Source: Microvirga solisilvae
GTDB lineage: Bacteria; Pseudomonadota; Alphaproteobacteria; Rhizobiales; Beijerinckiaceae
NCBI RefSeq assembly: GCF_022808595.1
Contig: NZ_JAKUCN010000006.1
Location: forward strand, 124,001 to 188,000
Direction: 5' to 3'
DNA: 64,000 nt
A program made the position numbers and the translations under genes. Of the stretch, positions 1 through 64,000 are shown one piece after another. Position 1 is the stretch's first letter, and each line of letters starts with the position of its first letter. The notes beneath the pieces were generated by a model, which was not told the DNA's origin, ran no database searches, and saw nothing but the letters and a program-made list of their open reading frames with translations.

Positions 1-2
1 AG

Positions 3-782
3 GGGTGCCAGGCGGGAGCGCTTCTGGACTTTCTCAAGCTCTACGATGCCGAGACCATTTATCTCGTCGGCGATATCGTCGACGGATGGCGGCTGAAATC
101 CGGCTGGTACTGGCCGCAGAGCCATAACGACGTGGTGCAGAAGCTCCTGCGCAAGGTGAGAAAGGGCTCGTCGCTCATCTACGTCCCCGGCAATCACGAC
201 GAGTTCCTGCGCGATTACGTGGGCATCAGTCTCGGCGGCATCGAACTCGCCGAGCATGCCATTCACGAGACGGCTGACGGCAAGCGTTATCTCGTGATCC
301 ATGGCGATCAGTTCGATCTGGTGGTGCGCCATGCCCGCTGGCTCGCGCTCTTAGGCGATGGAGCCTACACGACAGCTCTCTTCGTCAACACCTATCTCAA
401 CATCATCCGCCGAAAGCTCGGTCTGACCTATTGGTCCTTGTCCGCCTGGGCGAAGCTGAAGGTGAAGAATGCGGTGAACTTCATCAGCAAGTTCGAGGAG
501 TTGCTCGCCTCGGAGGCCAAGCGGCAGGAGGTGGACGGCGTGATCTGCGGGCACATCCATCACGCCGCCATGCACGAGAATTTCGGTGTCTCTTACGTGA
601 ATACAGGCGACTGGGTGGAATCCTGCACCGTCGTCGTGGAGCATTGGGACGGCAAGCTCGAACTGATCCGTTGGACGGAGGAGAGCAGCAGGAGCCTGCC
701 TGCTCCAAGCCTCGAGATCGCGCCTTCCGAAATCATGATGCCGGTGGAAAAGCCCGTCATTCTCAATGAAAAGGCTGCATGA
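3..782 (+). CDS. UDP-2,3-diacylglucosamine diphosphatase-like metallophosphoesterase (5' truncated by window edge)
   Basis: The reading frame is open from the first complete codon at position 3, so the true start lies outside the window. Calcineurin-like phosphoesterase motifs appear in order: GDIVDGW near the visible N-terminus, GNHDE, HGDQFD and GHIHHA, which supply the Asp/Asn/His ligands of the dinuclear metal site. The sequence resembles the LpxH-like COG2908 family, which cleaves the pyrophosphate of UDP-2,3-diacylglucosamine or related substrates; the actual substrate here is unknown. The stop overlaps the next start (ATGA at 779-782), so it is translationally coupled to a glycosyltransferase. 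This suggests a joint role in a glycolipid or envelope pathway (inference). Confidence 0.85.
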   Translation, partial: GCQAGALLDFLKLYDAETIYLVGDIVDGWRLKSGWYWPQSHNDVVQKLLRKVRKGSSLIYVPGNHDEFLRDYVGISLGGIELAEHAIHETADGKRYLVIHGDQFDLVVRHARWLALLGDGAYTTALFVNTYLNIIRRKLGLTYWSLSAWAKLKVKNAVNFISKFEELLASEAKRQEVDGVICGHIHHAAMHENFGVSYVNTGDWVESCTVVVEHWDGKLELIRWTEESSRSLPAPSLEIAPSEIMMPVEKPVILNEKAA

Positions 783-1789
783 TGCGCGTGATGATCGTCA
801 CCGATGCCTGGAGGCCGCAGGTCAACGGCGTCGTGCGCTCGCTGGAATACATGGCGGAGCAGGCTCCTGCCTTCGGTGCGGAGATCGTGTTTCTCACGCC
901 GGAGCGCTTCCGCTCTTTTCCGATGCCCACCTATCCGGAAATCCGCCTGTCGCTGACGCGGCCCGATATCGTCGGACGCATGATCGCACAAGCGCAGCCC
1001 GATCACGTGCATATCGCGACAGAAGGGCCGCTTGGTTTTTCCGCGCGGTTGGCCTGCCGGCAGCAGGGGCGTGTCTTCACCACGAGCTATCATACGCGCT
1101 TCCCGGAATATCTCTCCGCGCGCCTGCCGGTTCCGGAGAGATTGTCCTACGGCGTCCTGCGCTGGTTTCACCGCGAGGCGAAGGCCATGATGGTCTCGAC
1201 GCCCTCGCTTGAGCGTGAGTTGAGCGGGCGCGGCTTCAAAAACATCGTGCGCTGGACGCGCGGCGTGGACACCGTGCTGTTCCGTCCGCGCCATGAACGC
1301 GTGCTCGATTGCAAGGGACCGGTCTTTCTCTATGTGGGCCGCGTTGCGGTGGAGAAGAATCTCTCGGCCTTTCTCTCCCTTGATCTGCCCGGCACGAAAG
1401 TGATCGTGGGCGACGGTCCCGCGCGTCAGGATCTCGAGCGTCAATACAGCGAAGCGCGTTTTCTCGGGGCGCTCACAGGCGATGATCTCGCGCGGATTTA
1501 TTCTTCAGCCAATGTCTTCGTGTTTCCGAGCCTCACCGATACTTTCGGCATTGTGCTGCTCGAAGCCTTGGCGTCGGGCCTACCCATCGCAGCTTTTCCG
1601 GTGACAGGACCCGTCGATGTGATCGGTGCGTCGGGCTGCGGTGTCGTCGACGAGGATCTGCGGAAGGCGGCTCTCGAAGCGTTGGAGATTCCGCGGGATC
1701 GTTGCAGAGCCTATGGCGAGACCTTCACGTGGCGTGAGAGCGCACGGCAATTCTTCTCGAATATTCAGGCAGCGCATACGAGAGCCTGA
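779..1789 (+). CDS. GT4-family glycosyltransferase
   Basis: This 336-residue two-domain GT-B enzyme starts with MRVMIVTDAWRPQVNGVVRS, the usual N-terminal donor/acceptor loop of GT4 enzymes. FLYVGRVAVEKN opens the C-terminal domain. The stretch FVFPSLTDTFGIVLLEA carries the E-x7-E-like nucleotide-sugar signature, followed by SGLPIAAFPVTGP. It resembles GDP-mannose-dependent alpha-mannosyltransferases of the MgtA/PimB type, but donor and acceptor cannot be read from sequence. It overlaps the upstream phosphoesterase by 4 bp (ATGA) and forms a conserved-looking pair with it. Its predicted length is normal for single-unit GT4 proteins (330-400 residues). Confidence 0.85.
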   Translation: MMRVMIVTDAWRPQVNGVVRSLEYMAEQAPAFGAEIVFLTPERFRSFPMPTYPEIRLSLTRPDIVGRMIAQAQPDHVHIATEGPLGFSARLACRQQGRVFTTSYHTRFPEYLSARLPVPERLSYGVLRWFHREAKAMMVSTPSLERELSGRGFKNIVRWTRGVDTVLFRPRHERVLDCKGPVFLYVGRVAVEKNLSAFLSLDLPGTKVIVGDGPARQDLERQYSEARFLGALTGDDLARIYSSANVFVFPSLTDTFGIVLLEALASGLPIAAFPVTGPVDVIGASGCGVVDEDLRKAALEALEIPRDRCRAYGETFTWRESARQFFSNIQAAHTRA

Positions 1790-1928
1790 TTGAATGCAGG
1801 TTATGATCCGGCACGCTGCTGTTTGTGAGATGTCAAAGAGCGAGCGGGAATGGCCTCGCGAGCGTGTGGCTCCGAGGTATGGGGTGAGGGAGGCGCGAGA
1901 GGCCGTCCGGTTCGCTATGGAATGTGAG

Positions 1929-1962
1929 AAGAACCTGACGGCTCCTCGCGCACGGTTCTTTT
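1929..1962 (+). terminator. Possible weak hairpin downstream of the glycosyltransferase
   Basis: A 7-bp stem AAGAACC (1929-1935) / GGTTCTT (1954-1960) with an 18-nt loop is followed by only two further Ts. It lies 140 bp after the GT4 stop. The long loop and short U-run make this a weak candidate. Confidence 0.25.
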
Positions 1963-2145
1963 AGGCGTTCATCGTGTCTTTCAACGATGGGCCTCCCGGC
2001 CCGGCTTGCGAGACCGAACCGGGACCGTTCCCGGCTCCATCGATCACGACGCCTCGCGAGCGCGCCCCTCATCGAGCCAGGACATCCCCAATATGGCCCA
2101 GCTTAGGACCAAAGTCAAGAACAAAAGCGGAACATCATGCACAGG

Positions 2146-2384
2146 GCGTCATCCCGGACGGCGTCAGCCGAGCCGGGATCGCGAGAAGGATGAGGCGCCA
2201 CTTCACCTCTCCCCGGTGGGGAGAGGTCGAGCGCAGCGAGGGTGAGGGGGCGAGACCTCTCCGGAAAGACCTGTAACCCCTCACCCGGACCTGACGGTCC
2301 GACCTCTCCCTCAGGGAGAGGTGATGATCCCGCGCTATTCTCGTCTCGCGATCCCGGGTTCTGCTGCGCAGCCCCGGGAGGACG
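2146..2384. repeat. Type-B palindromic repeat interrupted by a type-A repeat
   Basis: The left half (2146-2200) begins GCGTCATCCCGG and ends GATGAGGCGCCA. The right half resumes at 2338 with TTCTCGTCTCGCGATCCCGG. In the uninterrupted copy at 51495-51598 these two edges are directly joined (GGCGCCATTCTCGTC). Here 137 bp (2201-2337) lie between them, consisting mainly of the type-A element. This is visible directly by comparing the two loci. Confidence 0.75.
2204..2323. repeat. Type-A palindromic intergenic repeat, copy 1
   Basis: It is bounded by CACCTCTCCC at the left and GGGAGAGGTG at the right, with internal smaller palindromes. The core GGAAAGACCTGT and CCCTCACCCGGACCTGA are shared with the second copy at 8901-9029. 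It is non-coding, REP/MITE-like and carries no transposase. It is nested inside a type-B repeat. Confidence 0.7.
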
Positions 2385-2520
2385 CCAGTCGTCTTCCGTC
2401 ATGGCCGGACTTGACTCGGCCTTGCACGCCCATCGCCGCATGCCTGCTCGTCAACATAACTATGCGGATCAACTCTTGGCTGTCGCGGCATCATGTCTTT
2501 AATGGACATCTTCGCCGCTC

Positions 2521-3729
2521 ATGCTGATTCCGAAAGCTCAATCCTTGATCTCCCCCACCAGAGCCCTCGAAATCCGTCTGGGCGCCTTGCAGGCGGCGAG
2601 CTTCGTGAGCCATGGCGTTTATCTGCCGTTCTTTCCGCTCTGGCTCCAAAGCAAGGGGCTGTCGTCCACCATCATCGGCTTCGTGGTCGCGATCCCGATC
2701 ATCGTGCGCATCATCGCCACGGCGCCCCTGTTGAGCCTTGCCGACCGTTCCTTCGGCGCGAGGCGGCTTTTGCTGGCGAGCCATATGGGGCAGATGCTGT
2801 GCTTCCCGCTGCTCATGCTGACGGATCACAGCGTCACGATCATCGCGCTCGTGGCCCTTGTGGCCTTCGCGCAGGCCGCCATCATTCCTGGCAACGATCT
2901 CGTCTCCACCAATGCGGTGCAGCGTCATCCGGGCCTGAATTACGGGCGTATTCGCGGCAGCGGGTCGGTGGCGTTCTTCATCACCAACATTCTTGCCGGC
3001 TATCTCGTCGGGGCCTTCGGGCCGAGCGCGGTGGTCGTGGCGCTCACGCTCATCCCGATCCTCGGAATTTCAGCGACGCTCACCGTCGTTCCTGATGAGG
3101 TGCCGGACCATCCGGCGAAATCCGAGAGCAGTGCGAAGCCCGCGTCACCGGCCCTGCCGAAAGTGTTGTGGCTTCTGTTGATCGCGGGCGCGGTCACTCA
3201 AGGCAGTCATGGCGCGCTCAATGCCTTCGCCAGCATTCACTGGCGCTCGCTGGGGTTCTCCGATTCCGCCATCGGCTATTTCTGGGCGGCGGGCGTGATC
3301 GCCGAGATCATGGTGTTCATCTTCCTTGGTCGTGCGGTGGGGCGCGGTTCAGGCGTCGGGCTGATCCTGCTGGGCTCGGCTGCGGCGATGATCCGCTTCA
3401 TCGGCATGTCCCTCGATCCGGGGATAGAGGTGACCTTCGTTCTCCAGACCCTGCACAGTCTTTCCTTCGCCGCGACCCATATCGGCACCATGGCGGCGCT
3501 GACCCAGCTCGCGCCGATGCAGGCGAGGGGCCGCGCGCAAGGGATCTACGGCTCGCTGGCGGCCCTGACGACGGCGGTTTCCACCATCGGCAGCGGTCTG
3601 ATCTATGAGAAGGTCGGCCCGCTCGTCTTCGCGGCGATGGCGCCCTTGGGCGCCATCGGTTTCGTCCTCATGGTGATCGTGGTCGGAAAGCTGAAGGCTC
3701 AGCCCCAGAGCGCGGGCTCGGGCGGATAG
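2521..3729 (+). CDS. MFS transporter of the phenylpropionate/HcaT-like family
   Basis: This 402-residue, very hydrophobic protein has about 12 predicted transmembrane segments. It starts LEIRLGALQAASFVSHGVYLP and carries the R-x-R-G-S-x-x-F sequence (RIRGSGSVAFF) near residue 145, typical of the HcaT/PPP branch of the major facilitator superfamily. It likely moves a small organic acid or nucleoside across the inner membrane by proton coupling; the substrate is not readable. No strong Shine-Dalgarno precedes the ATG at 2521. The 3' end overlaps the convergent epimerase gene by 31 bp. Confidence 0.82.
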   Translation: MLIPKAQSLISPTRALEIRLGALQAASFVSHGVYLPFFPLWLQSKGLSSTIIGFVVAIPIIVRIIATAPLLSLADRSFGARRLLLASHMGQMLCFPLLMLTDHSVTIIALVALVAFAQAAIIPGNDLVSTNAVQRHPGLNYGRIRGSGSVAFFITNILAGYLVGAFGPSAVVVALTLIPILGISATLTVVPDEVPDHPAKSESSAKPASPALPKVLWLLLIAGAVTQGSHGALNAFASIHWRSLGFSDSAIGYFWAAGVIAEIMVFIFLGRAVGRGSGVGLILLGSAAAMIRFIGMSLDPGIEVTFVLQTLHSLSFAATHIGTMAALTQLAPMQARGRAQGIYGSLAALTTAVSTIGSGLIYEKVGPLVFAAMAPLGAIGFVLMVIVVGKLKAQPQSAGSGG

Positions 3730-4682
3730 ACCAGGCTGCCCTCGTATGTCAGGCCGGGCTCGCGATCTTTGGCGAGAAGCAGTGGGCCGTCGAGATCCAC
3801 GAAACGGCAGCGGGGCGCGATCACCATGGCGGGAGCCATGGCAAGCGACGTGCCCACCATGCAGCCGATCATGAGTGGGAAGCCGAGGGCTTCCGCAGCA
3901 TCGGCCAACGCCAGGGCCTCGGTGAGGCCGCCCGTCTTGTCGAGCTTGATGTTCACTACATCGTAGAGGCCGACCAGCCGCTGCAGGCTCGCGCGGTCAT
4001 GGACGCTCTCGTCGGCCATGATAGGTACCGGGCGCGCGATCTTGGCGAGGAAGCCGTCCGCCTTGGCGGGGAGGGGCTGTTCCACGAGGGCGTAGCCGGC
4101 CTCGGCGCAGGCTGCGAGATGCGCTTCGATATTCGCATCCGTCCAGCCCTCGTTGGCGTCGGCAATGAGCGTTGCATCCGGCACGGCTTTGCGCACGGCC
4201 TTGATACGCTCGATATCGCCGTCGGGAGCACCGAACTTCACCTTCAGGATCGGCCGGTGGGCCGCCTTGGCGGCTGCTTCCGCCATGCCTTCGGGCGTGT
4301 CGAGGCTGATCGTGTAGGCGGTGGTCACGGGCGGCCAGCGGGTCAGCCCCGCCGTCACATGGGCGCGGATGCCTGAGCGCTTGGCGTCCAGATCCCAGAG
4401 GGCGCAATCGACCGCGTTGCGAGCCGCACCTGCGGGCAGGAGAGCTTGAAGAACCTCACGGGTCAGCCCGGCTTCGATCTGCGGGCGGATGGCCTCGATG
4501 GCCTCCGCCACGCCTTCCACCGTCTCGCCGTAGCGGGGATAGGGCACGCATTCCCCATGTCCCACGGCTGCGCCCTCGGTAATGGTGGCCGTCACCACCA
4601 CGGCCTCCGTGCGCGAACCCCGCGCGATTGTGAACTTGCCCGCGATGGGGAAACGGTCGATGGAAACGGTGAGCTGACGCAT
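3699..4682 (-). CDS. dgcA: N-acetyl-D-glutamate racemase / dipeptide epimerase of the enolase superfamily (DgcA-like)
   Basis: This 327-residue enolase-superfamily protein carries the catalytic KxK lysines (K147, K149 in LKVKFG), metal ligands D175 (ADAN), E201 (VEQPLP) and D224 (ADES), and the second catalytic lysine K246 in NIKLDKTGG. This is the residue set of the L-Ala-D/L-Glu epimerase group. The N-terminus (FPIAGKFTIARGSRTEA) is typical of alphaproteobacterial DgcA, which racemises N-acetyl-D-glutamate in D-Glu catabolism together with DgcN. No dgcN is adjacent here, so a dipeptide epimerase role in murein peptide recycling is the alternative. Its 3' end overlaps the convergent MFS gene. 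Confidence 0.82.
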   Translation of the reverse strand: MRQLTVSIDRFPIAGKFTIARGSRTEAVVVTATITEGAAVGHGECVPYPRYGETVEGVAEAIEAIRPQIEAGLTREVLQALLPAGAARNAVDCALWDLDAKRSGIRAHVTAGLTRWPPVTTAYTISLDTPEGMAEAAAKAAHRPILKVKFGAPDGDIERIKAVRKAVPDATLIADANEGWTDANIEAHLAACAEAGYALVEQPLPAKADGFLAKIARPVPIMADESVHDRASLQRLVGLYDVVNIKLDKTGGLTEALALADAAEALGFPLMIGCMVGTSLAMAPAMVIAPRCRFVDLDGPLLLAKDREPGLTYEGSLVYPPEPALWG

Positions 4683-4767
4683 TCTCTTCTTCTCTTTAGA
4701 ACTTCATCTCGACTTGTGGCGCAGCTACACGCTATCACCAAACGGAATCAATCCCGGAAGGATCATC

Positions 4768-5913
4768 GTGGCGCAGGGCACCCTGGCTCAAGAGCCGCAG
4801 CTTCGAATCGAGCGCGCCGGAAACAAGGTCACAGCCGTGCTGGCTGGTCCGTGGACCGCCGAGCATGCGCGCACGGTTGAGGCCTTGACCTCCGAGATCG
4901 CGGAGCAGGCCGACCGGGGCCACCTCATCATCGATCTTTCGGGAGTGCAACGCCTCGATACCCTGGGCGCCTGGGTGCTCGACCGGACACGGCATGAGCT
5001 CGGCGAGAAGGGACTGGCGTCCGATTTCGTCAACGCCACCCAGGAGCAGCATATCCTTCTCAATGAGGTCGCCTATCGCGGCTTCCAGGAGAAGCCGAAG
5101 GCGAAGCCCTCCCGATTCGTCGATTTCCTCGTCGATGTGGGCGAGACCGTCGCCGGCGCCGGCAGCGATCTCGTGCGCGGCGTGGCCTTCCTGGGCGAGT
5201 TGGTTGCGGCCTTCATCCGGGTGGTCACCCATCCCCGGCGGTTCCGGGGCACGGCGGTCATCAACCAGCTGGAGCAGATCGCCTATCGCGGCGTGCCGAT
5301 CATCGTGCTCATCTCGTTCCTGGTCGGTGCTATCGTGGCCCAGCAGGGCATTTTCCAGCTCGTCAAATTCGGCGCCACGCCCTTCGTGGTCGACCTCATC
5401 GGCATCCTGGTGATGCGCGAACTGGGCGTGCTGCTCACCTCGATCATGGTGGCGGGCCGCTCGGGCTCGGCGTTTACCGCCGAAATCGGCTCCATGAAGA
5501 TGCGCGAGGAGATCGATGCGCTGCGCGTCATGGGGCTCGATCCCATCGAAGTGCTGATCCTGCCGCGCATTCTCGCCCTCATCATCGGCCTGCCGCTTTT
5601 GACCTTCATCGCGTCCATCGCGGCCCTGATGGGCGGCGGCGTCACCGCCTGGATTTACGGCGACATCAGCCCCGATGTGTTCCTGACACGCCTGCGGGCG
5701 TCCATCGGCTTCAACACCTTCATGGTCGGCCTCATCAAGGCGCCCTTCATGGCCATGGTGATTGGCATCATCGCCACGCTGGAAGGTCTGGCGGTGCAGG
5801 GTTCCGCCGAGTCCCTGGGCCGGCACGTGACCTCCTCGGTGGTGAAGGCCATCTTCATGGTCATTGTGCTCGACGGCCTGTTTGCCATGTTCTTCGCGGC
5901 CATTAGGTATTGA
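4768..5913 (+). CDS. mlaE: MlaE-family lipid ABC transporter permease with N-terminal STAS domain
   Basis: Residues 1-100 form a STAS-like domain (LIIDLSGVQRLDTLGAWVLD), the counterpart of free-standing MlaB. The rest is an MlaE permease: QLEQIAYRGVPIIVLISF, then the conserved MREELGVL-like block (VMRELGVLLTSIMVAGRSGSAF) and EIGSMKMREEIDALRVMG, which contacts the ATPase. About five membrane helices follow, in a 381-residue protein. The GTG at 4768 was chosen because GGAAGGA sits 5-6 nt upstream; a TTG at 4714 would add 18 unlikely residues. It is the first gene of an operon for retrograde or anterograde phospholipid trafficking between membranes. Confidence 0.9.
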   Translation: MAQGTLAQEPQLRIERAGNKVTAVLAGPWTAEHARTVEALTSEIAEQADRGHLIIDLSGVQRLDTLGAWVLDRTRHELGEKGLASDFVNATQEQHILLNEVAYRGFQEKPKAKPSRFVDFLVDVGETVAGAGSDLVRGVAFLGELVAAFIRVVTHPRRFRGTAVINQLEQIAYRGVPIIVLISFLVGAIVAQQGIFQLVKFGATPFVVDLIGILVMRELGVLLTSIMVAGRSGSAFTAEIGSMKMREEIDALRVMGLDPIEVLILPRILALIIGLPLLTFIASIAALMGGGVTAWIYGDISPDVFLTRLRASIGFNTFMVGLIKAPFMAMVIGIIATLEGLAVQGSAESLGRHVTSSVVKAIFMVIVLDGLFAMFFAAIRY

Positions 5914-5918
5914 TCCCG

Positions 5919-6719
5919 ATGCTCGAACGCCGCCATCCCGCTCCCGCTAAAGATCGCGAAGTGATCATCCGCGTCCGCGACGTCGAGGTCGGCTTCGGCG
6001 AGAAGACCATACTCAAGGGCCTCGATCTCGATGTGTATCGCGGCGAGATCCTCGGCTTCGTCGGCGCTTCGGGTCAGGGCAAGTCGGTGCTCACCCGCGC
6101 CATCCTCGGTCTCGTTCCCAAGCGCGCGGGCACCATCGAGGTGCTGGGCCAGAACCTCGACGATCTGTCACCCTCCGAGCGCCGCATGATGGAGCGGCAT
6201 TGGGGCGTGCTGTTCCAGCAGGGCGCGCTGTTCTCGGCGCTCACCGTGAAGCAGAACGTCCAGGTGCCGATGCGCGAGCACCTGAACCTCTCCGAGCGGC
6301 TTCTCGACGAACTCGCCATGCTCAAGATCGAGATGGTGGGCCTGAAGCCCGATGCGGCGGACAAGCTGCCCTCCGAGCTCTCCGGCGGCATGATCAAGCG
6401 CGCGGCTCTGGCGCGGGCTCTCGCCCTCGACCCGGATATCGTCTTCCTCGACGAGCCGACCTCGGGTCTCGACCCCATCGGCGCGGGCGATTTCGACGAG
6501 CTGATTGCGACATTGCAGCGGACTTTGGGGCTTACCGTATTCATGGTAACCCATGATCTCGACAGCCTTTACACGGTGTGCGACCGGATCGCGGCGCTGG
6601 GCGAGGGCAAGATTTTGGCGGAGGGGCCGATTGAGGCGATGCTGGCCTCTGATCACCCTTGGCTCCGCTCTTATTTTCATGGAAAACGGGCACGCGCGGC
6701 CATGGCCGGCGGCGCGTAA
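5919..6719 (+). CDS. mlaF: MlaF-family ABC transporter ATP-binding protein
   Basis: This 266-residue ATPase has Walker A GASGQGKS (residues 49-56), the ABC signature LSGGM (154-158), and Walker B with its glutamate in VFLDEPTSGLDP (175-186). An H-loop histidine is in VTHDLDS. It powers the MlaE permease at the cytoplasmic face. The ATG at 5919 is preferred because of spacing from a weak AGG; a TTG at 5910, overlapping the permease stop, is also possible. It lies directly downstream of mlaE and 9 bp upstream of the MCE gene. Confidence 0.9.
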   Translation: MLERRHPAPAKDREVIIRVRDVEVGFGEKTILKGLDLDVYRGEILGFVGASGQGKSVLTRAILGLVPKRAGTIEVLGQNLDDLSPSERRMMERHWGVLFQQGALFSALTVKQNVQVPMREHLNLSERLLDELAMLKIEMVGLKPDAADKLPSELSGGMIKRAALARALALDPDIVFLDEPTSGLDPIGAGDFDELIATLQRTLGLTVFMVTHDLDSLYTVCDRIAALGEGKILAEGPIEAMLASDHPWLRSYFHGKRARAAMAGGA

Positions 6720-6728
6720 GGGCTTACG

Positions 6729-8066
6729 ATGGAAACGCGTGCGAATTACGCTTTGATCGGCATCTTCACCCTCGCGGTGATCGCGGCGGCGTTCGGCTTC
6801 GTCTATTGGTTCTCCGGCGGAAACCGGGGCCAGGAGCGCCAATCCGTCCGCGTCGTGTTCTCCGGTTCCGTCTCCGGCATGTCGCAAGGCTCGACCGTGT
6901 CCTTCAACGGTCTGCGCGTGGGCGAGGTGACCGATATCAGCCTGCTGCCCGAGGATCCGCGCCGCGTGGTGGCGATCATCCAGGTCGGCCGCGACATTCC
7001 GATCCGCGCCGATACCCGCGCCCGCCTCGAATACCAGGGCCTCACGGGTGTTGCGAATATCGGCCTCTCGGGCGGCGAGCCGGGCGCTCCTCCGTTGGTG
7101 GCCGGCCCCGGCCAGCCCATGCCGACGATCTTCGCCGACCGTTCCGATTTCCAGGATCTCATCGAGACCGCCCGCAACATCGCCCGCCGGGCCGATGACG
7201 TGCTGGAGCGCGTGGGCCGGGTCGTGGCGGACAACGAGGGTTCCATCAACCGCACGGTCCAGAACGTGGAGCGCTTCTCACAGGCGCTCGGCGAGAACGC
7301 GGAGGGCATCGACCGCTTCCTGGCCCAGATCGGGCAGGCGGCGGAGAAGGTCGGCCCGCTCGCCGAAAAGCTCGAGACGCTCGCCACCAACGTCGACGAG
7401 GTCGTCCGGGCGGTCGAGCCGCAGCGCGTGTCCCGCATCGTCGAGAATGTCGACAACTTCACCCAGACCGTGGGCGAGAACCGTGAGGCGGTGGGCGAGA
7501 TCCTGCGCGATACGGCCGGTCTCGTCGCTCGCCTCAACGAGACGGCTCCCAAGCTCGATGCCGCCGTGTCCGAGATCGCGAACCTCACCAAGGCCGTCGA
7601 TCCGAACAAGGTGAGAAGCACGGTCGACAACGTCCAGAACTTCACCGACACCCTGAATCGCCGCAGTCCGGATATCGACAAGGCGATTCAGGAAGCCCGC
7701 TCAATCACCGAGAAGCTCAACAAGTCCGCCGACCGGATCGACGGCGTCCTGGCGGGGGCCGAGAAGTTCCTCGGCTCGGCCTCGGGCGAGGCGGGCAAGG
7801 GCGCCTTCGACGAGATCAGGGCCGCCGCCGTCTCCGTGCGCGAGCTGGCCGACGACCTCAACCGCCGCACCAGCGGCATCGAGGGGGTCTTGTCAGGCGT
7901 CGGTCGCTTCACAGATTCAGGGCTTCGGGAATACGAGGCACTGGCCGTCGAAGGTCGGAAGACGCTGGGGGATATCAGCCGCGCGGTGCGCAGCATCGAG
8001 CGTAATCCACAGCAGTTTCTTTTCGGTAGCCAACCCAATCTCCCCCAATACAATGGACGCCGTTAA
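6729..8066 (+). CDS. mlaD: MlaD-like MCE-domain protein with long helical C-terminus
   Basis: A single N-terminal membrane anchor (residues about 7-29) is followed by one MCE domain (about 39-118, VVFSGSVSGMSQGSTVSFNG to GLTGVANIGL). A roughly 300-residue Ala/Glu-rich helical region follows, with repeated NVDNFTQT/NVQNFTDT-type units, and the protein ends NPQQFLFG near the C-terminus. It is 445 residues long, much longer than the roughly 180-residue E. coli MlaD, and resembles PqiB/YebT-like or rhizobial MCE proteins with a coiled periplasmic extension. It probably binds lipid in the periplasm as a ring and may use the helical tail as a needle or bridge (inference). Confidence 0.88.
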   Translation: METRANYALIGIFTLAVIAAAFGFVYWFSGGNRGQERQSVRVVFSGSVSGMSQGSTVSFNGLRVGEVTDISLLPEDPRRVVAIIQVGRDIPIRADTRARLEYQGLTGVANIGLSGGEPGAPPLVAGPGQPMPTIFADRSDFQDLIETARNIARRADDVLERVGRVVADNEGSINRTVQNVERFSQALGENAEGIDRFLAQIGQAAEKVGPLAEKLETLATNVDEVVRAVEPQRVSRIVENVDNFTQTVGENREAVGEILRDTAGLVARLNETAPKLDAAVSEIANLTKAVDPNKVRSTVDNVQNFTDTLNRRSPDIDKAIQEARSITEKLNKSADRIDGVLAGAEKFLGSASGEAGKGAFDEIRAAAVSVRELADDLNRRTSGIEGVLSGVGRFTDSGLREYEALAVEGRKTLGDISRAVRSIERNPQQFLFGSQPNLPQYNGRR

Positions 8067-8076
8067 GTAAACTCGT

Positions 8077-8754
8077 ATGCGTGGATCATCCGTGTCTCCT
8101 TCCCCGACCTCCCGGCCGCTCAAGCGCCTGATGCCCGTCGTGCTTCTGGCGGCGCTTGCCGGCGCCTGCTCGTCGGGTCCGGCACCGACCACGTATGACC
8201 TCTCCGCGCCCACAGCCCCCGTTCGGCGCGCTTCCGGCGTCCAGGTGCTCGTGAACGAGCCCGCCGCCATCCAGACCCTCGCCACCCAGCAGATCCTGGT
8301 GAAGGATACGGGCGGCTCGGTCTCCTTCGTCGGAGGAGGGCAGTGGGCCGATAACCTGCCGCGCCTGGTCCAGACGCGCCTGATCAACACCTTCGAGAAC
8401 GCCTCTCAGCTGCGCGGCGTCTCGCGTCCCAGCAGCGGCGCGGTGGCCGACGTCCAGCTCATCTCGGAGCTGCGCCGCTTCGAGGTGGAAACGCCGTCCA
8501 ACGAGGCGGTGGTCGAGATTTCGGTGAAGATCGTCAGCGACCAGACCGGCCGCATCGCGAGCGGTCGCATCTTCCGCGCCCGCACGCCGGTGGCCTCCGT
8601 GGATGCGGCGAACGCCGCCCGCGCCCTCGACGAGACGCTCTCCGTCGTGATGCTCGACATCGTCCGCTGGGTTAGCGGCAGCCCACTGCCTCGTCGCGAG
8701 GAGCCGGGCGAGATCAGCAGTCAGGTTCCGGTGACGGACAAGGCGCCGACTTAA
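8077..8754 (+). CDS. ABC-type transport auxiliary lipoprotein of the Mla/MCE system
   Basis: This 225-residue protein has an N-terminal signal and a lipobox-like site (LAALAGAC, lipidated Cys about residue 28), followed by SSGPAPTTYDL. That start is characteristic of the ABC-type transport auxiliary lipoprotein (PqiC-like) family found with MCE operons. It begins 10 bp after mlaD and is the last gene before a strong terminator. It probably links the periplasmic MCE protein to the outer membrane (inference). No MlaC-type soluble carrier is encoded in this operon. Confidence 0.82.
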   Translation: MRGSSVSPSPTSRPLKRLMPVVLLAALAGACSSGPAPTTYDLSAPTAPVRRASGVQVLVNEPAAIQTLATQQILVKDTGGSVSFVGGGQWADNLPRLVQTRLINTFENASQLRGVSRPSSGAVADVQLISELRRFEVETPSNEAVVEISVKIVSDQTGRIASGRIFRARTPVASVDAANAARALDETLSVVMLDIVRWVSGSPLPRREEPGEISSQVPVTDKAPT

Positions 8755-8785
8755 GGCGTGTTGGTCCCATCCAGATTGATCGTTC

Positions 8786-8816
8786 AAGGCTCCGACCGGA
8801 TCGGAGCCTTTTGTTT
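8786..8816 (+). terminator. Rho-independent terminator of the mla operon
   Basis: A perfect 10-bp stem AAGGCTCCGA (8786-8795) / TCGGAGCCTT (8801-8810) with loop CCGGA is followed by TTGTTT. It lies 32 bp after the lipoprotein stop. Confidence 0.9.
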
Positions 8817-9164
8817 ATGTGGCGGCCAGAAGACACGACGGTCCCTCTGTGTTGCAGGGAGGGGGCGATCGGGCGTGGGTTCAAACAAGTGAGGCTCTGA
8901 TTACCTCTCCCGGGCGGGAGAGGTCGACGCGCTTCAGCGCGGCGGGTGAGGGGGGTGAGACCTTTCCGGAAAGACCTGTCACCCCTCACCCGGACCTGAT
9001 GGTCCGACCTCTCCCTTAGGGAGAGGTAATGCACCGTGGCGGCCCTCGCGTGTTCTGAATGACGCGTACGCTGTGACTTTGCGACTCCCACCCTTAATCC
9101 CTCTCTGCAAGGGAGAGAACTCATACCAAACAAAGAACGCAGCCCTGAAGCTGTTCAGTATTCG
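8817..9164. other. Intergenic region with type-A repeat
   Basis: No gene is seen in 348 bp between the mla terminator and the convergent MepB-like gene. The centre is a type-A palindromic repeat (8901-9029), and a small palindrome, CTCTCTGCAAGGGAGAG, lies near 9101. The rest has no recognisable feature. Confidence 0.55.
8901..9029. repeat. Type-A palindromic intergenic repeat, copy 2
   Basis: It is bounded by inverted ends TTACCTCTCCC (8901-8911) and GGGAGAGGTAA (9019-9029). The interior shares GGAAAGACCTGT and CCCTCACCCGGACCTGA with copy 1 (2204-2323). No coding capacity or transposase is seen. Confidence 0.75.
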
Positions 9165-9686
9165 TCACGACGCCAGCCCATAAAGCTTTCGCGCCCTGAC
9201 CTCATCCAAGCTCGCATCATCTATCTTCAAGAAATACGCGCTCTGCCAATCCTGCGTCCGCTGTGCCTGACGGCTCTCGGGTTCATCCCACGGCGGATAA
9301 ACGCGGATGCCTCGTTTCCCGCCTTTGCCCTGATCCGAGACGATATCCTTTTCACGCAGCGCCGACTTCGGAAAAACAAACTGTCCGAAATGCTCTCCGC
9401 TTCGGCAGCTGACGACGAGAAAGTCGAACGCATCGGATGTATCGAACGGCTGGATCGGGCCGTTGCCGATGCGCTTCCAGCAAGTGACAAACTGCCCGAT
9501 CTTCGTGGGTGTAATCTTTGAGGCCCGAAACACAACCGAGCGTTCGCCGAGGTCGAAGCGGCACGCGCCATATTCGGCGCTTTCAGGCTCCACTTGCATC
9601 GCGGAGCATTCGAGTCCGAGCGATGCATAGACGCGATCTGCAGCAGCCAGAAAATCCGGATGAACTTTCATACTGGATTGATCCAA
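9165..9686 (-). CDS. MepB family protein
   Basis: This 173-residue protein shows the MepB-family blocks ACRFDLGERSVVFRASKITP, KIGQFVTCWKR, FDFLVV, FGQFVFPKSAL and KRGIRVYPPWD, ending with a TQDWQSAYFLKI motif. MepB was named from the mepRAB multidrug locus of Staphylococcus aureus; its biochemical role is not established, and no mepA-like efflux pump is adjacent here. The TTG start at 9686 is supported by AAAGGAAG about 5 nt upstream. The alternative internal ATG (residue 6, position 9671) has no ribosome-binding site. Confidence 0.8.
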   Translation of the reverse strand: MDQSSMKVHPDFLAAADRVYASLGLECSAMQVEPESAEYGACRFDLGERSVVFRASKITPTKIGQFVTCWKRIGNGPIQPFDTSDAFDFLVVSCRSGEHFGQFVFPKSALREKDIVSDQGKGGKRGIRVYPPWDEPESRQAQRTQDWQSAYFLKIDDASLDEVRARKLYGLAS

Positions 9687-9734
9687 GGCGCTTCCTTTCG
9701 ACGCTTGCGGTGAGCCCTGACATCAACCGGCTCA

Positions 9735-9763
9735 ACAAAAAACGCGGCCTTGAAGGCCGCGTT
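9735..9763 (-). terminator. Terminator of the giant hendecad-repeat gene
   Basis: A perfect stem AACGCGGCCT (9741-9750) / AGGCCGCGTT (9754-9763) with loop TGA is followed on the minus strand by a run of six Ts. It lies 29 bp past the stop of the minus-strand gene starting at 14474. Confidence 0.88.
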
Positions 9764-9791
9764 TTCGTGTGTCGTTTAATCGAAGCCGATC

Positions 9792-12700
9792 TTACTCGAA
9801 GCGACCGCTCGCATGGGCCAGCATGGTGTAGACCTTGCCGGTTTCCGAGGTGAGGTAGGTCTTCGTCAGCGTGGAGTCGCGGTCGTCACGGGAGACTTCC
9901 GAGAGCAGGCGCTCGAACTCGTCCACGTAGCGGTCGACTGTCTGACGGAACTCCTCGTCGCGACGATACTTGCGACGGATTTCCTCGAAGGTCTGCTGGC
10001 CCTGCGCTGTGTAGAGGCGACGGCTGAAGACGTTGCTCTCACCGCGGCGGTAACGCTCCCACAGGTCCACGGCCGCATCGTGATCGATCATGCGGGCGAT
10101 ATCGACCGAGATCGAGTCGAGCGAGTCGAGGCTGTTGGTGCGGCCACCACGGGCGGGAGCACGAACCGCTTCTTCTTCGTCATCACGCGAGGCGCGGGTC
10201 AGGAGGTCCGAGAGCCAGCCGCCACGAGCGCCACCGGCGTCACGGGCGGGAGCGGTCTCTTCGCGGCGCGGAGCGGCGCGCTCCACCGGAGCCGGAGCCT
10301 GACGGACAGGCGCAGGAGCCGGAGCGGGAGCCGGACGCGGCTCGGGCTGACGGGCAACCACAGGGGCCGGAGCCGGGGCAGGGGACGCGATGCGCTGCTC
10401 GACGGCGGCGGCAACGGCGGCCATGGTCGCGGCGACCGGGGTCTCGTTCACCGCAGCGCGGCGGGGCTGAGCGGCGGGGGCCGCATCGACCACGCGGTTG
10501 GAGCGCGAGACCAGAGCGGAAAGCTCGTTGAGAGCCTTGATCTGGTCGGCGACCACACGGCGCATGTTGGCCGTGGTCTCCTGCGTTTCCTGCGGCAGCT
10601 CGACGACACCGCGGCGGAGTTCGGCGCGGGTCGTTTCCAGCTCGCGCTGGATTTGGCCGGTCATGCCGCGCAGTTCGCCCATGGTGTCACGGAACTTCGC
10701 GGTGGCGCTGCTGAGCGCTTCCGCCATTTCAGCGGCAGCCTGCTCGTAGGTCGAGCGGAGGGCAGCGGCGGTGCGCTCGCTTTCCACGCTGGTAGTGGCG
10801 CGGATGCGCTCGAACTGCTCGCCGACCGCATGCGTGGTCGTCTCGGCGGCGCCGGCAAGGACGGAGCCGATCTGACGCGCCTTGTTCTCGGCGCTCTGGA
10901 GCGAGCCTTCCACGAGGGTGGTGAAGGAGCGGGTGACGGATTCGAGATCCTGCGAGCGCTCCTCGATGCGGCCGAGGAGTTCGTCCAGGGCGCTCTGGCG
11001 GCTGGCCAGGGCCTCGGTCATGCGGCTCTCGACACGCTCCAGGGCGGAGGCCGCCTGGGTGAGGGTGTTGATCTGCTCGTAGGTGGTCTCGGTCAGGCCG
11101 CGAGCGCGGTCTTCCAGGGTGTGAGCGAGGTCCATGGCCTGCTGGATCGCGCCCGAAGAGACGCTGCGTAGGGCATCGACCTGATCGGCCACCTGATCGG
11201 AAGCGCGGTTGGCCTGTGCGGCGATCTCCGACAGAAGCGTCTCGATCTGCTGCACGCGGCCGCCCAGGCCGTCCTCGACGGCGCCCAGGTTGTTGCCGGC
11301 GGAGGCCGCCACCTGCTGCAGGGTGCGGCTGGCATCCTGCAGGCGGCCGAGCACGTCGGCGAATTCGCCACGCAGACGCTCGTTGGTGCCGAGCAGGGTC
11401 TCGACCGTGCGCTCCGTGCCGGCGTCGATGGCGACGCGCATGGCTTCCGTCGACTGCATGTAGGAGGAGGTGAGCTCCATCGTGCGGTCCTGAAGCGAGG
11501 ACAGCATGGTCTGGCTGCGCTCCTCGAGGGCACGCAGGGTGCTCTCGGTGATGGTCTCGACTTCGCGGCCGATCACTTCGCTACGGTTGCCGAGCGTCTC
11601 GATGAGCGAGTTGCCCTGCGTGTCGAAGATCGAGCGGATCTCGCCGATGCGGCTGTTGAGCGAGGAAACGACGGCCGAGCCGCGCTCGTCGATGGCTTCC
11701 ACGACACCGCCGAGGCGGTTGACCACGCGATCCTCGAACTGGGTCACGCGCTGATCGAGCGTGGAGGCCAGCTCTTCCGTGCGGTTGCCGAGGGTCGAGG
11801 CGATCGCGTCCACATGGCCGCCGAGAGTCTGGTTGATCTCGAAGGCGCGGGCGCCGAGCGTCTCGGCGATCTCGTCGGCGCGGTCGCCGAGGATCTGGTT
11901 GATCGTGTTGATGCGGTTCTCCAGCGTCTCGGTGATCTCGCCGGCGCGGGTGCCGAGGATTTCGTTGATGCTGGTGGCGCGGGAATCCAGCGCTTCGCTG
12001 ATCTGCTCCGCCTTGGAGGAGAGGGTGTCTGCGATGGTGCTGGTCTTGGCGGTGATCGCCTGGCTGATCTCGTCCACGCGGGCCTGAAGGGCGCTGGCCA
12101 CGTCGCGGCCGCCTTCGGCCATCACGCGGGCCATCTCACCGGTGCGCACGACGAGCGCCTCGTTGAGGGCCGTGGAGCGGGCGCTGAGAACGCCGTCCAC
12201 GCGCTCGACGATGGTGTCGAAGTTCGCGGTGATCTCGGTGGTGCGACGCGTGGCGTGCTCCTCGAGCGCGGTGAGCTGGGTCTCGATGGCGGAGGTGGCT
12301 TCGCGAGCACGCTCGGCGAAGGCTTCCGACATGGTGCGGCCCTGCACGGTGATGAGACGGTCCATCTCCTCGAAGCGGCCGCTGATCGTTTCCGTCAGGC
12401 TGCCCACCTCGGTGGAGATGCGGTCGGCGAGTTCGCCGCCACGGCCCATGACGCCCTCGAAGGCTTCGAGGCGCGAGCCGAGAGTCTCTTCCATCTCGCG
12501 GGTGCGGGTGTCGACGGTGGTGGTGAGCGTCTCTGCCGTGCGGTTGAGAACTTCGTTGACGCGCGCGCCCTGGGTGGCGATGGCGAGAACGATATCCTTG
12601 CCGGTGCCGGCGAGGCGGGTCTGGGTTTCGTCCGCGTGACGGGTGAGCGTCTCGGAGAAGTCCTCGATCTTGGAGCCCATGAGGTAGGACAGGCGCTCGC

Positions 12701-14474
12701 CGACCTGCGACAGGTTGCTTTCGAGAGCCTGGCCCTGAACCGTGACGGTCTCGCTGACGCGCTGGCTGGCGGTTTCGAGGCGGATGGCGAGATCCTCGAC
12801 GCGGCTGCCGATGGATTCATCGGCCATGCGCACGGCGCCTTCGAGATGCTCGCGCACTTCGTTGCCGCGAACGGTGATCTGGCTGCCCACTTCGGAAGCC
12901 GTCATGGCGAGGTGCTCGCGGAACTCGTTGCCGCGAGTGATGATGTCGTTGACCACATCCGAGCCGGTGGTGGCGAGCTGCTCGCGCAGGGCCGTGCCAC
13001 GGTTCATGAGCTCTTCGCTCACGGAGAGGCCGGCCGAAGCGATCTGGTCGCGCATCTCGGCGGTGCGGGCGGAAATGTCGTCGGCAATGACGCCGCCGGT
13101 GGCCGCGAGCTTCTCGGTGATTTCGCTGCCGCGCAGGGCGAAGCTTTCTTCCAGGCTCTTGGCGGTCTGCTCGAAGGCTTCGCGCACGTCGCTGCCCTGC
13201 TGGGCGAGGGCGTCGATGACGCCGCGGCCGGTTTCGGCCAGCGTGCGGGTGACCTGGCTTGCGCCTTCCTGCAGGTGGCGGGTGAGAACGTCGCCGGTGC
13301 GCTCGAAGGCGCCCGTGATGTCCTGCGCCTTGCTTTCGAGCGCGGTGGTGATCGTGGTGCCCACATCGGCGATGCCGGACTTGATGTCCTCGCTGGCGCC
13401 CGAGAGACGCTCCACGAGTTCGACGCCACGGCTTGCCATCTCTTCGACGACACGCTCGCCGGCGCGGCCGAGCGCCTGGGTGATCTGGTCGCCCTGGTTC
13501 TCGAGGGAGCCGGTGACCTTGTCGCCTGCGCTGCCGACGGCGGTGACGACGCGCTCGCTGGCGACGTCGAGGTCCGCGATCAGGTTCTGGTGAGCACCGG
13601 TGATGGCGCCGCGCACGCGCTCCGAATTGGAAACGATCGCCTCACGCTGGGCGATGAGCTCGTCGATGAGGGAGCGGATGCGGATTTCGTTGTCGGAATA
13701 GGCGCGCTCGAGTGTGGAGATCTCGCTGCGCACGAGGGTTTCCAGCTCGCCGGCACGGGCCAGCGCGCGTTCCACACCATCGCCCACGGCAGCCACTTCG
13801 CGGCGAACGGCCTGGGAGACGGAGAGAACGGCGTCGGTCGAGAAGTTCTCGGGCTGAGCCAGACGCACGGCCACTTCGCCGACGGCGCGGGCCACCATCT
13901 TCATCTCGGCCGAGCGGACGGTCAGCATCGCGGCGATGAAGAACAGGAAGAGCGGTGCGACAGTTGCAAGAGCGCCGAGGGCAAGCTGCGAGGTCGAGAA
14001 GGTGGCCAGCAGCTGCTGGGGCTCAACGATGCCCTGCGAATACAGGAAATAGCCGATGCCGCCGAGCCAGAGCAGGGAGGCGAGGGTGGCGAACACATAG
14101 GAGCGGCGCGAGGGGCGAACCTGGAGAGCCTGCAGCATCACGCCGATATTCTGGCGGTCGTCGTTGGCGACGGTATTGCGATCGGGCGCGACGAAGCCGG
14201 AGCGGGGCGCATCGTCCAGCTTGATGTCGCGATCGAGGTCACGCTCGTCCAAACGATCGTCGCGGCGATCGGGAAGCTCGGGGTTCAGGGCGAAGGGGCC
14301 CTTCGTGAAATCATGGTCGTCGATGTCCGGAAGCCGGGGCTCGTCGGAAGAAAGCCGGCTCTCCGTCTGATCCGGAGAGGGGATCTCGAACGTCTCATCA
14401 AGGTTGAGCGCCTGCTCGACAGCCGAAAGGGCTGCCTCCGCCGGGTCTTTAATCTTCTTCTTCTCGGTCGCCAT
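9792..14474 (-). CDS. Giant membrane-anchored hendecad-repeat (apolipoprotein/kinesin-like annotated) protein
   Basis: This protein has 1560 residues from the ATG at 14474, supported by GAGG about 7 nt upstream (reading upstream would add 45 residues without support). Residues 1-120 are acidic and probably disordered. Two membrane helices follow at about 126-145 and 163-184, forming a hairpin that would leave both ends cytoplasmic. Residues 281-1049 are about 70 tandem 11-residue repeats with a small/polar-rich consensus and an aliphatic residue closing each unit. More coiled coil, a Pro/Ala-rich linker (about 1370-1440) and a distinct tail (ISVDIARMIDHDAAVDLWER to the C-terminus) follow. Similar rhizobial proteins are often labelled kinesin-like or apolipoprotein-like, but no motor domain is present. 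The function is unknown; a cytoplasmic rod tethered to the inner membrane is an inference. Confidence 0.85.
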   Translation of the reverse strand: MATEKKKIKDPAEAALSAVEQALNLDETFEIPSPDQTESRLSSDEPRLPDIDDHDFTKGPFALNPELPDRRDDRLDERDLDRDIKLDDAPRSGFVAPDRNTVANDDRQNIGVMLQALQVRPSRRSYVFATLASLLWLGGIGYFLYSQGIVEPQQLLATFSTSQLALGALATVAPLFLFFIAAMLTVRSAEMKMVARAVGEVAVRLAQPENFSTDAVLSVSQAVRREVAAVGDGVERALARAGELETLVRSEISTLERAYSDNEIRIRSLIDELIAQREAIVSNSERVRGAITGAHQNLIADLDVASERVVTAVGSAGDKVTGSLENQGDQITQALGRAGERVVEEMASRGVELVERLSGASEDIKSGIADVGTTITTALESKAQDITGAFERTGDVLTRHLQEGASQVTRTLAETGRGVIDALAQQGSDVREAFEQTAKSLEESFALRGSEITEKLAATGGVIADDISARTAEMRDQIASAGLSVSEELMNRGTALREQLATTGSDVVNDIITRGNEFREHLAMTASEVGSQITVRGNEVREHLEGAVRMADESIGSRVEDLAIRLETASQRVSETVTVQGQALESNLSQVGERLSYLMGSKIEDFSETLTRHADETQTRLAGTGKDIVLAIATQGARVNEVLNRTAETLTTTVDTRTREMEETLGSRLEAFEGVMGRGGELADRISTEVGSLTETISGRFEEMDRLITVQGRTMSEAFAERAREATSAIETQLTALEEHATRRTTEITANFDTIVERVDGVLSARSTALNEALVVRTGEMARVMAEGGRDVASALQARVDEISQAITAKTSTIADTLSSKAEQISEALDSRATSINEILGTRAGEITETLENRINTINQILGDRADEIAETLGARAFEINQTLGGHVDAIASTLGNRTEELASTLDQRVTQFEDRVVNRLGGVVEAIDERGSAVVSSLNSRIGEIRSIFDTQGNSLIETLGNRSEVIGREVETITESTLRALEERSQTMLSSLQDRTMELTSSYMQSTEAMRVAIDAGTERTVETLLGTNERLRGEFADVLGRLQDASRTLQQVAASAGNNLGAVEDGLGGRVQQIETLLSEIAAQANRASDQVADQVDALRSVSSGAIQQAMDLAHTLEDRARGLTETTYEQINTLTQAASALERVESRMTEALASRQSALDELLGRIEERSQDLESVTRSFTTLVEGSLQSAENKARQIGSVLAGAAETTTHAVGEQFERIRATTSVESERTAAALRSTYEQAAAEMAEALSSATAKFRDTMGELRGMTGQIQRELETTRAELRRGVVELPQETQETTANMRRVVADQIKALNELSALVSRSNRVVDAAPAAQPRRAAVNETPVAATMAAVAAAVEQRIASPAPAPAPVVARQPEPRPAPAPAPAPVRQAPAPVERAAPRREETAPARDAGGARGGWLSDLLTRASRDDEEEAVRAPARGGRTNSLDSLDSISVDIARMIDHDAAVDLWERYRRGESNVFSRRLYTAQGQQTFEEIRRKYRRDEEFRQTVDRYVDEFERLLSEVSRDDRDSTLTKTYLTSETGKVYTMLAHASGRFE
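11328..13634 (-). repeat. Tandem hendecad (33-bp / 11-residue) coding repeat array
   Basis: Residues 281-1049 of the giant protein divide into 36 consecutive 11-mers (VSNSERVRGAI to GSRLEAFEGVM), one 10-mer (GRGGELADRI) and then 33 more 11-mers, each ending in an aliphatic or bulky hydrophobic residue. Typical units are ENQGDQITQAL, ASRGVELVERL and GDRADEIAETL. DNA units are diverged, so this is a protein-level repeat rather than a recent tandem expansion. Confidence 0.85.
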
Positions 14475-14793
14475 GATCCGCCCTCGTGACGCAACTGAAT
14501 GGTGGTCGAAGCAATCTGTTCCCTTGACCATCAAGGGATAAAACGCCGCCCCGACCTGTACGGAAAAACTGCTGACAGTCCTTCCGTACGGTAATCTGCT
14601 ATTTACCAAGCAACTTTAGCGGCCGGTCATGTTCAAGGAAACCCGATGTCCCCTGCCACTTGCGAACGTCGTTAACGGCTCAGTAACCTGCACTACCGGG
14701 GAAAATGCGGCGAAAAGACGGCAAGCCTCGCGCTCGTCTCTCGTCATCCGGCGCGCCTTATCTTAAATATGCGCCGTCACAGAAAGGTCCGCA
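14475..14793. promoter_or_regulatory. Divergent control region between the giant gene and ferredoxin, with two inverted repeats
   Basis: These 319 bp have no gene. One inverted repeat is TCCCTTGA (14520-14527) / TCAAGGGA (14531-14538) with a 3-bp spacer. The other is GTACGGAA (14558-14565) / TTCCGTAC (14582-14589) with a 16-bp spacer. Both lie 46-115 bp upstream of the giant gene start. A near-match to a CtrA box, TTAA-N7-GTAA, is at 14672-14686. No clear -35/-10 pair was assigned. Confidence 0.4.
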
Positions 14794-15114
14794 ATGATCA
14801 AGATTACGTTCATCGATGCCGAGGGGACTGCCCGTACCGTGGATGCCGAGGAGGGGGCGACCGTCATGGAAACCGCCATCCGCAACGGCATTCCGGGGAT
14901 CGAGGCCGAATGCGGCGGCGCCTGCTCCTGCGCGACCTGCCATGTCTATGTCGATGAGGAATGGGAGGCCGCGACCGGCCAGCCCCAGCCCATGGAGGAG
15001 GACATGCTGGACTTCGCCTTCGATGTGCGCCCCAATTCCCGCTTGTCGTGCCAGATCCGGGTTCGCCCGGAACTCGATGGCCTCGTCGTCCGCACCCCCA
15101 TCCGCCAGGGCTGA
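14794..15114 (+). CDS. 2Fe-2S ferredoxin (adrenodoxin/FdVI type)
   Basis: This 106-residue soluble electron carrier binds a [2Fe-2S] cluster through C40, C46, C49 and C86 (C-x5-C-x2-C then LSC). An additional C44 lies in the cluster loop. The acidic stretch [21 protein letters not shown] is typical of adrenodoxin-type ferredoxins that feed P450s, Rieske oxygenases or Fe-S assembly. AAAGG precedes the ATG by about 7 nt. It is followed 15 bp later by a universal stress protein, probably in the same transcript. Its redox partner is not in this window. Confidence 0.92.
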
Positions 15115-15129
15115 ACCGGAGAAAGACCC

Positions 15130-15555
15130 ATGTTCAAGACGATCCTCGTTCCCGTCGATCTCGGTGAAATCGGTGCGGCCCAGCCCGCCCTCGACAAGGC
15201 GGTGGAGCTCGCCAGCGCCTCCGAGGGCAGTGTCCGCCTCATCTATGTGCGCGCCATCGTGCCCGTGACCTACATGGAATTCATGCCCCCGGCCTTCGAC
15301 CAGGAGCAGCAGGACGAGGCTGAGAAGAAGCTCGCCAAGCTCGCGGCGCAAGTGAAGCTGCCCGCAGAGCGCGTCTCCGCCGTGGTGCGCTTGGGCTCCG
15401 TCTATAACGACGTGCTGGACGAGGCCGAGAAGACCGGCGCGGATCTCATCGTCATCGGCTCGCACCGTCCGAGCATGGCGAGCTATCTCCTGGGCTCGAA
15501 CGCCTCCACCATCGTGCGCCACGCGAAATGCTCGGTGCTGGTGGTGAGGGCGTAA
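15130..15555 (+). CDS. Universal stress protein, UspA family
   Basis: This single-domain 141-residue Usp starts MFKTILVPVDL and ends with the nucleotide-binding signature region IGSHRPSMASYLLGSNAS followed by IVRHAKCSVLVVR. Such proteins usually bind ATP or AMP and act in stress survival, with no defined enzymatic product. GGAGAAAG precedes the ATG. It lies downstream of the ferredoxin gene and converges on the NUDIX gene with only 9 bp between the stops. Confidence 0.9.
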   Translation: MFKTILVPVDLGEIGAAQPALDKAVELASASEGSVRLIYVRAIVPVTYMEFMPPAFDQEQQDEAEKKLAKLAAQVKLPAERVSAVVRLGSVYNDVLDEAEKTGADLIVIGSHRPSMASYLLGSNASTIVRHAKCSVLVVRA

Positions 15556-15564
15556 CGCTCTCGA

Positions 15565-16134
15565 TCAGATAAGCTTCTTCAGCCTGAGCATCCCGAAGGA
15601 GGCGACGGTTCCCGCGTCACGGATCGTGCCGTTCAGGATCATCGTCTCCACTTCGGACAGCGGAAAAGCCTTGGTCACGAGGTCCTGTTCCTCGTGCTCC
15701 AAACGGCGGCGGCCCGGCTTGAGGTCCGTCGCCAGGAAGATGCGGTAGCTCTGCGTCACGGTGCCGTAGAGCGGGTAGAGCTGTCCCACTTCCTGGATGT
15801 CGCCGGCGAGCAGGCCCGTTTCCTCTTCCAACTCGCCACGCGCCAGATCGCGCGGATCGGCGTCGGGCTGTTCTTCCCATGAGCCTTGCGGAAACTCCCA
15901 CTGCCTCTGGCCGATGGGATAGCGGTATTGCTGCACCAGATGGACGATGCCGTCCTGGATCGGGACAATGATGACGAAGTCGGATTTGTCCACGACGCCA
16001 TAGATGCCGAGCGAGCCGTCCTTGCGGCGGATCCGATCCTCGCGGACCTTCATCCACTTGTTCTCGTAGACAATCCGGCTGCCGAGCGTGGTGATGTCAG
16101 GCTCTTCCAAATCCTGAAGCGCATCGCTTGCCAT
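15565..16134 (-). CDS. NUDIX hydrolase
   Basis: This 189-residue protein contains a slightly degenerate Nudix box: QGSWEE, then GELEEETGLLA, where the usual REUxEExGU arginine is Gly and the first-half Glu is displaced. The general architecture (N-terminal beta domain with YENKWMKVREDRIRRKDGS) resembles ADP-ribose or GDP-sugar pyrophosphatases. It is the last gene of a four-gene minus-strand operon in which adjacent genes are separated by only 4 bp. The substrate cannot be deduced. Confidence 0.85.
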   Translation of the reverse strand: MASDALQDLEEPDITTLGSRIVYENKWMKVREDRIRRKDGSLGIYGVVDKSDFVIIVPIQDGIVHLVQQYRYPIGQRQWEFPQGSWEEQPDADPRDLARGELEEETGLLAGDIQEVGQLYPLYGTVTQSYRIFLATDLKPGRRRLEHEEQDLVTKAFPLSEVETMILNGTIRDAGTVASFGMLRLKKLI

Positions 16135-16138
16135 AAGG

Positions 16139-16708
16139 TCAGCCTGCTTTCGGCATCAGCTCTTCAGGGAGCGCGTTCGACCTGAAGAAGCGCGGCTTGT
16201 TGAGGCGCACCATCGGCTCGATCTGCCAGACGCCGACAATCGCGAGCAGCGCACCGATCAGGGCCACGCCGGTGGACCCCATGTTGAGCGCTTGCCAGAT
16301 CAGATAAGCCATCAGCAGCAGCGACAGGATCGCAACGACCGTCGTCGAGAACCACAGCCAATACGGCTTTCCGGCAATGAAGCGGGCTTCCGGGTTCGCT
16401 GCTGCGATGGCATCGCACAGGGATTGCGCGAAGGATCGATATTCCGCCGTCAGCTGCTCCGCCTCGATCATGCTTCGCCAGCTGAGCGAGCTGAAGGTAA
16501 AGTTCTTGCCGTCCTTCAGCGTCACTTTCGTGCGAAACGATTTCTGGCCGACGCGGCCCGGCTCGTAGGTCATGCGGACAGTCTCGACCGCACCGAGGCG
16601 CACCTCGTGCACCTTGCGGCCGGAATCCACGGTGAGCCGGTCGCCATCGAGCGCAAAGCTGATCGGCCCGCCCACCGGGCGGGGGCTATGGGTATAGGTC
16701 TTTGTCAT
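16139..16708 (-). CDS. Hypothetical membrane protein (PH-like N-terminus, two TM helices)
   Basis: This 189-residue protein is not recognised as a named family. Residues 1-120 look like a beta-rich cytoplasmic domain (VHEVRLGAVETVRMTYEPGR, then KVTLKDGKNFTFSSLSWRS), similar in style to bacterial PH-like domains. Residues about 122-142 and 146-167 are hydrophobic helices (WFSTTVVAILSLLLMAYLIW; ALIGALLAIVGVW). It sits 4 bp from both neighbours in an operon with a Kef antiporter, a VWA protein and a NUDIX hydrolase. The function is unknown. Confidence 0.7.
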   Translation of the reverse strand: MTKTYTHSPRPVGGPISFALDGDRLTVDSGRKVHEVRLGAVETVRMTYEPGRVGQKSFRTKVTLKDGKNFTFSSLSWRSMIEAEQLTAEYRSFAQSLCDAIAAANPEARFIAGKPYWLWFSTTVVAILSLLLMAYLIWQALNMGSTGVALIGALLAIVGVWQIEPMVRLNKPRFFRSNALPEELMPKAG

Positions 16709-16712
16709 GGGG

Positions 16713-17888
16713 TCAACGTACCAGCTCGCGCATGGCGTGGTCTATGCCTTCCAGCGTCAGCGGATGCATGCGCTCTGAAAAGAGCTGGCGCATGAGGGTC
16801 ACGGACTGGGTGTATTTCCAGTGGTTTTCAGGAACGGGATTGAGCCATACGGCTTTCGGAAAATGATCGAGGATGCGTTTGATCCAGACGCCGCCCGCTT
16901 CCTCGTTCCAATGCTCAACCGAGCCGCCGGGATGGGTGATCTCGTAAGGGCTCATGGAGGCATCGCCCACGAAGACCACGCGATAATCCGATGGATATGT
17001 GCGGATCACGTCGAGAGTATCGATCTTCTCGTCGAAGCGTCGGCGGTTTTCCTTCCACAGATGCTCGTAGACGCAGTTGTGGAAATAGAAATGCTCGAAG
17101 TGCTTGAACTCGAGGCGCGCCGCCGAGAACAACTCTTCCGCTGCCTGGATATGCCAATCCATCGAGCCGCCCACATCGAGGAAAAGCAGCACCTTCACCG
17201 CGTTGCGACGCTCGGGCCGCAGGCGCACATCGAGATAGCCTTTGTGCGCGGTCTCGTGAATCGTCTCGTCGAGATCGAGTTCTTCCGGCGCACCGCTCCG
17301 CGCGAAGCGGCGCAATCTGCGCAGCGCGATGCGCATGTTGCGCACACCGAGTTCGACATTGTCGTCGAAATCCTTGAACTCGCGCTTGTCCCACACCTTC
17401 ACGGCGCGGAAATTGCGGTTCTTGTCCTGGCCGATGCGGATACCTTCGGGATTGTAGCCATAAGCGCCGTAAGGCGAGATGCCTGCGGTGCCGATCCACT
17501 TGTTGCCGCCCTGGTGTCGCCCCTTCTGTTCTTCGAGGCGCTTCTTCAAATTCTCCCAAAGCTTGTCCCAGCCCATGGCCTCGATCTGCCGCTTCTCTTC
17601 TTCAGTGAGATAGCGCTCCGCGAGCTTCTTCAGCCATTCCTCGGGGATCTCTTCCTGGCCGAGCGCGTGACTTAGATTTTCGAGGCCTTTGAACACATGC
17701 GCGAAGACCTGATCGAACTTGTCGAAATGGCGTTCGTCCTTCACCAGGCAGGTGCGCGAGAGATAGTAGAATTCCTCCACGCTCTTGTCGGCGAGATCCT
17801 CGTCGAGGGCTTCGATCAGGGAGAGATATTCCCTGAGAGAGACGGGGACCTTGGCCGCGCGCAGCTCCGTGAAGAAGGTGAGGAACAT
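16713..17888 (-). CDS. VWA domain-containing CoxE-like protein (COG3825 type)
   Basis: This 391-residue protein has an N-terminal helical region (FFTELRAAKVPVSLREYLSL) and a C-terminal von Willebrand A-type domain with the MIDAS-like motif DVGGSMD near residue 245. This family normally partners a MoxR AAA+ ATPase as a chaperone or metal-insertion pair. A MoxR gene is present about 4.3 kb away at 22224-23069 on the other strand rather than adjacent. The gene starts 4 bp after the Kef gene, with GGGGAA in the preceding gene's end acting as ribosome-binding site. Confidence 0.85.
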   Translation of the reverse strand: MFLTFFTELRAAKVPVSLREYLSLIEALDEDLADKSVEEFYYLSRTCLVKDERHFDKFDQVFAHVFKGLENLSHALGQEEIPEEWLKKLAERYLTEEEKRQIEAMGWDKLWENLKKRLEEQKGRHQGGNKWIGTAGISPYGAYGYNPEGIRIGQDKNRNFRAVKVWDKREFKDFDDNVELGVRNMRIALRRLRRFARSGAPEELDLDETIHETAHKGYLDVRLRPERRNAVKVLLFLDVGGSMDWHIQAAEELFSAARLEFKHFEHFYFHNCVYEHLWKENRRRFDEKIDTLDVIRTYPSDYRVVFVGDASMSPYEITHPGGSVEHWNEEAGGVWIKRILDHFPKAVWLNPVPENHWKYTQSVTLMRQLFSERMHPLTLEGIDHAMRELVR

Positions 17889-17892
17889 GGCG

Positions 17893-19683
17893 TCATTTCC
17901 CCACCGTGCGCCTTGCGCGGAATTCGGTTCTCTCGGGCTTCTTGTTGTTCTTGCGCAGGATCGTGCGGAACTCGTCGCGCCGCTCGTGGATCGAGGCGAT
18001 CACGAGGCCCATGGGCACGCCGATATCGGCGAGAACCGCCTCGCTCAATTGCAGCGAGGCCTCGATGGTTTCAGGCACCGCATCATCGACTCCCAGCTCA
18101 TAGAGCCGCGTTGCATGTTTCGCGTCGCGGGCGCGGGACACGATGGTGATGTCGGGCCGTTCCTGCCGGGCTGCCGCCACCACTGCTTCGATGGCGCTCG
18201 GCGTGTCGAGGGTGATGACGAGCGCGCGGGCCTGCTCGATGCCGCAGGCGTGCAGGAAAGCGGGATGCGAGCCGTCGCCGAAATAGACCGGCTTGCCGCT
18301 CTTGCGCTGCTCGGCCACGCGATCCGGGTCCATGTCGACGGCGAGATAGGGCACGTTGTGACGCTGGAGCATGTCCGACACGAGCTGACCCACGCGGCCA
18401 TACCCGGCGATGATGATGCGCCCGGCTTCTTCAGGCGGCGGAGGCTCCACGGGTTCCGCGTTCAAGGGGGCCTGCCTTTCGAGCTGGCGGCTCAGGCGGC
18501 GGCCGAAACGAGCGAGAAAGGGAATGGCCACCATGGTGAGCGTGGTGACGAGCAGCAGGTTCTTGCCGATCTCGTAGGGCACCAGACCCGCCGTCATGGC
18601 GGTACCGATGATGACGAGGGCGAACTCGCCGCCCGGCCCCAGCAGCATGCCCGTTTCTGCGGCTTCCGGCGCGCTGAGGCCGAAGGGGCGCGCGAGCCAG
18701 AAGATGATGACGCTCTTGATGGCGATGAGGAAAGTCGCAACAGCCAGGATCGTCACCGGCGCTTCGAGAAAGCGCGCGAGATCGAGGTTCATGCCCACCG
18801 ACACGAAGAACACGCCGAGCAGCAGGCCCTTGAAGGGCTGGATCGTCGTATCGACGGCGCGGCGATATTCCGTCTCGGAAAGAAGAATGCCCGCGATGAA
18901 AGCGCCGAGCGCCATGGACAATCCGCTCACGGCGGCGATCAGGCTGGTGACGATCACCACGAGCAGGCAGGCCGCCATGAAGATCTCGGGGCTCTTCGTG
19001 GCGGAGACCATCTTGAAGAAGGGTCGGAGCACGATGCGCCCGAGCCCGACAATGATCGCGAGTGCAATGGCCGCCTGACCCAGGGCAATTCCGAAGGAGA
19101 GCATGCTCACTTCAGGCTGGCGCGTATCGAGGGCGGCGATCGTGAACAGGATCGGCGCGACCGCGAGATCCTGGAAGAGCAGGGCGGAGAAGCTCGCGCG
19201 CCCCGCCGCCGAGCTGAGGCGTTTCTGCTCGGCTAGCACGGGCAGCACGATGGCCGTGGAGGAAAGCGCGAGCGCGATGCCGATGACCGCTGCGGCGGCG
19301 AGGGAGCTCACGGCCTTGTAGGCGAAGAGACCCAGGGCTAGGGTGCAGAGCACGACCTGCAGCGTGCCGAACCCGAAAACCTGGCGGCGCAGCACGCGCA
19401 GGCGCTGCCATGACAGCTCGATGCCGATGGTGAAGAGCAGGAACACCACGCCGAACTCGGCGAGCCGCGATGTGCCCTCGGGATTCGAGAAGGTGAGCCA
19501 GTCGATCCAGGGATAATCGGGCATCAGGCGGCCAAGGCCGTAAGGGCCAAGCAATGCGCCGACGCCCAGAAATCCGAGAACCGGGCTGACTTTCAGCTTA
19601 TGGAAGAGGGGGACGACGACGCCTGCCGTTGCCAGAAAAAGAATGGGTTCCTGATACGCGTGCAGGTCAATCGAGGTCGTCAT
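17893..19683 (-). CDS. KefB/KefC-like CPA2 cation:proton antiporter with RCK (TrkA-N) domain
   Basis: This 596-residue protein has an N-terminal CPA2 membrane domain of about 12 helices (FLGVGALLGPYGLG, FLLFTIGIEL, LSSTAIVLPVL, LLFQDLAVAP). A cytosolic TrkA-N/RCK domain follows with the Rossmann motif GYGRVGQ and VDMDPDRV near residues 425-455. It probably exchanges K+ (or Na+) for H+ under nucleotide or glutathione control. GGAAAG precedes the ATG. It is the promoter-proximal gene of a minus-strand operon running to the NUDIX gene. Confidence 0.88.
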   Translation of the reverse strand: MTTSIDLHAYQEPILFLATAGVVVPLFHKLKVSPVLGFLGVGALLGPYGLGRLMPDYPWIDWLTFSNPEGTSRLAEFGVVFLLFTIGIELSWQRLRVLRRQVFGFGTLQVVLCTLALGLFAYKAVSSLAAAAVIGIALALSSTAIVLPVLAEQKRLSSAAGRASFSALLFQDLAVAPILFTIAALDTRQPEVSMLSFGIALGQAAIALAIIVGLGRIVLRPFFKMVSATKSPEIFMAACLLVVIVTSLIAAVSGLSMALGAFIAGILLSETEYRRAVDTTIQPFKGLLLGVFFVSVGMNLDLARFLEAPVTILAVATFLIAIKSVIIFWLARPFGLSAPEAAETGMLLGPGGEFALVIIGTAMTAGLVPYEIGKNLLLVTTLTMVAIPFLARFGRRLSRQLERQAPLNAEPVEPPPPEEAGRIIIAGYGRVGQLVSDMLQRHNVPYLAVDMDPDRVAEQRKSGKPVYFGDGSHPAFLHACGIEQARALVITLDTPSAIEAVVAAARQERPDITIVSRARDAKHATRLYELGVDDAVPETIEASLQLSEAVLADIGVPMGLVIASIHERRDEFRTILRKNNKKPERTEFRARRTVGK

Positions 19684-19794
19684 CTGTTCTTTCCGTTCGC
19701 ACGCATTGTGTTTCTACGGCGAACAGGAGTGCAAGGGTAAATTCCGCTCAAGCTATGAAGCCGAGGCATGGCTTGTGAAAGGTGTGGCTCAGGA

Positions 19795-19897
19795 GCGTCA
19801 TCCCGGGGCTGCGGAGCAGAACCCGGGATCGTTCGACGAGAATAGCGCCTTGTCCTGCGCACGATCCCGGATCGGCTGACGCCGTCCGGGATGACGC
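19795..19897. repeat. Type-B palindromic intergenic repeat, copy 2
   Basis: Inverted ends are GCGTCATCCCGG (19795-19806) and CCGGGATGACGC (19886-19897). The interior contains GGGCTGCGGAGCAGAACCCGG, shared in near-identical form with the copy at 51495-51598. It is located between the PLP enzyme stop and the Kef start. It is non-coding. Confidence 0.75.
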
Positions 19898-19905
19898 CGT
19901 TTGGA

Positions 19906-21195
19906 TCAGCCCAGCGTCGCCAGGGCCTGCGACAGATCGGCCACCAGATCATCCGGGTGCTCGATGCCGATGGAGACGCGGATGGTGGCGTCGGTGACGC
20001 CGAGGCGGTCGCGGGTTTCCTTCGGCACGCCGGAATGGGTGGTGGAGGCCGGATGCGAGATGAGGGATTCCGTGCCGCCCAGGCTTACCGCCAGCTTGAA
20101 GACCTGGAGGGCGTTCAGGACCTTGAAGGCTTCCGGCTCGCCGCCCTTCACGTCGAAGGAGAAGGTGGAGCCGGGAGCATCGCTCTGCGCCTTGTAGACT
20201 TCGGCAGCGCGCGAGCCCTCAACCAGATAGTCGAGGTGGTGAACCTTCACGACGCTCGGGTGCTCGTTCAGGAACTTGGCCACGATCTCCGCATTGCGGT
20301 TCGCCGCCGACATACGCAGCGCCAGGGTTTCCAATGAGCGGCCGAGCATCCAGCAGGAATGCGGGTCGAGCTGGGTGCCGATGGCCGAGCGCAGCAGGCG
20401 CACAGACTTCATCAGCTCCTTGGAGCCCAAGGCCGCGCCGGCGATCAGGTCCGAATGGCCGCCCACATATTTCGTCAGCGAATAGACCGAGACGTCAGCG
20501 CCGTGCTTCAGCGGCTTCTGGAAGAGCGGGCCGAGCAGGGTGTTGTCGCAGACGATGACCGGGCGCTGGCCGCCCTGAGCTTGCGCGATCTCCTCCGAGA
20601 TGGTGCGGATGAGCGCCACGTCTACCAGGGTGTTGAGCGGGTTCGAGGGCGACTCGATCATGACGACCGCGACACGCCCCTTGGCTTGAGCCTCCTTGGC
20701 AGCCTGGCGGATGCCCGCTCCGTCGACGCCGTCGCCGAAGCCCACGGCATGGATGCCGAAATTGGCGAGTGTCTTGGCGATGAGCGTCTCCGTGCCGCCA
20801 TAGAGGGGCTGCGAGTGGAGAATCACGTCGCCCGGGCGAGCGAAGGCCAGGATCGTGGTGGCAATGGCCGACATGCCCGAGGAGAAGAGGAGACCGGCCT
20901 CGGCTTCCTCGAAGATGGCGAGGCGATCCTCGACGATCTCGGAATTGGGGTGGTTGAAGCGGGAATAGACGAGGCCCGCGGCTTCGCCCTTCGGCGGCTC
21001 CTTGCGGCCTGCCACGTAATCGAAGAATTCCTTGCCGTGCTCGGCGCTGTTGAACACGAAGGTCGAGGTCAGGAAGACCGGCGGCTTCACGGCGCCTTCC
21101 GACAGGGTCGGATCGTAGCCGTAGCCCAGCATAAGGGTCTCGGGCTTCAGCTTGTGATTGCCGATTCGGTCTTTGTGATAACGATTAGAAGCCAT
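19906..21195 (-). CDS. Cystathionine gamma-synthase family PLP-dependent enzyme
   Basis: This 429-residue fold-type I PLP enzyme has the Schiff-base lysine K242 in [15 protein letters not shown], substrate/cofactor motifs YSRFNHPNS and [11 protein letters not shown], and the C-terminal signature [17 protein letters not shown]. It belongs to the Cys/Met metabolism family (cystathionine gamma-synthase, gamma-lyase, methionine gamma-lyase, O-acylhomoserine sulfhydrylase). The exact reaction cannot be fixed from sequence. A strong GGGAGGA lies about 9 nt upstream of the ATG, in a 45-bp leader containing overlapping hairpins. It lies directly downstream of a periplasmic Clp-like gene. Confidence 0.88.
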
Positions 21196-21240
21196 TGGCT
21201 CTTGTCCTCCCTAGTTTGTTATAGGGCTCCTTCGAGCCGA
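21196..21240 (-). promoter_or_regulatory. Short leader with mutually exclusive hairpins before the PLP gene
   Basis: Read on the minus strand, GGCTC can pair with GAGCC four bases downstream or with a second GAGCC immediately before the start codon. A separate CCCTA/TAGGG stem overlaps the GGGAGGA ribosome-binding site. This could modulate translation. It does not match a SAM riboswitch consensus that I recognise. Confidence 0.3.
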
Positions 21241-22086
21241 TCAGAGAGCGGAAGGCAAGGCCTCTGTTGCGAGCCGATGGGCCGTGTTGGCATTCGAGGG
21301 TAGTTTGTCCTGTCCCGGGGTTGGTTTGCCCGGGATGGGTTGGGTAACCGGCAGGAAAAGGATGGGCCTGCGCCTGTCGGCTGGCGTGCTGAGCTTGGAA
21401 TCGATCGTTACCAGATTCCATAAGCTCCGATCTTTCGGCGTGATCCAGGTGATGCTGCTGTAAGGTGTTTCCAGCAGCGGGATCGCGATCCGCAAATCGA
21501 TGCCCATCATTTGAAAGTATTTGAGATGAAGGGCGACCTGTTTTTGAACGATTGCGACCCCTTCCTCATCCATGAGCTGGGGCTTGCTGTTTTTCTTCTT
21601 GCCATCGCCGGACTCGCTGTCTAAGGGGGCCCACCGATGAATGCCGAGCTTCGAGCCCTGGGGCATGCTTCGCGTCACGCCGCCCGCGTAGGCAAGAACG
21701 CAGGCTGAAGCGCAGTTTGCCGGGTCGATCTCGATCTCGCCGTTGCGGATAGATGCGCGGCCTACGATCGTGTTGACCTTCAGCGTGCGCATGACCAGGC
21801 CCAGCTCGATGGCGCTCTTGATCGTGCCGCCATTGGAGTCGAACACGAAATAGATGTTCTTCTTGAAGCGCTCCTTCCAGACGAAGTTGCGGTACTCGTC
21901 CATCGTCTTTTTAGTGAATTCGCCTTTTGCCTGCACCACGCTGCAATCCGGGCATATCGATGAGACATCCAGGCGCGTGAATGTCATGTCGCCCTTATTC
22001 GTAGGGTCGATTTGCTGCGCCTGGGCAGTTGCGGCGGCAAAAATCAGGATCAGGGCAGCGAGAAAGGCTGGCAGAGGCTTGGACAT
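21241..22086 (-). CDS. Secreted Clp-protease-like protein (COG3904-like)
   Basis: This 281-residue protein has a signal peptide (MSKPLPAFLAALILIFAAATAQA). The central part resembles a ClpP/SppA crotonase-like fold: VFDSNGGTIKSAIELG, then NCASACVLAYAGG and GSKLGIHRW, where the Ser of CASAC and the following His occupy the positions of a catalytic pair. COG3904 proteins are predicted periplasmic serine-protease-like proteins of unknown substrate. Cysteines in SICPDCS may form a disulfide. It lies 45 bp upstream of the PLP gene on the same strand and is divergent from moxR. Confidence 0.72.
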   Translation of the reverse strand: MSKPLPAFLAALILIFAAATAQAQQIDPTNKGDMTFTRLDVSSICPDCSVVQAKGEFTKKTMDEYRNFVWKERFKKNIYFVFDSNGGTIKSAIELGLVMRTLKVNTIVGRASIRNGEIEIDPANCASACVLAYAGGVTRSMPQGSKLGIHRWAPLDSESGDGKKKNSKPQLMDEEGVAIVQKQVALHLKYFQMMGIDLRIAIPLLETPYSSITWITPKDRSLWNLVTIDSKLSTPADRRRPILFLPVTQPIPGKPTPGQDKLPSNANTAHRLATEALPSAL

Positions 22087-22223
22087 CGGGTCATCTCGAA
22101 CGATCTGCTCTTATGCTTGCCGATTCAGCGGGAAATTGAAAGGGAGTAACATTTTTTGAGGAGCGGCTTGTCTCCGGCCCTTCCATTCCGCATCTTCTCG
22201 CTGAACGAGCAGAGGATGAGCGG

Positions 22224-23068
<845 letters not shown>

Positions 23069-23069
<1 letters not shown>

Positions 23070-23593
23070 TGCTCCGTCTTCTTCTTCTCCGTCACGCCAA
23101 GGCCGCCTGGCCCGCCGGGGTTCTCGACGTGGATCGTCCCCTTGCCCCGCGCGGGCAGGAGGCGTCCGTCACGATGGGCAACTACATCAAGAGCGAGGTT
23201 CTTGCGCCCGATCTCGCGCTCGTTTCCCCCGCGCGCCGCACGCAGGAAACCTGGGAGATCGTGCATCCGATCATCGGCGATGTTCCGATCCGCAATGATG
23301 GGCGCATCTACGAGGCTCCCGTCTCGCGTTTGCTCACTGTGTTGCAGGAGGTCGAGGCTGAAGCGCGTACGGTGCTGATGATCGGCCACAATCCCGGCTT
23401 CGAGGATCTCGCGAGCCTTCTCATCGGCGAGGGCGACATGGACGGCATCATGCGGCTCGGGCGCAAGTATCCTACCGCCGGTCTCGCCGTAATCGATTTT
23501 CCGCATGAACGTTGGTCGGAGGTGAAGCGCAAGTCCGGGCGGCTGGAGCGCTTCGTGACGCCGAAATCGCTCGGCGCGGGCGAGGACGATTAA
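23069..23593 (+). CDS. SixA-like histidine phosphatase
   Basis: This 174-residue protein starts MLRLLLLRHAK, the RHG motif with phospho-accepting H9, and has the second catalytic His in LMIGHNPGFEDL. Its length and architecture match SixA-type phosphohistidine phosphatases. The ATG at 23069 overlaps the moxR stop and has AGGAGGG about 10 nt upstream. Longer frames starting earlier lie inside moxR and are not real. The 3' end overlaps the convergent GNAT gene by 4 bp. Confidence 0.88.
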
Positions 23594-24105
23594 GCGTTCT
23601 CGAATTCGATGAACAGCAATTCCTCGTCGTAGAAAACATCGCCGATGCGAAGCGCCTTGCGCTCGATGCCGTAGGGCTTGAAGCCGAGCGCGTGATAGGT
23701 GCGCCGCGCGCTGTCGTTCGACAGTCCCACCGCCGCTTCGAGAATGATCACATGCTGTGACGCACGCTCGATGACACGCTGGACGAGCTCTCTGCCGAGG
23801 CCATTTCCGCGCCATTCGGCCTGCACATAGACGCCCCACATCAAACCCTTGTGCAAGGCTTTCTTCCGGTCATAGACCGCAAAGCCTGCCATGCCGACGA
23901 GCCTGCCATCCGCGAAAGCCCCGAAGATCGCGTTCGGGCCTGATGCGGGGATGCGGGCGCGAACCGTCTCGAGGGATTGCGGCGCCTCTTCCTCATAGCT
24001 TGACCCGAAAGCCTCTGGGTTCGCGCGAAGCGCTTCGAGCCTCAGGTCGCGATAGGATTGGGCATCCGATGGTTCGAGTGTGCGGATCAGAAGTTTGGCG
24101 GTCAT
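23590..24105 (-). CDS. GNAT-family N-acetyltransferase
   Basis: This 171-residue protein has the GNAT acetyl-CoA loop: GLMWGVYVQAEWRGNGLGREL contains the V-x-x-x-x-R/Q-x-x-G-x-G/A motif (QAEWRGNGLG). The end of the fold is SNDSARRTYHALGFKPYG. The substrate is unknown. The start is uncertain: ATG 24105 gives the family-typical N-terminus, whereas ATG 24174 has the better ribosome-binding site (GGGAGA) and would add 23 residues. The much longer frame extending to 25236 is antisense to the next gene and not real. Confidence 0.82.
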   Translation of the reverse strand: MTAKLLIRTLEPSDAQSYRDLRLEALRANPEAFGSSYEEEAPQSLETVRARIPASGPNAIFGAFADGRLVGMAGFAVYDRKKALHKGLMWGVYVQAEWRGNGLGRELVQRVIERASQHVIILEAAVGLSNDSARRTYHALGFKPYGIERKALRIGDVFYDEELLFIEFENA

Positions 24106-24231
24106 GAGATATTCGTGGCGTGGGCGTCCGTCACGGTCAAGGTCGATGACGTGTGAACATATCCGCCTTGCCATCGTTTCTCCCGAAATCATCTCGACAC
24201 TATCAGACAGTCGCGGGGACTTTTCTTCATC

Positions 24232-25239
24232 ATGCTGCTTGAGACGCTTCTTGCGCTGAGCCTTGCCTCGCGCGTCTTGGTGTCGGACGTTCCCGATCTC
24301 GCGGTCGGGATGCCCACGCTGCAGGCGCGCTACGAGCCGCAGAGCCGCGAGGTCACGAACTGGCGCTCCGAGGCCGTCGATGCCCTGGAGCCGAAGACGG
24401 TCGTGACGCTGGCTGCCCTCTTCAAGGCCGAGCGGCCCTTCGTGACGCGCTGCGTGAAGCTCAATAATTACTGGTGCATCAAGAGCGCCCGCTGGAACGG
24501 GGAACTCGCCACCGATGGCGAGGGACATGTGGGCTTTGCTTCCGCCGATCACGGGGCCGATGCGGCGGCCCTGCTGCTGAAGCGCTACTACCTCGACTAC
24601 AAGCGCAAATCCGCCCTCGACATCGTGCGCCGCTGGGCGCCGCCCGAATGCGGGATCGCCACCGGCATCGGCGGCATCGCGGCGCTCGCCGTGCGCGGAA
24701 TCGGCGGCACGGTGCGCGCGCAATATCTCGCCTCGCGCCGCAAGGGAGGCGTGGTGCGCTATACGGCAAAAAGCGGTCCCGGCGGCAAGCCAGGACGCGT
24801 GTCCCTGTCCATTTCCCTGACCCCGAAGACGCCGCAATACCGGGTGCCCAGCATCGCGGCTGGCATGGGCGAGAAGCCGAAACCCGCAAAGCCCCAGCCT
24901 CTCGTCGCCCAGAAGGCCAAACCGAAGCGCGAGCCCGCGACCACGGCATCCACCACTGCCAAACCGCAGGTGGCTTCGCTCTGCGGCTCCGACGAGCAGC
25001 GCCTGCGCAATTATGTGAGCCGCATGGTGGCGGAGCTGGGCCTCGGCCCCGACGACGACCTGAAACTTTTCGATGCGGATGGCAGGCCCCAGCCGAACCT
25101 TGCCCCCGTGATGCTCGCCATGTCCTCCTTCGAGCTGGGGACGTTGCGGGCGACCCCCGATCTGGTGGAGGCCGCCATCGAGCGAGCGAGCGCCAAGATC
25201 GAGGCTGCCCTCAATCCGGACCGTCCGCAGGAACACTGA
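24232..25239 (+). CDS. Hypothetical protein
   Basis: This 335-residue protein is not recognised. Residues 1-14 are hydrophobic, possibly a weak signal. Residues about 65-145 (CVKLNNYWCIKSARWNG, then FASADHGADAAALLLKRYY and DIVRRWAPPEC) resemble the lysozyme-like or structural domain seen in some phage-derived proteins of the N-x-x-N-I / RWAP type; this is only a resemblance. A Lys/Pro/Ala-rich linker (about 205-245) joins it to a small helical C-terminal domain. Four cysteines are present. It lies 66 bp upstream of the ycjX-like gene in the same direction and may share its transcript. Confidence 0.65.
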   Translation: MLLETLLALSLASRVLVSDVPDLAVGMPTLQARYEPQSREVTNWRSEAVDALEPKTVVTLAALFKAERPFVTRCVKLNNYWCIKSARWNGELATDGEGHVGFASADHGADAAALLLKRYYLDYKRKSALDIVRRWAPPECGIATGIGGIAALAVRGIGGTVRAQYLASRRKGGVVRYTAKSGPGGKPGRVSLSISLTPKTPQYRVPSIAAGMGEKPKPAKPQPLVAQKAKPKREPATTASTTAKPQVASLCGSDEQRLRNYVSRMVAELGLGPDDDLKLFDADGRPQPNLAPVMLAMSSFELGTLRATPDLVEAAIERASAKIEAALNPDRPQEH

Positions 25240-25305
25240 GCCGCCTTGCGCGATAGGACTTCAAGCCCCACCTTTCAGCTTGGCTTGAGAGAATAGGTTC
25301 ATCGC

Positions 25306-26754
25306 GTGTCCGTCATTACCGATCTTGCCTCCCGCGCCGGGTCTGCCGCGCAATCGCTCTGGGAGGCCTCCGGCCAGCTCGTCCAACCCTCGCTGCGCCT
25401 TGGCGTTACCGGTCTCGCCCGATCCGGCAAGACCGTGTTCACGAGCGCGCTCGTCCATCACCTGACCAGGGGTACGAACCTTCCCGCCTTCCGAGCCTCG
25501 GCCGAGGGGCGCATCCGACGCGCGCACCTTGCCCACCAGCCCGACGATGCGGTGCCGCGCTTTCCTTACGAGGAGCACATGGCGGCGCTGACAGAAGATC
25601 GCCGCTGGCCGCAATCCACGAGCCGGATCAGCGAGTTGCGGGTGGATATTGAATATGAGCGCAAAGCCGGATGGCGCTCCGGCCCGGCCTCGCTTGCCCT
25701 CGACATCGTGGATTATCCCGGCGAATGGCTGCTCGATCTGGCGCTGCTCGATGCCTCTTACGCCGACTGGTCCCGCCAGACGGTGGAAGCCAGCCGCAGG
25801 CGCGACCGTGCGGCTGTCGCGGGTCGCTGGCATGAAACCTTGAAGGCGCTCGATCCCGCAGGCGCCTCCGATGAGGTTCTGGCGGCGAAAGCCAGCGAAG
25901 CCTTCAAGGATTACCTGACCGCCCTGCGCGCCGGTGCGGAGGCCGTGGCTACCACGCCACCAGGGCGCTTCCTCATGCCCGGTGATCTCGCGGGCTCGCC
26001 TGCGCTCACCTTCGCGCCGCTCGATTTGGCCAATGGCCAGCTCATCGCGCCGGGCAGCTTCGCGGCCCTCATGGAGCGCCGCTTCGAGGCTTATAAGACC
26101 CACGTCGTAAAACCCTTCTTCCGCGATCATTTCCAGCGCATCGACCGGCAGATCGTGCTCGTGGACGTGCTCGCCGCCATTGATGCGGGGCCCGCCGCCT
26201 TGGCCGAACTGGAAGAGGCCCTCGACCAGGTGCTCATGGCGTTCCGCATCGGGCGCAACACCCTGTTCTCGCGCCTGTTCTCGCCCCGCGCCGACCGGGT
26301 GCTGTTCGCGGCGACGAAGGCGGATCACATCCACCACACCGACCATGACCGGCTCGATGCGGTCCTGCGCCATCTCGTGAACCGCGCCACGCGCCGCACG
26401 GAAGCGGCGGGGGCGCGGGTCGGCACCGTGGCGCTCGCCTCTGTCCGCGCCACGCGGGAGACCACGATCCGCGAAGGCCGCGAGACCCTGCGCGCGGTGG
26501 CGGGCGTTCCCGAAGCCGGTGAGCGGGTTGGGGATGAGATCTTCGACGGCGAGACGGAAGCCGCGATCTTTCCGGGCGAGCTGCCGGAATCGGCGGAGGC
26601 CATTTTCCATGGGGCCATCGAGCCCGGCTCGTTCCGCTTCCCGCGCTTCAGGCCGCCGAAGCTGCCTGTTGATGCGGCGGGCCGCATGGCGAAGATGCCC
26701 CATATCCGCCTCGACCGCGCCCTTGAATTCCTGCTGGGGGACCGTTTCGCATGA
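25306..26754 (+). CDS. ycjX: YcjX-family P-loop NTPase (DUF463)
   Basis: This 482-residue protein has Walker A GLARSGKT (36-43) and conserved blocks DYPGEWLLDL and FFRDHFQRIDRQIVLVDVLAA of the YcjX family; E. coli YcjX is about 465 residues. It is a predicted nucleoside-triphosphatase of stress-linked loci, with a dynamin/septin-like G-domain. The start is GTG at 25306. The stop overlaps the start of the ycjF-like gene (ATGA at 26751-26754), which is the conserved arrangement and supports the assignment. Confidence 0.9.
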   Translation: MSVITDLASRAGSAAQSLWEASGQLVQPSLRLGVTGLARSGKTVFTSALVHHLTRGTNLPAFRASAEGRIRRAHLAHQPDDAVPRFPYEEHMAALTEDRRWPQSTSRISELRVDIEYERKAGWRSGPASLALDIVDYPGEWLLDLALLDASYADWSRQTVEASRRRDRAAVAGRWHETLKALDPAGASDEVLAAKASEAFKDYLTALRAGAEAVATTPPGRFLMPGDLAGSPALTFAPLDLANGQLIAPGSFAALMERRFEAYKTHVVKPFFRDHFQRIDRQIVLVDVLAAIDAGPAALAELEEALDQVLMAFRIGRNTLFSRLFSPRADRVLFAATKADHIHHTDHDRLDAVLRHLVNRATRRTEAAGARVGTVALASVRATRETTIREGRETLRAVAGVPEAGERVGDEIFDGETEAAIFPGELPESAEAIFHGAIEPGSFRFPRFRPPKLPVDAAGRMAKMPHIRLDRALEFLLGDRFA

Positions 26755-27737
26755 GCCGCCAACCTCGCGCCTTCCGCCTCGACGATCCCAACGTGACCGG
26801 CGGTGCCGTTCAGGTCACGGAAGAGCCTTTCGACGCCATCGAGGCGGCGGATGGGGTCGTCGTACTCATGGGCGAGCGGCGGCGCGCGCCCTGGATGGGC
26901 ATTCTGCTCTCTGCGCTCTCGGGTCTTCTGTTCTTAGGGCTGGGCCTCGCCCTCGAAAACCTGATCGTCGACCTTTATGCAGTTGCCCCCTGGCTCGGCT
27001 GGGTGGCCCTGGCGCTTGCCGTGCTTGCCGCCTTCGCCTTTCTCGCCATCATCGGACGGGAGGTTTTGGGGATCTGGCGGGAGCAGAAAATCGAAAGGCT
27101 GCGCGAAGCCGCCATCGATGCGCTCGCCGTGAAGGATCACAAGGCGGCCAAGGGCATCGTTGCCGATCTCGTCGCCCTCTATGGCGGCCGAAGCGCCGCC
27201 GCCCAGGGCAGCGCCCGGCTGAAAAAACTGACGGACGAGATCATCGACGCGGATGACCGCCTCGCCATTGCCGAGCGCGAGCTGCTTGCGCCCCTCGATG
27301 CGCAGGCCAAGCGTGCGATTGCCGCTGCCGCCAAGCAGGTCTCGCTGGTCACGGCGGTGAGCCCGCGCGCCATCGTGGACGTGGCCTTCGTGATCTTCGC
27401 CGCCGTGCGGCTGCTGCGCACTCTTGCGCGCATCTATGGCGGCCGCCCCGGTCTTTTCGGTTTCCTGAGGCTCGCCAAGGCGGCGCTGAATCATCTCGCC
27501 ATCACGGGCGGCGTGGCGGTGGGCGACAGCCTCATGCAGCAGGTTCTGGGCCTAGGCCTCGCGGCGCGGATCTCCGCGAAGCTCGGGGAGGGGGTGCTGA
27601 ACGGGCTCATGACGGCCCGATTCGGTCTTGCCGCACTCTCCGTCTGCCGCCCGCTGCCCTTCATCCGCGAAGAAACACCGAAGATCGGGGATGTAGCCGG
27701 CGAGCTGATCAGCCGCGCGGAAGCTGCGGCGACATGA
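26751..27737 (+). CDS. ycjF: YcjF-family inner-membrane protein (TIGR01620/DUF697)
   Basis: This 328-residue protein starts with the family-typical RAFRLDDPNV. It has two membrane helices (about 46-64 and 75-97: ILLSALSGLLFLGLGLAL; WVALALAVLAAFAFLAIIG). A helical region and the DUF697 core follow (SPRAIVDVAFVIFAAVRLLRTLARIYGGRPG). It is translationally coupled to ycjX by a 4-bp overlap. The pair probably works together at the inner membrane in a stress response; the molecular role is unknown. Confidence 0.88.
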   Translation: MSRQPRAFRLDDPNVTGGAVQVTEEPFDAIEAADGVVVLMGERRRAPWMGILLSALSGLLFLGLGLALENLIVDLYAVAPWLGWVALALAVLAAFAFLAIIGREVLGIWREQKIERLREAAIDALAVKDHKAAKGIVADLVALYGGRSAAAQGSARLKKLTDEIIDADDRLAIAERELLAPLDAQAKRAIAAAAKQVSLVTAVSPRAIVDVAFVIFAAVRLLRTLARIYGGRPGLFGFLRLAKAALNHLAITGGVAVGDSLMQQVLGLGLAARISAKLGEGVLNGLMTARFGLAALSVCRPLPFIREETPKIGDVAGELISRAEAAAT

Positions 27738-27865
27738 TGACATCTTCATGAGACGGCGCGGCATGAATTACTGTTACGAATATTGACGTTCTATTTTCAT
27801 TCATCAATAAGCGCCGCAACACGGGCAAAATAGCATAGAGCCCTATCCGGCAAATTGCGGTCGCA

Positions 27866-29239
27866 ATGCTTTTCAATTCCTTCATCTTCCTGCTGGCCTT
27901 CCTCCCGGCCGCGCTGGTCCTCCATTGGCTCACTGACCGCTTCAAGCCGGAGTGGCGTCTGTCGGTGCTCCTGCTGCTGTCTTTGTTCTTTTACGGCTAC
28001 TGGGACTGGCGTTTCACGCCTCTGCTGGTGGCTTCCATCGCCATCAACTGGCTCATCGCCCAGGCCTTCATGCGTTCCGGTCGCGATGTGCTGATCCCGC
28101 TGGCCATCACCGCCAACCTGCTCGTGCTGGCGGTCTTCAAGTACTTCAATTTCTTTGCCGATCTCGTCTCGCTCGTGCCGGGCTTGCAGGCGCCCCATTA
28201 CGATATCGCGCTCCCGCTCGGCATTTCCTTCTTCACGTTCCATCACATCATGTACCTGACGGATCTGAAGAAGGGGAATGCGCCCCGTTACGATCTGGTC
28301 CGCTACGGCCTCTACATCACCTTCTTTCCGCAGGTTCTCGCCGGTCCGCTCGTGCGCTGGAGCGAGATCATGCATCAGTTCGAAGAGCGCCCCTCGCTTC
28401 GTCCCGATGCTGCGGAGCGCTTCGCGCGCGGGCTGATGCAGCTGACCCTCGGCCTTGCGAAGAAGGTCTTTCTCGGCGACCCCCTGGCGGCATACGTCAA
28501 CCCGATCTTCCAGGCTGCCGCTGCCGGCAATGCCGTGACCATGGGCGAGGCCTGGCAGGCTTCGCTCGGATTCACGTTCCAGATCTATTTCGACTTCTCC
28601 GGCTATACCGACATGGCGCTCGGTCTCGCGCTCATGTTCGGAATTTTGCTGCCGCAGAACTTCGATGTGCCTTACCGCTCGGTCTCGCTTCAGGATTTCT
28701 GGCGGCGCTGGCACATGACCCTGTCGCGCTTCCTGCGCGACTATCTCTACATCGCCATGGGCGGCAATCGGAGAGGCCTTGCCCTCCAGCTCGTGGCCCT
28801 CTTCGCCACCATGACCCTCGGCGGGCTCTGGCATGGCGCGGGCCTGACCTTCGTGGCCTGGGGCGCGGCTCATGGCCTGGCCCTTGGGGCAGGCGTTCTC
28901 TGGCGCAAGGCAGGGCTCTCCATGCCCCGTCCGCTCGGCTGGGCCCTGACCTTCGTCTTCGTCATGCTCACCTGGGTGCTGTTCCGCGCCACGAGCTTCG
29001 ATGCAGCCATGAGGATTTATGAGGGGCTGATCGGCCTCGGCGCGCCCGGCTTCGCCTTCAAGTGGAGAACCATCCTCATTGCGGCCCTGATCGCCACTTT
29101 AGGGCCGACGACCTGGGCTCTCGTGCACCGCCTGCCTCCCTATCGCTGGATTGCCGCCGCCTTCGCGCTCGTCCTCGTGATCATTCTTTTCAAGATTGGA
29201 GATGATGCCAATTATGAGTTCATCTATTTCCAATTCTAA
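27866..29239 (+). CDS. MBOAT-family O-acyltransferase (AlgI-like)
   Basis: This 457-residue polytopic membrane protein starts MLFNSFIFLLAFLPAALVLH. It has the conserved MBOAT blocks FFPQVLAGPLVRW, FSGYTDMALGLALMFG, QDFWRRWHMTLSRFLRDYLYI, and catalytic His in GGLWHGAGLTF. AlgI-type enzymes pass an acyl (often acetyl) group from the cytoplasm to a periplasmic partner that modifies a polysaccharide or protein. The stop overlaps the start of an SGNH-like gene, its presumed partner. No alginate or cellulose genes are nearby, so the acceptor is unknown. Confidence 0.9.
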   Translation: MLFNSFIFLLAFLPAALVLHWLTDRFKPEWRLSVLLLLSLFFYGYWDWRFTPLLVASIAINWLIAQAFMRSGRDVLIPLAITANLLVLAVFKYFNFFADLVSLVPGLQAPHYDIALPLGISFFTFHHIMYLTDLKKGNAPRYDLVRYGLYITFFPQVLAGPLVRWSEIMHQFEERPSLRPDAAERFARGLMQLTLGLAKKVFLGDPLAAYVNPIFQAAAAGNAVTMGEAWQASLGFTFQIYFDFSGYTDMALGLALMFGILLPQNFDVPYRSVSLQDFWRRWHMTLSRFLRDYLYIAMGGNRRGLALQLVALFATMTLGGLWHGAGLTFVAWGAAHGLALGAGVLWRKAGLSMPRPLGWALTFVFVMLTWVLFRATSFDAAMRIYEGLIGLGAPGFAFKWRTILIAALIATLGPTTWALVHRLPPYRWIAAAFALVLVIILFKIGDDANYEFIYFQF

Positions 29240-30269
29240 GAATGTGCTTCCGAAAGCAGGAACTTGGCGAGGTTTTGCCACCGCTCTTGTGGCGACGGCT
29301 GCGGCCGTCACGGTGGCCATCTTGGCCTTGATCTACGCCATCGATCCCTATGACAGCGGCCGTTCCATCCTCTCCTCGGAGCCGGGCGTGAGGCCTCAGG
29401 GGCCCCGCACCGCGAATGCCAGCCGTGGGCGTGATCCTGCCTTCGATGCTGCGATCTTCGGGAATTCCCGAATTCAGCTCATCTCGCCGGAACGGTTGTC
29501 GAAAGCGACCGGGCTCGCCTTCGTCCAGCTCTCCGTGCCGGGATCGGGACCGAAGGAACACCTCACCCTGATCGATTGGTTCCTCCGGCACCGGAAAGAG
29601 CCGCCGAAGGCCCTGGTGGTCAGCATCGACGAGACGTGGTGCACGTCCGATCCGGAACTGACGAACGAGCAGCCGTTCCCGTTCTGGCTCTACAGCAGCA
29701 ATCCCCTCGAATATGCCGGGGGGCTGCTGCGCTTCGACGTACTGGAGGAGGTGCCCTCGCGCCTTGCCTATCTCCTCGGCCTCGATGCGGAGCGCGCCCG
29801 GGCCGATGGATATTGGGATTATGAAGCCGAGAAGAGCGCCCAGGGTGCCGGAGCGGGCTCGGCGGCCCGCAGGGAATTGCAGCAGACGCCCTATGCCAAT
29901 GCGCGGCTCTTCGAGCGCGACCCTCAGGAGGGGCGGCATGTCTTCCCCGCAGCCGCCCGGATCAAGGAGGTCGCTGCGGCTCTACCCGAGGGCGCAACCC
30001 TCGTTCTGGTGACGCCGCCTCTCTACAAGAACTCCCTGCCGCCTGCAGGCACGGAACAGGCTTTCCGCCTCCAGGCCTGCCGGGACGAGATCGTGGCTTC
30101 GGCGGTGTCCGGCCATTCGCGGACGGTTCTGGTGGATTGGCGGGTCGATCGGCCCGAGATCCGGAATCCCGCCCTGTTCTTCGATCGGGTTCACTACCGG
30201 CGGCCGATTGCCCAGGCGATGGAGGCCGATATCGTCGAGGTGATCCGGCGGTATCCGTCTCATCCTTAA
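29214..30269 (+). CDS. Membrane-anchored SGNH-hydrolase-like protein, partner of MBOAT
   Basis: This protein has 351 residues from the ATG at 29214; ATGs at 29202 and 29205 and a TTG at 29196 are alternatives, and GGAG at 29198-29201 fits 29214 best. An N-terminal membrane anchor (about 16-36) precedes a periplasmic domain. FGNSRI matches SGNH block I (GDS/GNS with the nucleophile Ser), and DRVHYRR near the C-terminus matches block V (D-x-x-H). Together with overlap with the MBOAT gene this suggests a periplasmic O-acetyltransferase or esterase of the AlgJ/AlgX style (inference). Confidence 0.75.
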   Translation: MSSSISNSKNVLPKAGTWRGFATALVATAAAVTVAILALIYAIDPYDSGRSILSSEPGVRPQGPRTANASRGRDPAFDAAIFGNSRIQLISPERLSKATGLAFVQLSVPGSGPKEHLTLIDWFLRHRKEPPKALVVSIDETWCTSDPELTNEQPFPFWLYSSNPLEYAGGLLRFDVLEEVPSRLAYLLGLDAERARADGYWDYEAEKSAQGAGAGSAARRELQQTPYANARLFERDPQEGRHVFPAAARIKEVAAALPEGATLVLVTPPLYKNSLPPAGTEQAFRLQACRDEIVASAVSGHSRTVLVDWRVDRPEIRNPALFFDRVHYRRPIAQAMEADIVEVIRRYPSHP

Positions 30270-30370
30270 GGGGTGCGGCAAATTCTGCACATGCCGGCCT
30301 TTGCCTCGTTTTCGGGCATTTCAAGGGGTCGGACGCAAATATTTAGACAAATCGATGACGTTGAAGAGCG

Positions 30371-30399
30371 TTGTCGCGGCCATGGCTTCCCTATATAGG
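30371..30399 (+). promoter_or_regulatory. Possible sigma-70-like promoter of the dksA-like gene
   Basis: TTGTCG at 30371-30376 and TATAGG at 30394-30399 are separated by 17 bp, located 36-64 bp upstream of the ATG at 30435. It matches consensus at four of six positions in both elements. Confidence 0.35.
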
Positions 30400-30434
30400 A
30401 GCGCCACAGTTCATTGGGGAACAACGGCCGTACA

Positions 30435-30854
30435 ATGACAGACATCGTGATTGATGAGGGTTATCGACCGACAGAAGACGAGCCCTTCATGAATGAACGG
30501 CAGAGGGAGTATTTCCGGCGGAAGCTCATTCGCTGGAAGAACGATATCCTCAAGGAGGCTCAGGAAACCCTCGCCACCTTGCAGAGCGAGAACGAGAATC
30601 ATCCTGACCTTGCGGATCGCGCCTCCTCTGAAACGGATCGGGCCATCGAGCTTCGTGCCCGTGACCGCCAGCGCAAGCTGATCGCCAAGATCGATGCGGC
30701 ACTCGCCCGGATCGATGATGGCTCCTATGGCTATTGCGAGGAGACCGGCGACCCGATCTCCCTCAAGCGCCTCGAGGCTCGCCCCATCGCGACCCTCTCG
30801 CTGGAAGCCCAGGAGCGCCACGAGCGCAACGAGCGGGTCTATCGGGACGACTGA
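30435..30854 (+). CDS. dksA: DksA/TraR-family RNA polymerase-binding protein (reduced zinc finger)
   Basis: This 139-residue protein starts at ATG 30435; an upstream TTG at 30414 is less likely. An N-terminal coiled coil (residues about 17-85, FMNERQREYFRRKLIRWKND) carries the acidic tip-like region. The C-terminal globular part, GSYGYCEETGDPISLKRLEARPIA, keeps only one of the four zinc-finger cysteines of classical DksA. This form is usual for alphaproteobacterial DksA. It binds RNA polymerase in the secondary channel with ppGpp to adjust transcription of rRNA and amino-acid genes. It is followed by a strong bidirectional terminator. Confidence 0.9.
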   Translation: MTDIVIDEGYRPTEDEPFMNERQREYFRRKLIRWKNDILKEAQETLATLQSENENHPDLADRASSETDRAIELRARDRQRKLIAKIDAALARIDDGSYGYCEETGDPISLKRLEARPIATLSLEAQERHERNERVYRDD

Positions 30855-30878
30855 TCTCACCCTTCATTCTCAAAAACA

Positions 30879-30907
30879 AAAAGGGCTCCGGTGACGGAGC
30901 CCTTTTT
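30879..30907. terminator. Bidirectional terminator between dksA and the FliO-like gene
   Basis: The stem AAAGGGCTCCG / CGGAGCCCTTT with loop GTGA (30891-30894) is flanked by an A-run on the left and TTTTT on the right, so it can serve both convergent genes. Confidence 0.9.
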
Positions 30908-30928
30908 CGTTGGAATGTGCGGAGCTGT

Positions 30929-32167
30929 TTAGCCCTTCTTGCCGCCGTCCAGCGGGCGGCCGAGAAGGCGGGCGAACTCCGCCTCGATCTCTTCCACGGA
31001 GAAGGGATCGGCGGCCTTGTCAGAGGCCTGAGCGGCTGCCGGCTGCTGCGGGGGCAGCGGCGACGGAGCGGGACGGACCGGCTCGACGGCCGGGCGCATG
31101 GGCTCCGGCTGCGGAGCGGGTGCGGGCTCCTCGATCAGGTCGTCATCGAGTTCTTCCTCGCGGTAATCCTCGGGCGCTTCCTGAACGCGATCCGTTTCGA
31201 GAAGATCATCATCGTCTGCGATCTCTTCGTTTGCGGCGAAGACAGGAGCGGGAGCCGGGGTCGGAGCCACCACGGGAGCGGGGCGCTTCAAGGCTTCCTC
31301 GAGCTGCTTGGCCATGTTCGAGAGAACGGCCGCGTCGGGTCCGGCCTTGACGGCTGGAGCTTCCGGCTTCTCGACCGGCGCTGCCGGTGGGAAGGGGCGC
31401 ACGGGCTCCGGCTGCGGAGCAACAGGGGCGGGAGCGACAGGAGCGGGCGATGCCGGCATCGTCGGAGTCGGACGCGACTGGAACGAGGGCGGCGGTGTGA
31501 AGGCAGGCCGCGGCTCGGGGCGCTCCACGGGAGCAGGCGGCACAGGTGCGTTCGGGAAGGGCGCGGTCCGAGCCTCTGCGCGCAGGCTTTGCATGGCGGG
31601 GGCGCCGAGCGACACGGTATCGGGCCTCAACTCCGGCTCCGGATGAGCCGCAACCGGGGCGCTGATGGAGGACACCGGCGAGAGCTCCTGATCGACGTCC
31701 GAATCTTCCGACGGACGACGGACGAAGGCGCCGAGCTGGGCCGCAAGCTGGGACTCGATCGACGGACGTCCGCTGGCCTCGACCTGCGCCGGGCGCTGAG
31801 CCTGATCGAGCGGGGGCTCGAAGCGCTCCGGGGCAACCTCGTTGGCAGCCACGGGAATCCGGGCGCCGGCCACGCGCACGATGTTGGTCTCGATGACCAC
31901 GTCGTTGGGGCCGCCGATGAGAAGGAGGTGTTCGACATTGTCGCGGCGCAGCAGCAGAAGCTGACGCTGGCGGTCGAGATCGTAAACGTCGACGATGCCC
32001 AGCCGCGGCTGGCGGCTGCGGGTGCGGTCGCTACCCGGCATCATGAGTCGGGCGCCGGTCAGCTTGCGCAGGACCAGGCCGAACAGGGCGACCAGAGCCA
32101 GGATGATCGCGAATGCGATCACGAAAAGGACTGCTCGCGACGCTTCGATACCAAAAAGAGATGACAC
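30929..32167 (-). CDS. FliO-like membrane protein with Pro/Ala-rich C-terminus
   Basis: This 412-residue protein has one N-terminal membrane helix (about 12-33, VLFVIAFAIILALVALFGLVL) and a FliO/MopB-like domain (residues about 53-100: RLGIVDVYDLDRQRQLLLLRR, HLLLIGGPNDVVIETNIVR). A 300-residue low-complexity Pro/Ala/Glu tail follows, ending IEAEFARLLGRPL. It is not in a flagellar cluster but next to cckA, an arrangement seen in other alphaproteobacteria. A perfect CtrA-type box lies 86 bp upstream of its start. It may act in the flagellar export apparatus or in an unrelated envelope role. Confidence 0.72.
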   Translation of the reverse strand: MSSLFGIEASRAVLFVIAFAIILALVALFGLVLRKLTGARLMMPGSDRTRSRQPRLGIVDVYDLDRQRQLLLLRRDNVEHLLLIGGPNDVVIETNIVRVAGARIPVAANEVAPERFEPPLDQAQRPAQVEASGRPSIESQLAAQLGAFVRRPSEDSDVDQELSPVSSISAPVAAHPEPELRPDTVSLGAPAMQSLRAEARTAPFPNAPVPPAPVERPEPRPAFTPPPSFQSRPTPTMPASPAPVAPAPVAPQPEPVRPFPPAAPVEKPEAPAVKAGPDAAVLSNMAKQLEEALKRPAPVVAPTPAPAPVFAANEEIADDDDLLETDRVQEAPEDYREEELDDDLIEEPAPAPQPEPMRPAVEPVRPAPSPLPPQQPAAAQASDKAADPFSVEEIEAEFARLLGRPLDGGKKG

Positions 32168-32543
32168 GATGAACTCTCAAGCCTTGTGGGGCCTTTGACA
32201 GGCCAGTTCTGTGTTGGTTGTACCACATTGACCGTCAAAGCCACCCGCAAGGTTAATGGATGGTTAACGGGGCGATTTTCGCCTTGCTGCATATGGGGTT
32301 CAGGTGAAACCACGCAAACCGCAGGGGAAAGCGGAAGAGGCTCTCAAGCACGCAAAATGTGGCCGTCGAGGGGCAGGCTGAGAATTATTCCCCTGAAAAG
32401 CAAACCATTCAGGAGTTCTTCAGTACTCTTGCGCAGGCTCTTGAAGCCGCCTTAGAGGTCAATCAATAAATTCCGTGTAGGACGTTCCACGACCAGACGC
32501 CGAGGGATGTGGCGCAATGGCGCTCTGAAGGATAGTGAAGTTC
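32168..32543. other. Divergent promoter region between the FliO-like gene and cckA
   Basis: These 376 bp hold no gene. Besides the CtrA-type box (32253-32268) there are A/T-rich tracts near 32390-32410 and 32460-32470, but I could not assign a convincing -35/-10 pair on either strand. Confidence 0.5.
32253..32268. promoter_or_regulatory. CtrA-type binding site (TTAA-N7-TTAAC)
   Basis: TTAA (32253-32256), seven bases TGGATGG, then TTAAC (32264-32268) exactly match the alphaproteobacterial CtrA consensus TTAA-N7-TTAAC. It lies between the FliO-like gene (86 bp away) and cckA (276 bp away). CckA is the kinase that activates CtrA, so this may be a feedback site or a control site for the FliO-like gene. 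Confidence 0.65.
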
Positions 32544-35075
32544 ATGGCTCATCAGGGCGACATGCCGAAGGGCTCGACCATCGACCGATCCGACCGTCCC
32601 GGCCATTTCGGATGGGTTCTCATGCTCGTCGCCGTTCTGGTCGGCGCGGCCTTCAGCATCCGCTATCTCAACGGCGAACAGACCCAATTCCTCATCCTCG
32701 GGCTTCTCGCCTTCTTCGCCATGGCGGGCGTGTTCTTCCTCTTCGCCTGGGCCATCGGCGTTATTCAATTCGCGGGACAGACCGTCCGTAACGACATCAC
32801 CAAGCTCATGGCCGACACGGCAGGCGAGGGGCTGGCCGTGATCGATGAGGATGGCCGCATCCTCTATGCGAATGAATCCTATCTCTCCTTCGCGCGCTCC
32901 GACACGGGCGAGCCCCGCCCCGTCGAGCGCCTGTTCATGGGCGCGCCGGAAGTCTCGGAGGCGATCTATCGTTTGGCTCAGGCTGGCCGCGAGCAGCGCA
33001 CGGGCACGGAGGAAATCCGCCTTTCCCCATCCCTCGGCGGCGCGCAGGAATTCGGCTGGTATCGCGTTCGCGTACGGCCCATGCCGCGCGGAGGACGCCG
33101 GGACACGGCTTTGTGGAGCATCGCCGATATCACCCATGAGCGCGAGCGGCAGGAGAACGTCTTCCAGGAACTGCAGCACGCCATCGATTATCTCGATCAT
33201 GCGCCGGCGGGCTTCCTCTCCATCGATCCCAATGGCTCGATCATCTATCTCAACGCGACGCTCGCCACCTGGCTCGATTACGATCTCGCCCAGGTCGGAT
33301 CCGGCGGCCTGAACCTGACCGATATCCTGCCGCGCAATGTGGTGGCGATGATGACCTCGTTCACCGGCGATCCGGGCACCGTGCGCACCGAAACCTTCGA
33401 CCTGGATCTGCGCCGCCGCAACGGCCAGTTCCTGCCCGCGCGGCTCTATCACCGCATCGCCTTCGGGCAGGATGGCCATATGGGCGCTTCGCGCACGCTG
33501 GTCATCAATCGCTCGCAGGGCGTCGAGGGCGACGAGGGGCAGCGCGCCGCCGAAGTGCGCTTCGTGCGCTTCTTCAACAACACGCCCATCGCGATCGCGA
33601 CCGTGAATAAGGCCAGCCGCATCGTTCACGCCAACGCGCCGTTCTCAAAGCTCTTCGGCATCCTGCCGCGCACGAGCGACAGCGTGGGCGAGGGGCCTTC
33701 GATCTTCGACAGCTTCCGCGAGAGCGGACCGCTCGATGCGGCTCTCAAGGCCGTTGCCGAAAACCGGGGTGATATCGCGCCGCTCGAATTGCAGACGGCA
33801 GGCGAGAGCGGCGGCTCCGTGCGCGTCTGGGTGACGCCCGCGGGCGATACGGGCGCCGATGGCGAGACGGCGATCCTCTATGCGCTCGACACCACGGATT
33901 TCCGCAAAGTCGAGGAGCAGCTCGCGCAGTCGCAGAAAATGAACGCGGTCGGCCAACTCGCCGGCGGCGTCGCGCACGACTTCAACAACGTGCTCCAGGC
34001 GATCATCGGCTACAGCGATCTTTTGCTCGCCAATCACCGCCCCACCGATCCGTCCTTCCAGGACATCATGCAGATCAAGCAGAACGCGAACCGGGCCGCG
34101 AGCCTGGTGCGCCAGCTGCTCGCCTTCTCGCGCCGCCAGACCCTGCGGCCGGAAGTGCTCAATCTCAACGACCGGCTCTACGATCTCTCCATGCTGCTCA
34201 AGCGCCTTCTTGGCGAGCGCGTGGAGCTCGACCTCAGTCATGGCCGCGAGCTGTGGTTCGTGAAAGCGGACGTGAACCAGTTCGAGCAGGTGGTGGTGAA
34301 TCTTGCGGTCAACGCGCGCGATGCCATGCCCGATGGCGGCAAGCTCGCGATCCGCACGGCCAATGTCTCCGCGCAGGATGCAGCGCGTCTGAATGTCAGC
34401 GCCATGCCGCCCGCCGATTACGTGTTGGTGGAGGTGTCGGACACGGGCACCGGCATGACCTCCGATGTGGTGGAGAAAATCTTCGAGCCCTTCTTCACCA
34501 CGAAGGAAGTGGGCAAGGGCACGGGCCTCGGCCTCTCGACGGTGTTCGGCATCGTGAAGCAGTCGGGCGGCTATATCGACGTGAATTCGAAGCCGGGCGA
34601 GGGCACGACCTTCAGCATCTACCTGCCGCGCCACATCCCGGATGTGCAGGAGGCTCCCGAGGAGCCCAAGGCTGATGCGGTCAAGAAACCTGCCGCCGAC
34701 ATGACGGGGCAGGGCACGATTCTCCTCGTGGAGGACGAGGACCCGGTTCGCGCGGTGAATGCGCGCGCGCTGACGGCACGTGGCTACACGGTGCTGGAGG
34801 CGGCCTCAGGCGTCGAGGCGATGGAGATCATTCAGGAGCGCGGCGCGCCGGTGGACCTCGTGGTCTCCGACGTGGTGATGCCGGAGATGGATGGCCCCAC
34901 GCTGCTCGGCGAATTGCGCAAGCTCTATCCCGATCTCAAGGTGATCTTCGTGTCCGGCTACGCGGAAGAGGCCTTCCGCAAGAACCTGCCTGAAGGCGAG
35001 GAATTCAACTTCCTACCCAAGCCCTTCAGCCTGCGTCAGCTGGTGGAGACCGTGAAACAGGTGATCGGGCAGTAA
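32544..35075 (+). CDS. cckA: Cell-cycle hybrid histidine kinase CckA
   Basis: This 843-residue hybrid kinase has two N-terminal membrane helices (about 23-39 and 49-74). PAS-like modules follow at about 90-190, 215-320 and 355-465. The dimerisation/phosphoacceptor helix has GGVAHDFNN with H478. The ATPase domain has N-box [14 protein letters not shown] and G-boxes DTGTGM and GKGTGLGLS. The C-terminal receiver domain has phospho-acceptor D776 in [12 protein letters not shown]. It controls CtrA through ChpT. The start is uncertain: ATG 32544 has AAGGA 11 nt upstream, whereas GTG 32535 is too close to it. It lies upstream of recA as in many Hyphomicrobiales. Confidence 0.93.
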
Positions 35076-35145
35076 ATTACTGAAAAATAAAAAATAATTT
35101 TCTGCGACATCATGGCCTGCTAAAGGGCTGTGAATTCTCGAATGA

Positions 35146-35160
35146 GAACGAAAAAAGAAC
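35146..35160 (+). promoter_or_regulatory. LexA (SOS) box of recA
   Basis: GAAC (35146-35149), seven bases GAAAAAA, then GAAC (35157-35160) form a perfect alphaproteobacterial SOS box. It lies 87 bp upstream of the recA start. A third GAAC occurs at 35171-35174 but not at N7 spacing. Confidence 0.85.
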
Positions 35161-35247
35161 TTGCGACTAGGAACAAAGTGAGTACATATATCTTCTCAAC
35201 ACCGCGTTGAGATTCACTCCTCCTCCTGCCATAAGGATGTTCTGGTC

Positions 35248-36342
<1,095 letters not shown>

Positions 36343-36374
36343 CGAGGTTTGCTCTCCTTCAAGGGCAAAGGAAG

Positions 36375-36405
36375 GGCCGTCGCGAGAGATCGCGGCGGTC
36401 TTTTT
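36375..36405 (+). terminator. Terminator of recA
   Basis: An 11-bp stem with two G-U pairs, left arm GGCCGTCGCGA (36375-36385), loop GAGA, right arm TCGCGGCGGTC (36390-36400), is followed by TTTTT. It lies 32 bp after the recA stop. Confidence 0.85.
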
Positions 36406-36511
36406 GCATGGGATGATCGTGAGTAGAACTGCGCTAAGCCCAACTTTATTATTTCAATTGTATGTGAAACTTTGTAGCTCTTTAGGAAACTCGTACCTGA
36501 GCAAGTTTTTC

Positions 36512-37105
36512 ATGAGCAGCGAAGTATCTAGAGATTACAGCATCTATTGCATTGATCCTGCGAATTCAGATGTGGGGGAGATACATTGGATGCTCGATGT
36601 CTCTACTGATGACTATAAAGCGTACCTTCAAAGTCATAAGATGCTGATCTCTTACATGAAGGGGCGAAGGAATTCGGTGACATTCCTTGCTACGCTTGTC
36701 ATGTGTTTGATCTTAACAGCGACTTTATTTTGCCTAATAAATTATGGCTTTACAGTAGCTTCTGCATATTGGGCAGGCGGCATTAGCTTTCTTGTCTTCA
36801 GGAACATAATATTCAACGCTGAACTGAAAAGGCTTCATGGCAGAGTGTTTGGTACCTTCAGGCAATCTGAGCCGATAAAGCTGATCATCGGTTCGAAGGG
36901 TATCCTGTCGAGGGCGCCCCGCTCCGTCCAGATTACCCCTTGGGCTGCCATCTTCTCATGCGAGGAAGATAAGAGTGGTCTCTATTTGATCATGCGAAAC
37001 TATTCCACTGTCGCTATCCCTTCATCAGCCTTAAGCCGGTTGACCGACAGAGACGGATTGGTCGCATTCATGAACGCGAGGATTAGGGAAGCCTCCTTGG
37101 CCTAG
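36512..37105 (+). CDS. YcxB-like membrane protein in low-GC DNA
   Basis: This protein has 197 residues from ATG 36512; the open frame extends further upstream into recA but that part cannot be real. Two membrane helices lie at about 60-80 and 84-103 (TFLATLVMCLILTATLFCLI; FTVASAYWAGGISFLVF). The C-terminal part (LIIGSKGILSRAPRSVQITPW, then GLYLIMRNYSTVAIPSSAL) matches the pattern of YcxB-like C-terminal domains, which resemble PH domains. The coding DNA is clearly more A/T-rich than recA and alaS on either side, suggesting horizontal acquisition. No Shine-Dalgarno is seen, so the start is tentative. Confidence 0.62.
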   Translation: MSSEVSRDYSIYCIDPANSDVGEIHWMLDVSTDDYKAYLQSHKMLISYMKGRRNSVTFLATLVMCLILTATLFCLINYGFTVASAYWAGGISFLVFRNIIFNAELKRLHGRVFGTFRQSEPIKLIIGSKGILSRAPRSVQITPWAAIFSCEEDKSGLYLIMRNYSTVAIPSSALSRLTDRDGLVAFMNARIREASLA

Positions 37106-37242
37106 CCAGGTCGCCTATTTGAATTTCAATTGTGCCGTAAGTCTTGGCAGTGCCTCGACAGAGGGGCCGGGGACCGCTAAAACCGGCCCACATCAACAGA
37201 TTACCGGGCCCGAAAAGCCCCAATTCCCGAGTTTGAGAACCC

Positions 37243-39894
37243 ATGAGCGGCGTCAACGAAATCCGGTCGACCTTCCTCGATTACTTCGCCAAGAACGGCC
37301 ATGAGGTCGTGGCATCGAGCCCCCTCGTGCCGCGCAACGACCCGACCCTGATGTTCACGAACGCGGGCATGGTGCAGTTCAAGAACGTGTTTACGGGTGT
37401 CGAGAAGCGACCCTACAGCACGGCGGCGAGCTCGCAGAAATGCGTTCGCGCGGGCGGCAAGCACAACGACTTGGACAATGTCGGCTACACGGCGCGCCAC
37501 CACACCTTCTTCGAGATGCTCGGCAATTTCTCGTTCGGTGATTACTTCAAGGAACGCGCCATCGAGCTCGCCTGGAATCTGATCACCAAGGAGTTCGATC
37601 TCCCGAAGGAGAAGCTGCTGGTCACCGTCTACCATGACGACGACGAGGCTGCGAACCTCTGGAAGAAGATCGCCGGCTTCTCGGATTCCAAGATCATCCG
37701 TATCCCGACCTCGGACAATTTCTGGCAGATGGGCGATACCGGCCCCTGCGGTCCGTGCTCGGAAATCTTCATCGACCAGGGCGACAAGCTCTGGGGCGGC
37801 CCTCCCGGCAGCCCGGAGGAGGACGGCGACCGTTTCCTCGAATTCTGGAACCTCGTGTTCATGCAATACGAGCAGATCGAGCCCGGCAATCGCATCGCTC
37901 TGCCCAAGCCCTCCATCGATACCGGCATGGGCCTGGAGCGCATCTCCGCGATCATGCAGGGCGTGTATTCGAACTACGACACGGATCTGTTCCGCACGCT
38001 CATCGAGGCCGTGGCCCATGCCACCGGCGTGGCGCCGGAAGGCGACCGCAAGGCCTCGCATCGCGTGATCGCGGATCACCTGCGCACATCGTGCTTCCTC
38101 GTGGCCGATGGCGTGCTGCCGTCGAACGAGGGCCGCGGCTACGTGCTTCGCCGCATCATGCGCCGCGCCATGCGCCATGCGCAGCTGCTTGGCGCGCGCG
38201 ATCCGATCATGTACCGCCTCGTGCCCGCTCTGGTGCGCGAGATGGGGCAGGCCTATCCTGAGCTGATCCGCGCCGAAGCGCTGATCACCGAGACGCTGAA
38301 GCTGGAGGAAACCCGCTTCCGCAAGACCCTCGAGCGCGGCCTCACGATTCTCGACGATGAAGCCCGCAATCTCACCAAGGGCCAGAACCTCTCGGGCGAT
38401 ACGGCCTTCACGCTCTACGACACCTACGGCTTCCCGCTCGATCTCACGCAGGACGCGCTGAAGCCGCGCGGCATCGGCGTCGACACGGATGCCTTCAACG
38501 CCGCCATGGAGCGCCAGCGCGAGAAGGCCCGCGCGGCCTGGTCCGGCTCAGGCGAGGCAGCGACGGAGACCGTGTGGTTCGGCGTCAAGGAGCGCACCGG
38601 CGCGACCGAATTCTTTGGCTACGATACCGAGCAGGCCGAGGGCGTTGTCGTGGCGCTGCTCAAGGACGGCAAGGAAGTGTCGGAGCTGAAGGCTGGCGAG
38701 ACCGGCCTCGTGGTCCTGAACCAGACGCCGTTCTATGGCGAGTCCGGCGGTCAGGTCGGCGATACCGGCGTGATGCAGGGCGAGGGCGCACGCGTTCGCG
38801 TCACCAGCACCGAGAAGAAGCTTGGCGATCTCTTCGTGCATCACGTCACGGTGGAGCACGGTGCGCTGAAGCTCAATCAATCGCTGGAGCTGAATGTCGA
38901 TCACGAGCGCCGCTCGGCCGTGCGTTCGAACCACTCGGCGACCCACCTTCTGCATGAGGCGCTTCGTCAGGTGCTCGGCGATCACGTGGCCCAGAAGGGC
39001 TCGATGGTTGCGCCCGACCGCCTGCGCTTCGACTTCAGCCACCCGAAGCCCATCGAGGATGCGGAGCTGAAGGAAGTGGAGGAGATCGCCAATCGTGTGC
39101 TGCTCCAGAACGAGCCGGTCGTCACCAAGCTCATGGCCGTTGACGAGGCCATCGAGTCCGGTGCGCGCGCGCTCTTCGGCGAGAAGTATGGCGACGAGGT
39201 TCGCGTCGTCTCCATGGGCAAGACCGATGGCAACAAGACCTTCTCCATCGAACTCTGCGGCGGCACGCATGTGAACCGCACGGGCGATATCGGTCTCGTC
39301 ACCATCGTGGCCGAGAGCGCAGTCGCCGCAGGCGTGCGCCGCCTCGAAGCGATGACGGGCGACGCCGCGCGTCGTTATCTCGCCGATGAGAGCCGTAAGC
39401 TGCGCGAAGTTGCGAGCATCTTGAAGACACCGGTCGATGACGTGTCCTCGCGTCTCTCCGCGTTGCTCGAAGAGCGCCGCAAGCTGGAGCGCGAACTCGC
39501 CGAAGCGCGTCGCAAGCTCGCCATGGGCGGCGGTGCCGCAGGCGGCGGCGATCCGATCAAGGATGTCGCCGGCACCAAGCTGATGGCGCGTGCCGTCACC
39601 GGCGTCGAGATGAAGGATCTGAAGAGCCTTGCGGATGAAGGCAAGAAGCGCCTCGGCTCCGGCGTCGTCGCCATCGTCGGCGTGGCCGATGACGGCAAGG
39701 CCGGCATCGTCGTCGCCGTCACGGATGATCTGACGTCGAAATACGACGCGGTTTCGCTCGTGCGCGTCGGCTCCGAAATCCTCGGCGGCAAGGGCGGCGG
39801 CGGACGCCGCGACATGGCTCAGGCCGGTGGCCCCGACGGAGCGCAGGCGGAAGCCGCGCTCACCGCCATCGAAGCTGCGATGTCGGCAACCTGA
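37243..39894 (+). CDS. alaS: Alanine--tRNA ligase
   Basis: This 883-residue class II synthetase has the catalytic core motif [18 protein letters not shown], the editing domain with [13 protein letters not shown] (zinc-binding HxxxH) and [13 protein letters not shown], and the C-terminal DHHA1 oligomerisation domain ([17 protein letters not shown]). It charges tRNA-Ala and hydrolyses mischarged Ser/Gly. The N-terminus [15 protein letters not shown] is standard. It is located downstream of recA, the conserved alphaproteobacterial order, with only the YcxB-like islet between. It is followed by a perfect terminator. Confidence 0.98.
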
Positions 39895-39898
39895 TTTA

Positions 39899-39938
39899 AA
39901 AAGATCCCGGATCGCGAAAACGATCCGGGATCTTTTCA
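39899..39938. terminator. Bidirectional terminator after alaS
   Basis: A perfect 14-bp stem AAGATCCCGGATCG (39901-39914) / CGATCCGGGATCTT (39921-39934) with loop CGAAAA is flanked by A-rich and T-rich tracts. It serves alaS and the convergent sugar dehydrogenase gene. Confidence 0.9.
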
Positions 39939-39973
39939 TTTTGAAGCGCCGGTCTCTGCAGGATTGGGCCGGA

Positions 39974-41257
39974 CTAGTTTTTCGTAATTCTCCAAATCGT
40001 ATTCGACAGATCGTCTGCGACGATCAGGGCTCCGCGCGGGTCGACCGTCACGCCCACCGGACGGCCACGGGTGTTGCCATCGCCCACCAGGAAGCCGGAC
40101 ACGAAATCGACCGGGTCTCCGGCTGGCTTGCCATCGCGGAATGGGATGAAGACCACCTTGTAGCCCACCGGAGCGTCGCGGTTCCAGCTCCCGTGCATGC
40201 CCACGAATACGCCCTCAGAGAAATCAGGGCCCATGGCCGGTGTCGAGAAAGCGACGCCGAGTGCTGCCACATGCGATCCCAAGGCATAATCAGGGCGAAT
40301 GGCGGCGGCGACCTTTTCCGGGTCCTGCGGCTGCGCGCGCGGATCGACATTCTGGCCCCAATAGCTGTAGGGCCATCCGTAGAAGGCGCCTTCCTTCACA
40401 GAGGTCAGGTAATCGGGAACGAGGTCGGGGCCGATTTCATCCCGCTCGTTCACGACCGCCCAGAGCTGTCCTGTGCCGGGCTGAATCGTGAGCGCGGTCG
40501 GGTTGCGAAGGCCGGTTGCGTAGGGCCTGTGCGCTCCCGTCTGCACATCGATCTGCCAGATCATGGCCCGATCTTCCTCGGCATCCATCCCACGCTCGGT
40601 GATGTTGCTGTTGGAGCCGATGCCCACATAGAGAAAGCGCCCGTCCGCGCTGGCGGTCATCGCCTTCGTCCAGTGGTGATTGATCTTGGAAGGCAGGTCG
40701 GTGACCTTTACCGGAGGCCCGCTCGCCTTGGTGTCGCCGTCGCGATAATCGAAGCGCACCAGCGCGTCCTGGTTGGCGACATAGAGGGCGCCGTTGACGA
40801 GCGCGAGGCCATAGGGTGCATCGAGGTTATCGGCGAAGACGCCCTGCATTTCGTAAGCGCCGTCGCCATCGGCGTCGCGCAGCAGAGTCAGACGATTGCC
40901 GCCCTTCACCGAGCTCTTGCCGAGGCTCTTGATGTAGCCCGCGATCACGTCCTTGGGGCGAACGTTCGGCGCATAGCCGCCGGACCCTTCGGCCACCAGA
41001 ATATCGCCATTGGGAAGCAGCAGGGTTTGACGCGGAATCTTGAGATCCGTGGCAATCGCTTGAATCTTGTATCCCGATGGCACTTTCGGGAGATCATTGC
41101 CCCAATTAGCCGGCCGCGGGATCTTCATGTTGGGCAGCAATCCGCGTTCCGGCTCGGGCAGGTTCGGGTTCGGGCCAAATTGCTGCGGCTGGGCTCCAGC
41201 GTCGCCGGCAGAGAGGGCGATTGTCAGCATACCGATGAGGAGGATCGAGCGGATCAT
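39974..41257 (-). CDS. PQQ-dependent sugar dehydrogenase / L-sorbosone dehydrogenase-like
   Basis: This secreted 427-residue beta-propeller has a signal peptide (MIRSILLIGMLTIALSAGDAGA). Propeller motifs include LPNGDILVAEGSGG, LRDADGDGAYEMQGVF, GLRNPTALTIQPGTGQLWAVVNERDE and GSWNRDAPVGYKVVFIPF. This family oxidises aldoses or sorbosone with PQQ in the periplasm; substrate preference is unknown. The ATG at 41257 has GGGAGGG about 6 nt upstream and overlaps the DUF2231 stop (ATGA), so upstream extension is rejected. It forms a two-gene unit with the DUF2231 membrane protein. Confidence 0.88.
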   Translation of the reverse strand: MIRSILLIGMLTIALSAGDAGAQPQQFGPNPNLPEPERGLLPNMKIPRPANWGNDLPKVPSGYKIQAIATDLKIPRQTLLLPNGDILVAEGSGGYAPNVRPKDVIAGYIKSLGKSSVKGGNRLTLLRDADGDGAYEMQGVFADNLDAPYGLALVNGALYVANQDALVRFDYRDGDTKASGPPVKVTDLPSKINHHWTKAMTASADGRFLYVGIGSNSNITERGMDAEEDRAMIWQIDVQTGAHRPYATGLRNPTALTIQPGTGQLWAVVNERDEIGPDLVPDYLTSVKEGAFYGWPYSYWGQNVDPRAQPQDPEKVAAAIRPDYALGSHVAALGVAFSTPAMGPDFSEGVFVGMHGSWNRDAPVGYKVVFIPFRDGKPAGDPVDFVSGFLVGDGNTRGRPVGVTVDPRGALIVADDLSNTIWRITKN

Positions 41258-41685
41258 TTCATCCCTCCCGCATGAAATCCGGAATAGCCGATCCAGGATG
41301 CGACAAGGGCCAGGAGCGTGGTGATCGCCGAGAGATAGAGGCCTTCCGGCATGGTCGCCCAGGCATCTTTCGCGTGGACGAGGGCATTGATGAAGCCGAG
41401 CACCCACATGACGAGCAGCAGAGCGAAATAGACGATCATCCGCCCTTTGTGTGCGGGTTGCCTGCGAAAGAGATTGATCAATGCCCAGAGCGTCGCGAAG
41501 CCGCCGCCGACCAAGCCGCCGGCAATGAGCCAGGACGAGAAATTGCTCCATTGCGCGTGAAAGCTCGCTCGATACGCGAAGTCGCTGATCAGCGCGCCCG
41601 CGAACAAAGGAAGCGGAAACGCAAGAAGGATGGCATGCAGAGGGTGAAGCGGTCTTATGGGACCTGAGCTGGATACGACAACCAA
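41254..41685 (-). CDS. DUF2231-family membrane protein
   Basis: This 143-residue membrane protein has about four hydrophobic helices; its N-terminal RPLHPLHAILLAFPLPLFAGALISD matches the DUF2231 opening (HPLLVHFP-like). The TTG start at 41685 is chosen because AGAGGA lies about 6 nt upstream; the longer frame to 41736 has no ribosome-binding site. It overlaps the PQQ dehydrogenase gene by 4 bp. Similar pairs suggest a membrane electron acceptor or anchor for the dehydrogenase (inference). Confidence 0.75.
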   Translation of the reverse strand: MVVVSSSGPIRPLHPLHAILLAFPLPLFAGALISDFAYRASFHAQWSNFSSWLIAGGLVGGGFATLWALINLFRRQPAHKGRMIVYFALLLVMWVLGFINALVHAKDAWATMPEGLYLSAITTLLALVASWIGYSGFHAGGMK

Positions 41686-41856
41686 GGCTTTTCCTCTCGT
41701 TCCCTGGGGCCGGTCGCGCTGTTTCACGTCCGGCAAAGGTATCGATGGATCAATGCGTCAATGGCCGGTCGGGTTCGAAAACGGCTTGGATTTCTTGATA
41801 GGGGCCTGTGACCTTGGCTGCCGCTCTCCCGAGACGGCGGGAAGGGCAGCCGATCT

Positions 41857-42321
41857 TCAATCGTGATCGGGATGCTGGCGGGATTTCATTTTCGCCAGCA
41901 GCTCGGGCGGATTGTCATCCTCGGTGCTGATGCCTGGGAGCGTGTGAAGCCGCTCGAAGGCGGGGAGCCTGCCTTCGGTGCCGTATTGGATTTCCGGATC
42001 GACTTTTTCGGGATGGTCCAGGCTGCCGATGGAGATGCAGATACGATCCGTCTCAAGAGCATTATAGGTCAGCGGCGTGCCGCAATCCCGGCAGAACCCG
42101 CGCTCGACCGCCTCTGAGCTCCTGAAACTTCCGGGCTTTCCTTTCGTCCAAACCAGATCCTTGCGCGGCACGCCCGTCAGCGCGGAAAAGTAGTTCCCGA
42201 AAGCCTTCTGGCACATGCGGCAATGGCAGATGCTCGTATGCGTCGGCTCCGACATCAGCGCATAGCGCACCGCGCCGCACTGGCAGCCGCCTGTCATGCT
42301 TGGGGATGATGCTTCTGACAT
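41857..42321 (-). CDS. GFA (glutathione-dependent formaldehyde-activating)-family protein, copy 1
   Basis: This 154-residue protein has the two zinc sites of the GFA/CENP-V fold: GGCQCGAVRYAL, CHCRMCQKAFGNYF, and GFCRDCGTPL. Members bind glutathione or small thiols, and many have no demonstrated enzymatic activity. AAAGGAG precedes the ATG. It is a tandem paralogue of the gene at 42375-42818, with long shared blocks and an identical C-terminal SRQHPDHD. Confidence 0.88.
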   Translation of the reverse strand: MSEASSPSMTGGCQCGAVRYALMSEPTHTSICHCRMCQKAFGNYFSALTGVPRKDLVWTKGKPGSFRSSEAVERGFCRDCGTPLTYNALETDRICISIGSLDHPEKVDPEIQYGTEGRLPAFERLHTLPGISTEDDNPPELLAKMKSRQHPDHD

Positions 42322-42374
42322 GGGCGCTCCTTTCTCGAAGACAAACCGATCATCGGCTCCTTGGCGTCAAAACG

Positions 42375-42818
42375 TCAATCGTGGTCCGGATGCTGACGAG
42401 ACTGGATTTCCTCTTCATCCGTGTCCACCACGGGAATGGTGTGAAGAACCTCAAAGTCAGGAACGCGCCTGTCGATGCTGAATTGCTTCTCGATCCTGAT
42501 TTGGGACGGATCATCGAGGCTGCCGATCGAGATACAGATGCGGTTCCATTTGGTGTTGCGGAACGACAAAGGCGTCCCGCAATCACGGCAGAAGCCGCGC
42601 TCAACATCATCCGAGCTGTTGAAGATTCCTGGCTCGCCGCGCGTCCACGCGAAGTCCTTCGGCTGCACGCCCGTGAATGCGGCAAAGAGATTCCCGAAAG
42701 CCTTCTGGCACATACGGCAGTGGCAGATATTCGCGCCCGTCGGCTGCGCATAAAGCGCATAGCGCACCGCGCCGCATTGGCATCCGCCGGTCATGATGGA
42801 TGGGCGTCGGTCCGACAT
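42375..42818 (-). CDS. GFA-family protein, copy 2
   Basis: This 147-residue paralogue of the neighbouring downstream gene has GGCQCGAVRYAL, CHCRMCQKAFGNLF and GFCRDCGTPLSF, and the same SRQHPDHD end. It lies 53 bp upstream of copy 1 on the same strand. Conservation is strong in the zinc-binding half and weaker after RICISIGSLD, indicating an older duplication with divergence in the C-terminal half. Confidence 0.88.
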   Translation of the reverse strand: MSDRRPSIMTGGCQCGAVRYALYAQPTGANICHCRMCQKAFGNLFAAFTGVQPKDFAWTRGEPGIFNSSDDVERGFCRDCGTPLSFRNTKWNRICISIGSLDDPSQIRIEKQFSIDRRVPDFEVLHTIPVVDTDEEEIQSRQHPDHD

Positions 42819-42874
42819 GCAACAGCCTTAGGCTTAAGAACTCTGAGGCAGATGATCTAGGGCGCTAAGCCCGA

Positions 42875-43726
42875 TTAGAAATCCACCGGCCCGCCTTCGC
42901 AGAATGCGAATGACTTCGGCATGAAGCCCTTGGGGCCGACATCGTGCTTGATCGGTTCGAGACGCTCCGTCTGCTGCGTTTTCTTTTGTGCAGATTTCGG
43001 AACGCCGGCAGGCCAGGAGGTCTCGTTCCAGGTGGCAGTCCAATCATGGAAATGGCTTGCCGGATTCAGTTCGAATTTCAGCGTGAGGTAGCCGCTGGTC
43101 TCGTCCTGGCAATGCGGCGAGGTCTTTTGCTCTTTCTCAGTGAAGCAGGCGCGCACCGTCTTGGTGCAGCTGAACGGCACGTTGTTGTAACGACGTTGAT
43201 CCTCAGTGACTTCCGTCATCTCGGGATCGAGCGTGACGAAATCGGCAATGACGAATTCAGCGCCGCCGCCCGAATACCCTTCCCGAATGCGGTTGAGCAC
43301 GGCGACGGCCCAGAGGCCGGAGCCCGTGGGATAGAGGGCAGGGTGGATGTCGACCATCCTCACCTCGGAACCGTCTTCCGATGCCGGCAGCGGATATTTC
43401 TCGAAGCTCCAGCGGTTCAGTACCTGCCATTGGCCTGGGGCTTTCATCGCAAGACGGGAAATCGTCCGGTTCACCATCACGGCATAGTATTCGCTGCCCG
43501 TCTCCGTCTTGCGCTCATAGAGCTTCGGCTCCTCCACCTTGTTGCACTCGAGGCCGGGGAGGTTGCACATGCCCATGATCCAGTTGGGATCGAGCTTGTC
43601 GAGATCCTTGATCTCGCGCAGGCGGACGGCCTGGAGCGGGGATTGGGCTTGAGTACTGCCCGCGTTTAGCAAGGCACTGGCAACGAGCGCTAGGGACAGG
43701 TGCTTCAATACGGAAATGGTCTTCAT
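42875..43726 (-). CDS. Secreted hypothetical protein
   Basis: This protein has 283 residues from ATG 43726, with GAGG about 7 nt upstream; the longer frame to 43840 runs through a terminator and is rejected. Signal peptide: MKTISVLKHLSLALVASALL, then NAGSTQAQS. The mature part has several cysteines (MCNLPGLECNK, SCTKTVRACF, HCQDE, FCEGGP) suggesting disulfides, and no recognised domain. It is probably periplasmic or exported. There is no clear functional link to the GFA genes downstream. Confidence 0.72.
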   Translation of the reverse strand: MKTISVLKHLSLALVASALLNAGSTQAQSPLQAVRLREIKDLDKLDPNWIMGMCNLPGLECNKVEEPKLYERKTETGSEYYAVMVNRTISRLAMKAPGQWQVLNRWSFEKYPLPASEDGSEVRMVDIHPALYPTGSGLWAVAVLNRIREGYSGGGAEFVIADFVTLDPEMTEVTEDQRRYNNVPFSCTKTVRACFTEKEQKTSPHCQDETSGYLTLKFELNPASHFHDWTATWNETSWPAGVPKSAQKKTQQTERLEPIKHDVGPKGFMPKSFAFCEGGPVDF

Positions 43727-43761
43727 CGCGGGCCTCTTCGAGTCGCCCGCTATTCTATAAC

Positions 43762-43793
43762 AAAAATGGCCGGGACAAGCCCGGCCATTTTTT
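43762..43793 (-). terminator. Terminator downstream of the ParA-like gene
   Basis: The stem AAAATGGCCGGG / CCCGGCCATTTT with loop ACAAG gives a T-run on both strands. It lies 64 bp past the ParA-like stop on the minus strand and just upstream of the secreted hypothetical gene. Confidence 0.85.
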
Positions 43794-43856
43794 GCGCTAG
43801 GACGAAATACTGCGTAAACAGTAACATATATTATATTCAATATGAACTAAATATAA

Positions 43857-44897
43857 TTAGAGAATATCGGTCAAATATTCAAGTTCTCTCTTGTATTTGA
43901 CTTGTGATTTATTGACTTGAAGTCTCTTCCCGTCGACGGTTTTGAAGCTGCCAACCTGAAGCATCGGAATTGGAATCGATTGAGCGCCGCTGATACGGCC
44001 TGCTGACATAAAGTCATCCGTAATAGCAAAAGCATCAGCGGGATCATCGTAATCGAAGAGCTGCGGATATTTCGTCGCTACTTTGTAGGCACGTTCGACG
44101 TACATGCGTGAAGCAAGATCTTTTACGCCTTTCTTTGGACTTCGTGCGCCTACCATGGTCATTACAATGGCTGCTACTTTCGGAGATGGTAATCCTCCAG
44201 CGCGATCTGCCCAGATGTTGAAGTCGCTATCTTTGTCGGCAAGCATCTTCAATGTTAATTCGAGCGAATCGATTGAGTGCTCATCGACGCGAACAGGTAT
44301 GATAATTGCATCTGATGCACACCAGGCCAGATGAGTGGCTCCAGCATAAAATGGACTGCAATCCATTAAGCACGCTGCGCACGATTTATCTTCCATCTCA
44401 TCTTCGATAATTTCGCCGAGACTAAGCAAAATATTCTTCACTGCATTAGTATTGTTTGCAGCCATCGCTTGCTGCAGTTGCTGATAGAGAGAAGAAGGGA
44501 AAGAGAATAAAGCGCCATCGCCGGGGACAAAGTAGCTTCGTTTTCCTCCTTTAAAGTGCTCATTCAGCCCGCTAATCCGATAAGCAATATCGTCAGGTAC
44601 TACCCCAAAAGCTGGTCCAAGGACTTTTGGACGGATGGCATCGGCAATGGTTATAGCATGTTTTTGACCTCTAACTATTGACTCAGTAAGATTTCTTTGC
44701 GGGCATAGATCAAGTATAAGCGTGTTCTCCATTCTAGAGAACATATAAGCTAAGTTAAAAGATATAGTTGATTTTCCTATGCCACCACGAAGATTTGAAA
44801 TGGCATAGCGTGAATAACGGAAACCGGAAGACGGCGCCCAATCTTCTTCAAGTGAACGATCATGATTTTGAATAATACGTAAAAGACCTGTCGACAT
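43857..44897 (-). CDS. Orphan ParA-like AAA ATPase in low-GC DNA
   Basis: This protein has 346 residues from ATG 44897, with GGAG about 8 nt upstream; TTG 44909 is the alternative. It has a deviant Walker A-type loop RGGIGKST (37-44) in which the usual signature lysine of the ParA loop is Arg. Switch-I-like LILDLCPQRNLTES follows, then Walker B/switch II CLMDCSPFYAG with CASDAIIIPV. This is the ParA/MinD fold used for plasmid or cargo positioning. No parB gene is adjacent. Upstream lies a five-copy 19-bp repeat array overlapping the promoter. The coding DNA is strikingly A/T-rich relative to its surroundings. Confidence 0.8.
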   Translation of the reverse strand: MSTGLLRIIQNHDRSLEEDWAPSSGFRYSRYAISNLRGGIGKSTISFNLAYMFSRMENTLILDLCPQRNLTESIVRGQKHAITIADAIRPKVLGPAFGVVPDDIAYRISGLNEHFKGGKRSYFVPGDGALFSFPSSLYQQLQQAMAANNTNAVKNILLSLGEIIEDEMEDKSCAACLMDCSPFYAGATHLAWCASDAIIIPVRVDEHSIDSLELTLKMLADKDSDFNIWADRAGGLPSPKVAAIVMTMVGARSPKKGVKDLASRMYVERAYKVATKYPQLFDYDDPADAFAITDDFMSAGRISGAQSIPIPMLQVGSFKTVDGKRLQVNKSQVKYKRELEYLTDIL

Positions 44898-44920
44898 GCT
44901 AATCTCCAATCTGATGAGAC

Positions 44921-44949
44921 ATTAGAACGTGACCGAGCCTGCAGGTCAA
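44921..44949 (-). promoter_or_regulatory. Sigma-70-like promoter of the ParA-like gene
   Basis: On the minus strand, TTGACC (44949-44944) and TCTAAT (44926-44921) are separated by exactly 17 bp. The distal repeat core TGCAGG (44940-44945) overlaps the -35 element. The expected transcript would start about 15-20 nt before the ATG, containing the GGAG ribosome-binding site. Confidence 0.6.
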
Positions 44950-45034
44950 GCCGTAGCGCGCAGGTTATTAACAGATGTGCAGTTTATATAAATTGGTGCA
45001 GGCATAACGATAATATGCAGGCTGTTTTATAACC
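44940..45034. repeat. Five 19-bp direct repeats (iteron/operator-like array)
   Basis: The core (T/C)GCAG(G/T) occurs at 44940, 44959, 44978, 44997 and 45016, that is, five copies with intervals of exactly 19, 19, 19 and 19 bp. Outside the hexamer the units are A/T-rich and poorly conserved. The array begins over the -35 element of the ParA-like gene and extends about 90 bp upstream. It resembles plasmid iterons or a cooperative operator; the binding protein is not known. Confidence 0.75.
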
Positions 45035-45082
45035 TATTGTATTTTATAGGTTTTTATCTAAATTTTACCTTTTTGCGTAATA

Positions 45083-45111
45083 AAAAAAGCCCGGTATTTG
45101 CCCGGGCTTTT
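45083..45111 (-). terminator. Terminator of icd
   Basis: The stem AAAGCCCGG / CCGGGCTTT with loop TATTTGC gives a seven-T run on the minus strand. It lies 26 bp after the icd stop. Confidence 0.88.
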
Positions 45112-45136
45112 ATCTCCAAGAGGATGAATCTTTCGA

Positions 45137-46351
45137 TTAAGCAGCCATCGCCTTCTTGAGGTTCTCGTCAATCTTGTCGAGGAAGCCGGTGGTGGAGAGC
45201 CACTTCTGCTCGGCGCCGACGAGAAGGGCGAGGTCCTTCGTCATGAAGCCGGATTCCACCGTGTCCACGCAGACCTTCTCGAGGGTCGCGGCGAACTTGG
45301 CGAGATCGGCATTGTTGTCGAGCTTGGCGCGGTGGGCGAGGCCACGGGTCCAGGCGAAGATCGAGGCGATGGAGTTCGTGGAGGTCTCCTTGCCCTTCTG
45401 ATGCTCGCGGTAATGGCGGGTCACGGTGCCGTGGGCGGCTTCCGCTTCCACCGTCTGGCCGTCCGGCGTCATCAGCACGGAGGTCATGAGGCCGAGCGAG
45501 CCGAAGCCCTGGGCAACCGTGTCGGACTGCACGTCGCCGTCGTAGTTCTTACAGGCCCACACATAGCCGCCCGACCACTTGAGGGCCGAGGCCACCATGT
45601 CGTCGATGAGGCGGTGCTCGTAATGGATGCCGGCGGCATCGAACTTCGCCTTGAACTCGTTCTGGTAGACTTCCTCGAAGATGTCCTTGAAGCGGCCGTC
45701 ATAGGCCTTGAGGATCGTGTTCTTCGTGGAGAGATAGACCGGATACTTGCGGTTCAGGCCGTAGTTCATAGAGGCGCGGGCGAACTCGCGGATCGACTCG
45801 TCGAGATTGTACATGCCCATGGCGACGCCGGCGCCGGGGAACTTGAAGATTTCCTTCTCGATGACGGTGCCGTCCTCGCCCTCGAACTTGATCGTCATGC
45901 GGCCCTTGCCGGGCACCTTGAAGTCCGTGGCCTTGTACTGGTCGCCGAAGGCGTGACGGCCGACGATGATCGGCTGGGTCCAGCCGGGCACGAGGCGCGG
46001 AACGTTCTTGCAGATGATCGGCTCACGGAAGATCACGCCGCCGAGGATGTTGCGGATCGTGCCGTTGGGCGACTTCCACATGTCCTTCAGCTTGAACTCT
46101 TCCACACGGGCCTCGTCCGGCGTGATGGTGGCGCACTTCACGCCGACGCCGTACTTCTTGATGGCCTCTGCGGCTTCGACGGTGACCTTGTCGTTGGTGG
46201 CGTCGCGGTGCTCGATGCCGAGGTCGTAGTACTTCAGGTCGATGTCGAGATAGGGGTGGATCAGCTTGTCTTTGATGAACTGCCAAATGATGCGGGTCAT
46301 CTCGTCGCCGTCGAGTTCGACGACCGGATTGGCAACCTTGATCTTCGCCAT
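45137..46351 (-). CDS. icd: NADP-dependent isocitrate dehydrogenase
   Basis: This 404-residue dimeric NADP-IDH is of the eukaryote-like subfamily: [15 protein letters not shown]-terminus, isocitrate-phosphate loop SPNGTIRN, catalytic Tyr region GMYNLDESI, Lys in [11 protein letters not shown], metal ligands in [12 protein letters not shown] and [11 protein letters not shown], and [14 protein letters not shown] near the NADP site. It converts isocitrate to 2-oxoglutarate with NADPH in the TCA cycle. A good ribosome-binding site (AAGGTGAG) precedes the ATG. It lies downstream of alaS in the usual alphaproteobacterial neighbourhood, though several genes intervene. Confidence 0.97.
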
Positions 46352-46461
46352 GATCTCACCTTGCTCTTGAAGGGCTGGAACAGGCCTGCCGGGCGGCAGG
46401 CGGTTGCCGGGGGCTATAGCGCGGTTAAGGCCCTGGGGGAAGGTGGGGGGAGACCGGGAAT

Positions 46462-46869
46462 TCAGCGCTTTCTACGGGGATGCGTGTTTTTCCCGTCTTC
46501 CCGGCATAAGACGGCGCTGAAGAGGGAATTCACGGTGGCAGCCTTGCTGCGCACGCTTTCCTGCACGGCCGGGCTTCGAATGAGGGCGGCTGTCGCCTTC
46601 AGAAGAGCCCGGTCGCAAATGCAGGCTCCTCGCCCGGCCTGCTCATAACAAAGATCGTGGGCCCGGCAGGCGGCATCGAGCGCATCGACGGGCGAAGCGC
46701 GATCGGCGTCTCCCACACCGCACCAGTTGCCGTGGAAGAGGGGAGCGGATGTTTGCGGATTACTGACACCCGGGCGAGCCGAGGCGGAGGATGCCAGGAT
46801 CAGGCAGAACAATGTCGCAAGCCTGCGCAGCCAGGGCACCCGTCGACTCCTTTGGGGCTTGGGGAACAT
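46462..46869 (-). CDS. Secreted phospholipase A2-like protein
   Basis: This 135-residue protein has a signal peptide (residues about 12-31, [20 protein letters not shown]). The calcium-loop-like GNWCGVG (48-53) and the helix [12 protein letters not shown] with catalytic pair H71-D72 reproduce the core of small secreted phospholipase A2 enzymes. Cysteines C50, C68, C74, C83 and C85 could form disulfides. A role in phospholipid hydrolysis is a family-level inference; some members are inactive or toxins. It is located 110 bp downstream of icd, same strand. Confidence 0.7.
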
Positions 46870-46938
46870 GGGGAAAGCCGCCCGCTGGCGACGCAGGAAA
46901 CAATGCCGCGTTCAAGATTGGGTTCCGGTCTCGGGGCC

Positions 46939-47688
46939 TTATTGCCGGATCTGCTCCAGCACACGCTGCAGGGGCATGTCCGAGACCTGGATCAGCCCCG
47001 ATGACGGATTGTCCATGTCCAGGATCAGGCAGAGCGAGGCGGAGATGAGGAAGGCGGCGGCGATGAGCGTGCCGATGACCACCGCATTCCGTGGCGACCT
47101 ATAGCCGAAGCTCGCGAAGATCAGGACGAGCCAGGCGATCACGACAATGATGAGAGGCATCGGGATCGTCCCTCCCGACTGACCGGCGATCACCCAGCGC
47201 TCGTCGAGGACCTCCCGATAGAGCTCTCGCGCCTCGTTCCAGAGGGCCGTCTGCTGATCGTCCGTGACACGGATCGCCCTCAGACGATTCCCGACCTCGT
47301 CCAACAGGAGGCCAGCCTCCCGGTCGGCGGCAACGCCGGGATTGGAGCTGAGCGCCCTGTCCAGATAGGCGACGAGCCCGCGATGGGCCTCGTCGCCGAG
47401 CGGCCCCAGGGAGCGGATCGTCTTGTCCAGCAGGATGAGATCCGTGGCATAGGCATGAAGGTCGTCGTCCACGGCCTGAAACGTGTTCTTGGCCGAGCTC
47501 AGCATCAGGCCCAGCACCAGGGATGCGATGACCACGAACACGTTGGCGACGATCCGGACGGTCGCGTTCGTGTCTTCCTGAAGCTGCTTGGGGGAAAGCC
47601 TGGTGTGCCCGAACAGGCAGCCGAGGGAGACCCCCACAAGGAGGACGAAGGTGAAGGCCGAGATCAGGATTTCATTGGCAACGATCAT
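46939..47688 (-). CDS. DUF4239-type (bestrophin-like) membrane protein
   Basis: This protein has 249 residues from ATG 47688 (GGTGAG upstream; an ATG at 47721 would add 11). About four membrane helices occur as two N-terminal and two C-terminal pairs: ILISAFTFVLLVGVSLGCLFG, VFVVIASLVLGLMLS, PLIIVVIAWLVLIFASFGY and VVIGTLIAAAFLISASLCLIL. The soluble helical middle contains DLILLDKTIRSLG. This layout fits DUF4239 proteins, remotely related to bestrophin channels. Function unknown. Confidence 0.72.
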   Translation of the reverse strand: MIVANEILISAFTFVLLVGVSLGCLFGHTRLSPKQLQEDTNATVRIVANVFVVIASLVLGLMLSSAKNTFQAVDDDLHAYATDLILLDKTIRSLGPLGDEAHRGLVAYLDRALSSNPGVAADREAGLLLDEVGNRLRAIRVTDDQQTALWNEARELYREVLDERWVIAGQSGGTIPMPLIIVVIAWLVLIFASFGYRSPRNAVVIGTLIAAAFLISASLCLILDMDNPSSGLIQVSDMPLQRVLEQIRQ

Positions 47689-47851
47689 CGGCTTCTCACC
47701 TGCCTGATGCTGACATGCCATCTGTGAAGCTTGATTCAGAAATCAATGTGGCGGTTCAGGCGATGGGCGTTGCGCTCTCTCCGCCGATCAGATTCTTTAT
47801 GCCCATGCTCGCAGACTGGATTGGATGGCACGTCTCTCGCTGCAATGAGGA

Positions 47852-48580
47852 TCAGTCGTTCAGAATGGCAGGACAATCGTCGCTCAAAGGCTCACCGTGA
47901 ATGCCGGTGGCCTCTCGCGCCGCAGCTTCCACGTCAGGAATATGGAGAGGAAGGGCATCGAGATTGCTGCAGACCATATGGGCCATCGGAGTTCTGGATT
48001 CGGTGAGGACGTCGCTCGGGGTATAGGTTGCCGTTTGTGACATTGCGCGGAGAACTCTTTCCGCATCTCCCGACAGAAGGTCCTGTCTGCGCCGATATTC
48101 GCCCAGGACTTCGACAGTCAGCACTCCGAATGCCGGCAGCAGGATAGCCAAAGCACCGATTATTCCCCGCGTCCATGTTCCTTTCTGCATTTGACCTGCC
48201 CGGTGAATGAGCCGATAGCCCGTGAAGAACGGAATGAAGCCTAGGAGCCCAAGGCCAGCGAGAAGAATCGCCATCATCGATAAGGGTAGAAGCAAAACTC
48301 CAATGACGACGGCGCCGATCCCTGATGTGCGGAGGGCGGATCTGACAATCGCCTGACTTCCCGGCGCCGTGACATGACGGGAGAGCGCGAATGCGGCTAT
48401 GCCGGATGACGCAAAAACCCAGATCGAGAGCGGATAGGTGCTGACGACAATGCCCCCGATCGCGAAATCGGCGCCAAAGCATGCGAGCGGTAAGACGTAG
48501 ATCGCTAGGATGTCCGCCATGGGAACAGAGAGCCTCGACGGCATCTTGCTTCCGCTCGAACCTTGTTCGATTTGATTCAT
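47852..48580 (-). CDS. Hypothetical membrane protein
   Basis: This protein has 242 residues from ATG 48580; the frame continues antisense to trmJ but that part is not real. Four hydrophobic helices lie at about 22-45, 48-66, 86-118 and 135-158 (LAIYVLPLACFGADFAIGGI, WVFASSGIAAFAL, GAVVIGVLLLPLSMMAILLA, IIGALAILLPAFGVLTVEVL), followed by a soluble C-terminal 80 residues with two cysteines. No family recognised. It is divergent from trmJ with a 27-bp gap, so the promoters overlap. Confidence 0.65.
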   Translation of the reverse strand: MNQIEQGSSGSKMPSRLSVPMADILAIYVLPLACFGADFAIGGIVVSTYPLSIWVFASSGIAAFALSRHVTAPGSQAIVRSALRTSGIGAVVIGVLLLPLSMMAILLAGLGLLGFIPFFTGYRLIHRAGQMQKGTWTRGIIGALAILLPAFGVLTVEVLGEYRRRQDLLSGDAERVLRAMSQTATYTPSDVLTESRTPMAHMVCSNLDALPLHIPDVEAAAREATGIHGEPLSDDCPAILND

Positions 48581-48607
48581 CGACCTGAAGACCTGTAAAG
48601 GGTTCCT

Positions 48608-49342
48608 ATGCAACTTCCTATCATTATCCTCGTGGAACCCCAACTGGCCGAAAATATCGGCATGGTGGCCCGCGCCATGGCCAACTTCGGCCTCTCGGAA
48701 CTGCGCATCGTCGCCCCGCGCGACGGCTGGCCGAGGAAGGGCGCGCATTCGGCGGCTTCCGGCGCAGTGCATGTGCTGGAAGGTGCGACCCTCTACGACA
48801 CCGCGCGGGAGGCCATTGCCGATCTCAACTTCGTCTTCGCCACCACGGCGCGGGAGCGGGGGCAGATGAAGCGGGTCTTCGGGCCGGATGAGGCGATGGC
48901 GGAAACTCACAGGCGAGGCGCGGAAGGCCAGCGCATCGGCATCATGTTCGGGCGCGAGCGGACGGGCCTTGAGAACGACGAGGTTTCGCTGGCGGATGCC
49001 ATCATCACCTTCCCGGTCGATCCCAAATTCTCGTCCCTGAACCTGGCGCAGGCGGTGCTGCTCGTCTCCTATGAATGGTACAAGCTCGCCACCGGCGGAG
49101 TGCTGCCGTTTTCCGGCGAGAGGATTTCGCCGCCGGCATCTCGCGAGATGGTTACTTCTTTCTTCGACTATCTCGAAGACGAGCTGGAAGCGGTGAATTT
49201 CTATCCGGAAGACAAGAAACCGACCATGACTCGCAATATGCGGGACATTTTTCACCGTCTCGAGATGACGGAGCAGGACGTGCGCACCCTGCGTGGGGCG
49301 ATTCGCGCACTGGCGGAAGGACGCCGGTTGAGAAAGCCTTAA
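48608..49342 (+). CDS. trmJ: tRNA (cytidine/uridine-2'-O-)-methyltransferase TrmJ-like (SPOUT)
   Basis: This 244-residue protein has SPOUT-class knot motifs: IILVEPQLAENIGMVARAMANFG at the N-terminus, GIMFGRERTGLENDEV, and FPVDPKFSSLNLAQAV at the SAM-binding trefoil knot. TrmJ methylates the ribose at position 32 of several tRNAs. AAAGGG lies 5 nt upstream of the ATG. Confidence 0.9.
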   Translation: MQLPIIILVEPQLAENIGMVARAMANFGLSELRIVAPRDGWPRKGAHSAASGAVHVLEGATLYDTAREAIADLNFVFATTARERGQMKRVFGPDEAMAETHRRGAEGQRIGIMFGRERTGLENDEVSLADAIITFPVDPKFSSLNLAQAVLLVSYEWYKLATGGVLPFSGERISPPASREMVTSFFDYLEDELEAVNFYPEDKKPTMTRNMRDIFHRLEMTEQDVRTLRGAIRALAEGRRLRKP

Positions 49343-49357
49343 AGATCTTCTGCTCTA

Positions 49358-49388
49358 GTGTTTCCGGATGCGCCCTGCATCCGAACAC
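49358..49388 (+). other. Hairpin between trmJ and the hydrolase gene
   Basis: The stem CGGATGC / GCATCCG with loop GCCCT, extended after a bulge by GTGTT / AACAC, ends 17 bp before the hydrolase ATG. There is no U-run, so it is not a typical terminator. Confidence 0.3.
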
Positions 49389-49405
49389 CTTGATCTGAGA
49401 TCGCC

Positions 49406-50605
49406 ATGCGCCGCTCGCTGACTGCCCTTGCTCTCCTCGGTTCGTGCCTCGCCGCGCCTGCGGTTTTCGCGGCCTCGCCGCCGCAGCGGCCGGAGAAGGG
49501 GCCAGGCGCGGCCGACTACAAGATCGCCGAGGTGATCAAGACCGGCATCGGTACCGTCAGCTCGGGTTCCTATGTTTTCTATGGCAACGACGAGCCTGCG
49601 GCAGGCCGCCCGGTCGTCGTGTTCTTTCATTCCTGGGGAGCCGTGAATCCGGCCCTCTATGGCGGCTTCATCGATCACCTGGCGCGCAAGGGCTATCTCG
49701 TCATCTTCCCGCGCTTCCAGGAAGTGAACCGCTCCCGCCCCGCCGATGCCTCGCTCCTGGCGGAAACCCTGCTCAACGATGCCCTGTCGCAATTGAACAG
49801 CGACCAGAAGGCGAAGCCGGATCTGAACCGCGTGGCCTATATCGGCCATTCCGCAGGCATGCCGATTGCCCTCAACGTGGCGGCGAATGCGAAGGGCGGC
49901 GCGACGCCGAAGCTCGTCTTCGGCTTCATGCCCGGCGGCATCGCATCGAACGAGAAGGAGCGCGGCATCATGCTGCGCGATCTCTCGACGGTCGATCCTT
50001 CGACCCTCATCATCGCCATGAGCGGCGACCGCGAACATCTGCCCATCGACCGTGCCTCCCGCCGTCTCTTCGAGGCCACGAGCAGCGTGCCGATCACCCG
50101 CAAGCTGTTCATGCGCGCCAGCTCCGACGATCACGGCTATCCGGCGCTGACCGCGAACCTGGCTTCGCCTGGCTCGCCCAAGGCCGACTACGATGCCTCC
50201 GCCATCAAGCTCCAGCCGGACCCGCCGAAGGATCCCAAGGTAAAGAACACCTGGAAATGGAGCGCCGACATGTCGTTGTCGGGTCCGCAAAGCATCCTGA
50301 CCCAGCAACTCGGCAATAACGGCACCGACACCCTCGACTATCTCGCCTATTGGAAGAGCTTCGAGATGGCGGCGGAGGTGGCCTTCGCCGGCAAGGATGC
50401 TTCTGTGCTCTCACGAGACCCCAAGTTCATCGACATGGGCAATTGGAGCGACGGCTGGCCGGTGCGCCGCCTCTCGGCCCAGACGCCGAAGGTGGAAGGC
50501 CAGGAGAAACAGGACGAGCAGGGCCCCCGGCGCAAGATCAATCTTGCTCCCACCGAGACCAAAGAGGGCGGACTGAACAGCTTCATCAAGCAGTTGCGTT
50601 CATAA
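49406..50605 (+). CDS. Secreted alpha/beta hydrolase
   Basis: This 399-residue protein has a signal peptide (MRRSLTALALLGSCLAAPAVFA). The alpha/beta hydrolase core includes VVVFFHSWGAV (oxyanion region) and nucleophile S149 in YIGHSAGMP, with TLIIAMSGDREH and SSDDHGYPAL probably carrying acid and His. It resembles chlorophyllase/PETase-like hydrolases (dienelactone-type superfamily), but the natural ester is unknown. It precedes murI by 11 bp and may be co-transcribed. Confidence 0.8.
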   Translation: MRRSLTALALLGSCLAAPAVFAASPPQRPEKGPGAADYKIAEVIKTGIGTVSSGSYVFYGNDEPAAGRPVVVFFHSWGAVNPALYGGFIDHLARKGYLVIFPRFQEVNRSRPADASLLAETLLNDALSQLNSDQKAKPDLNRVAYIGHSAGMPIALNVAANAKGGATPKLVFGFMPGGIASNEKERGIMLRDLSTVDPSTLIIAMSGDREHLPIDRASRRLFEATSSVPITRKLFMRASSDDHGYPALTANLASPGSPKADYDASAIKLQPDPPKDPKVKNTWKWSADMSLSGPQSILTQQLGNNGTDTLDYLAYWKSFEMAAEVAFAGKDASVLSRDPKFIDMGNWSDGWPVRRLSAQTPKVEGQEKQDEQGPRRKINLAPTETKEGGLNSFIKQLRS

Positions 50606-50616
50606 TAGGTGCGCTG

Positions 50617-51489
50617 ATGCGTATCGATCTTCTTGCCGGAGCGTCCTATAACCCGGCTGTCATGCCGTCTCCCGTTCCCACGATCCTCGTCTTCGATTCC
50701 GGCCTCGGCGGCCTTACGGTCTTCTCCGAGGTGCTGAAAGCGCGCCCCGATGCACGCTTCGTCTATGCGGGCGACGATGCCGGTTTTCCTTATGGGCGGT
50801 TGAGCCAGGAGGCGCTGACCGCCCGGGTTCTCGCCGTCATGGAGCGCTTGATCGGCCTTTATGATCCGCAACTCGTGGTGATCGCCTGCAATACGGCTTC
50901 GACCGCCGTGCTGCCGCCCCTGCGCGAGCGGTTCTCTGTTCCCTTCGTGGGCACCGTTCCCGCCATCAAGCCGGCAGCCCTGGCGACCAAGACCGGTTAT
51001 GTGACCGTGCTCGCCACCCCCGGCACGGTGGCGCGGGATTACACCCGCGACCTCATCGATACCTATGCGGGCGGCTGCCGTGTCAATCTAGTGGGCTCGC
51101 GCCGTCTCGCAGGCTTTGCCGAGGCGGAGCTGGCCGGAAACCCGGTCTCGGACGCGGAGCTGCTCGACGAGCTGCTCCCATGCTTCGTCGAAGGCGAGGG
51201 TGGACGCACCGACGTGGTGGCCCTGAGCTGCACCCATTACCCGCTGCTACTGCCCCGTTTCCAGAAGCTCGCGCCCTGGCCCGTCACCTGGATCGACCCG
51301 GCACCGGCCATCGCCCGCCGGGTGACCCAGCTCATCGGCCCGCCCGTTCCGGGGCACGAGGCCGACGAGAACGAGGCGATTGCGGTCTTCACGAGCGGGG
51401 CGGGGATCACCTCAGCCTTCCGCGAAGCCTTGACGGCCAAGGGTTTGCCCGCAGTCCTAATAGAGGATATGCCGCTTCTTCAGGGATAG
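50617..51489 (+). CDS. murI: Glutamate racemase
   Basis: This 290-residue protein has ILVFDSGLGGLTV, the two catalytic cysteines C91 (VIACNTAST) and C205 (LSCTHYPLL), and the PYG region GFPYGRLS. It supplies D-glutamate for peptidoglycan synthesis. The ATG at 50617 has AGGTG about 6 nt upstream; ATG 50662 would give a shorter family-like N-terminus (275 residues) but lacks a ribosome-binding site. Frames extending upstream overlap the hydrolase gene and are not real. Confidence 0.93.
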   Translation: MRIDLLAGASYNPAVMPSPVPTILVFDSGLGGLTVFSEVLKARPDARFVYAGDDAGFPYGRLSQEALTARVLAVMERLIGLYDPQLVVIACNTASTAVLPPLRERFSVPFVGTVPAIKPAALATKTGYVTVLATPGTVARDYTRDLIDTYAGGCRVNLVGSRRLAGFAEAELAGNPVSDAELLDELLPCFVEGEGGRTDVVALSCTHYPLLLPRFQKLAPWPVTWIDPAPAIARRVTQLIGPPVPGHEADENEAIAVFTSGAGITSAFREALTAKGLPAVLIEDMPLLQG

Positions 51490-51494
51490 TTTAA

Positions 51495-51598
51495 GCGTCA
51501 TCCCGGGGCTGCGGAGCAGAACCCGGGATCGTCATCAGGATGAGGCGCCATTCTCGTCTCGCGATCCCGGATCTTTGCTGCGCTTCGTCCGGGATGAC
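51495..51598. repeat. Type-B palindromic intergenic repeat, copy 3 (intact reference copy)
   Basis: Inverted ends are GTCATCCCGG (51497-51506) and CCGGGATGAC (51589-51598). The centre GGCGCCATTCTCGTCTCGCG joins the two parts that are split by a type-A repeat at 2146-2384. It is located between murI and rpsD; the remaining bases to 51788 are rpsD leader with no assigned element. Confidence 0.75.
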
Positions 51599-51788
51599 TG
51601 CCTTGGGAGCTTGATTGACTTCTCCCTCGTTTTCCCATACATCCCACCCAGTCGCGCGGTCCTCCTGGGCCGCGTAACTTTTTACGCTCCCGTGGCCCGG
51701 CTTCTGGTCGGCCTGTCGTCCCTCTAGAGAACCTTGGGGGAAGAGGAGGGCGCGTTCCTCGCAAATTCGACAACAAAGAGGAACAGCG

Positions 51789-52406
51789 ATGTCGAAGCGC
51801 ATTCAGGCCAAGCACAAGCTTGACCGTCGTATGGGTCAGAATATCTGGGGCCGCCCGAAGAGCCCCGTGAACCGCCGCGAATACGGCCCCGGCCAGCACG
51901 GCCAGCGCCGCAAGGGCAAGATGTCCGACTTCGGCACTCAGCTCCGCGCCAAGCAGAAGCTGAAGGGCTACTACGCCAACATCACCGAGAAGCAGTTCCG
52001 CCGCTACTACGCGGAAGCCATTCGTCAGAAGGGCGATTCCGGTGAGAACCTGGTCGGTCTGCTCGAGCGCCGTCTCGATGCCATCGTGTATCGCGCGAAG
52101 TTCGTTTCGACCCCCTTCGCCGCTCGTCAGTTCGTCAACCACGGTCACGTGAAGGTCAACGGCCGCCGCGTGAACATTCCGAGCTATCTCGTGAAGGCTG
52201 GCGATGTGATCGAGGTGAAGGACAAGTCCAAGCAGCTCGAAGTCGTAGTCGTTGCGTCGCAGCTCGCCGAGCGTGACGTTCCGGACTACATCGAAGTCGA
52301 TCACTCCAAGATGACGGCTCGTTTCACCCGCATCCCGACCCTCTCTGAGGTGCCGTATCCGGTGCAGATGGAACCGAACCTCGTGATCGAGTTCTATTCG
52401 CGCTAA
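51789..52406 (+). CDS. rpsD: 30S ribosomal protein S4
   Basis: This 205-residue protein has S4 N-terminal [23 protein letters not shown] and an S4 RNA-binding domain around [15 protein letters not shown] and [21 protein letters not shown]. It is a primary 16S rRNA-binding protein in 30S assembly. AGAGGA precedes the ATG by about 5 nt. The monocistronic position, separate from the alpha operon, is common in alphaproteobacteria. Confidence 0.97.
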
Positions 52407-52426
52407 TAGCTGCGATATAAAACTGA

Positions 52427-52455
52427 AAAGGCCGCCCGATTGGGCGGCCTTTTTG
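52427..52455. terminator. Terminator after rpsD (bidirectional)
   Basis: The stem AAAGGCCGCCC (52427-52437) / GGGCGGCCTTT (52442-52452), loop GATT, is followed by further Ts on the plus strand, with A-rich flank allowing use by the convergent gene. Confidence 0.9.
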
Positions 52456-52463
52456 TTTGGCGA

Positions 52464-53060
52464 TTACTGCTGCTGTGGGGCAGGACCTGTTCCGCCCTGA
52501 CCCATCATGCCGTGCTGGCGCATCTCGGCCCGGCGGCCATGATGACCGTGACGTCCGCCACGTTCACGCCAGCCCATGCCATCATTCATGGCCTGACGCA
52601 TGAGGCGCGGAGCGACGCGCTTCTGGTCTTCGTTGAACGTGTTCCAGAGCGGACGCAGAGCCGTTGCGATGGCTGCAGAAGTCTGAGCGCGCTCGGTCTG
52701 CATGGTGCTGCGCTGTTCGAAACGCTGCATGAAGTCCTGCGAACGGCGCTGCTCGCGGTTCTCGCGGAACTGAGTCATGCGCGTATAGCGCTGATTGGCG
52801 GCGTTGCGGATGGCGGTTTCCACCGGCCCCCAAAGCCTTTCCTGATCGCCCGAGAGCTTCAGGCCGGCCTTGATGCCTGCAATGCGAGCATCGACGAAGC
52901 GGTTGAAGTCATCCTGCGACATGCGAGGGCGGGGCTGTTGCTGATCCTGCGCGGCCGGAGGCGTGGTGGGGGCGGGAGCCTGGGCCTGAGCGAAGGCATA
53001 GGTGCCGATTCCGACCATCATGGCTGCCGCAGTCGCGAGGGTGGCAATCTTTTTCTTCAT
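52464..53060 (-). CDS. Periplasmic Spy/CpxP-like (LTXXQ) protein
   Basis: This protein has 198 residues from ATG 53060, with strong GGAGGA 9 nt upstream. The signal peptide (MKKKIATLATAAAMMVGIGT, then YAFA) is followed by a Pro/Gln-rich stretch and a helical domain rich in Arg/Gln (RFVDARIAGIKAGLKLSGDQ, LWGPVE, and MRQAMNDG), ending in a His/Gly-rich tail (GGRHGHHGRRAEM). The spacing LKLSGDQ...LW fits the LTXXQ/Spy family of periplasmic chaperone or stress proteins. The His-rich tail may bind metal (inference). Confidence 0.75.
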   Translation of the reverse strand: MKKKIATLATAAAMMVGIGTYAFAQAQAPAPTTPPAAQDQQQPRPRMSQDDFNRFVDARIAGIKAGLKLSGDQERLWGPVETAIRNAANQRYTRMTQFRENREQRRSQDFMQRFEQRSTMQTERAQTSAAIATALRPLWNTFNEDQKRVAPRLMRQAMNDGMGWRERGGRHGHHGRRAEMRQHGMMGQGGTGPAPQQQ

Positions 53061-53196
53061 ACGGGTATCCTCCTTGAACACCGATGATGAGAGATTGCTC
53101 CCATCCTGCTCTCGGCCGGATGACTGCCGCATGAACTTTTCGTCATGTGGGATTAAAGGGCGTTAACTCACGGCTATTCCGCCAAAAACACGCCAC

Positions 53197-53294
53197 TCTC
53201 ATCCTGAGGGGGCCTGCAAGGCCGTCTCGAAGGATGTTTCAGCATGCTCTGGATCCTCCTTCGAGACGCCGCTTCGCGGCTCCTCAGGATGAGG
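53197..53294. repeat. Type-C long inverted intergenic repeat
   Basis: CTCATCCTGAGG (about 53198) pairs with CCTCAGGATGAG (about 53282), and an inner CGTCTCGAAGGAT pairs with ATCCTCCTTCGAGACG, forming a cruciform-capable element of about 98 bp. This sequence type is frequent in Hyphomicrobiales intergenic DNA. No coding capacity. Confidence 0.7.
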
Positions 53295-53342
53295 TCGGAG
53301 GGAGCAAAATCAGGGGGCCCACATAATCCACTGTGGCGAGAG

Positions 53343-53897
53343 CTAGCCCAGGCGTTTCAGGAACCCTGCAAAACGCATGAGACCTTCCGGCCAGGGACCG
53401 TGGCCGCTTTCCGTGTTCAGGTGCCCGGCATCACCGGCATCGACGATGGCGGAGCCCCAGGAATACGCGATGTCCTCGGCCTTCTCATAAGCGCAATGCG
53501 GGTCCGTGCGGCTGGCGACGAGAACCGAAGGGAAGGGCAGAGGATCGCGCGGGATCGGCGCGAAGGCGCGGTCGATGGCGGGGATGAAGTCGGGCTGCTC
53601 CACATCGGGCATGCTGACCAGGAAGGCGCCCCGCACCTTGTCCTTAGAGAGCAATGGCGCGGCATGGACGATGGCGAGGACGCCGAGGCTGTGCCCAACC
53701 AGCACGACAGGCTTCTTGGCGCGCTTCACGTCCTCGGCGATGCGCGCGATCCAGGCATCCTTGTTAGGCGCGTCCCAGTTTTCCTGCTCGACCCGCCAGG
53801 CTGTCGAGAGCTGGCGCTCCCAACGGCTCTGCCAATGGTCGGGGCCCGAATTCGTGTAGCCGGGAACGATGAGGATGTCGCAATCGGAGGTTTTCAT
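53343..53897 (-). CDS. RBBP9/YdeN-family serine hydrolase
   Basis: This 184-residue small alpha/beta hydrolase has N-terminal ILIVPGYTNSGPDHWQSRWE, nucleophile S70 in VLVGHSLG, acid in SRTDPHC and catalytic His in AGHLNTESGHGPWPEG, the typical YdeN/RBBP9 ending. The natural substrate is unknown. Start ATG at 53897. Confidence 0.88.
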   Translation of the reverse strand: MKTSDCDILIVPGYTNSGPDHWQSRWERQLSTAWRVEQENWDAPNKDAWIARIAEDVKRAKKPVVLVGHSLGVLAIVHAAPLLSKDKVRGAFLVSMPDVEQPDFIPAIDRAFAPIPRDPLPFPSVLVASRTDPHCAYEKAEDIAYSWGSAIVDAGDAGHLNTESGHGPWPEGLMRFAGFLKRLG

Positions 53898-54062
53898 GAT
53901 CCGGAGGTAGCTGTCCGGAGGGGTATCTTCAAGCGTCCCGCCTCAATTCGATCCGTTCCGGCTGGTGCAACCGCACAGCTTTCTGTATTGCAAATGAACA
54001 ACGTTGCACGATGACCGCTTTCCTGAGCAGGGCTGCTTGGTTTCAAAGTGAGAGCTGCAGGG

Positions 54063-56075
54063 ATGCTGCCCCGACTTATTCCTTCGCTGATCCTTGGACT
54101 GCTTCTGTTGATAGGGTCTCCGGTCTCTCAGGCCGCTGAGCCCTTGCTTCCTCGGAAGGGGCAGGTGCTGGTCGACGTCCAAGACCCGACCCTGCTGTCC
54201 GTAATCGAGCGCAGAGACTTTCGCTTCGGCCACGTGCTGGACAAGCCCGAGGCCTGGACGACGGAAGGCCTGTCCGACCTGAGCCCTGCCTTCCAGGCGA
54301 TGCGCGGACATCTGTCCCGCGATGTCGAGGCCCTGCAAGCCGAGATGAAGGCGAATGGCCGGGAGCTGCACCGGGATGTGCGGTGGAATGCAGGCCGGGT
54401 GCTCAATCTCGATTGGCTGCGCTCGCCTTATGCGCAGTTCCGGCTCGTGGGCATCGTCAATCGTCAGGACAGGCAGGACTTCGCCGAGGTCACGAGACCC
54501 CAGGAGAGCTGCGGCGAGGTGCGCCTCATCTATCGTCTGAGCTATCGCATGAGGGCTGGCTGGCTCTCGCGAATAGCCGGTGCTGCCACGCCCTCGGCCT
54601 CACGCATGCCGTTCAATTTGAACGTCGTATACGAGCGTCCGCGCTCCGCATTCCAGAGCTGTGCGCAAGCCGCGAGAGTCGCTGTGCCGGAACGCGATTT
54701 CACGCGCAACGAAGAGTTTTTGGACTGGCTGATGGCGGGCCTGCTCGACCGAAAGCGCTTGCGCCTCAAGCAGATCGAAGTGAATGCGCAAGTCGTGCGT
54801 CTTCCTTCCGAAATGGAGACGGAGCTTGGAGGGCAGGCGATCTATCTCATGCGGATCTTCAAGCCTGTCGTCACCGACGGCAAGCTTGATCTCGTTCCTC
54901 ATACACTCGAAAACACGCCAGATCTCGAGCGCATCAAGCAGGACGATGCCCTGCGCAAGGAGCTGATTGCGTATATCAAGGCGAACATTCCGGCGATCGA
55001 TCTCGGCGTCTATCAGATCCCGGAGAAATTCCTCGCAACGAAGGCACTGAGCTACTCGACCTTCGGCAGCGCGCGCATCGCCAATCAACCGTTCTCGGAC
55101 CTGCTCACTCCCAGCGAGCTCGGGCGCTTGCCGCTGCAACGGACAAGGCTCGTCCGCTCGGCAGAAGGCGTGCTTGCACGTCTCGACAACGGAAGCTGCA
55201 CGGGCTGCCATCAATCGGGTGCGACGGCGGGATTCCATTTCTTCGGTCTCGATGATGACCGGGCCTTGCAGCACAACCGCGTCAAGCAGGGAACGTCGCC
55301 GCATTACTTCGCGGAGACGAAGCGTAGGGAGGCCTATATCGCGGCCTTGTCTTCGGGGCGTGAGCCAAACCGCTTCCGCCCTCTCTCCGCAGCGCCGAGC
55401 GCCAATTGGACGAGGGGCGAGCCTTCCTATCAACCGGCTAACCTCGCGAATGCGTGCATCGTCTCATCCTCCGCGTCTCATTTGGGCTCGCCCTGGAACT
55501 GTCGGGGAGGCACGGTCTGCGCGTCGATTGCGGAGAACGACCGCATGGCGGTGGAGTTCGGGCAATGCGTGCCGGAGCGGCGCATCAATATCAGCGCAGG
55601 GCTCGCCTGCTTGTCGGGGCGGATCAAGAATGCGCAGAAGCCCTACAACGACGGTCTCTCGATAAGCCAGGATCGCGGTGCAAGTGGGGGGCTCGCTTCG
55701 ACGAAGCATCTTTGCCTGGAGCCTCGCCTCGGTGTTCCGGGCGGTTTGAACTACAGGCGCTGCTCGCCTCACGATCTTCTCTTCGACCGTTTCAAGAACG
55801 GCGCTGTGCCGGACGAAATCTGCGGCATGGGTGGAGGAGCCGCTTTCGATCAATGCGCCGCCACGGGCGATTTCACATCCTGCCTCGATGAAAGCATCGT
55901 GCGGCAGAACCGGCAGGTCTGTGGAAAGGATCGCTACTGCCGCGAGGATTACGCCTGTCAGGCACTGCCGGACAATCTGCCGGATTCATCGGAGATCAGG
56001 AAGGATTGGGGCTATTGCTCGCCAACTTACTTCCTGTTCCAGATGCGTTTGGATGGACATCCCGATCCGGTCTGA
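54063..56075 (+). CDS. Large secreted hypothetical protein with one CxxCH motif
   Basis: This protein has 670 residues from ATG 54063 (GTG 54048 is an alternative). Signal peptide MLPRLIPSLILGLLLLIGSP. The region around RDVRWNAGRVLNLDWLRS and YAQFRLVGIVNRQDR, and later LPFNLNVVYE-like MPFNLNVVYERPRS, looks like a conserved but unnamed domain. CTGCH in GSCTGCHQSG (around residue 383) is a c-type heme-binding motif. The last 200 residues hold many cysteines. No cytochrome neighbours are present. Function unknown; it could be a periplasmic mono-heme protein or a metal-binding mimic. Confidence 0.7.
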   Translation: MLPRLIPSLILGLLLLIGSPVSQAAEPLLPRKGQVLVDVQDPTLLSVIERRDFRFGHVLDKPEAWTTEGLSDLSPAFQAMRGHLSRDVEALQAEMKANGRELHRDVRWNAGRVLNLDWLRSPYAQFRLVGIVNRQDRQDFAEVTRPQESCGEVRLIYRLSYRMRAGWLSRIAGAATPSASRMPFNLNVVYERPRSAFQSCAQAARVAVPERDFTRNEEFLDWLMAGLLDRKRLRLKQIEVNAQVVRLPSEMETELGGQAIYLMRIFKPVVTDGKLDLVPHTLENTPDLERIKQDDALRKELIAYIKANIPAIDLGVYQIPEKFLATKALSYSTFGSARIANQPFSDLLTPSELGRLPLQRTRLVRSAEGVLARLDNGSCTGCHQSGATAGFHFFGLDDDRALQHNRVKQGTSPHYFAETKRREAYIAALSSGREPNRFRPLSAAPSANWTRGEPSYQPANLANACIVSSSASHLGSPWNCRGGTVCASIAENDRMAVEFGQCVPERRINISAGLACLSGRIKNAQKPYNDGLSISQDRGASGGLASTKHLCLEPRLGVPGGLNYRRCSPHDLLFDRFKNGAVPDEICGMGGGAAFDQCAATGDFTSCLDESIVRQNRQVCGKDRYCREDYACQALPDNLPDSSEIRKDWGYCSPTYFLFQMRLDGHPDPV

Positions 56076-56079
56076 CCGA

Positions 56080-57330
56080 TCAGGCGCTGCGCTTGAACTC
56101 CAATGTCTCGGCCTGCTTCAATGCTGCTTCGCGCTCGGCGATATAGTCGCGGGTCAAAGGCACCACGTCGTTGCGCTTGGCGAGCTGGAGCTGGAACACC
56201 ACCGCATCCTGCCAGCGGAAGGCGGATTCCGACATGGCGAGGTAGCATTCCCACATCCGGCAGAAGCGCTCGTCATAGAGCTTGAGCACTTCCTCACGCT
56301 GGGCCAGGAAGCGCTCGCGCCAGGCCTTGAGCGTGTAGGCGTAATGCAGGCGCAGGATTTCGATATCCGTCACTACCAAGCCTGCGCGTTCGATGGCAGG
56401 CATTATCTCGGACAAAACCGGAAGATGCCCGCCGGGGAAGATGTAACGGGCAATCCAGGCATTGACCGGATAGGGCGTGCCTGATCGCCCAATGGTGTGC
56501 AGGAGCATCACGCCATCGTCCTTGAGAAGACGATGTGAGGTCTGAAAATACTCGTCGTAGGACGCCAAGCCTACATGCTCGAACATGCCCACCGACACGA
56601 TGCGGTCGAAGCTGCCGGTCGTGGCGCGATAATCTTCGAGCTCGAATTTCACGCGCTCATTCAGCCCCGCGGTTGCAGCCCGCTTGCGGGATACTTCGAG
56701 CTGTTCTTCCGACAGGGTCACGCCCTTCACGGAGCCTGCGCCCGCCGCTTGCGCCAGATAAAGCCCCATGCCGCCCCAGCCGGAGCCGATGTCGAGAACG
56801 CTGTGGCCGCGATCCACCATGAGCTTTGCCGCGATGTGCCGTTTCTTGGCGGCCTGCGCCTCTTCAAGTGTCGCGTCGGGATGATCGAAATAGGCGCAGG
56901 AATATTGCTTGTCGCTGTCGAGGAAGAGCGAATAGAGCCGCCCGTCGAGATCGTAATGGTGAGCCACGTTCTGCTTCGAGCGATTGGCATCGTTCTCGCC
57001 GCGCTTGGTCAGCCAATTGCGGATCTTGCGCAGGCGATGGAGGGGAAGCTCGTTGAGTTCGCCGCGCGTGTCCTGCAGCAGAAGCTGAAACAGGCCGAGG
57101 ATGTCACCCTTCTCGATCACGAGCCTGCCATCCGTGAACAGCTCGCCGAGCTTCAGTTCGGGGTGGAGGCAAAGGGCCGTCTGGGCCGCCGTGTCCGTGA
57201 ACCGGATCGCGACTTCCGGGAGCCCGCCATCGCCGAAGGTGAGGGTCTGGCCCTTGGCGGTCTTCATCGTGAGGGTGCCCCGCTTCACGGCGCGCGTGAA
57301 GGCGGCGGCGAGGATCTTCTCTGACAGCAT
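56080..57330 (-). CDS. cfa: Cyclopropane-fatty-acyl-phospholipid synthase
   Basis: This 416-residue protein has the SAM-binding motif VLDIGSGWGGMGLYLA, FDRIVSVGMFEHVG and HTIGRSGTPYPVNAWIARYIFPGG, with bicarbonate/active-site region residues conserved. The N-terminal domain (LKLGELFTDGRLVIEKGDI) is typical. It methylenates unsaturated acyl chains of membrane phospholipids. The start is ambiguous: ATG 57330 or TTG 57336; a G-rich stretch that could act as ribosome-binding site lies in the stem of the purB terminator hairpin just upstream. Confidence 0.93.
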   Translation of the reverse strand: MLSEKILAAAFTRAVKRGTLTMKTAKGQTLTFGDGGLPEVAIRFTDTAAQTALCLHPELKLGELFTDGRLVIEKGDILGLFQLLLQDTRGELNELPLHRLRKIRNWLTKRGENDANRSKQNVAHHYDLDGRLYSLFLDSDKQYSCAYFDHPDATLEEAQAAKKRHIAAKLMVDRGHSVLDIGSGWGGMGLYLAQAAGAGSVKGVTLSEEQLEVSRKRAATAGLNERVKFELEDYRATTGSFDRIVSVGMFEHVGLASYDEYFQTSHRLLKDDGVMLLHTIGRSGTPYPVNAWIARYIFPGGHLPVLSEIMPAIERAGLVVTDIEILRLHYAYTLKAWRERFLAQREEVLKLYDERFCRMWECYLAMSESAFRWQDAVVFQLQLAKRNDVVPLTRDYIAEREAALKQAETLEFKRSA

Positions 57331-57334
57331 GGAC

Positions 57335-57373
57335 AAAAATCCCCGTGCCGTTGATCTCCGGCACAGGGATTTT
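57335..57373 (-). terminator. Terminator of purB abutting the cfa start
   Basis: A 15-bp stem with one mismatch, left arm 57336-57350, right arm 57359-57373, loop of 8, is followed by a five-T run on the minus strand. It ends only about 5 nt before the cfa ATG at 57330. Confidence 0.75.
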
Positions 57374-57404
57374 GGGCGCTAGGCAAAAATGTCCAGTCTA
57401 GGAG

Positions 57405-58718
57405 CTATGCTCCTGCGGAACCGAAGACCCGCGTGAAGATCGTATCCACATGCTTGAAGTGGTAGCCGAGGTCGAAGCAGACCTCGATTTCCTCCGGCTT
57501 CAGGTACTTCGCCACATCGGCATCGTTCTTGAGTAGTGTGAGGAAGTCGCCTTCGCCGCGCCAGACCGGCATGGCGTTGCGCTGGACCAGGCGATAGGCG
57601 TCCTCGCGGGAGGCGCCCTTCTGGGTCAGCGCCAACAGAACGCGCTGCGAGTGAACGAGGCCGCCGAGGCGGTCCAGGTTCTTCTGCATGTTCTCAGGAT
57701 AGACCACGAGCTTGTCGATGACATTCGTGAGGCGCGCCAGCGCGAAGTCGAGGGTCACGGTGGCGTCCGGGCCGATCATGCGCTCGACGGAGGAGTGGGA
57801 GATATCCCGCTCGTGCCACAGGGCCACGTTCTCCATGGCGGGCATGGCATAAGCGCGGACCATGCGGGCGAGGCCGGTGAGGTTTTCGGTCAGAACCGGG
57901 TTGCGCTTGTGCGGCATGGCCGAGGAGCCCTTCTGGCCCGCCGAGAAGAATTCTTCCGCCTCCAGCACTTCGCTGCGCTGCAGGTGGCGCACTTCCGTCG
58001 CCAGGCGCTCGATGGAGGAGGCGATGACGCCGAGCGTCGCGAAATACATGGCGTGGCGGTCGCGGGGGATGACCTGCGTCGAGACGGGCTCGACCTGGAG
58101 GCCCATCTGCTCGGCCACGTATTCTTCCACGCTCGGGTCGATATTGGCGAAGGTACCGACCGCGCCGGAGATCGCGCAGGTGGAAATCTCACGCTGGGCT
58201 TCGATGAGGCGGATCTTGCAGCGCTCGAACTCGGCATAGGCCTGGGCAAGCTTGAGGCCAAAGGTGGTGGGCTCAGCATGGATGCCGTGCGAGCGGCCGA
58301 TGGTCGGCGTCATCTTGTGCTCGATGGCGCGGCGCTTGATGGCGGCGAGCAGCTCGTCCATGTCGCGCAGCAGGATGTCCGTGGCGCGGGCGAGCTGGAC
58401 GTTGAAGGTGGTGTCGAGCACGTCCGAGGAGGTCATACCCTGGTGGACGAAGCGGGCCTCTGGGCCGACGATCTCGGCCAGATGCGTGAGGAAGGCGATG
58501 ACGTCGTGCTTGACCTCGCGCTCGATGGAATCGATGCGCTCCACGTCGAAGGTCGCCTTGGAACCCTTCTCCCAGACGATCTCGGCGGCTTCCTTCGGCA
58601 CGACGCCGAGATTGGCCAGCGCCGTCGTGGCGTGAGCCTCGATCTCGAACCAGATGCGGAACTTGGTTTCCGGCGACCAGATGGCCACCATCTCGGGACG
58701 GCTGTAACGAGGGATCAT
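57405..58718 (-). CDS. purB: Adenylosuccinate lyase
   Basis: This 437-residue fumarase/aspartase-superfamily enzyme has the signature [10 protein letters not shown], catalytic region TSSDVLDT and N-terminal [17 protein letters not shown]. It acts twice in purine synthesis (SAICAR to AICAR, adenylosuccinate to AMP). GGAAGTG precedes the ATG. It is followed by a hairpin terminator and the cfa gene. Confidence 0.96.
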
Positions 58719-58777
58719 CGCTTTTCACTTCCACGCGGGGGATATGCCCCGCGCGGTAGCACGATAGCCCGTCGATC

Positions 58778-59449
58778 TCAACGCGCCTTCTCGGCAGCCT
58801 CGCGAATGGCCGCCATGTTCGCAGCGTAAGCGGCGGGGCCGCCCTTGAAGGTCGCGGAGCCGGCGACCAGCACGTTGGCGCCCGCTTCGGCCACGAGAGG
58901 GGCCGTTTCGGCGGTCACGCCGCCATCGATCTCGATGTCGATGTCGCGGTCGCCCACCATCTCCTTGATCCGCCGCAGCTTGGGGCAGACCGAGGGGATG
59001 AAGGCCTGTCCACCGAAGCCGGGATTGACCGTCATCAGAAGGATCAGGTCCACATCGTCCAGGACCGGCTCGATGGAAGCCTCATGGGTGCCCGGATTGA
59101 GCACGATGCCTGCTTTCTTGCCGAGCTTGCGGATGGTCTGGAGCGAGCGGTGCAGGTGAGGGCCTGCTTCCGCATGGATGCTGATGATATCCGCGCCCGC
59201 CTTGGCGAAGGCTTCGAGATAGGGATCCACCGGGGCGATCATCAGATGCACGTCGAAGATCTTCTTCGTGTGCGGGCGGATCGCCTTCACGATGTCCGGG
59301 CCCATGGTGATGTTGGGCACGAAATGGCCGTCCATCACGTCGATATGGATCCAGTCAGCGCCGGCGGCGTCGACGGCGCGGATTTCCTCGCCGAGCTTGG
59401 AGAAGTCGGAAGCGAGAATGGAGGGGGCGATGAGCAGGGGGCGTGTCAT
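58778..59449 (-). CDS. rpe: Ribulose-phosphate 3-epimerase
   Basis: This protein has 223 residues from ATG 59449 (the longer frame to 59512 adds an unsupported extension). TIM-barrel motifs are [45 protein letters not shown] and EIDGGV, the metal and acid/base residues of the enzyme. It interconverts ribulose-5-phosphate and xylulose-5-phosphate in the pentose phosphate and Calvin cycles. It lies 59 bp upstream of purB, same direction, possibly in one transcript. Confidence 0.96.
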
Positions 59450-59655
59450 GAAAAGGGCCGGTAGCACGGGCTTGCCGTGGCGGCAACGGTCCTTTGCGCC
59501 GCGATGAACCATTCTAAGACCACTTGGTTGGGGAGAGGCGTTTTGGTCGCGCGAAAGACATGGACGGCCCCAACGGAACGGGAGTAAGACTCGCTCTGAA
59601 AAAGGGGCAGGGCCCGCTCTCTCCGGGGAGCAACAAGAACACAGGGCAGGATTTC

Positions 59656-60900
59656 ATGCGTAAGGATGTGATTGTTCTCGGCGCCGGCATCGTCGGTGTG
59701 TCGATTGCCGTGCATTTGCAGAAGCGCGGCCGTTCGGTTCTCCTGATCGACAAGCGCAAGCCCGGCGAGGAAACCTCGTTCGGCAATGCGGGCCTGATCC
59801 AGCGCGAAGGCGTCTATCCTTATGGCTTCCCGCACGATTTCGGCGCTCTTCTGCGTTACGCCCTGAACAACACCATCGACGCCCATTACCATTGGTCCGC
59901 GATCCCGAAGCTGGCGCCGTTCCTGTGGCAGTACTGGATGCATTCCCGTCCGGCCCAGCACAAGGCGATCGCGCGGATGTATGCGCCGCTGATCGAGAAC
60001 TCGGTGACTGAGCATATGGCTCTGGCCGAGGAATCAGGTTCCACGGGCCTGATCCGTCCGACCGGCTGGCTGAAGGTGTTCCGAGACGAGAAGACCCGCG
60101 ACGCGCAGTTCCGCGATGCCGAGGCCGTGAAGCGCGATTTCGGCGTGAATTTCAACGCCCTCGACACCAAGGGCGTGGCCGAGAGCGAGCCCCATCTGAA
60201 GGTGGAGACCAAGGGTGGTATCCATTGGACCGATCCTGCCTCCGTATCCGATCCGCACCTGCTCACCATGGGCTATGTGGGCCTGTTCGAGCGCCTCGGC
60301 GGTGAACTGGCGGCTGGCGATGCCAAGACGCTTGAGGAAACCTCCACCGGCTGGCGCGTGCAGACCGAGAACGGCCCGGTCGAGGCCCGCGAAGTCGTCG
60401 TGGCGCTCGGCCCCTGGGCCGACGTCGTCACGAAACGCTTGGGCTACAACCTGCCGCTCGCGGTCAAGCGCGGTTACCACATGCACTACAAGCCGGAAGG
60501 CAATGCAGTGCTCAATAAGCCGACCCTCGATTTCGACCGCGGCTACTTCCTGGCTCCCATGTCCAAGGGCATCCGCCTGACCACGGGCGCGGAATTCGCC
60601 AATCGCGATGCGCCCAGGAGCCCGGTCCAGCTCCAGCGGGCCGAGCCCATCGCCAAGGATTTCTTCCCCCTCGGCGAGCGGGTCGATCCTCATCCCTGGA
60701 TGGGCATGCGCCCCTGCACGCCGGACATGATGCCGATCATCGGCAAGGCTCCACGCCACAAGAACCTGTGGTTTGGCTTCGGCCACGCCCATCACGGCCT
60801 GACCCTCGGTCCCGTGACCGGACGCTTGCTCGCTGAGATGATCACGGGCGAGCAGCACACCGTGGTCGATCCGAAGCCTTATCGGGTGGAACGCTTCTAA
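59656..60900 (+). CDS. FAD-dependent amino-acid oxidoreductase (DadA-like)
   Basis: This protein has 414 residues from ATG 59656, with GGCAGG about 6 nt upstream; the frame to 59524 adds an unsupported segment. FAD-binding Rossmann motif GAGIVGVS (9-16), then FGNAGLIQ, GGIHWTDPASVSDPH and the C-terminal GHAHHGLTLGPVTGRLLAEM are typical of DadA-like D-amino-acid dehydrogenases. The exact substrate is not determined. It lies 127 bp upstream of a LuxR-like gene, with murI and DgcA-like genes elsewhere in the window also in D-amino-acid metabolism (possibly coincidental). Confidence 0.87.
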   Translation: MRKDVIVLGAGIVGVSIAVHLQKRGRSVLLIDKRKPGEETSFGNAGLIQREGVYPYGFPHDFGALLRYALNNTIDAHYHWSAIPKLAPFLWQYWMHSRPAQHKAIARMYAPLIENSVTEHMALAEESGSTGLIRPTGWLKVFRDEKTRDAQFRDAEAVKRDFGVNFNALDTKGVAESEPHLKVETKGGIHWTDPASVSDPHLLTMGYVGLFERLGGELAAGDAKTLEETSTGWRVQTENGPVEAREVVVALGPWADVVTKRLGYNLPLAVKRGYHMHYKPEGNAVLNKPTLDFDRGYFLAPMSKGIRLTTGAEFANRDAPRSPVQLQRAEPIAKDFFPLGERVDPHPWMGMRPCTPDMMPIIGKAPRHKNLWFGFGHAHHGLTLGPVTGRLLAEMITGEQHTVVDPKPYRVERF

Positions 60901-60985
60901 GACGGTCCCTCCCAACGGTTCCAGAGCACACTTCACAAGACAGCTATCCTATTCGTTTGGAGGGGAAGCTGCTTGAATGAAGAGG

Positions 60986-60991
60986 TATAAT
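60986..60991 (+). promoter_or_regulatory. Perfect -10 element (TATAAT) with no matching -35
   Basis: TATAAT is located 37 bp upstream of the LuxR-like start. The expected -35 position (about 60963-60968) reads GGGAAG, so an activator or other sigma factor may be required. Confidence 0.35.
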
Positions 60992-61027
60992 GTTTATGAT
61001 CTACCCTAATATTAAGGGGTGGCATCA

Positions 61028-62155
61028 ATGCTCGGGGGCAACCGGTCGCTGGTCAGCGACATCTATGAAGCTGCGGTCATTCATGAGCGCTGGCCTCAGG
61101 TTCTCGACCAGATTTCAGTTCTTGCGGGAGCCGAGGGAGGCTTTATCGCCGCCGCCGACGGGCGAGGCGGGCGATCCTGGCTGGCCACGGATTACTACAG
61201 GCCCGTTTTGACCGAATGGTATGAAGACGGCTGGTATCAGGAAAATCCCTGGATCATGCGCGGTCTCCAGCGCAAGCGCCTGCAGTTCTTCGACGAGCAC
61301 GATATTTTCAGGCCCGGCGAAGTCGATTCCATTCCCATGTACCGGGACTTCCATCGTCCGCGCGGCGGCGGATGGTCTGCCGGCGCCATCATGAAGATCC
61401 CCAGCGGCGGTCTCGTCTGCATGCGCTTCGAGCGGCGCCATGAGGAGGGAACGTTGAATCCCGAAGGCAAGGCGCGGCTCAATCTCCTCCGTTCTCACCT
61501 CGCACGCGCCTCCTTACTGTTCTCGAATCTTGCGGTGCGGCAGGCTCGTTCGACGGTTGCGGCGCTCCAGTTCATGGATGTTCCCGCTGCGGTGCTTGCT
61601 CGGAGCGGCCGTCTTCTGGCCTGCAATCAAGCCATGGAGACAAGGCTTTCCCAGGTGAATGTGAGAGCCGGCGATCGCGTTGTCTTCACGAACGAAAACG
61701 CTCAACGCAATTTGTGCGAGAACCTGGAGCGGATCACGGCTGGCCTGTTCGATCAGTTGCGCGGTCCGATTTCCCTCCCAGCCACCGAGGAGCACGGACC
61801 GGCGGTCGCTTACCTGATTCCGATGCGTGGAACGGCTCAAGATCTGTTCGGCTTTGACAGTACGTTGCTGATGATCCGGCCCGCCGAGTCCGAGCACCGG
61901 CTCATGGATCTGGTAAGGACGCGCTTTGCCATCAATGCCGGTGAGGCTCATCGTTGGGCGCGGCGGATTGCGGGTACTTCTCCACGCCTCGCCGCGGCGC
62001 TTCTGGCTTCGACCGAGAATGTTCAGGCCACTCTCGACCGCACTCTGGGCCACACGCAAAACAGGCTAGAGGCTCGTATGGCGAGCTTCCTGCATCGGCT
62101 CGGAGACGACCCGGAATACAGCTTCAGTGGCAGGTCGGCTGCGCTCTCGTTCTAA
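61028..62155 (+). CDS. LuxR-family-like regulator with degenerate helix-turn-helix
   Basis: This protein has 375 residues from ATG 61028 (AAGGGG 8 nt upstream; GTG 61019 possible). The body resembles the PAS-like sensor part of alphaproteobacterial LuxR regulators (AAVIHERWPQVLDQIS, YYRPVLTEWYEDGWYQENPW). The C-terminal 65 residues (LVRTRFAINAGEAHRWARRI, then LLASTENVQATLDR and NRLEARMASFLHRL) line up in position with a GerE/LuxR helix-turn-helix, but key residues of the recognition helix are lost. It may be a non-DNA-binding sensor. Confidence 0.65.
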   Translation: MLGGNRSLVSDIYEAAVIHERWPQVLDQISVLAGAEGGFIAAADGRGGRSWLATDYYRPVLTEWYEDGWYQENPWIMRGLQRKRLQFFDEHDIFRPGEVDSIPMYRDFHRPRGGGWSAGAIMKIPSGGLVCMRFERRHEEGTLNPEGKARLNLLRSHLARASLLFSNLAVRQARSTVAALQFMDVPAAVLARSGRLLACNQAMETRLSQVNVRAGDRVVFTNENAQRNLCENLERITAGLFDQLRGPISLPATEEHGPAVAYLIPMRGTAQDLFGFDSTLLMIRPAESEHRLMDLVRTRFAINAGEAHRWARRIAGTSPRLAAALLASTENVQATLDRTLGHTQNRLEARMASFLHRLGDDPEYSFSGRSAALSF

Positions 62156-63171
62156 CGGTCCTTGCCAAAGCGATCCCGCCACGCCGGTTGCGCACCCGCG
62201 AAGGGCAGGGCAATCGCCTCATAGACACCGCGCGCGATGGCGCGCGCCAGGCAATCGGCGGCGAGCGCGCCGATCTCGATGAAATCCGCATCCTGGTTCG
62301 TCAGGGGCTTCCTGCCCGTCGCCGCGCTGAAGATCGTGTCGCCGTCATAGAGGGCGTGGGCGAAGCGAAGGCCCTTGGCATGGCCGTCATGGGAGATGAC
62401 GGCAAGCCGCTTGGCCTGAGCCTTCGTCAGTACGGCATCCGTCGCGATCAGCGCGATGGTGGTGGAGATGGGAGGGGCCGTATCCTGCGCACGGCCTTTC
62501 CAGTTGAGCTTGCGCATCTCAGGCGTGATCCGAGCGGGGAAGCCGAGGCCGCCGAACTCATTGCCTTCCTCGTAGGCTCCCGCCCAGAAATGCGGACCAT
62601 CCCCAATCAGAGTGGAGGCGAGGGCATTGACGATGACGAGGGCTCCGACCGTATGGCCGGCACTCGTCACCGCGCTCGCAGAGCCGAGGCCTCCCTTGAG
62701 ATCGACCGTGGTGGCTCCATAGCCGCCGCCTGCCGTGCCGAGGGCGAAGCCGAGGCCTGCCGCCTTGGCGGCCTCGTAGCCCAGCTCGCGATAGGGGGGA
62801 TACCGCCCCCATTCCTTGTCGCCGCCATTGAGCAGGTCGAAGGTGATTGCCTGCGGCACGAGAGGCACGAGGGCAGGCCCCACGGCAAAGCCGATGCCCT
62901 TCTCCCGCAGATATCCCTGCACACCGCCTGCCGCGTCGAGGCCAAAGGCCGAGCCGCCAGAGAGCACGATGGCATTGACGCCGGGGACAACCTTGTCCGG
63001 CTCCAGAAGGTCCGTGTCTCGCGTGCCGGGCGCTCCGCCATTGACGGCATAGGAGGCGATGGCCGGTTCGTCGAAGAGCACGGCCGTGACGCCTGAGGCG
63101 AGGGCTTCGTCATGGGCATTGCCGACCCGAAGGCCCGCGACGTCGGTGATGAGATTGCGCAAAGCTGTCAT
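62152..63171 (-). CDS. P1-family (DmpA/S58) peptidase
   Basis: This protein has 339 residues from ATG 63171 (the frame to 63240 has a TTG start without support). Motifs: DVAGLRVGNAHDE, VVPGVNAIVLSGGSAFGLDAA, TVGALVIVNA and STTIALIATDAVLTKAQAKRL, where the Thr of the TTI motif is the likely N-terminal nucleophile exposed by self-cleavage. This subgroup cleaves N-terminal residues of peptides. The 3' end overlaps the LuxR-like stop by 4 bp; it is divergent from ccdA. Confidence 0.85.
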   Translation of the reverse strand: MTALRNLITDVAGLRVGNAHDEALASGVTAVLFDEPAIASYAVNGGAPGTRDTDLLEPDKVVPGVNAIVLSGGSAFGLDAAGGVQGYLREKGIGFAVGPALVPLVPQAITFDLLNGGDKEWGRYPPYRELGYEAAKAAGLGFALGTAGGGYGATTVDLKGGLGSASAVTSAGHTVGALVIVNALASTLIGDGPHFWAGAYEEGNEFGGLGFPARITPEMRKLNWKGRAQDTAPPISTTIALIATDAVLTKAQAKRLAVISHDGHAKGLRFAHALYDGDTIFSAATGRKPLTNQDADFIEIGALAADCLARAIARGVYEAIALPFAGAQPAWRDRFGKDR

Positions 63172-63265
63172 GTCGTAAGGCAATCCTAAAATGGCAGGCT
63201 TCACAAGCAGGAGAGGCCTGCGTCCACCAGCTTTCTCCAAACCTTAGAAAAGGCTAGAAGGCCTC

Positions 63266-63994
63266 ATGCTCAGCGTATCCTTTCCAGCAGCAGCCCTTGG
63301 CGGCCTCATCAGCTTCTTGAGCCCCTGCGTTCTGCCGCTGGTCCCCCCGTATCTATCGTTCCTTGCGGGCACGACCTTCGACCAGCTGCATGCGGGCGAT
63401 GACCGGGCCGTGCGTCGCCGGGCAATCCTGGCCGCGCTGCTCTTCGTGGCCGGTTTCGCGACCGTGTTCGTGCTGCTAGGTGCGACCGCTTCGGCGCTGG
63501 GGCAGGTGATCCGGCAATATCTCGACGTGCTGAGCACGATCGCCGGTATCGCCATCATCGTGATGGGCCTGCATTTCCTCGGCGTGTTCAGGATCGGCCT
63601 CTTTTATCGCGAGGCTCGCTTCTCCGTGGAGAAGCCGGTGGGGCTGTGGGGCGCCTATGTGATGGGCCTTGCCTTCGCCTTCGGCTGGACGCCCTGCATC
63701 GGGCCGGTTCTCGCGGCCATTCTGGCGGTAGCGGGATCGGAGGACAGCGTCCTGTATGGAGCAACGCTGCTCGCCGCTTATTCGGTCGGACTCGGCATTC
63801 CCTTCCTGCTCGCGGCCTTCGCCATGAAGCCTTTCGTTGCGCTTCTCAAACGCATGCGCTCCCGCTTCGCCCTGGTCGAGAAAACCATGGGCGTTCTGAT
63901 GATCCTCACCGGCATCGCCTTCCTCACCGGCTGGATCACCAACATGTCGTTCTGGCTTTTGGAGACGTTTCCGGCATTGGGAAGGTTGGGTTAG
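63266..63994 (+). CDS. ccdA: Cytochrome c biogenesis protein CcdA
   Basis: This 242-residue membrane protein has about six helices, with reactive cysteines in LSPCVLPLVPPYLS (helix 1) and GWTPCIGPVL (helix 4). It transfers reducing equivalents from cytoplasmic thioredoxin across the inner membrane for cytochrome c maturation or periplasmic disulfide reduction. AGAAGG precedes the ATG. The stop at 63992-63994 is inside the window; the last six bases hold nothing assignable. Confidence 0.93.
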   Translation: MLSVSFPAAALGGLISFLSPCVLPLVPPYLSFLAGTTFDQLHAGDDRAVRRRAILAALLFVAGFATVFVLLGATASALGQVIRQYLDVLSTIAGIAIIVMGLHFLGVFRIGLFYREARFSVEKPVGLWGAYVMGLAFAFGWTPCIGPVLAAILAVAGSEDSVLYGATLLAAYSVGLGIPFLLAAFAMKPFVALLKRMRSRFALVEKTMGVLMILTGIAFLTGWITNMSFWLLETFPALGRLG

Positions 63995-64000
63995 GCCTTG

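Follow-up and report, generated by a model that had tools for sequence, protein, structure and literature searches.

Direct hexamers repeated with a 19-bp step (13-bp intervals) lie across the promoter of the gene for the plasmid F ParA protein, SopA, and form an operator that three ParA dimers bind cooperatively (PMC8465637). ParA proteins can also occur as orphans: ParI, encoded by a genomic island of Pseudomonas putida, interferes with IncP-7 plasmids, as summarized in a review (PMC9178275). Here we describe a ParA-like gene with a 19-bp phased array directly upstream in the chromosome of Microvirga solisilvae, within a 64-kb stretch of DNA that was analysed as a whole and is called the window below.

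The phased array and its conservation

The array (44940..45021, minus strand) stands in front of a ParA-like gene and consists of five copies of a short site, identified by repeat reading and by scanning and conserved in relatives of the gene. On the plus strand the hexamers are TGCAGG at 44940, CGCAGG at 44959, TGCAGT at 44978, TGCAGG at 44997 and TGCAGG at 45016. On the strand of the gene they read CCTGCA, with one ACTGCA and one CCTGCG, at exact 19-bp steps from the distal copy (45021-45016) through 45002-44997, 44983-44978 and 44964-44959 to the proximal copy (44945-44940). Rereading of the sequence bears out the preliminary description of this DNA, which had reported five YGCAGK copies at 19-bp steps in these positions, and the count of five stands, no in-register hexamer being present beyond either side. 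The hexamer alone is common, with 91 occurrences on the plus strand of the window and 92 on the minus strand, and it is therefore the phasing that counts. When the window was searched for sets of five 6-mers with a common period between 8 and 60 and at least 28 of 30 letters matching, four matches were obtained, namely the array (period 19) and three of period 33. The 187-bp intergenic stretch was shuffled 2000 times with its dinucleotides preserved, and no shuffle equalled the quality of the array (periods 8-60, matches with fewer than three different letters being disregarded). The spacers between units are unlike each other while the 19-bp spacing is constant, which points to a ruler of short sites rather than to a plain tandem duplication. 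A genome scan of the kind proposed in the preliminary description found no further array: the pattern CCTGC-N14-CCTGC-N15-CTGC occurs once in the genome, at the array itself, and its reversed control does not occur. Elsewhere in the window, tandem repeats of 66-bp period are found at 11787-12004, with a 33-bp sub-period, and at 12842-12988.

Upstream of relatives of the gene the array is retained almost without exception. For the ParA proteins with at least 50% identity, each distinct sequence was entered once and alignments shorter than 300 residues were left out, so that incomplete copies such as L010, L030 and L185 are not in the count. Of the resulting 38 rows, 37 have a CTGC array stepped by 19 bp (or 9, 28 or 38 bp) directly upstream, as judged by at least three such steps per row. 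As the 38 rows include the window and L113, an incomplete second reading of the L175 record, this corresponds to 35 of 36 relatives, the lone exception being L008 from Agrobacterium, with steps of 19, 38 and 18. The alignment of close homologues advocated in the preliminary description has thus recovered the same array, and homologues devoid of phased repeats, which would have spoken against it, were not seen at 50% identity or more. Each of the 35 non-redundant rows of at least 54% identity, of which the window is one, has upstream CTGC at 19-bp steps. All upstream regions together contain 153 steps of 19 and 32 of 9, where a single shuffle gives on average 0.125 and 0.165, respectively, the rows being related and the steps consequently not independent events. 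The spacing is quantised (9/19 bp): in L177, L195 and L196, sites are paired 9 bp apart and the pairs are repeated after 19, so that the ruler seems to equal a 9-bp unit plus a 10-bp gap. Up to 12 CCTGC sites occur in L196, and the arrays of L187 and L203 are less regular than the others. The consensus unit is ACGACCTGCAGATTTTTTA in rows of at least 69% identity and AACTCCTGCACTTTTTTGT in rows of 54-59%. In a maximum-likelihood tree, the array bearers form one branch of 39 rows (100/99), the window being counted twice, and the three chromosomal alphaproteobacterial copies form a sub-branch (99/97). On this comparative sequence evidence, the phased array is confirmed as a clade-wide conserved cis element tied to the orphan ParA-like gene, and its recurrence in front of relatives in viral DNA suggests that the array moves together with the gene as a small unit. 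We found no description of the array in the open-licence literature on such arrays or on phage ParA genes.

More distant relatives have other upstream elements. This is the case for six relatives at 37-45% identity (L197-L201 and L204): L197 (3809-3892) and L199 (971-1026), at 43-45%, have upstream 28-bp direct repeats of a GATAGACA-type motif, 28 being 9 + 19; L198 and L200 show inverted-repeat-like stretches by eye; L201 has two GCATGCCC copies, 18-bp spaced; and nothing clear was seen upstream of L204, the start codon of which is uncertain. At 33-37% identity, an apparent inverted repeat around the promoter, noted by eye, takes the place of the array in L033, L034 and L232-L235, in some of the type AGTTTTCC ... 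GGAAAACT, and L232-L235 have no CCTGC array. Nor was the array seen in five plasmid and phage relatives at 23-33% identity, four of which were submitted to a repeat search.

Arrays without an accompanying ParA gene were also sought. A four-copy CCTGC pattern, so strict that it misses the window array (the third copy of which is short of one C), was found in one of 398 Pseudomonadota genomes (G765, without a ParA match), with three reversed-control matches in another genome; the background is low, and hosts do not appear to use such arrays commonly elsewhere. A pattern scan of viral contigs gave at least 120 stretches and, among the matches listed, a ParA of at least 50% identity lies just downstream in 23 of 120, many of them in records already found. 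Twelve of the other 97 listed stretches were read, ten being tandem repeats and two (L049 and L139) genuine-looking arrays, and the remaining 85 were judged from the table alone. These two are CCTGC arrays at 19-bp steps in phage contigs (L139:1664-1782, plus strand; L049:2792-2872, minus strand). In L139, some 120 bp separate the array from a small gene, which we take to be HEPN-like, with a CI-like repressor gene about 2.5 kb further, and the L049 array stands before a short ORF. A search of the whole records found no ParA in either of the two, an empty answer that proves little as the records may be fragments; another binder, or loss of the gene, is needed to account for these arrays.

The gene itself is sparsely distributed. 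A search of the M. solisilvae genome and 100 relatives at E 1e-10 found the gene itself and a match in one other genome (34% over residues 168-337), with no second close copy in M. solisilvae. At E 1e-40, matches are present in two of 397 genomes of the order and five of 398 of the phylum, own genome included in both counts, and four of the latter five are distant (211-237 bits vs 651). The copy in the order-mate G134 matches the Rhodomicrobium locus. Protein searches yielded five loci in genome contigs and 20 in viral contigs, or 48 in viral contigs with a 23-row alignment; E. coli genomes gave no near match to two relatives. Viral contigs are the source of most array-bearing ParA genes, and a CI-like repressor is often next to them. 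Between the window gene and L009, dN is 0.104 and synonymous change is saturated. In Bradyrhizobium sp. C9, a broken 3' remnant of the ParA gene is found at L010:6001-6280, next to a gene whose product presumably resembles a polysaccharide chain-length determinant.

Genomic context, protein and promoter

Gene and array occupy an AT-rich insert (43792..45136, minus strand; 43% GC for 43857-45084 vs 62% for the window), delimited by comparison with an empty site in a genome of the same genus (G005, locus L215). Its right border is uncertain, since an intrinsic-terminator-like hairpin between the right neighbour and the array (45085..45111, minus strand) may be ancestral. Named from its protein, this neighbour (45137..46351, minus strand) is taken to be the isocitrate dehydrogenase gene, icd; of 26 genomes from the genus, that of M. 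solisilvae among them, 21 have a homologue at E 1e-100 or better. The left neighbour (42875..43726, minus strand; 283 aa from its ATG) has no Pfam match at 0.01 and follows icd directly in the empty site, where L215 is 82.8% identical to window 43791-42507, beginning at base 28 after the last icd codon. None of the 23 icd-downstream stretches from other genomes matched the cassette, two further loci having no downstream sequence. Judged by this comparison, the copy in the window is a chromosomal insert of one gene. The preliminary description had likened the repeats to plasmid iterons; there is no linked Rep gene, and we rejected the reading as iterons or a partition origin in view of the lack of Rep, ParB or plasmid context around an insert that holds parA only. 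What has held of its interpretation is the link between a phased array and an orphan ParA-like gene, together with the operator reading, while it did not notice the kinship to phages, the quantisation of the spacing (9/19 bp) or the Cys switch motif described below. Further to the left, two adjacent similar genes (MTGGCQCGAVRYAL...; 41857-42321 and 42375-42818, minus strand) form a tandem duplicate, and several relatives of the genus have a gene similar to these near icd.

The copies of the window, L008 and L009 stand alone among chromosomal-looking genes, as judged by eye from ORF translations. In 29 neighbourhoods compared over -3.5 to +4.5 kb by their ORFs of at least 60 aa, ParA is the sole family present in all; contig ends truncate some of these regions, and a smaller partner could have escaped notice. 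A CI-like repressor is near ParA in 18 of the 29, including L196, where the cluster holds only HTH-type proteins; the single repressor searched for domains has Peptidase_S24 and HTH_3. No other family recurs in more than four of the 29, and an adjacent parB with a centromere was not found.

The ParA-like gene (43857..44897, minus strand; coding 43860-44897, stop to 43857, ATG at 44897) encodes a protein of 346 aa that matches AAA_31 (1.3e-13) and CbiA (6.8e-08) in Pfam and ParA proteins in fold, as expected of a P-loop protein of the ParA/MinD superfamily. This agrees with the strand and ParA kinship already given in the preliminary description, and the ORF list, likewise in agreement with it, shows no ParB or Rep gene next to the ParA-like gene. 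The profile PHROG 164, 'ParA-like partition protein', also matches (E 4.4e-38). The Walker A motif is RGGIGKST, with R37 where the deviant Walker A has its signature lysine, and R37 is invariant in the 23 aligned rows, none of which thus has the lysine typical of the superfamily. A review table of ParA/MinD Walker A motifs gives Arg for BcsQ and Ser for McdA (PMC9178275), and Arg37 is therefore no ground for expelling the protein from ParA/MinD. The switch motif is DLCPQ, of the type DxC[PA]Q, and places C65 where TtSoj has D44; the Soj aspartate at this position is needed for ATPase activity, and the substitution suggests impaired ATP hydrolysis. The protein has only about 27 residues ahead of its ATPase core; residues 27-346 of the model align to V. 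cholerae ParA2 from residue 109, and the N-terminal winged HTH of type Ia ParA proteins (F, P1) is not present in this structure-model alignment. Nor did the Pfam search and model comparison find any recognised sequence-specific DNA-binding domain.

A putative promoter for the gene was located by eye (44921..44949, minus strand), with TTGACC at 44949-44944, a 17-bp spacer and TCTAAT at 44926-44921. It corresponds to the promoter of the preliminary description, correct in that TTGACC overlaps the innermost repeat with TCTAAT 17 bp on; it did not come up in a consensus scan, which demands A at -10 position 2, and is weak by consensus. Inspection by eye of the 35 upstream regions revealed a -35-like hexamer abutting or overlapping a proximal repeat in 18, window included, and no such TTGAC/TTGAT hexamer at a proximal repeat in the other 17. 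In rows of at least 69% identity, TTGACG directly precedes a proximal repeat in 12 of 25, and in rows of 54-59%, TTGATC-17-TTAAAT or TTTAAT is placed much as in the window in five of ten (also by eye). With the hexamer at a proximal repeat in 18 of 35 regions, autorepression would be the simplest effect, and the promoter overlap suggests that the ParA-like gene is autorepressed. The cooperative operator envisaged in the preliminary description fits both these overlaps and the equal 19-bp step of the F-plasmid operator.

The probable binder of the array and alternative readings

ParA is the only family common to all 29 neighbourhoods, which makes it the likeliest protein to bind the array. The window-type motif is found in hosts of two proteobacterial classes (Bordetella; Agrobacterium and Rhodomicrobium), and a separate ParA clade (54-59%), in which the motif may change with the host, has a different consensus. 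Taken together, the constant ParA, the motif common to two host classes and the clade-specific consensus argue by elimination for the ParA-like ATPase as the most probable, and best-supported, binder. The CI-like repressor was rejected for this role: it was not found in 11 of 29 neighbourhoods, those of the three solitary chromosomal copies included, and inspection by eye shows variation in its N-terminal regions.

In the explanation that we prefer, array and gene would constitute a cassette that is related to phages and sufficient in itself. A dimer of the ParA-like protein, with ATP bound, would bind the CCTGC sites cooperatively and, wherever proximal repeats adjoin or overlap the core promoter (the window being such a case), silence the transcription of its own gene, and the Cys switch and Arg changes may slow ATP turnover, producing a standing DNA-bound switch rather than a cycling partition motor. 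The unit of gene and array most likely acts as a self-controlled DNA-binding switch, and we give the complete account, a phage-related ParA cassette that binds and represses itself, about an even chance. Against it are the lack of a winged HTH to read the motif, as F and P1 ParA have, the 17 of 35 regions without a hexamer at the repeat, the L049 and L139 arrays without ParA and the weak promoter. A bolder version is tentative and would surprise us somewhat if it held in full: the phage ParA clade would have made of a partition ATPase a slow or ATP-locked sequence-specific protein that assembles on a 9/19-bp CCTGC ruler, free of HTH and partner, forming a portable one-gene switch near the phage repressor and solo in some alphaproteobacteria.

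The purpose of such a switch could possibly be exclusion, self-limited DNA binding or ParB-less anchoring. Our first guess would be interference with incoming phages or plasmids, because in viral contigs a CI-like repressor often lies close to the gene, which in chromosomes has persisted on its own. Accordingly worded as an alternative, the ParA-like protein would block other mobile elements and the array would mark or control self, as with a prophage exclusion gene. This is possible, though doubtful: the CI-like repressor in 18 of 29 neighbourhoods, the position of distant relatives after CI (directly in phi297, with one small ORF between in ST11-VIM1phi8.2), the solo retention in chromosomes and, from what the review tells of it, the precedent of ParI (PMC9178275) are in keeping with exclusion, but PADLOC 2.0.0 gives a single weak match (PDC-M28B, E 0.0072, residues 14-64). 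As it concerns purpose, exclusion is compatible with the self-binding, self-repressing cassette.

It is rather unlikely that the binder of the array is a regulator encoded by the host, shared by every host of these phages, and that ParA is just the gene under its control. Such a regulator would account for the two arrays without ParA and for a ParA without a recognised sequence-specific DNA-binding domain, but one motif type is shared by alpha- and betaproteobacterial hosts while the other goes with the other ParA clade, in which it may follow the host, and the four-copy pattern was found in just one of the 398 Pseudomonadota genomes, with the strictness noted above. Still less probable is that the array is a centromere-like site more than an operator, with ParA alone carrying out partition or anchoring in the absence of ParB; while the protein belongs to the ParA family, array and ParA are the whole conserved unit and arrays can be as long as that of L196, the -35-like hexamers at a proximal repeat in 18 of 35 regions, the three chromosomal copies, for which partition is not needed, and the lack of a ParB-like gene in the neighbourhoods all tell against it. 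A chance repeat, or the ordinary decay of a tandem repeat, is practically out of the question however frequent the hexamer is in the window, given the varied spacers at constant spacing, the shuffles and the retention of the array among relatives whose proteins are as little as about 54% identical, homologues that already refute it.

If the ParA-like protein does read the array, it would provide a ParA operator that is read without a winged HTH, with a step equal to that of the F-plasmid operator, and a minimal one-gene, one-array system for ParA assembly on specific DNA. Proteins of the phage family, with their Cys switch motif, would be natural material for probing the need for the switch aspartate, and array plus gene would be a precise marker for phage-related genes otherwise labelled partition proteins (e.g. 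PHROG 164).

Comparison with known systems

The likeness to type Ia ParA of F and P1 lies in the repeats at the gene's own promoter, here five at 19 bp by sequence, and with ParA_F (SopA) the protein shares membership of the ParA-family ATPases and 19-bp direct hexamers in this position (PMC8465637). ParA_F in addition has a winged HTH at its N terminus and works with a ParB partner and a separate centromere, and its operator includes a fourth, inverted hexamer. We saw none of these features here; inverted partner sites like those of F have no favoured offset among the 35 upstream regions. From Soj, McdA and other ParA proteins without an N-terminal HTH, the window protein differs by R37, C65 and the absence of a visible partner gene, and from TtSoj by a longer aligned range, with some 80 additional residues (320 vs 238). 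ParI, compared here by its description in the review, is likewise an orphan ParA, on a genomic island, but its Walker A motif is given as KGGVGKS, whereas the family of the window protein has RGG[IV]GKS[TS] (PMC9178275). Finally, the ParA-like proteins of phi297 and ST11-VIM1phi8.2, found by tblastn, are only 23-27% identical, with a KGG Walker A and without the CCTGC array, but they share with the family the DxCPQ motif and a place after the CI repressor, immediately in phi297 and one small ORF later in ST11-VIM1phi8.2.
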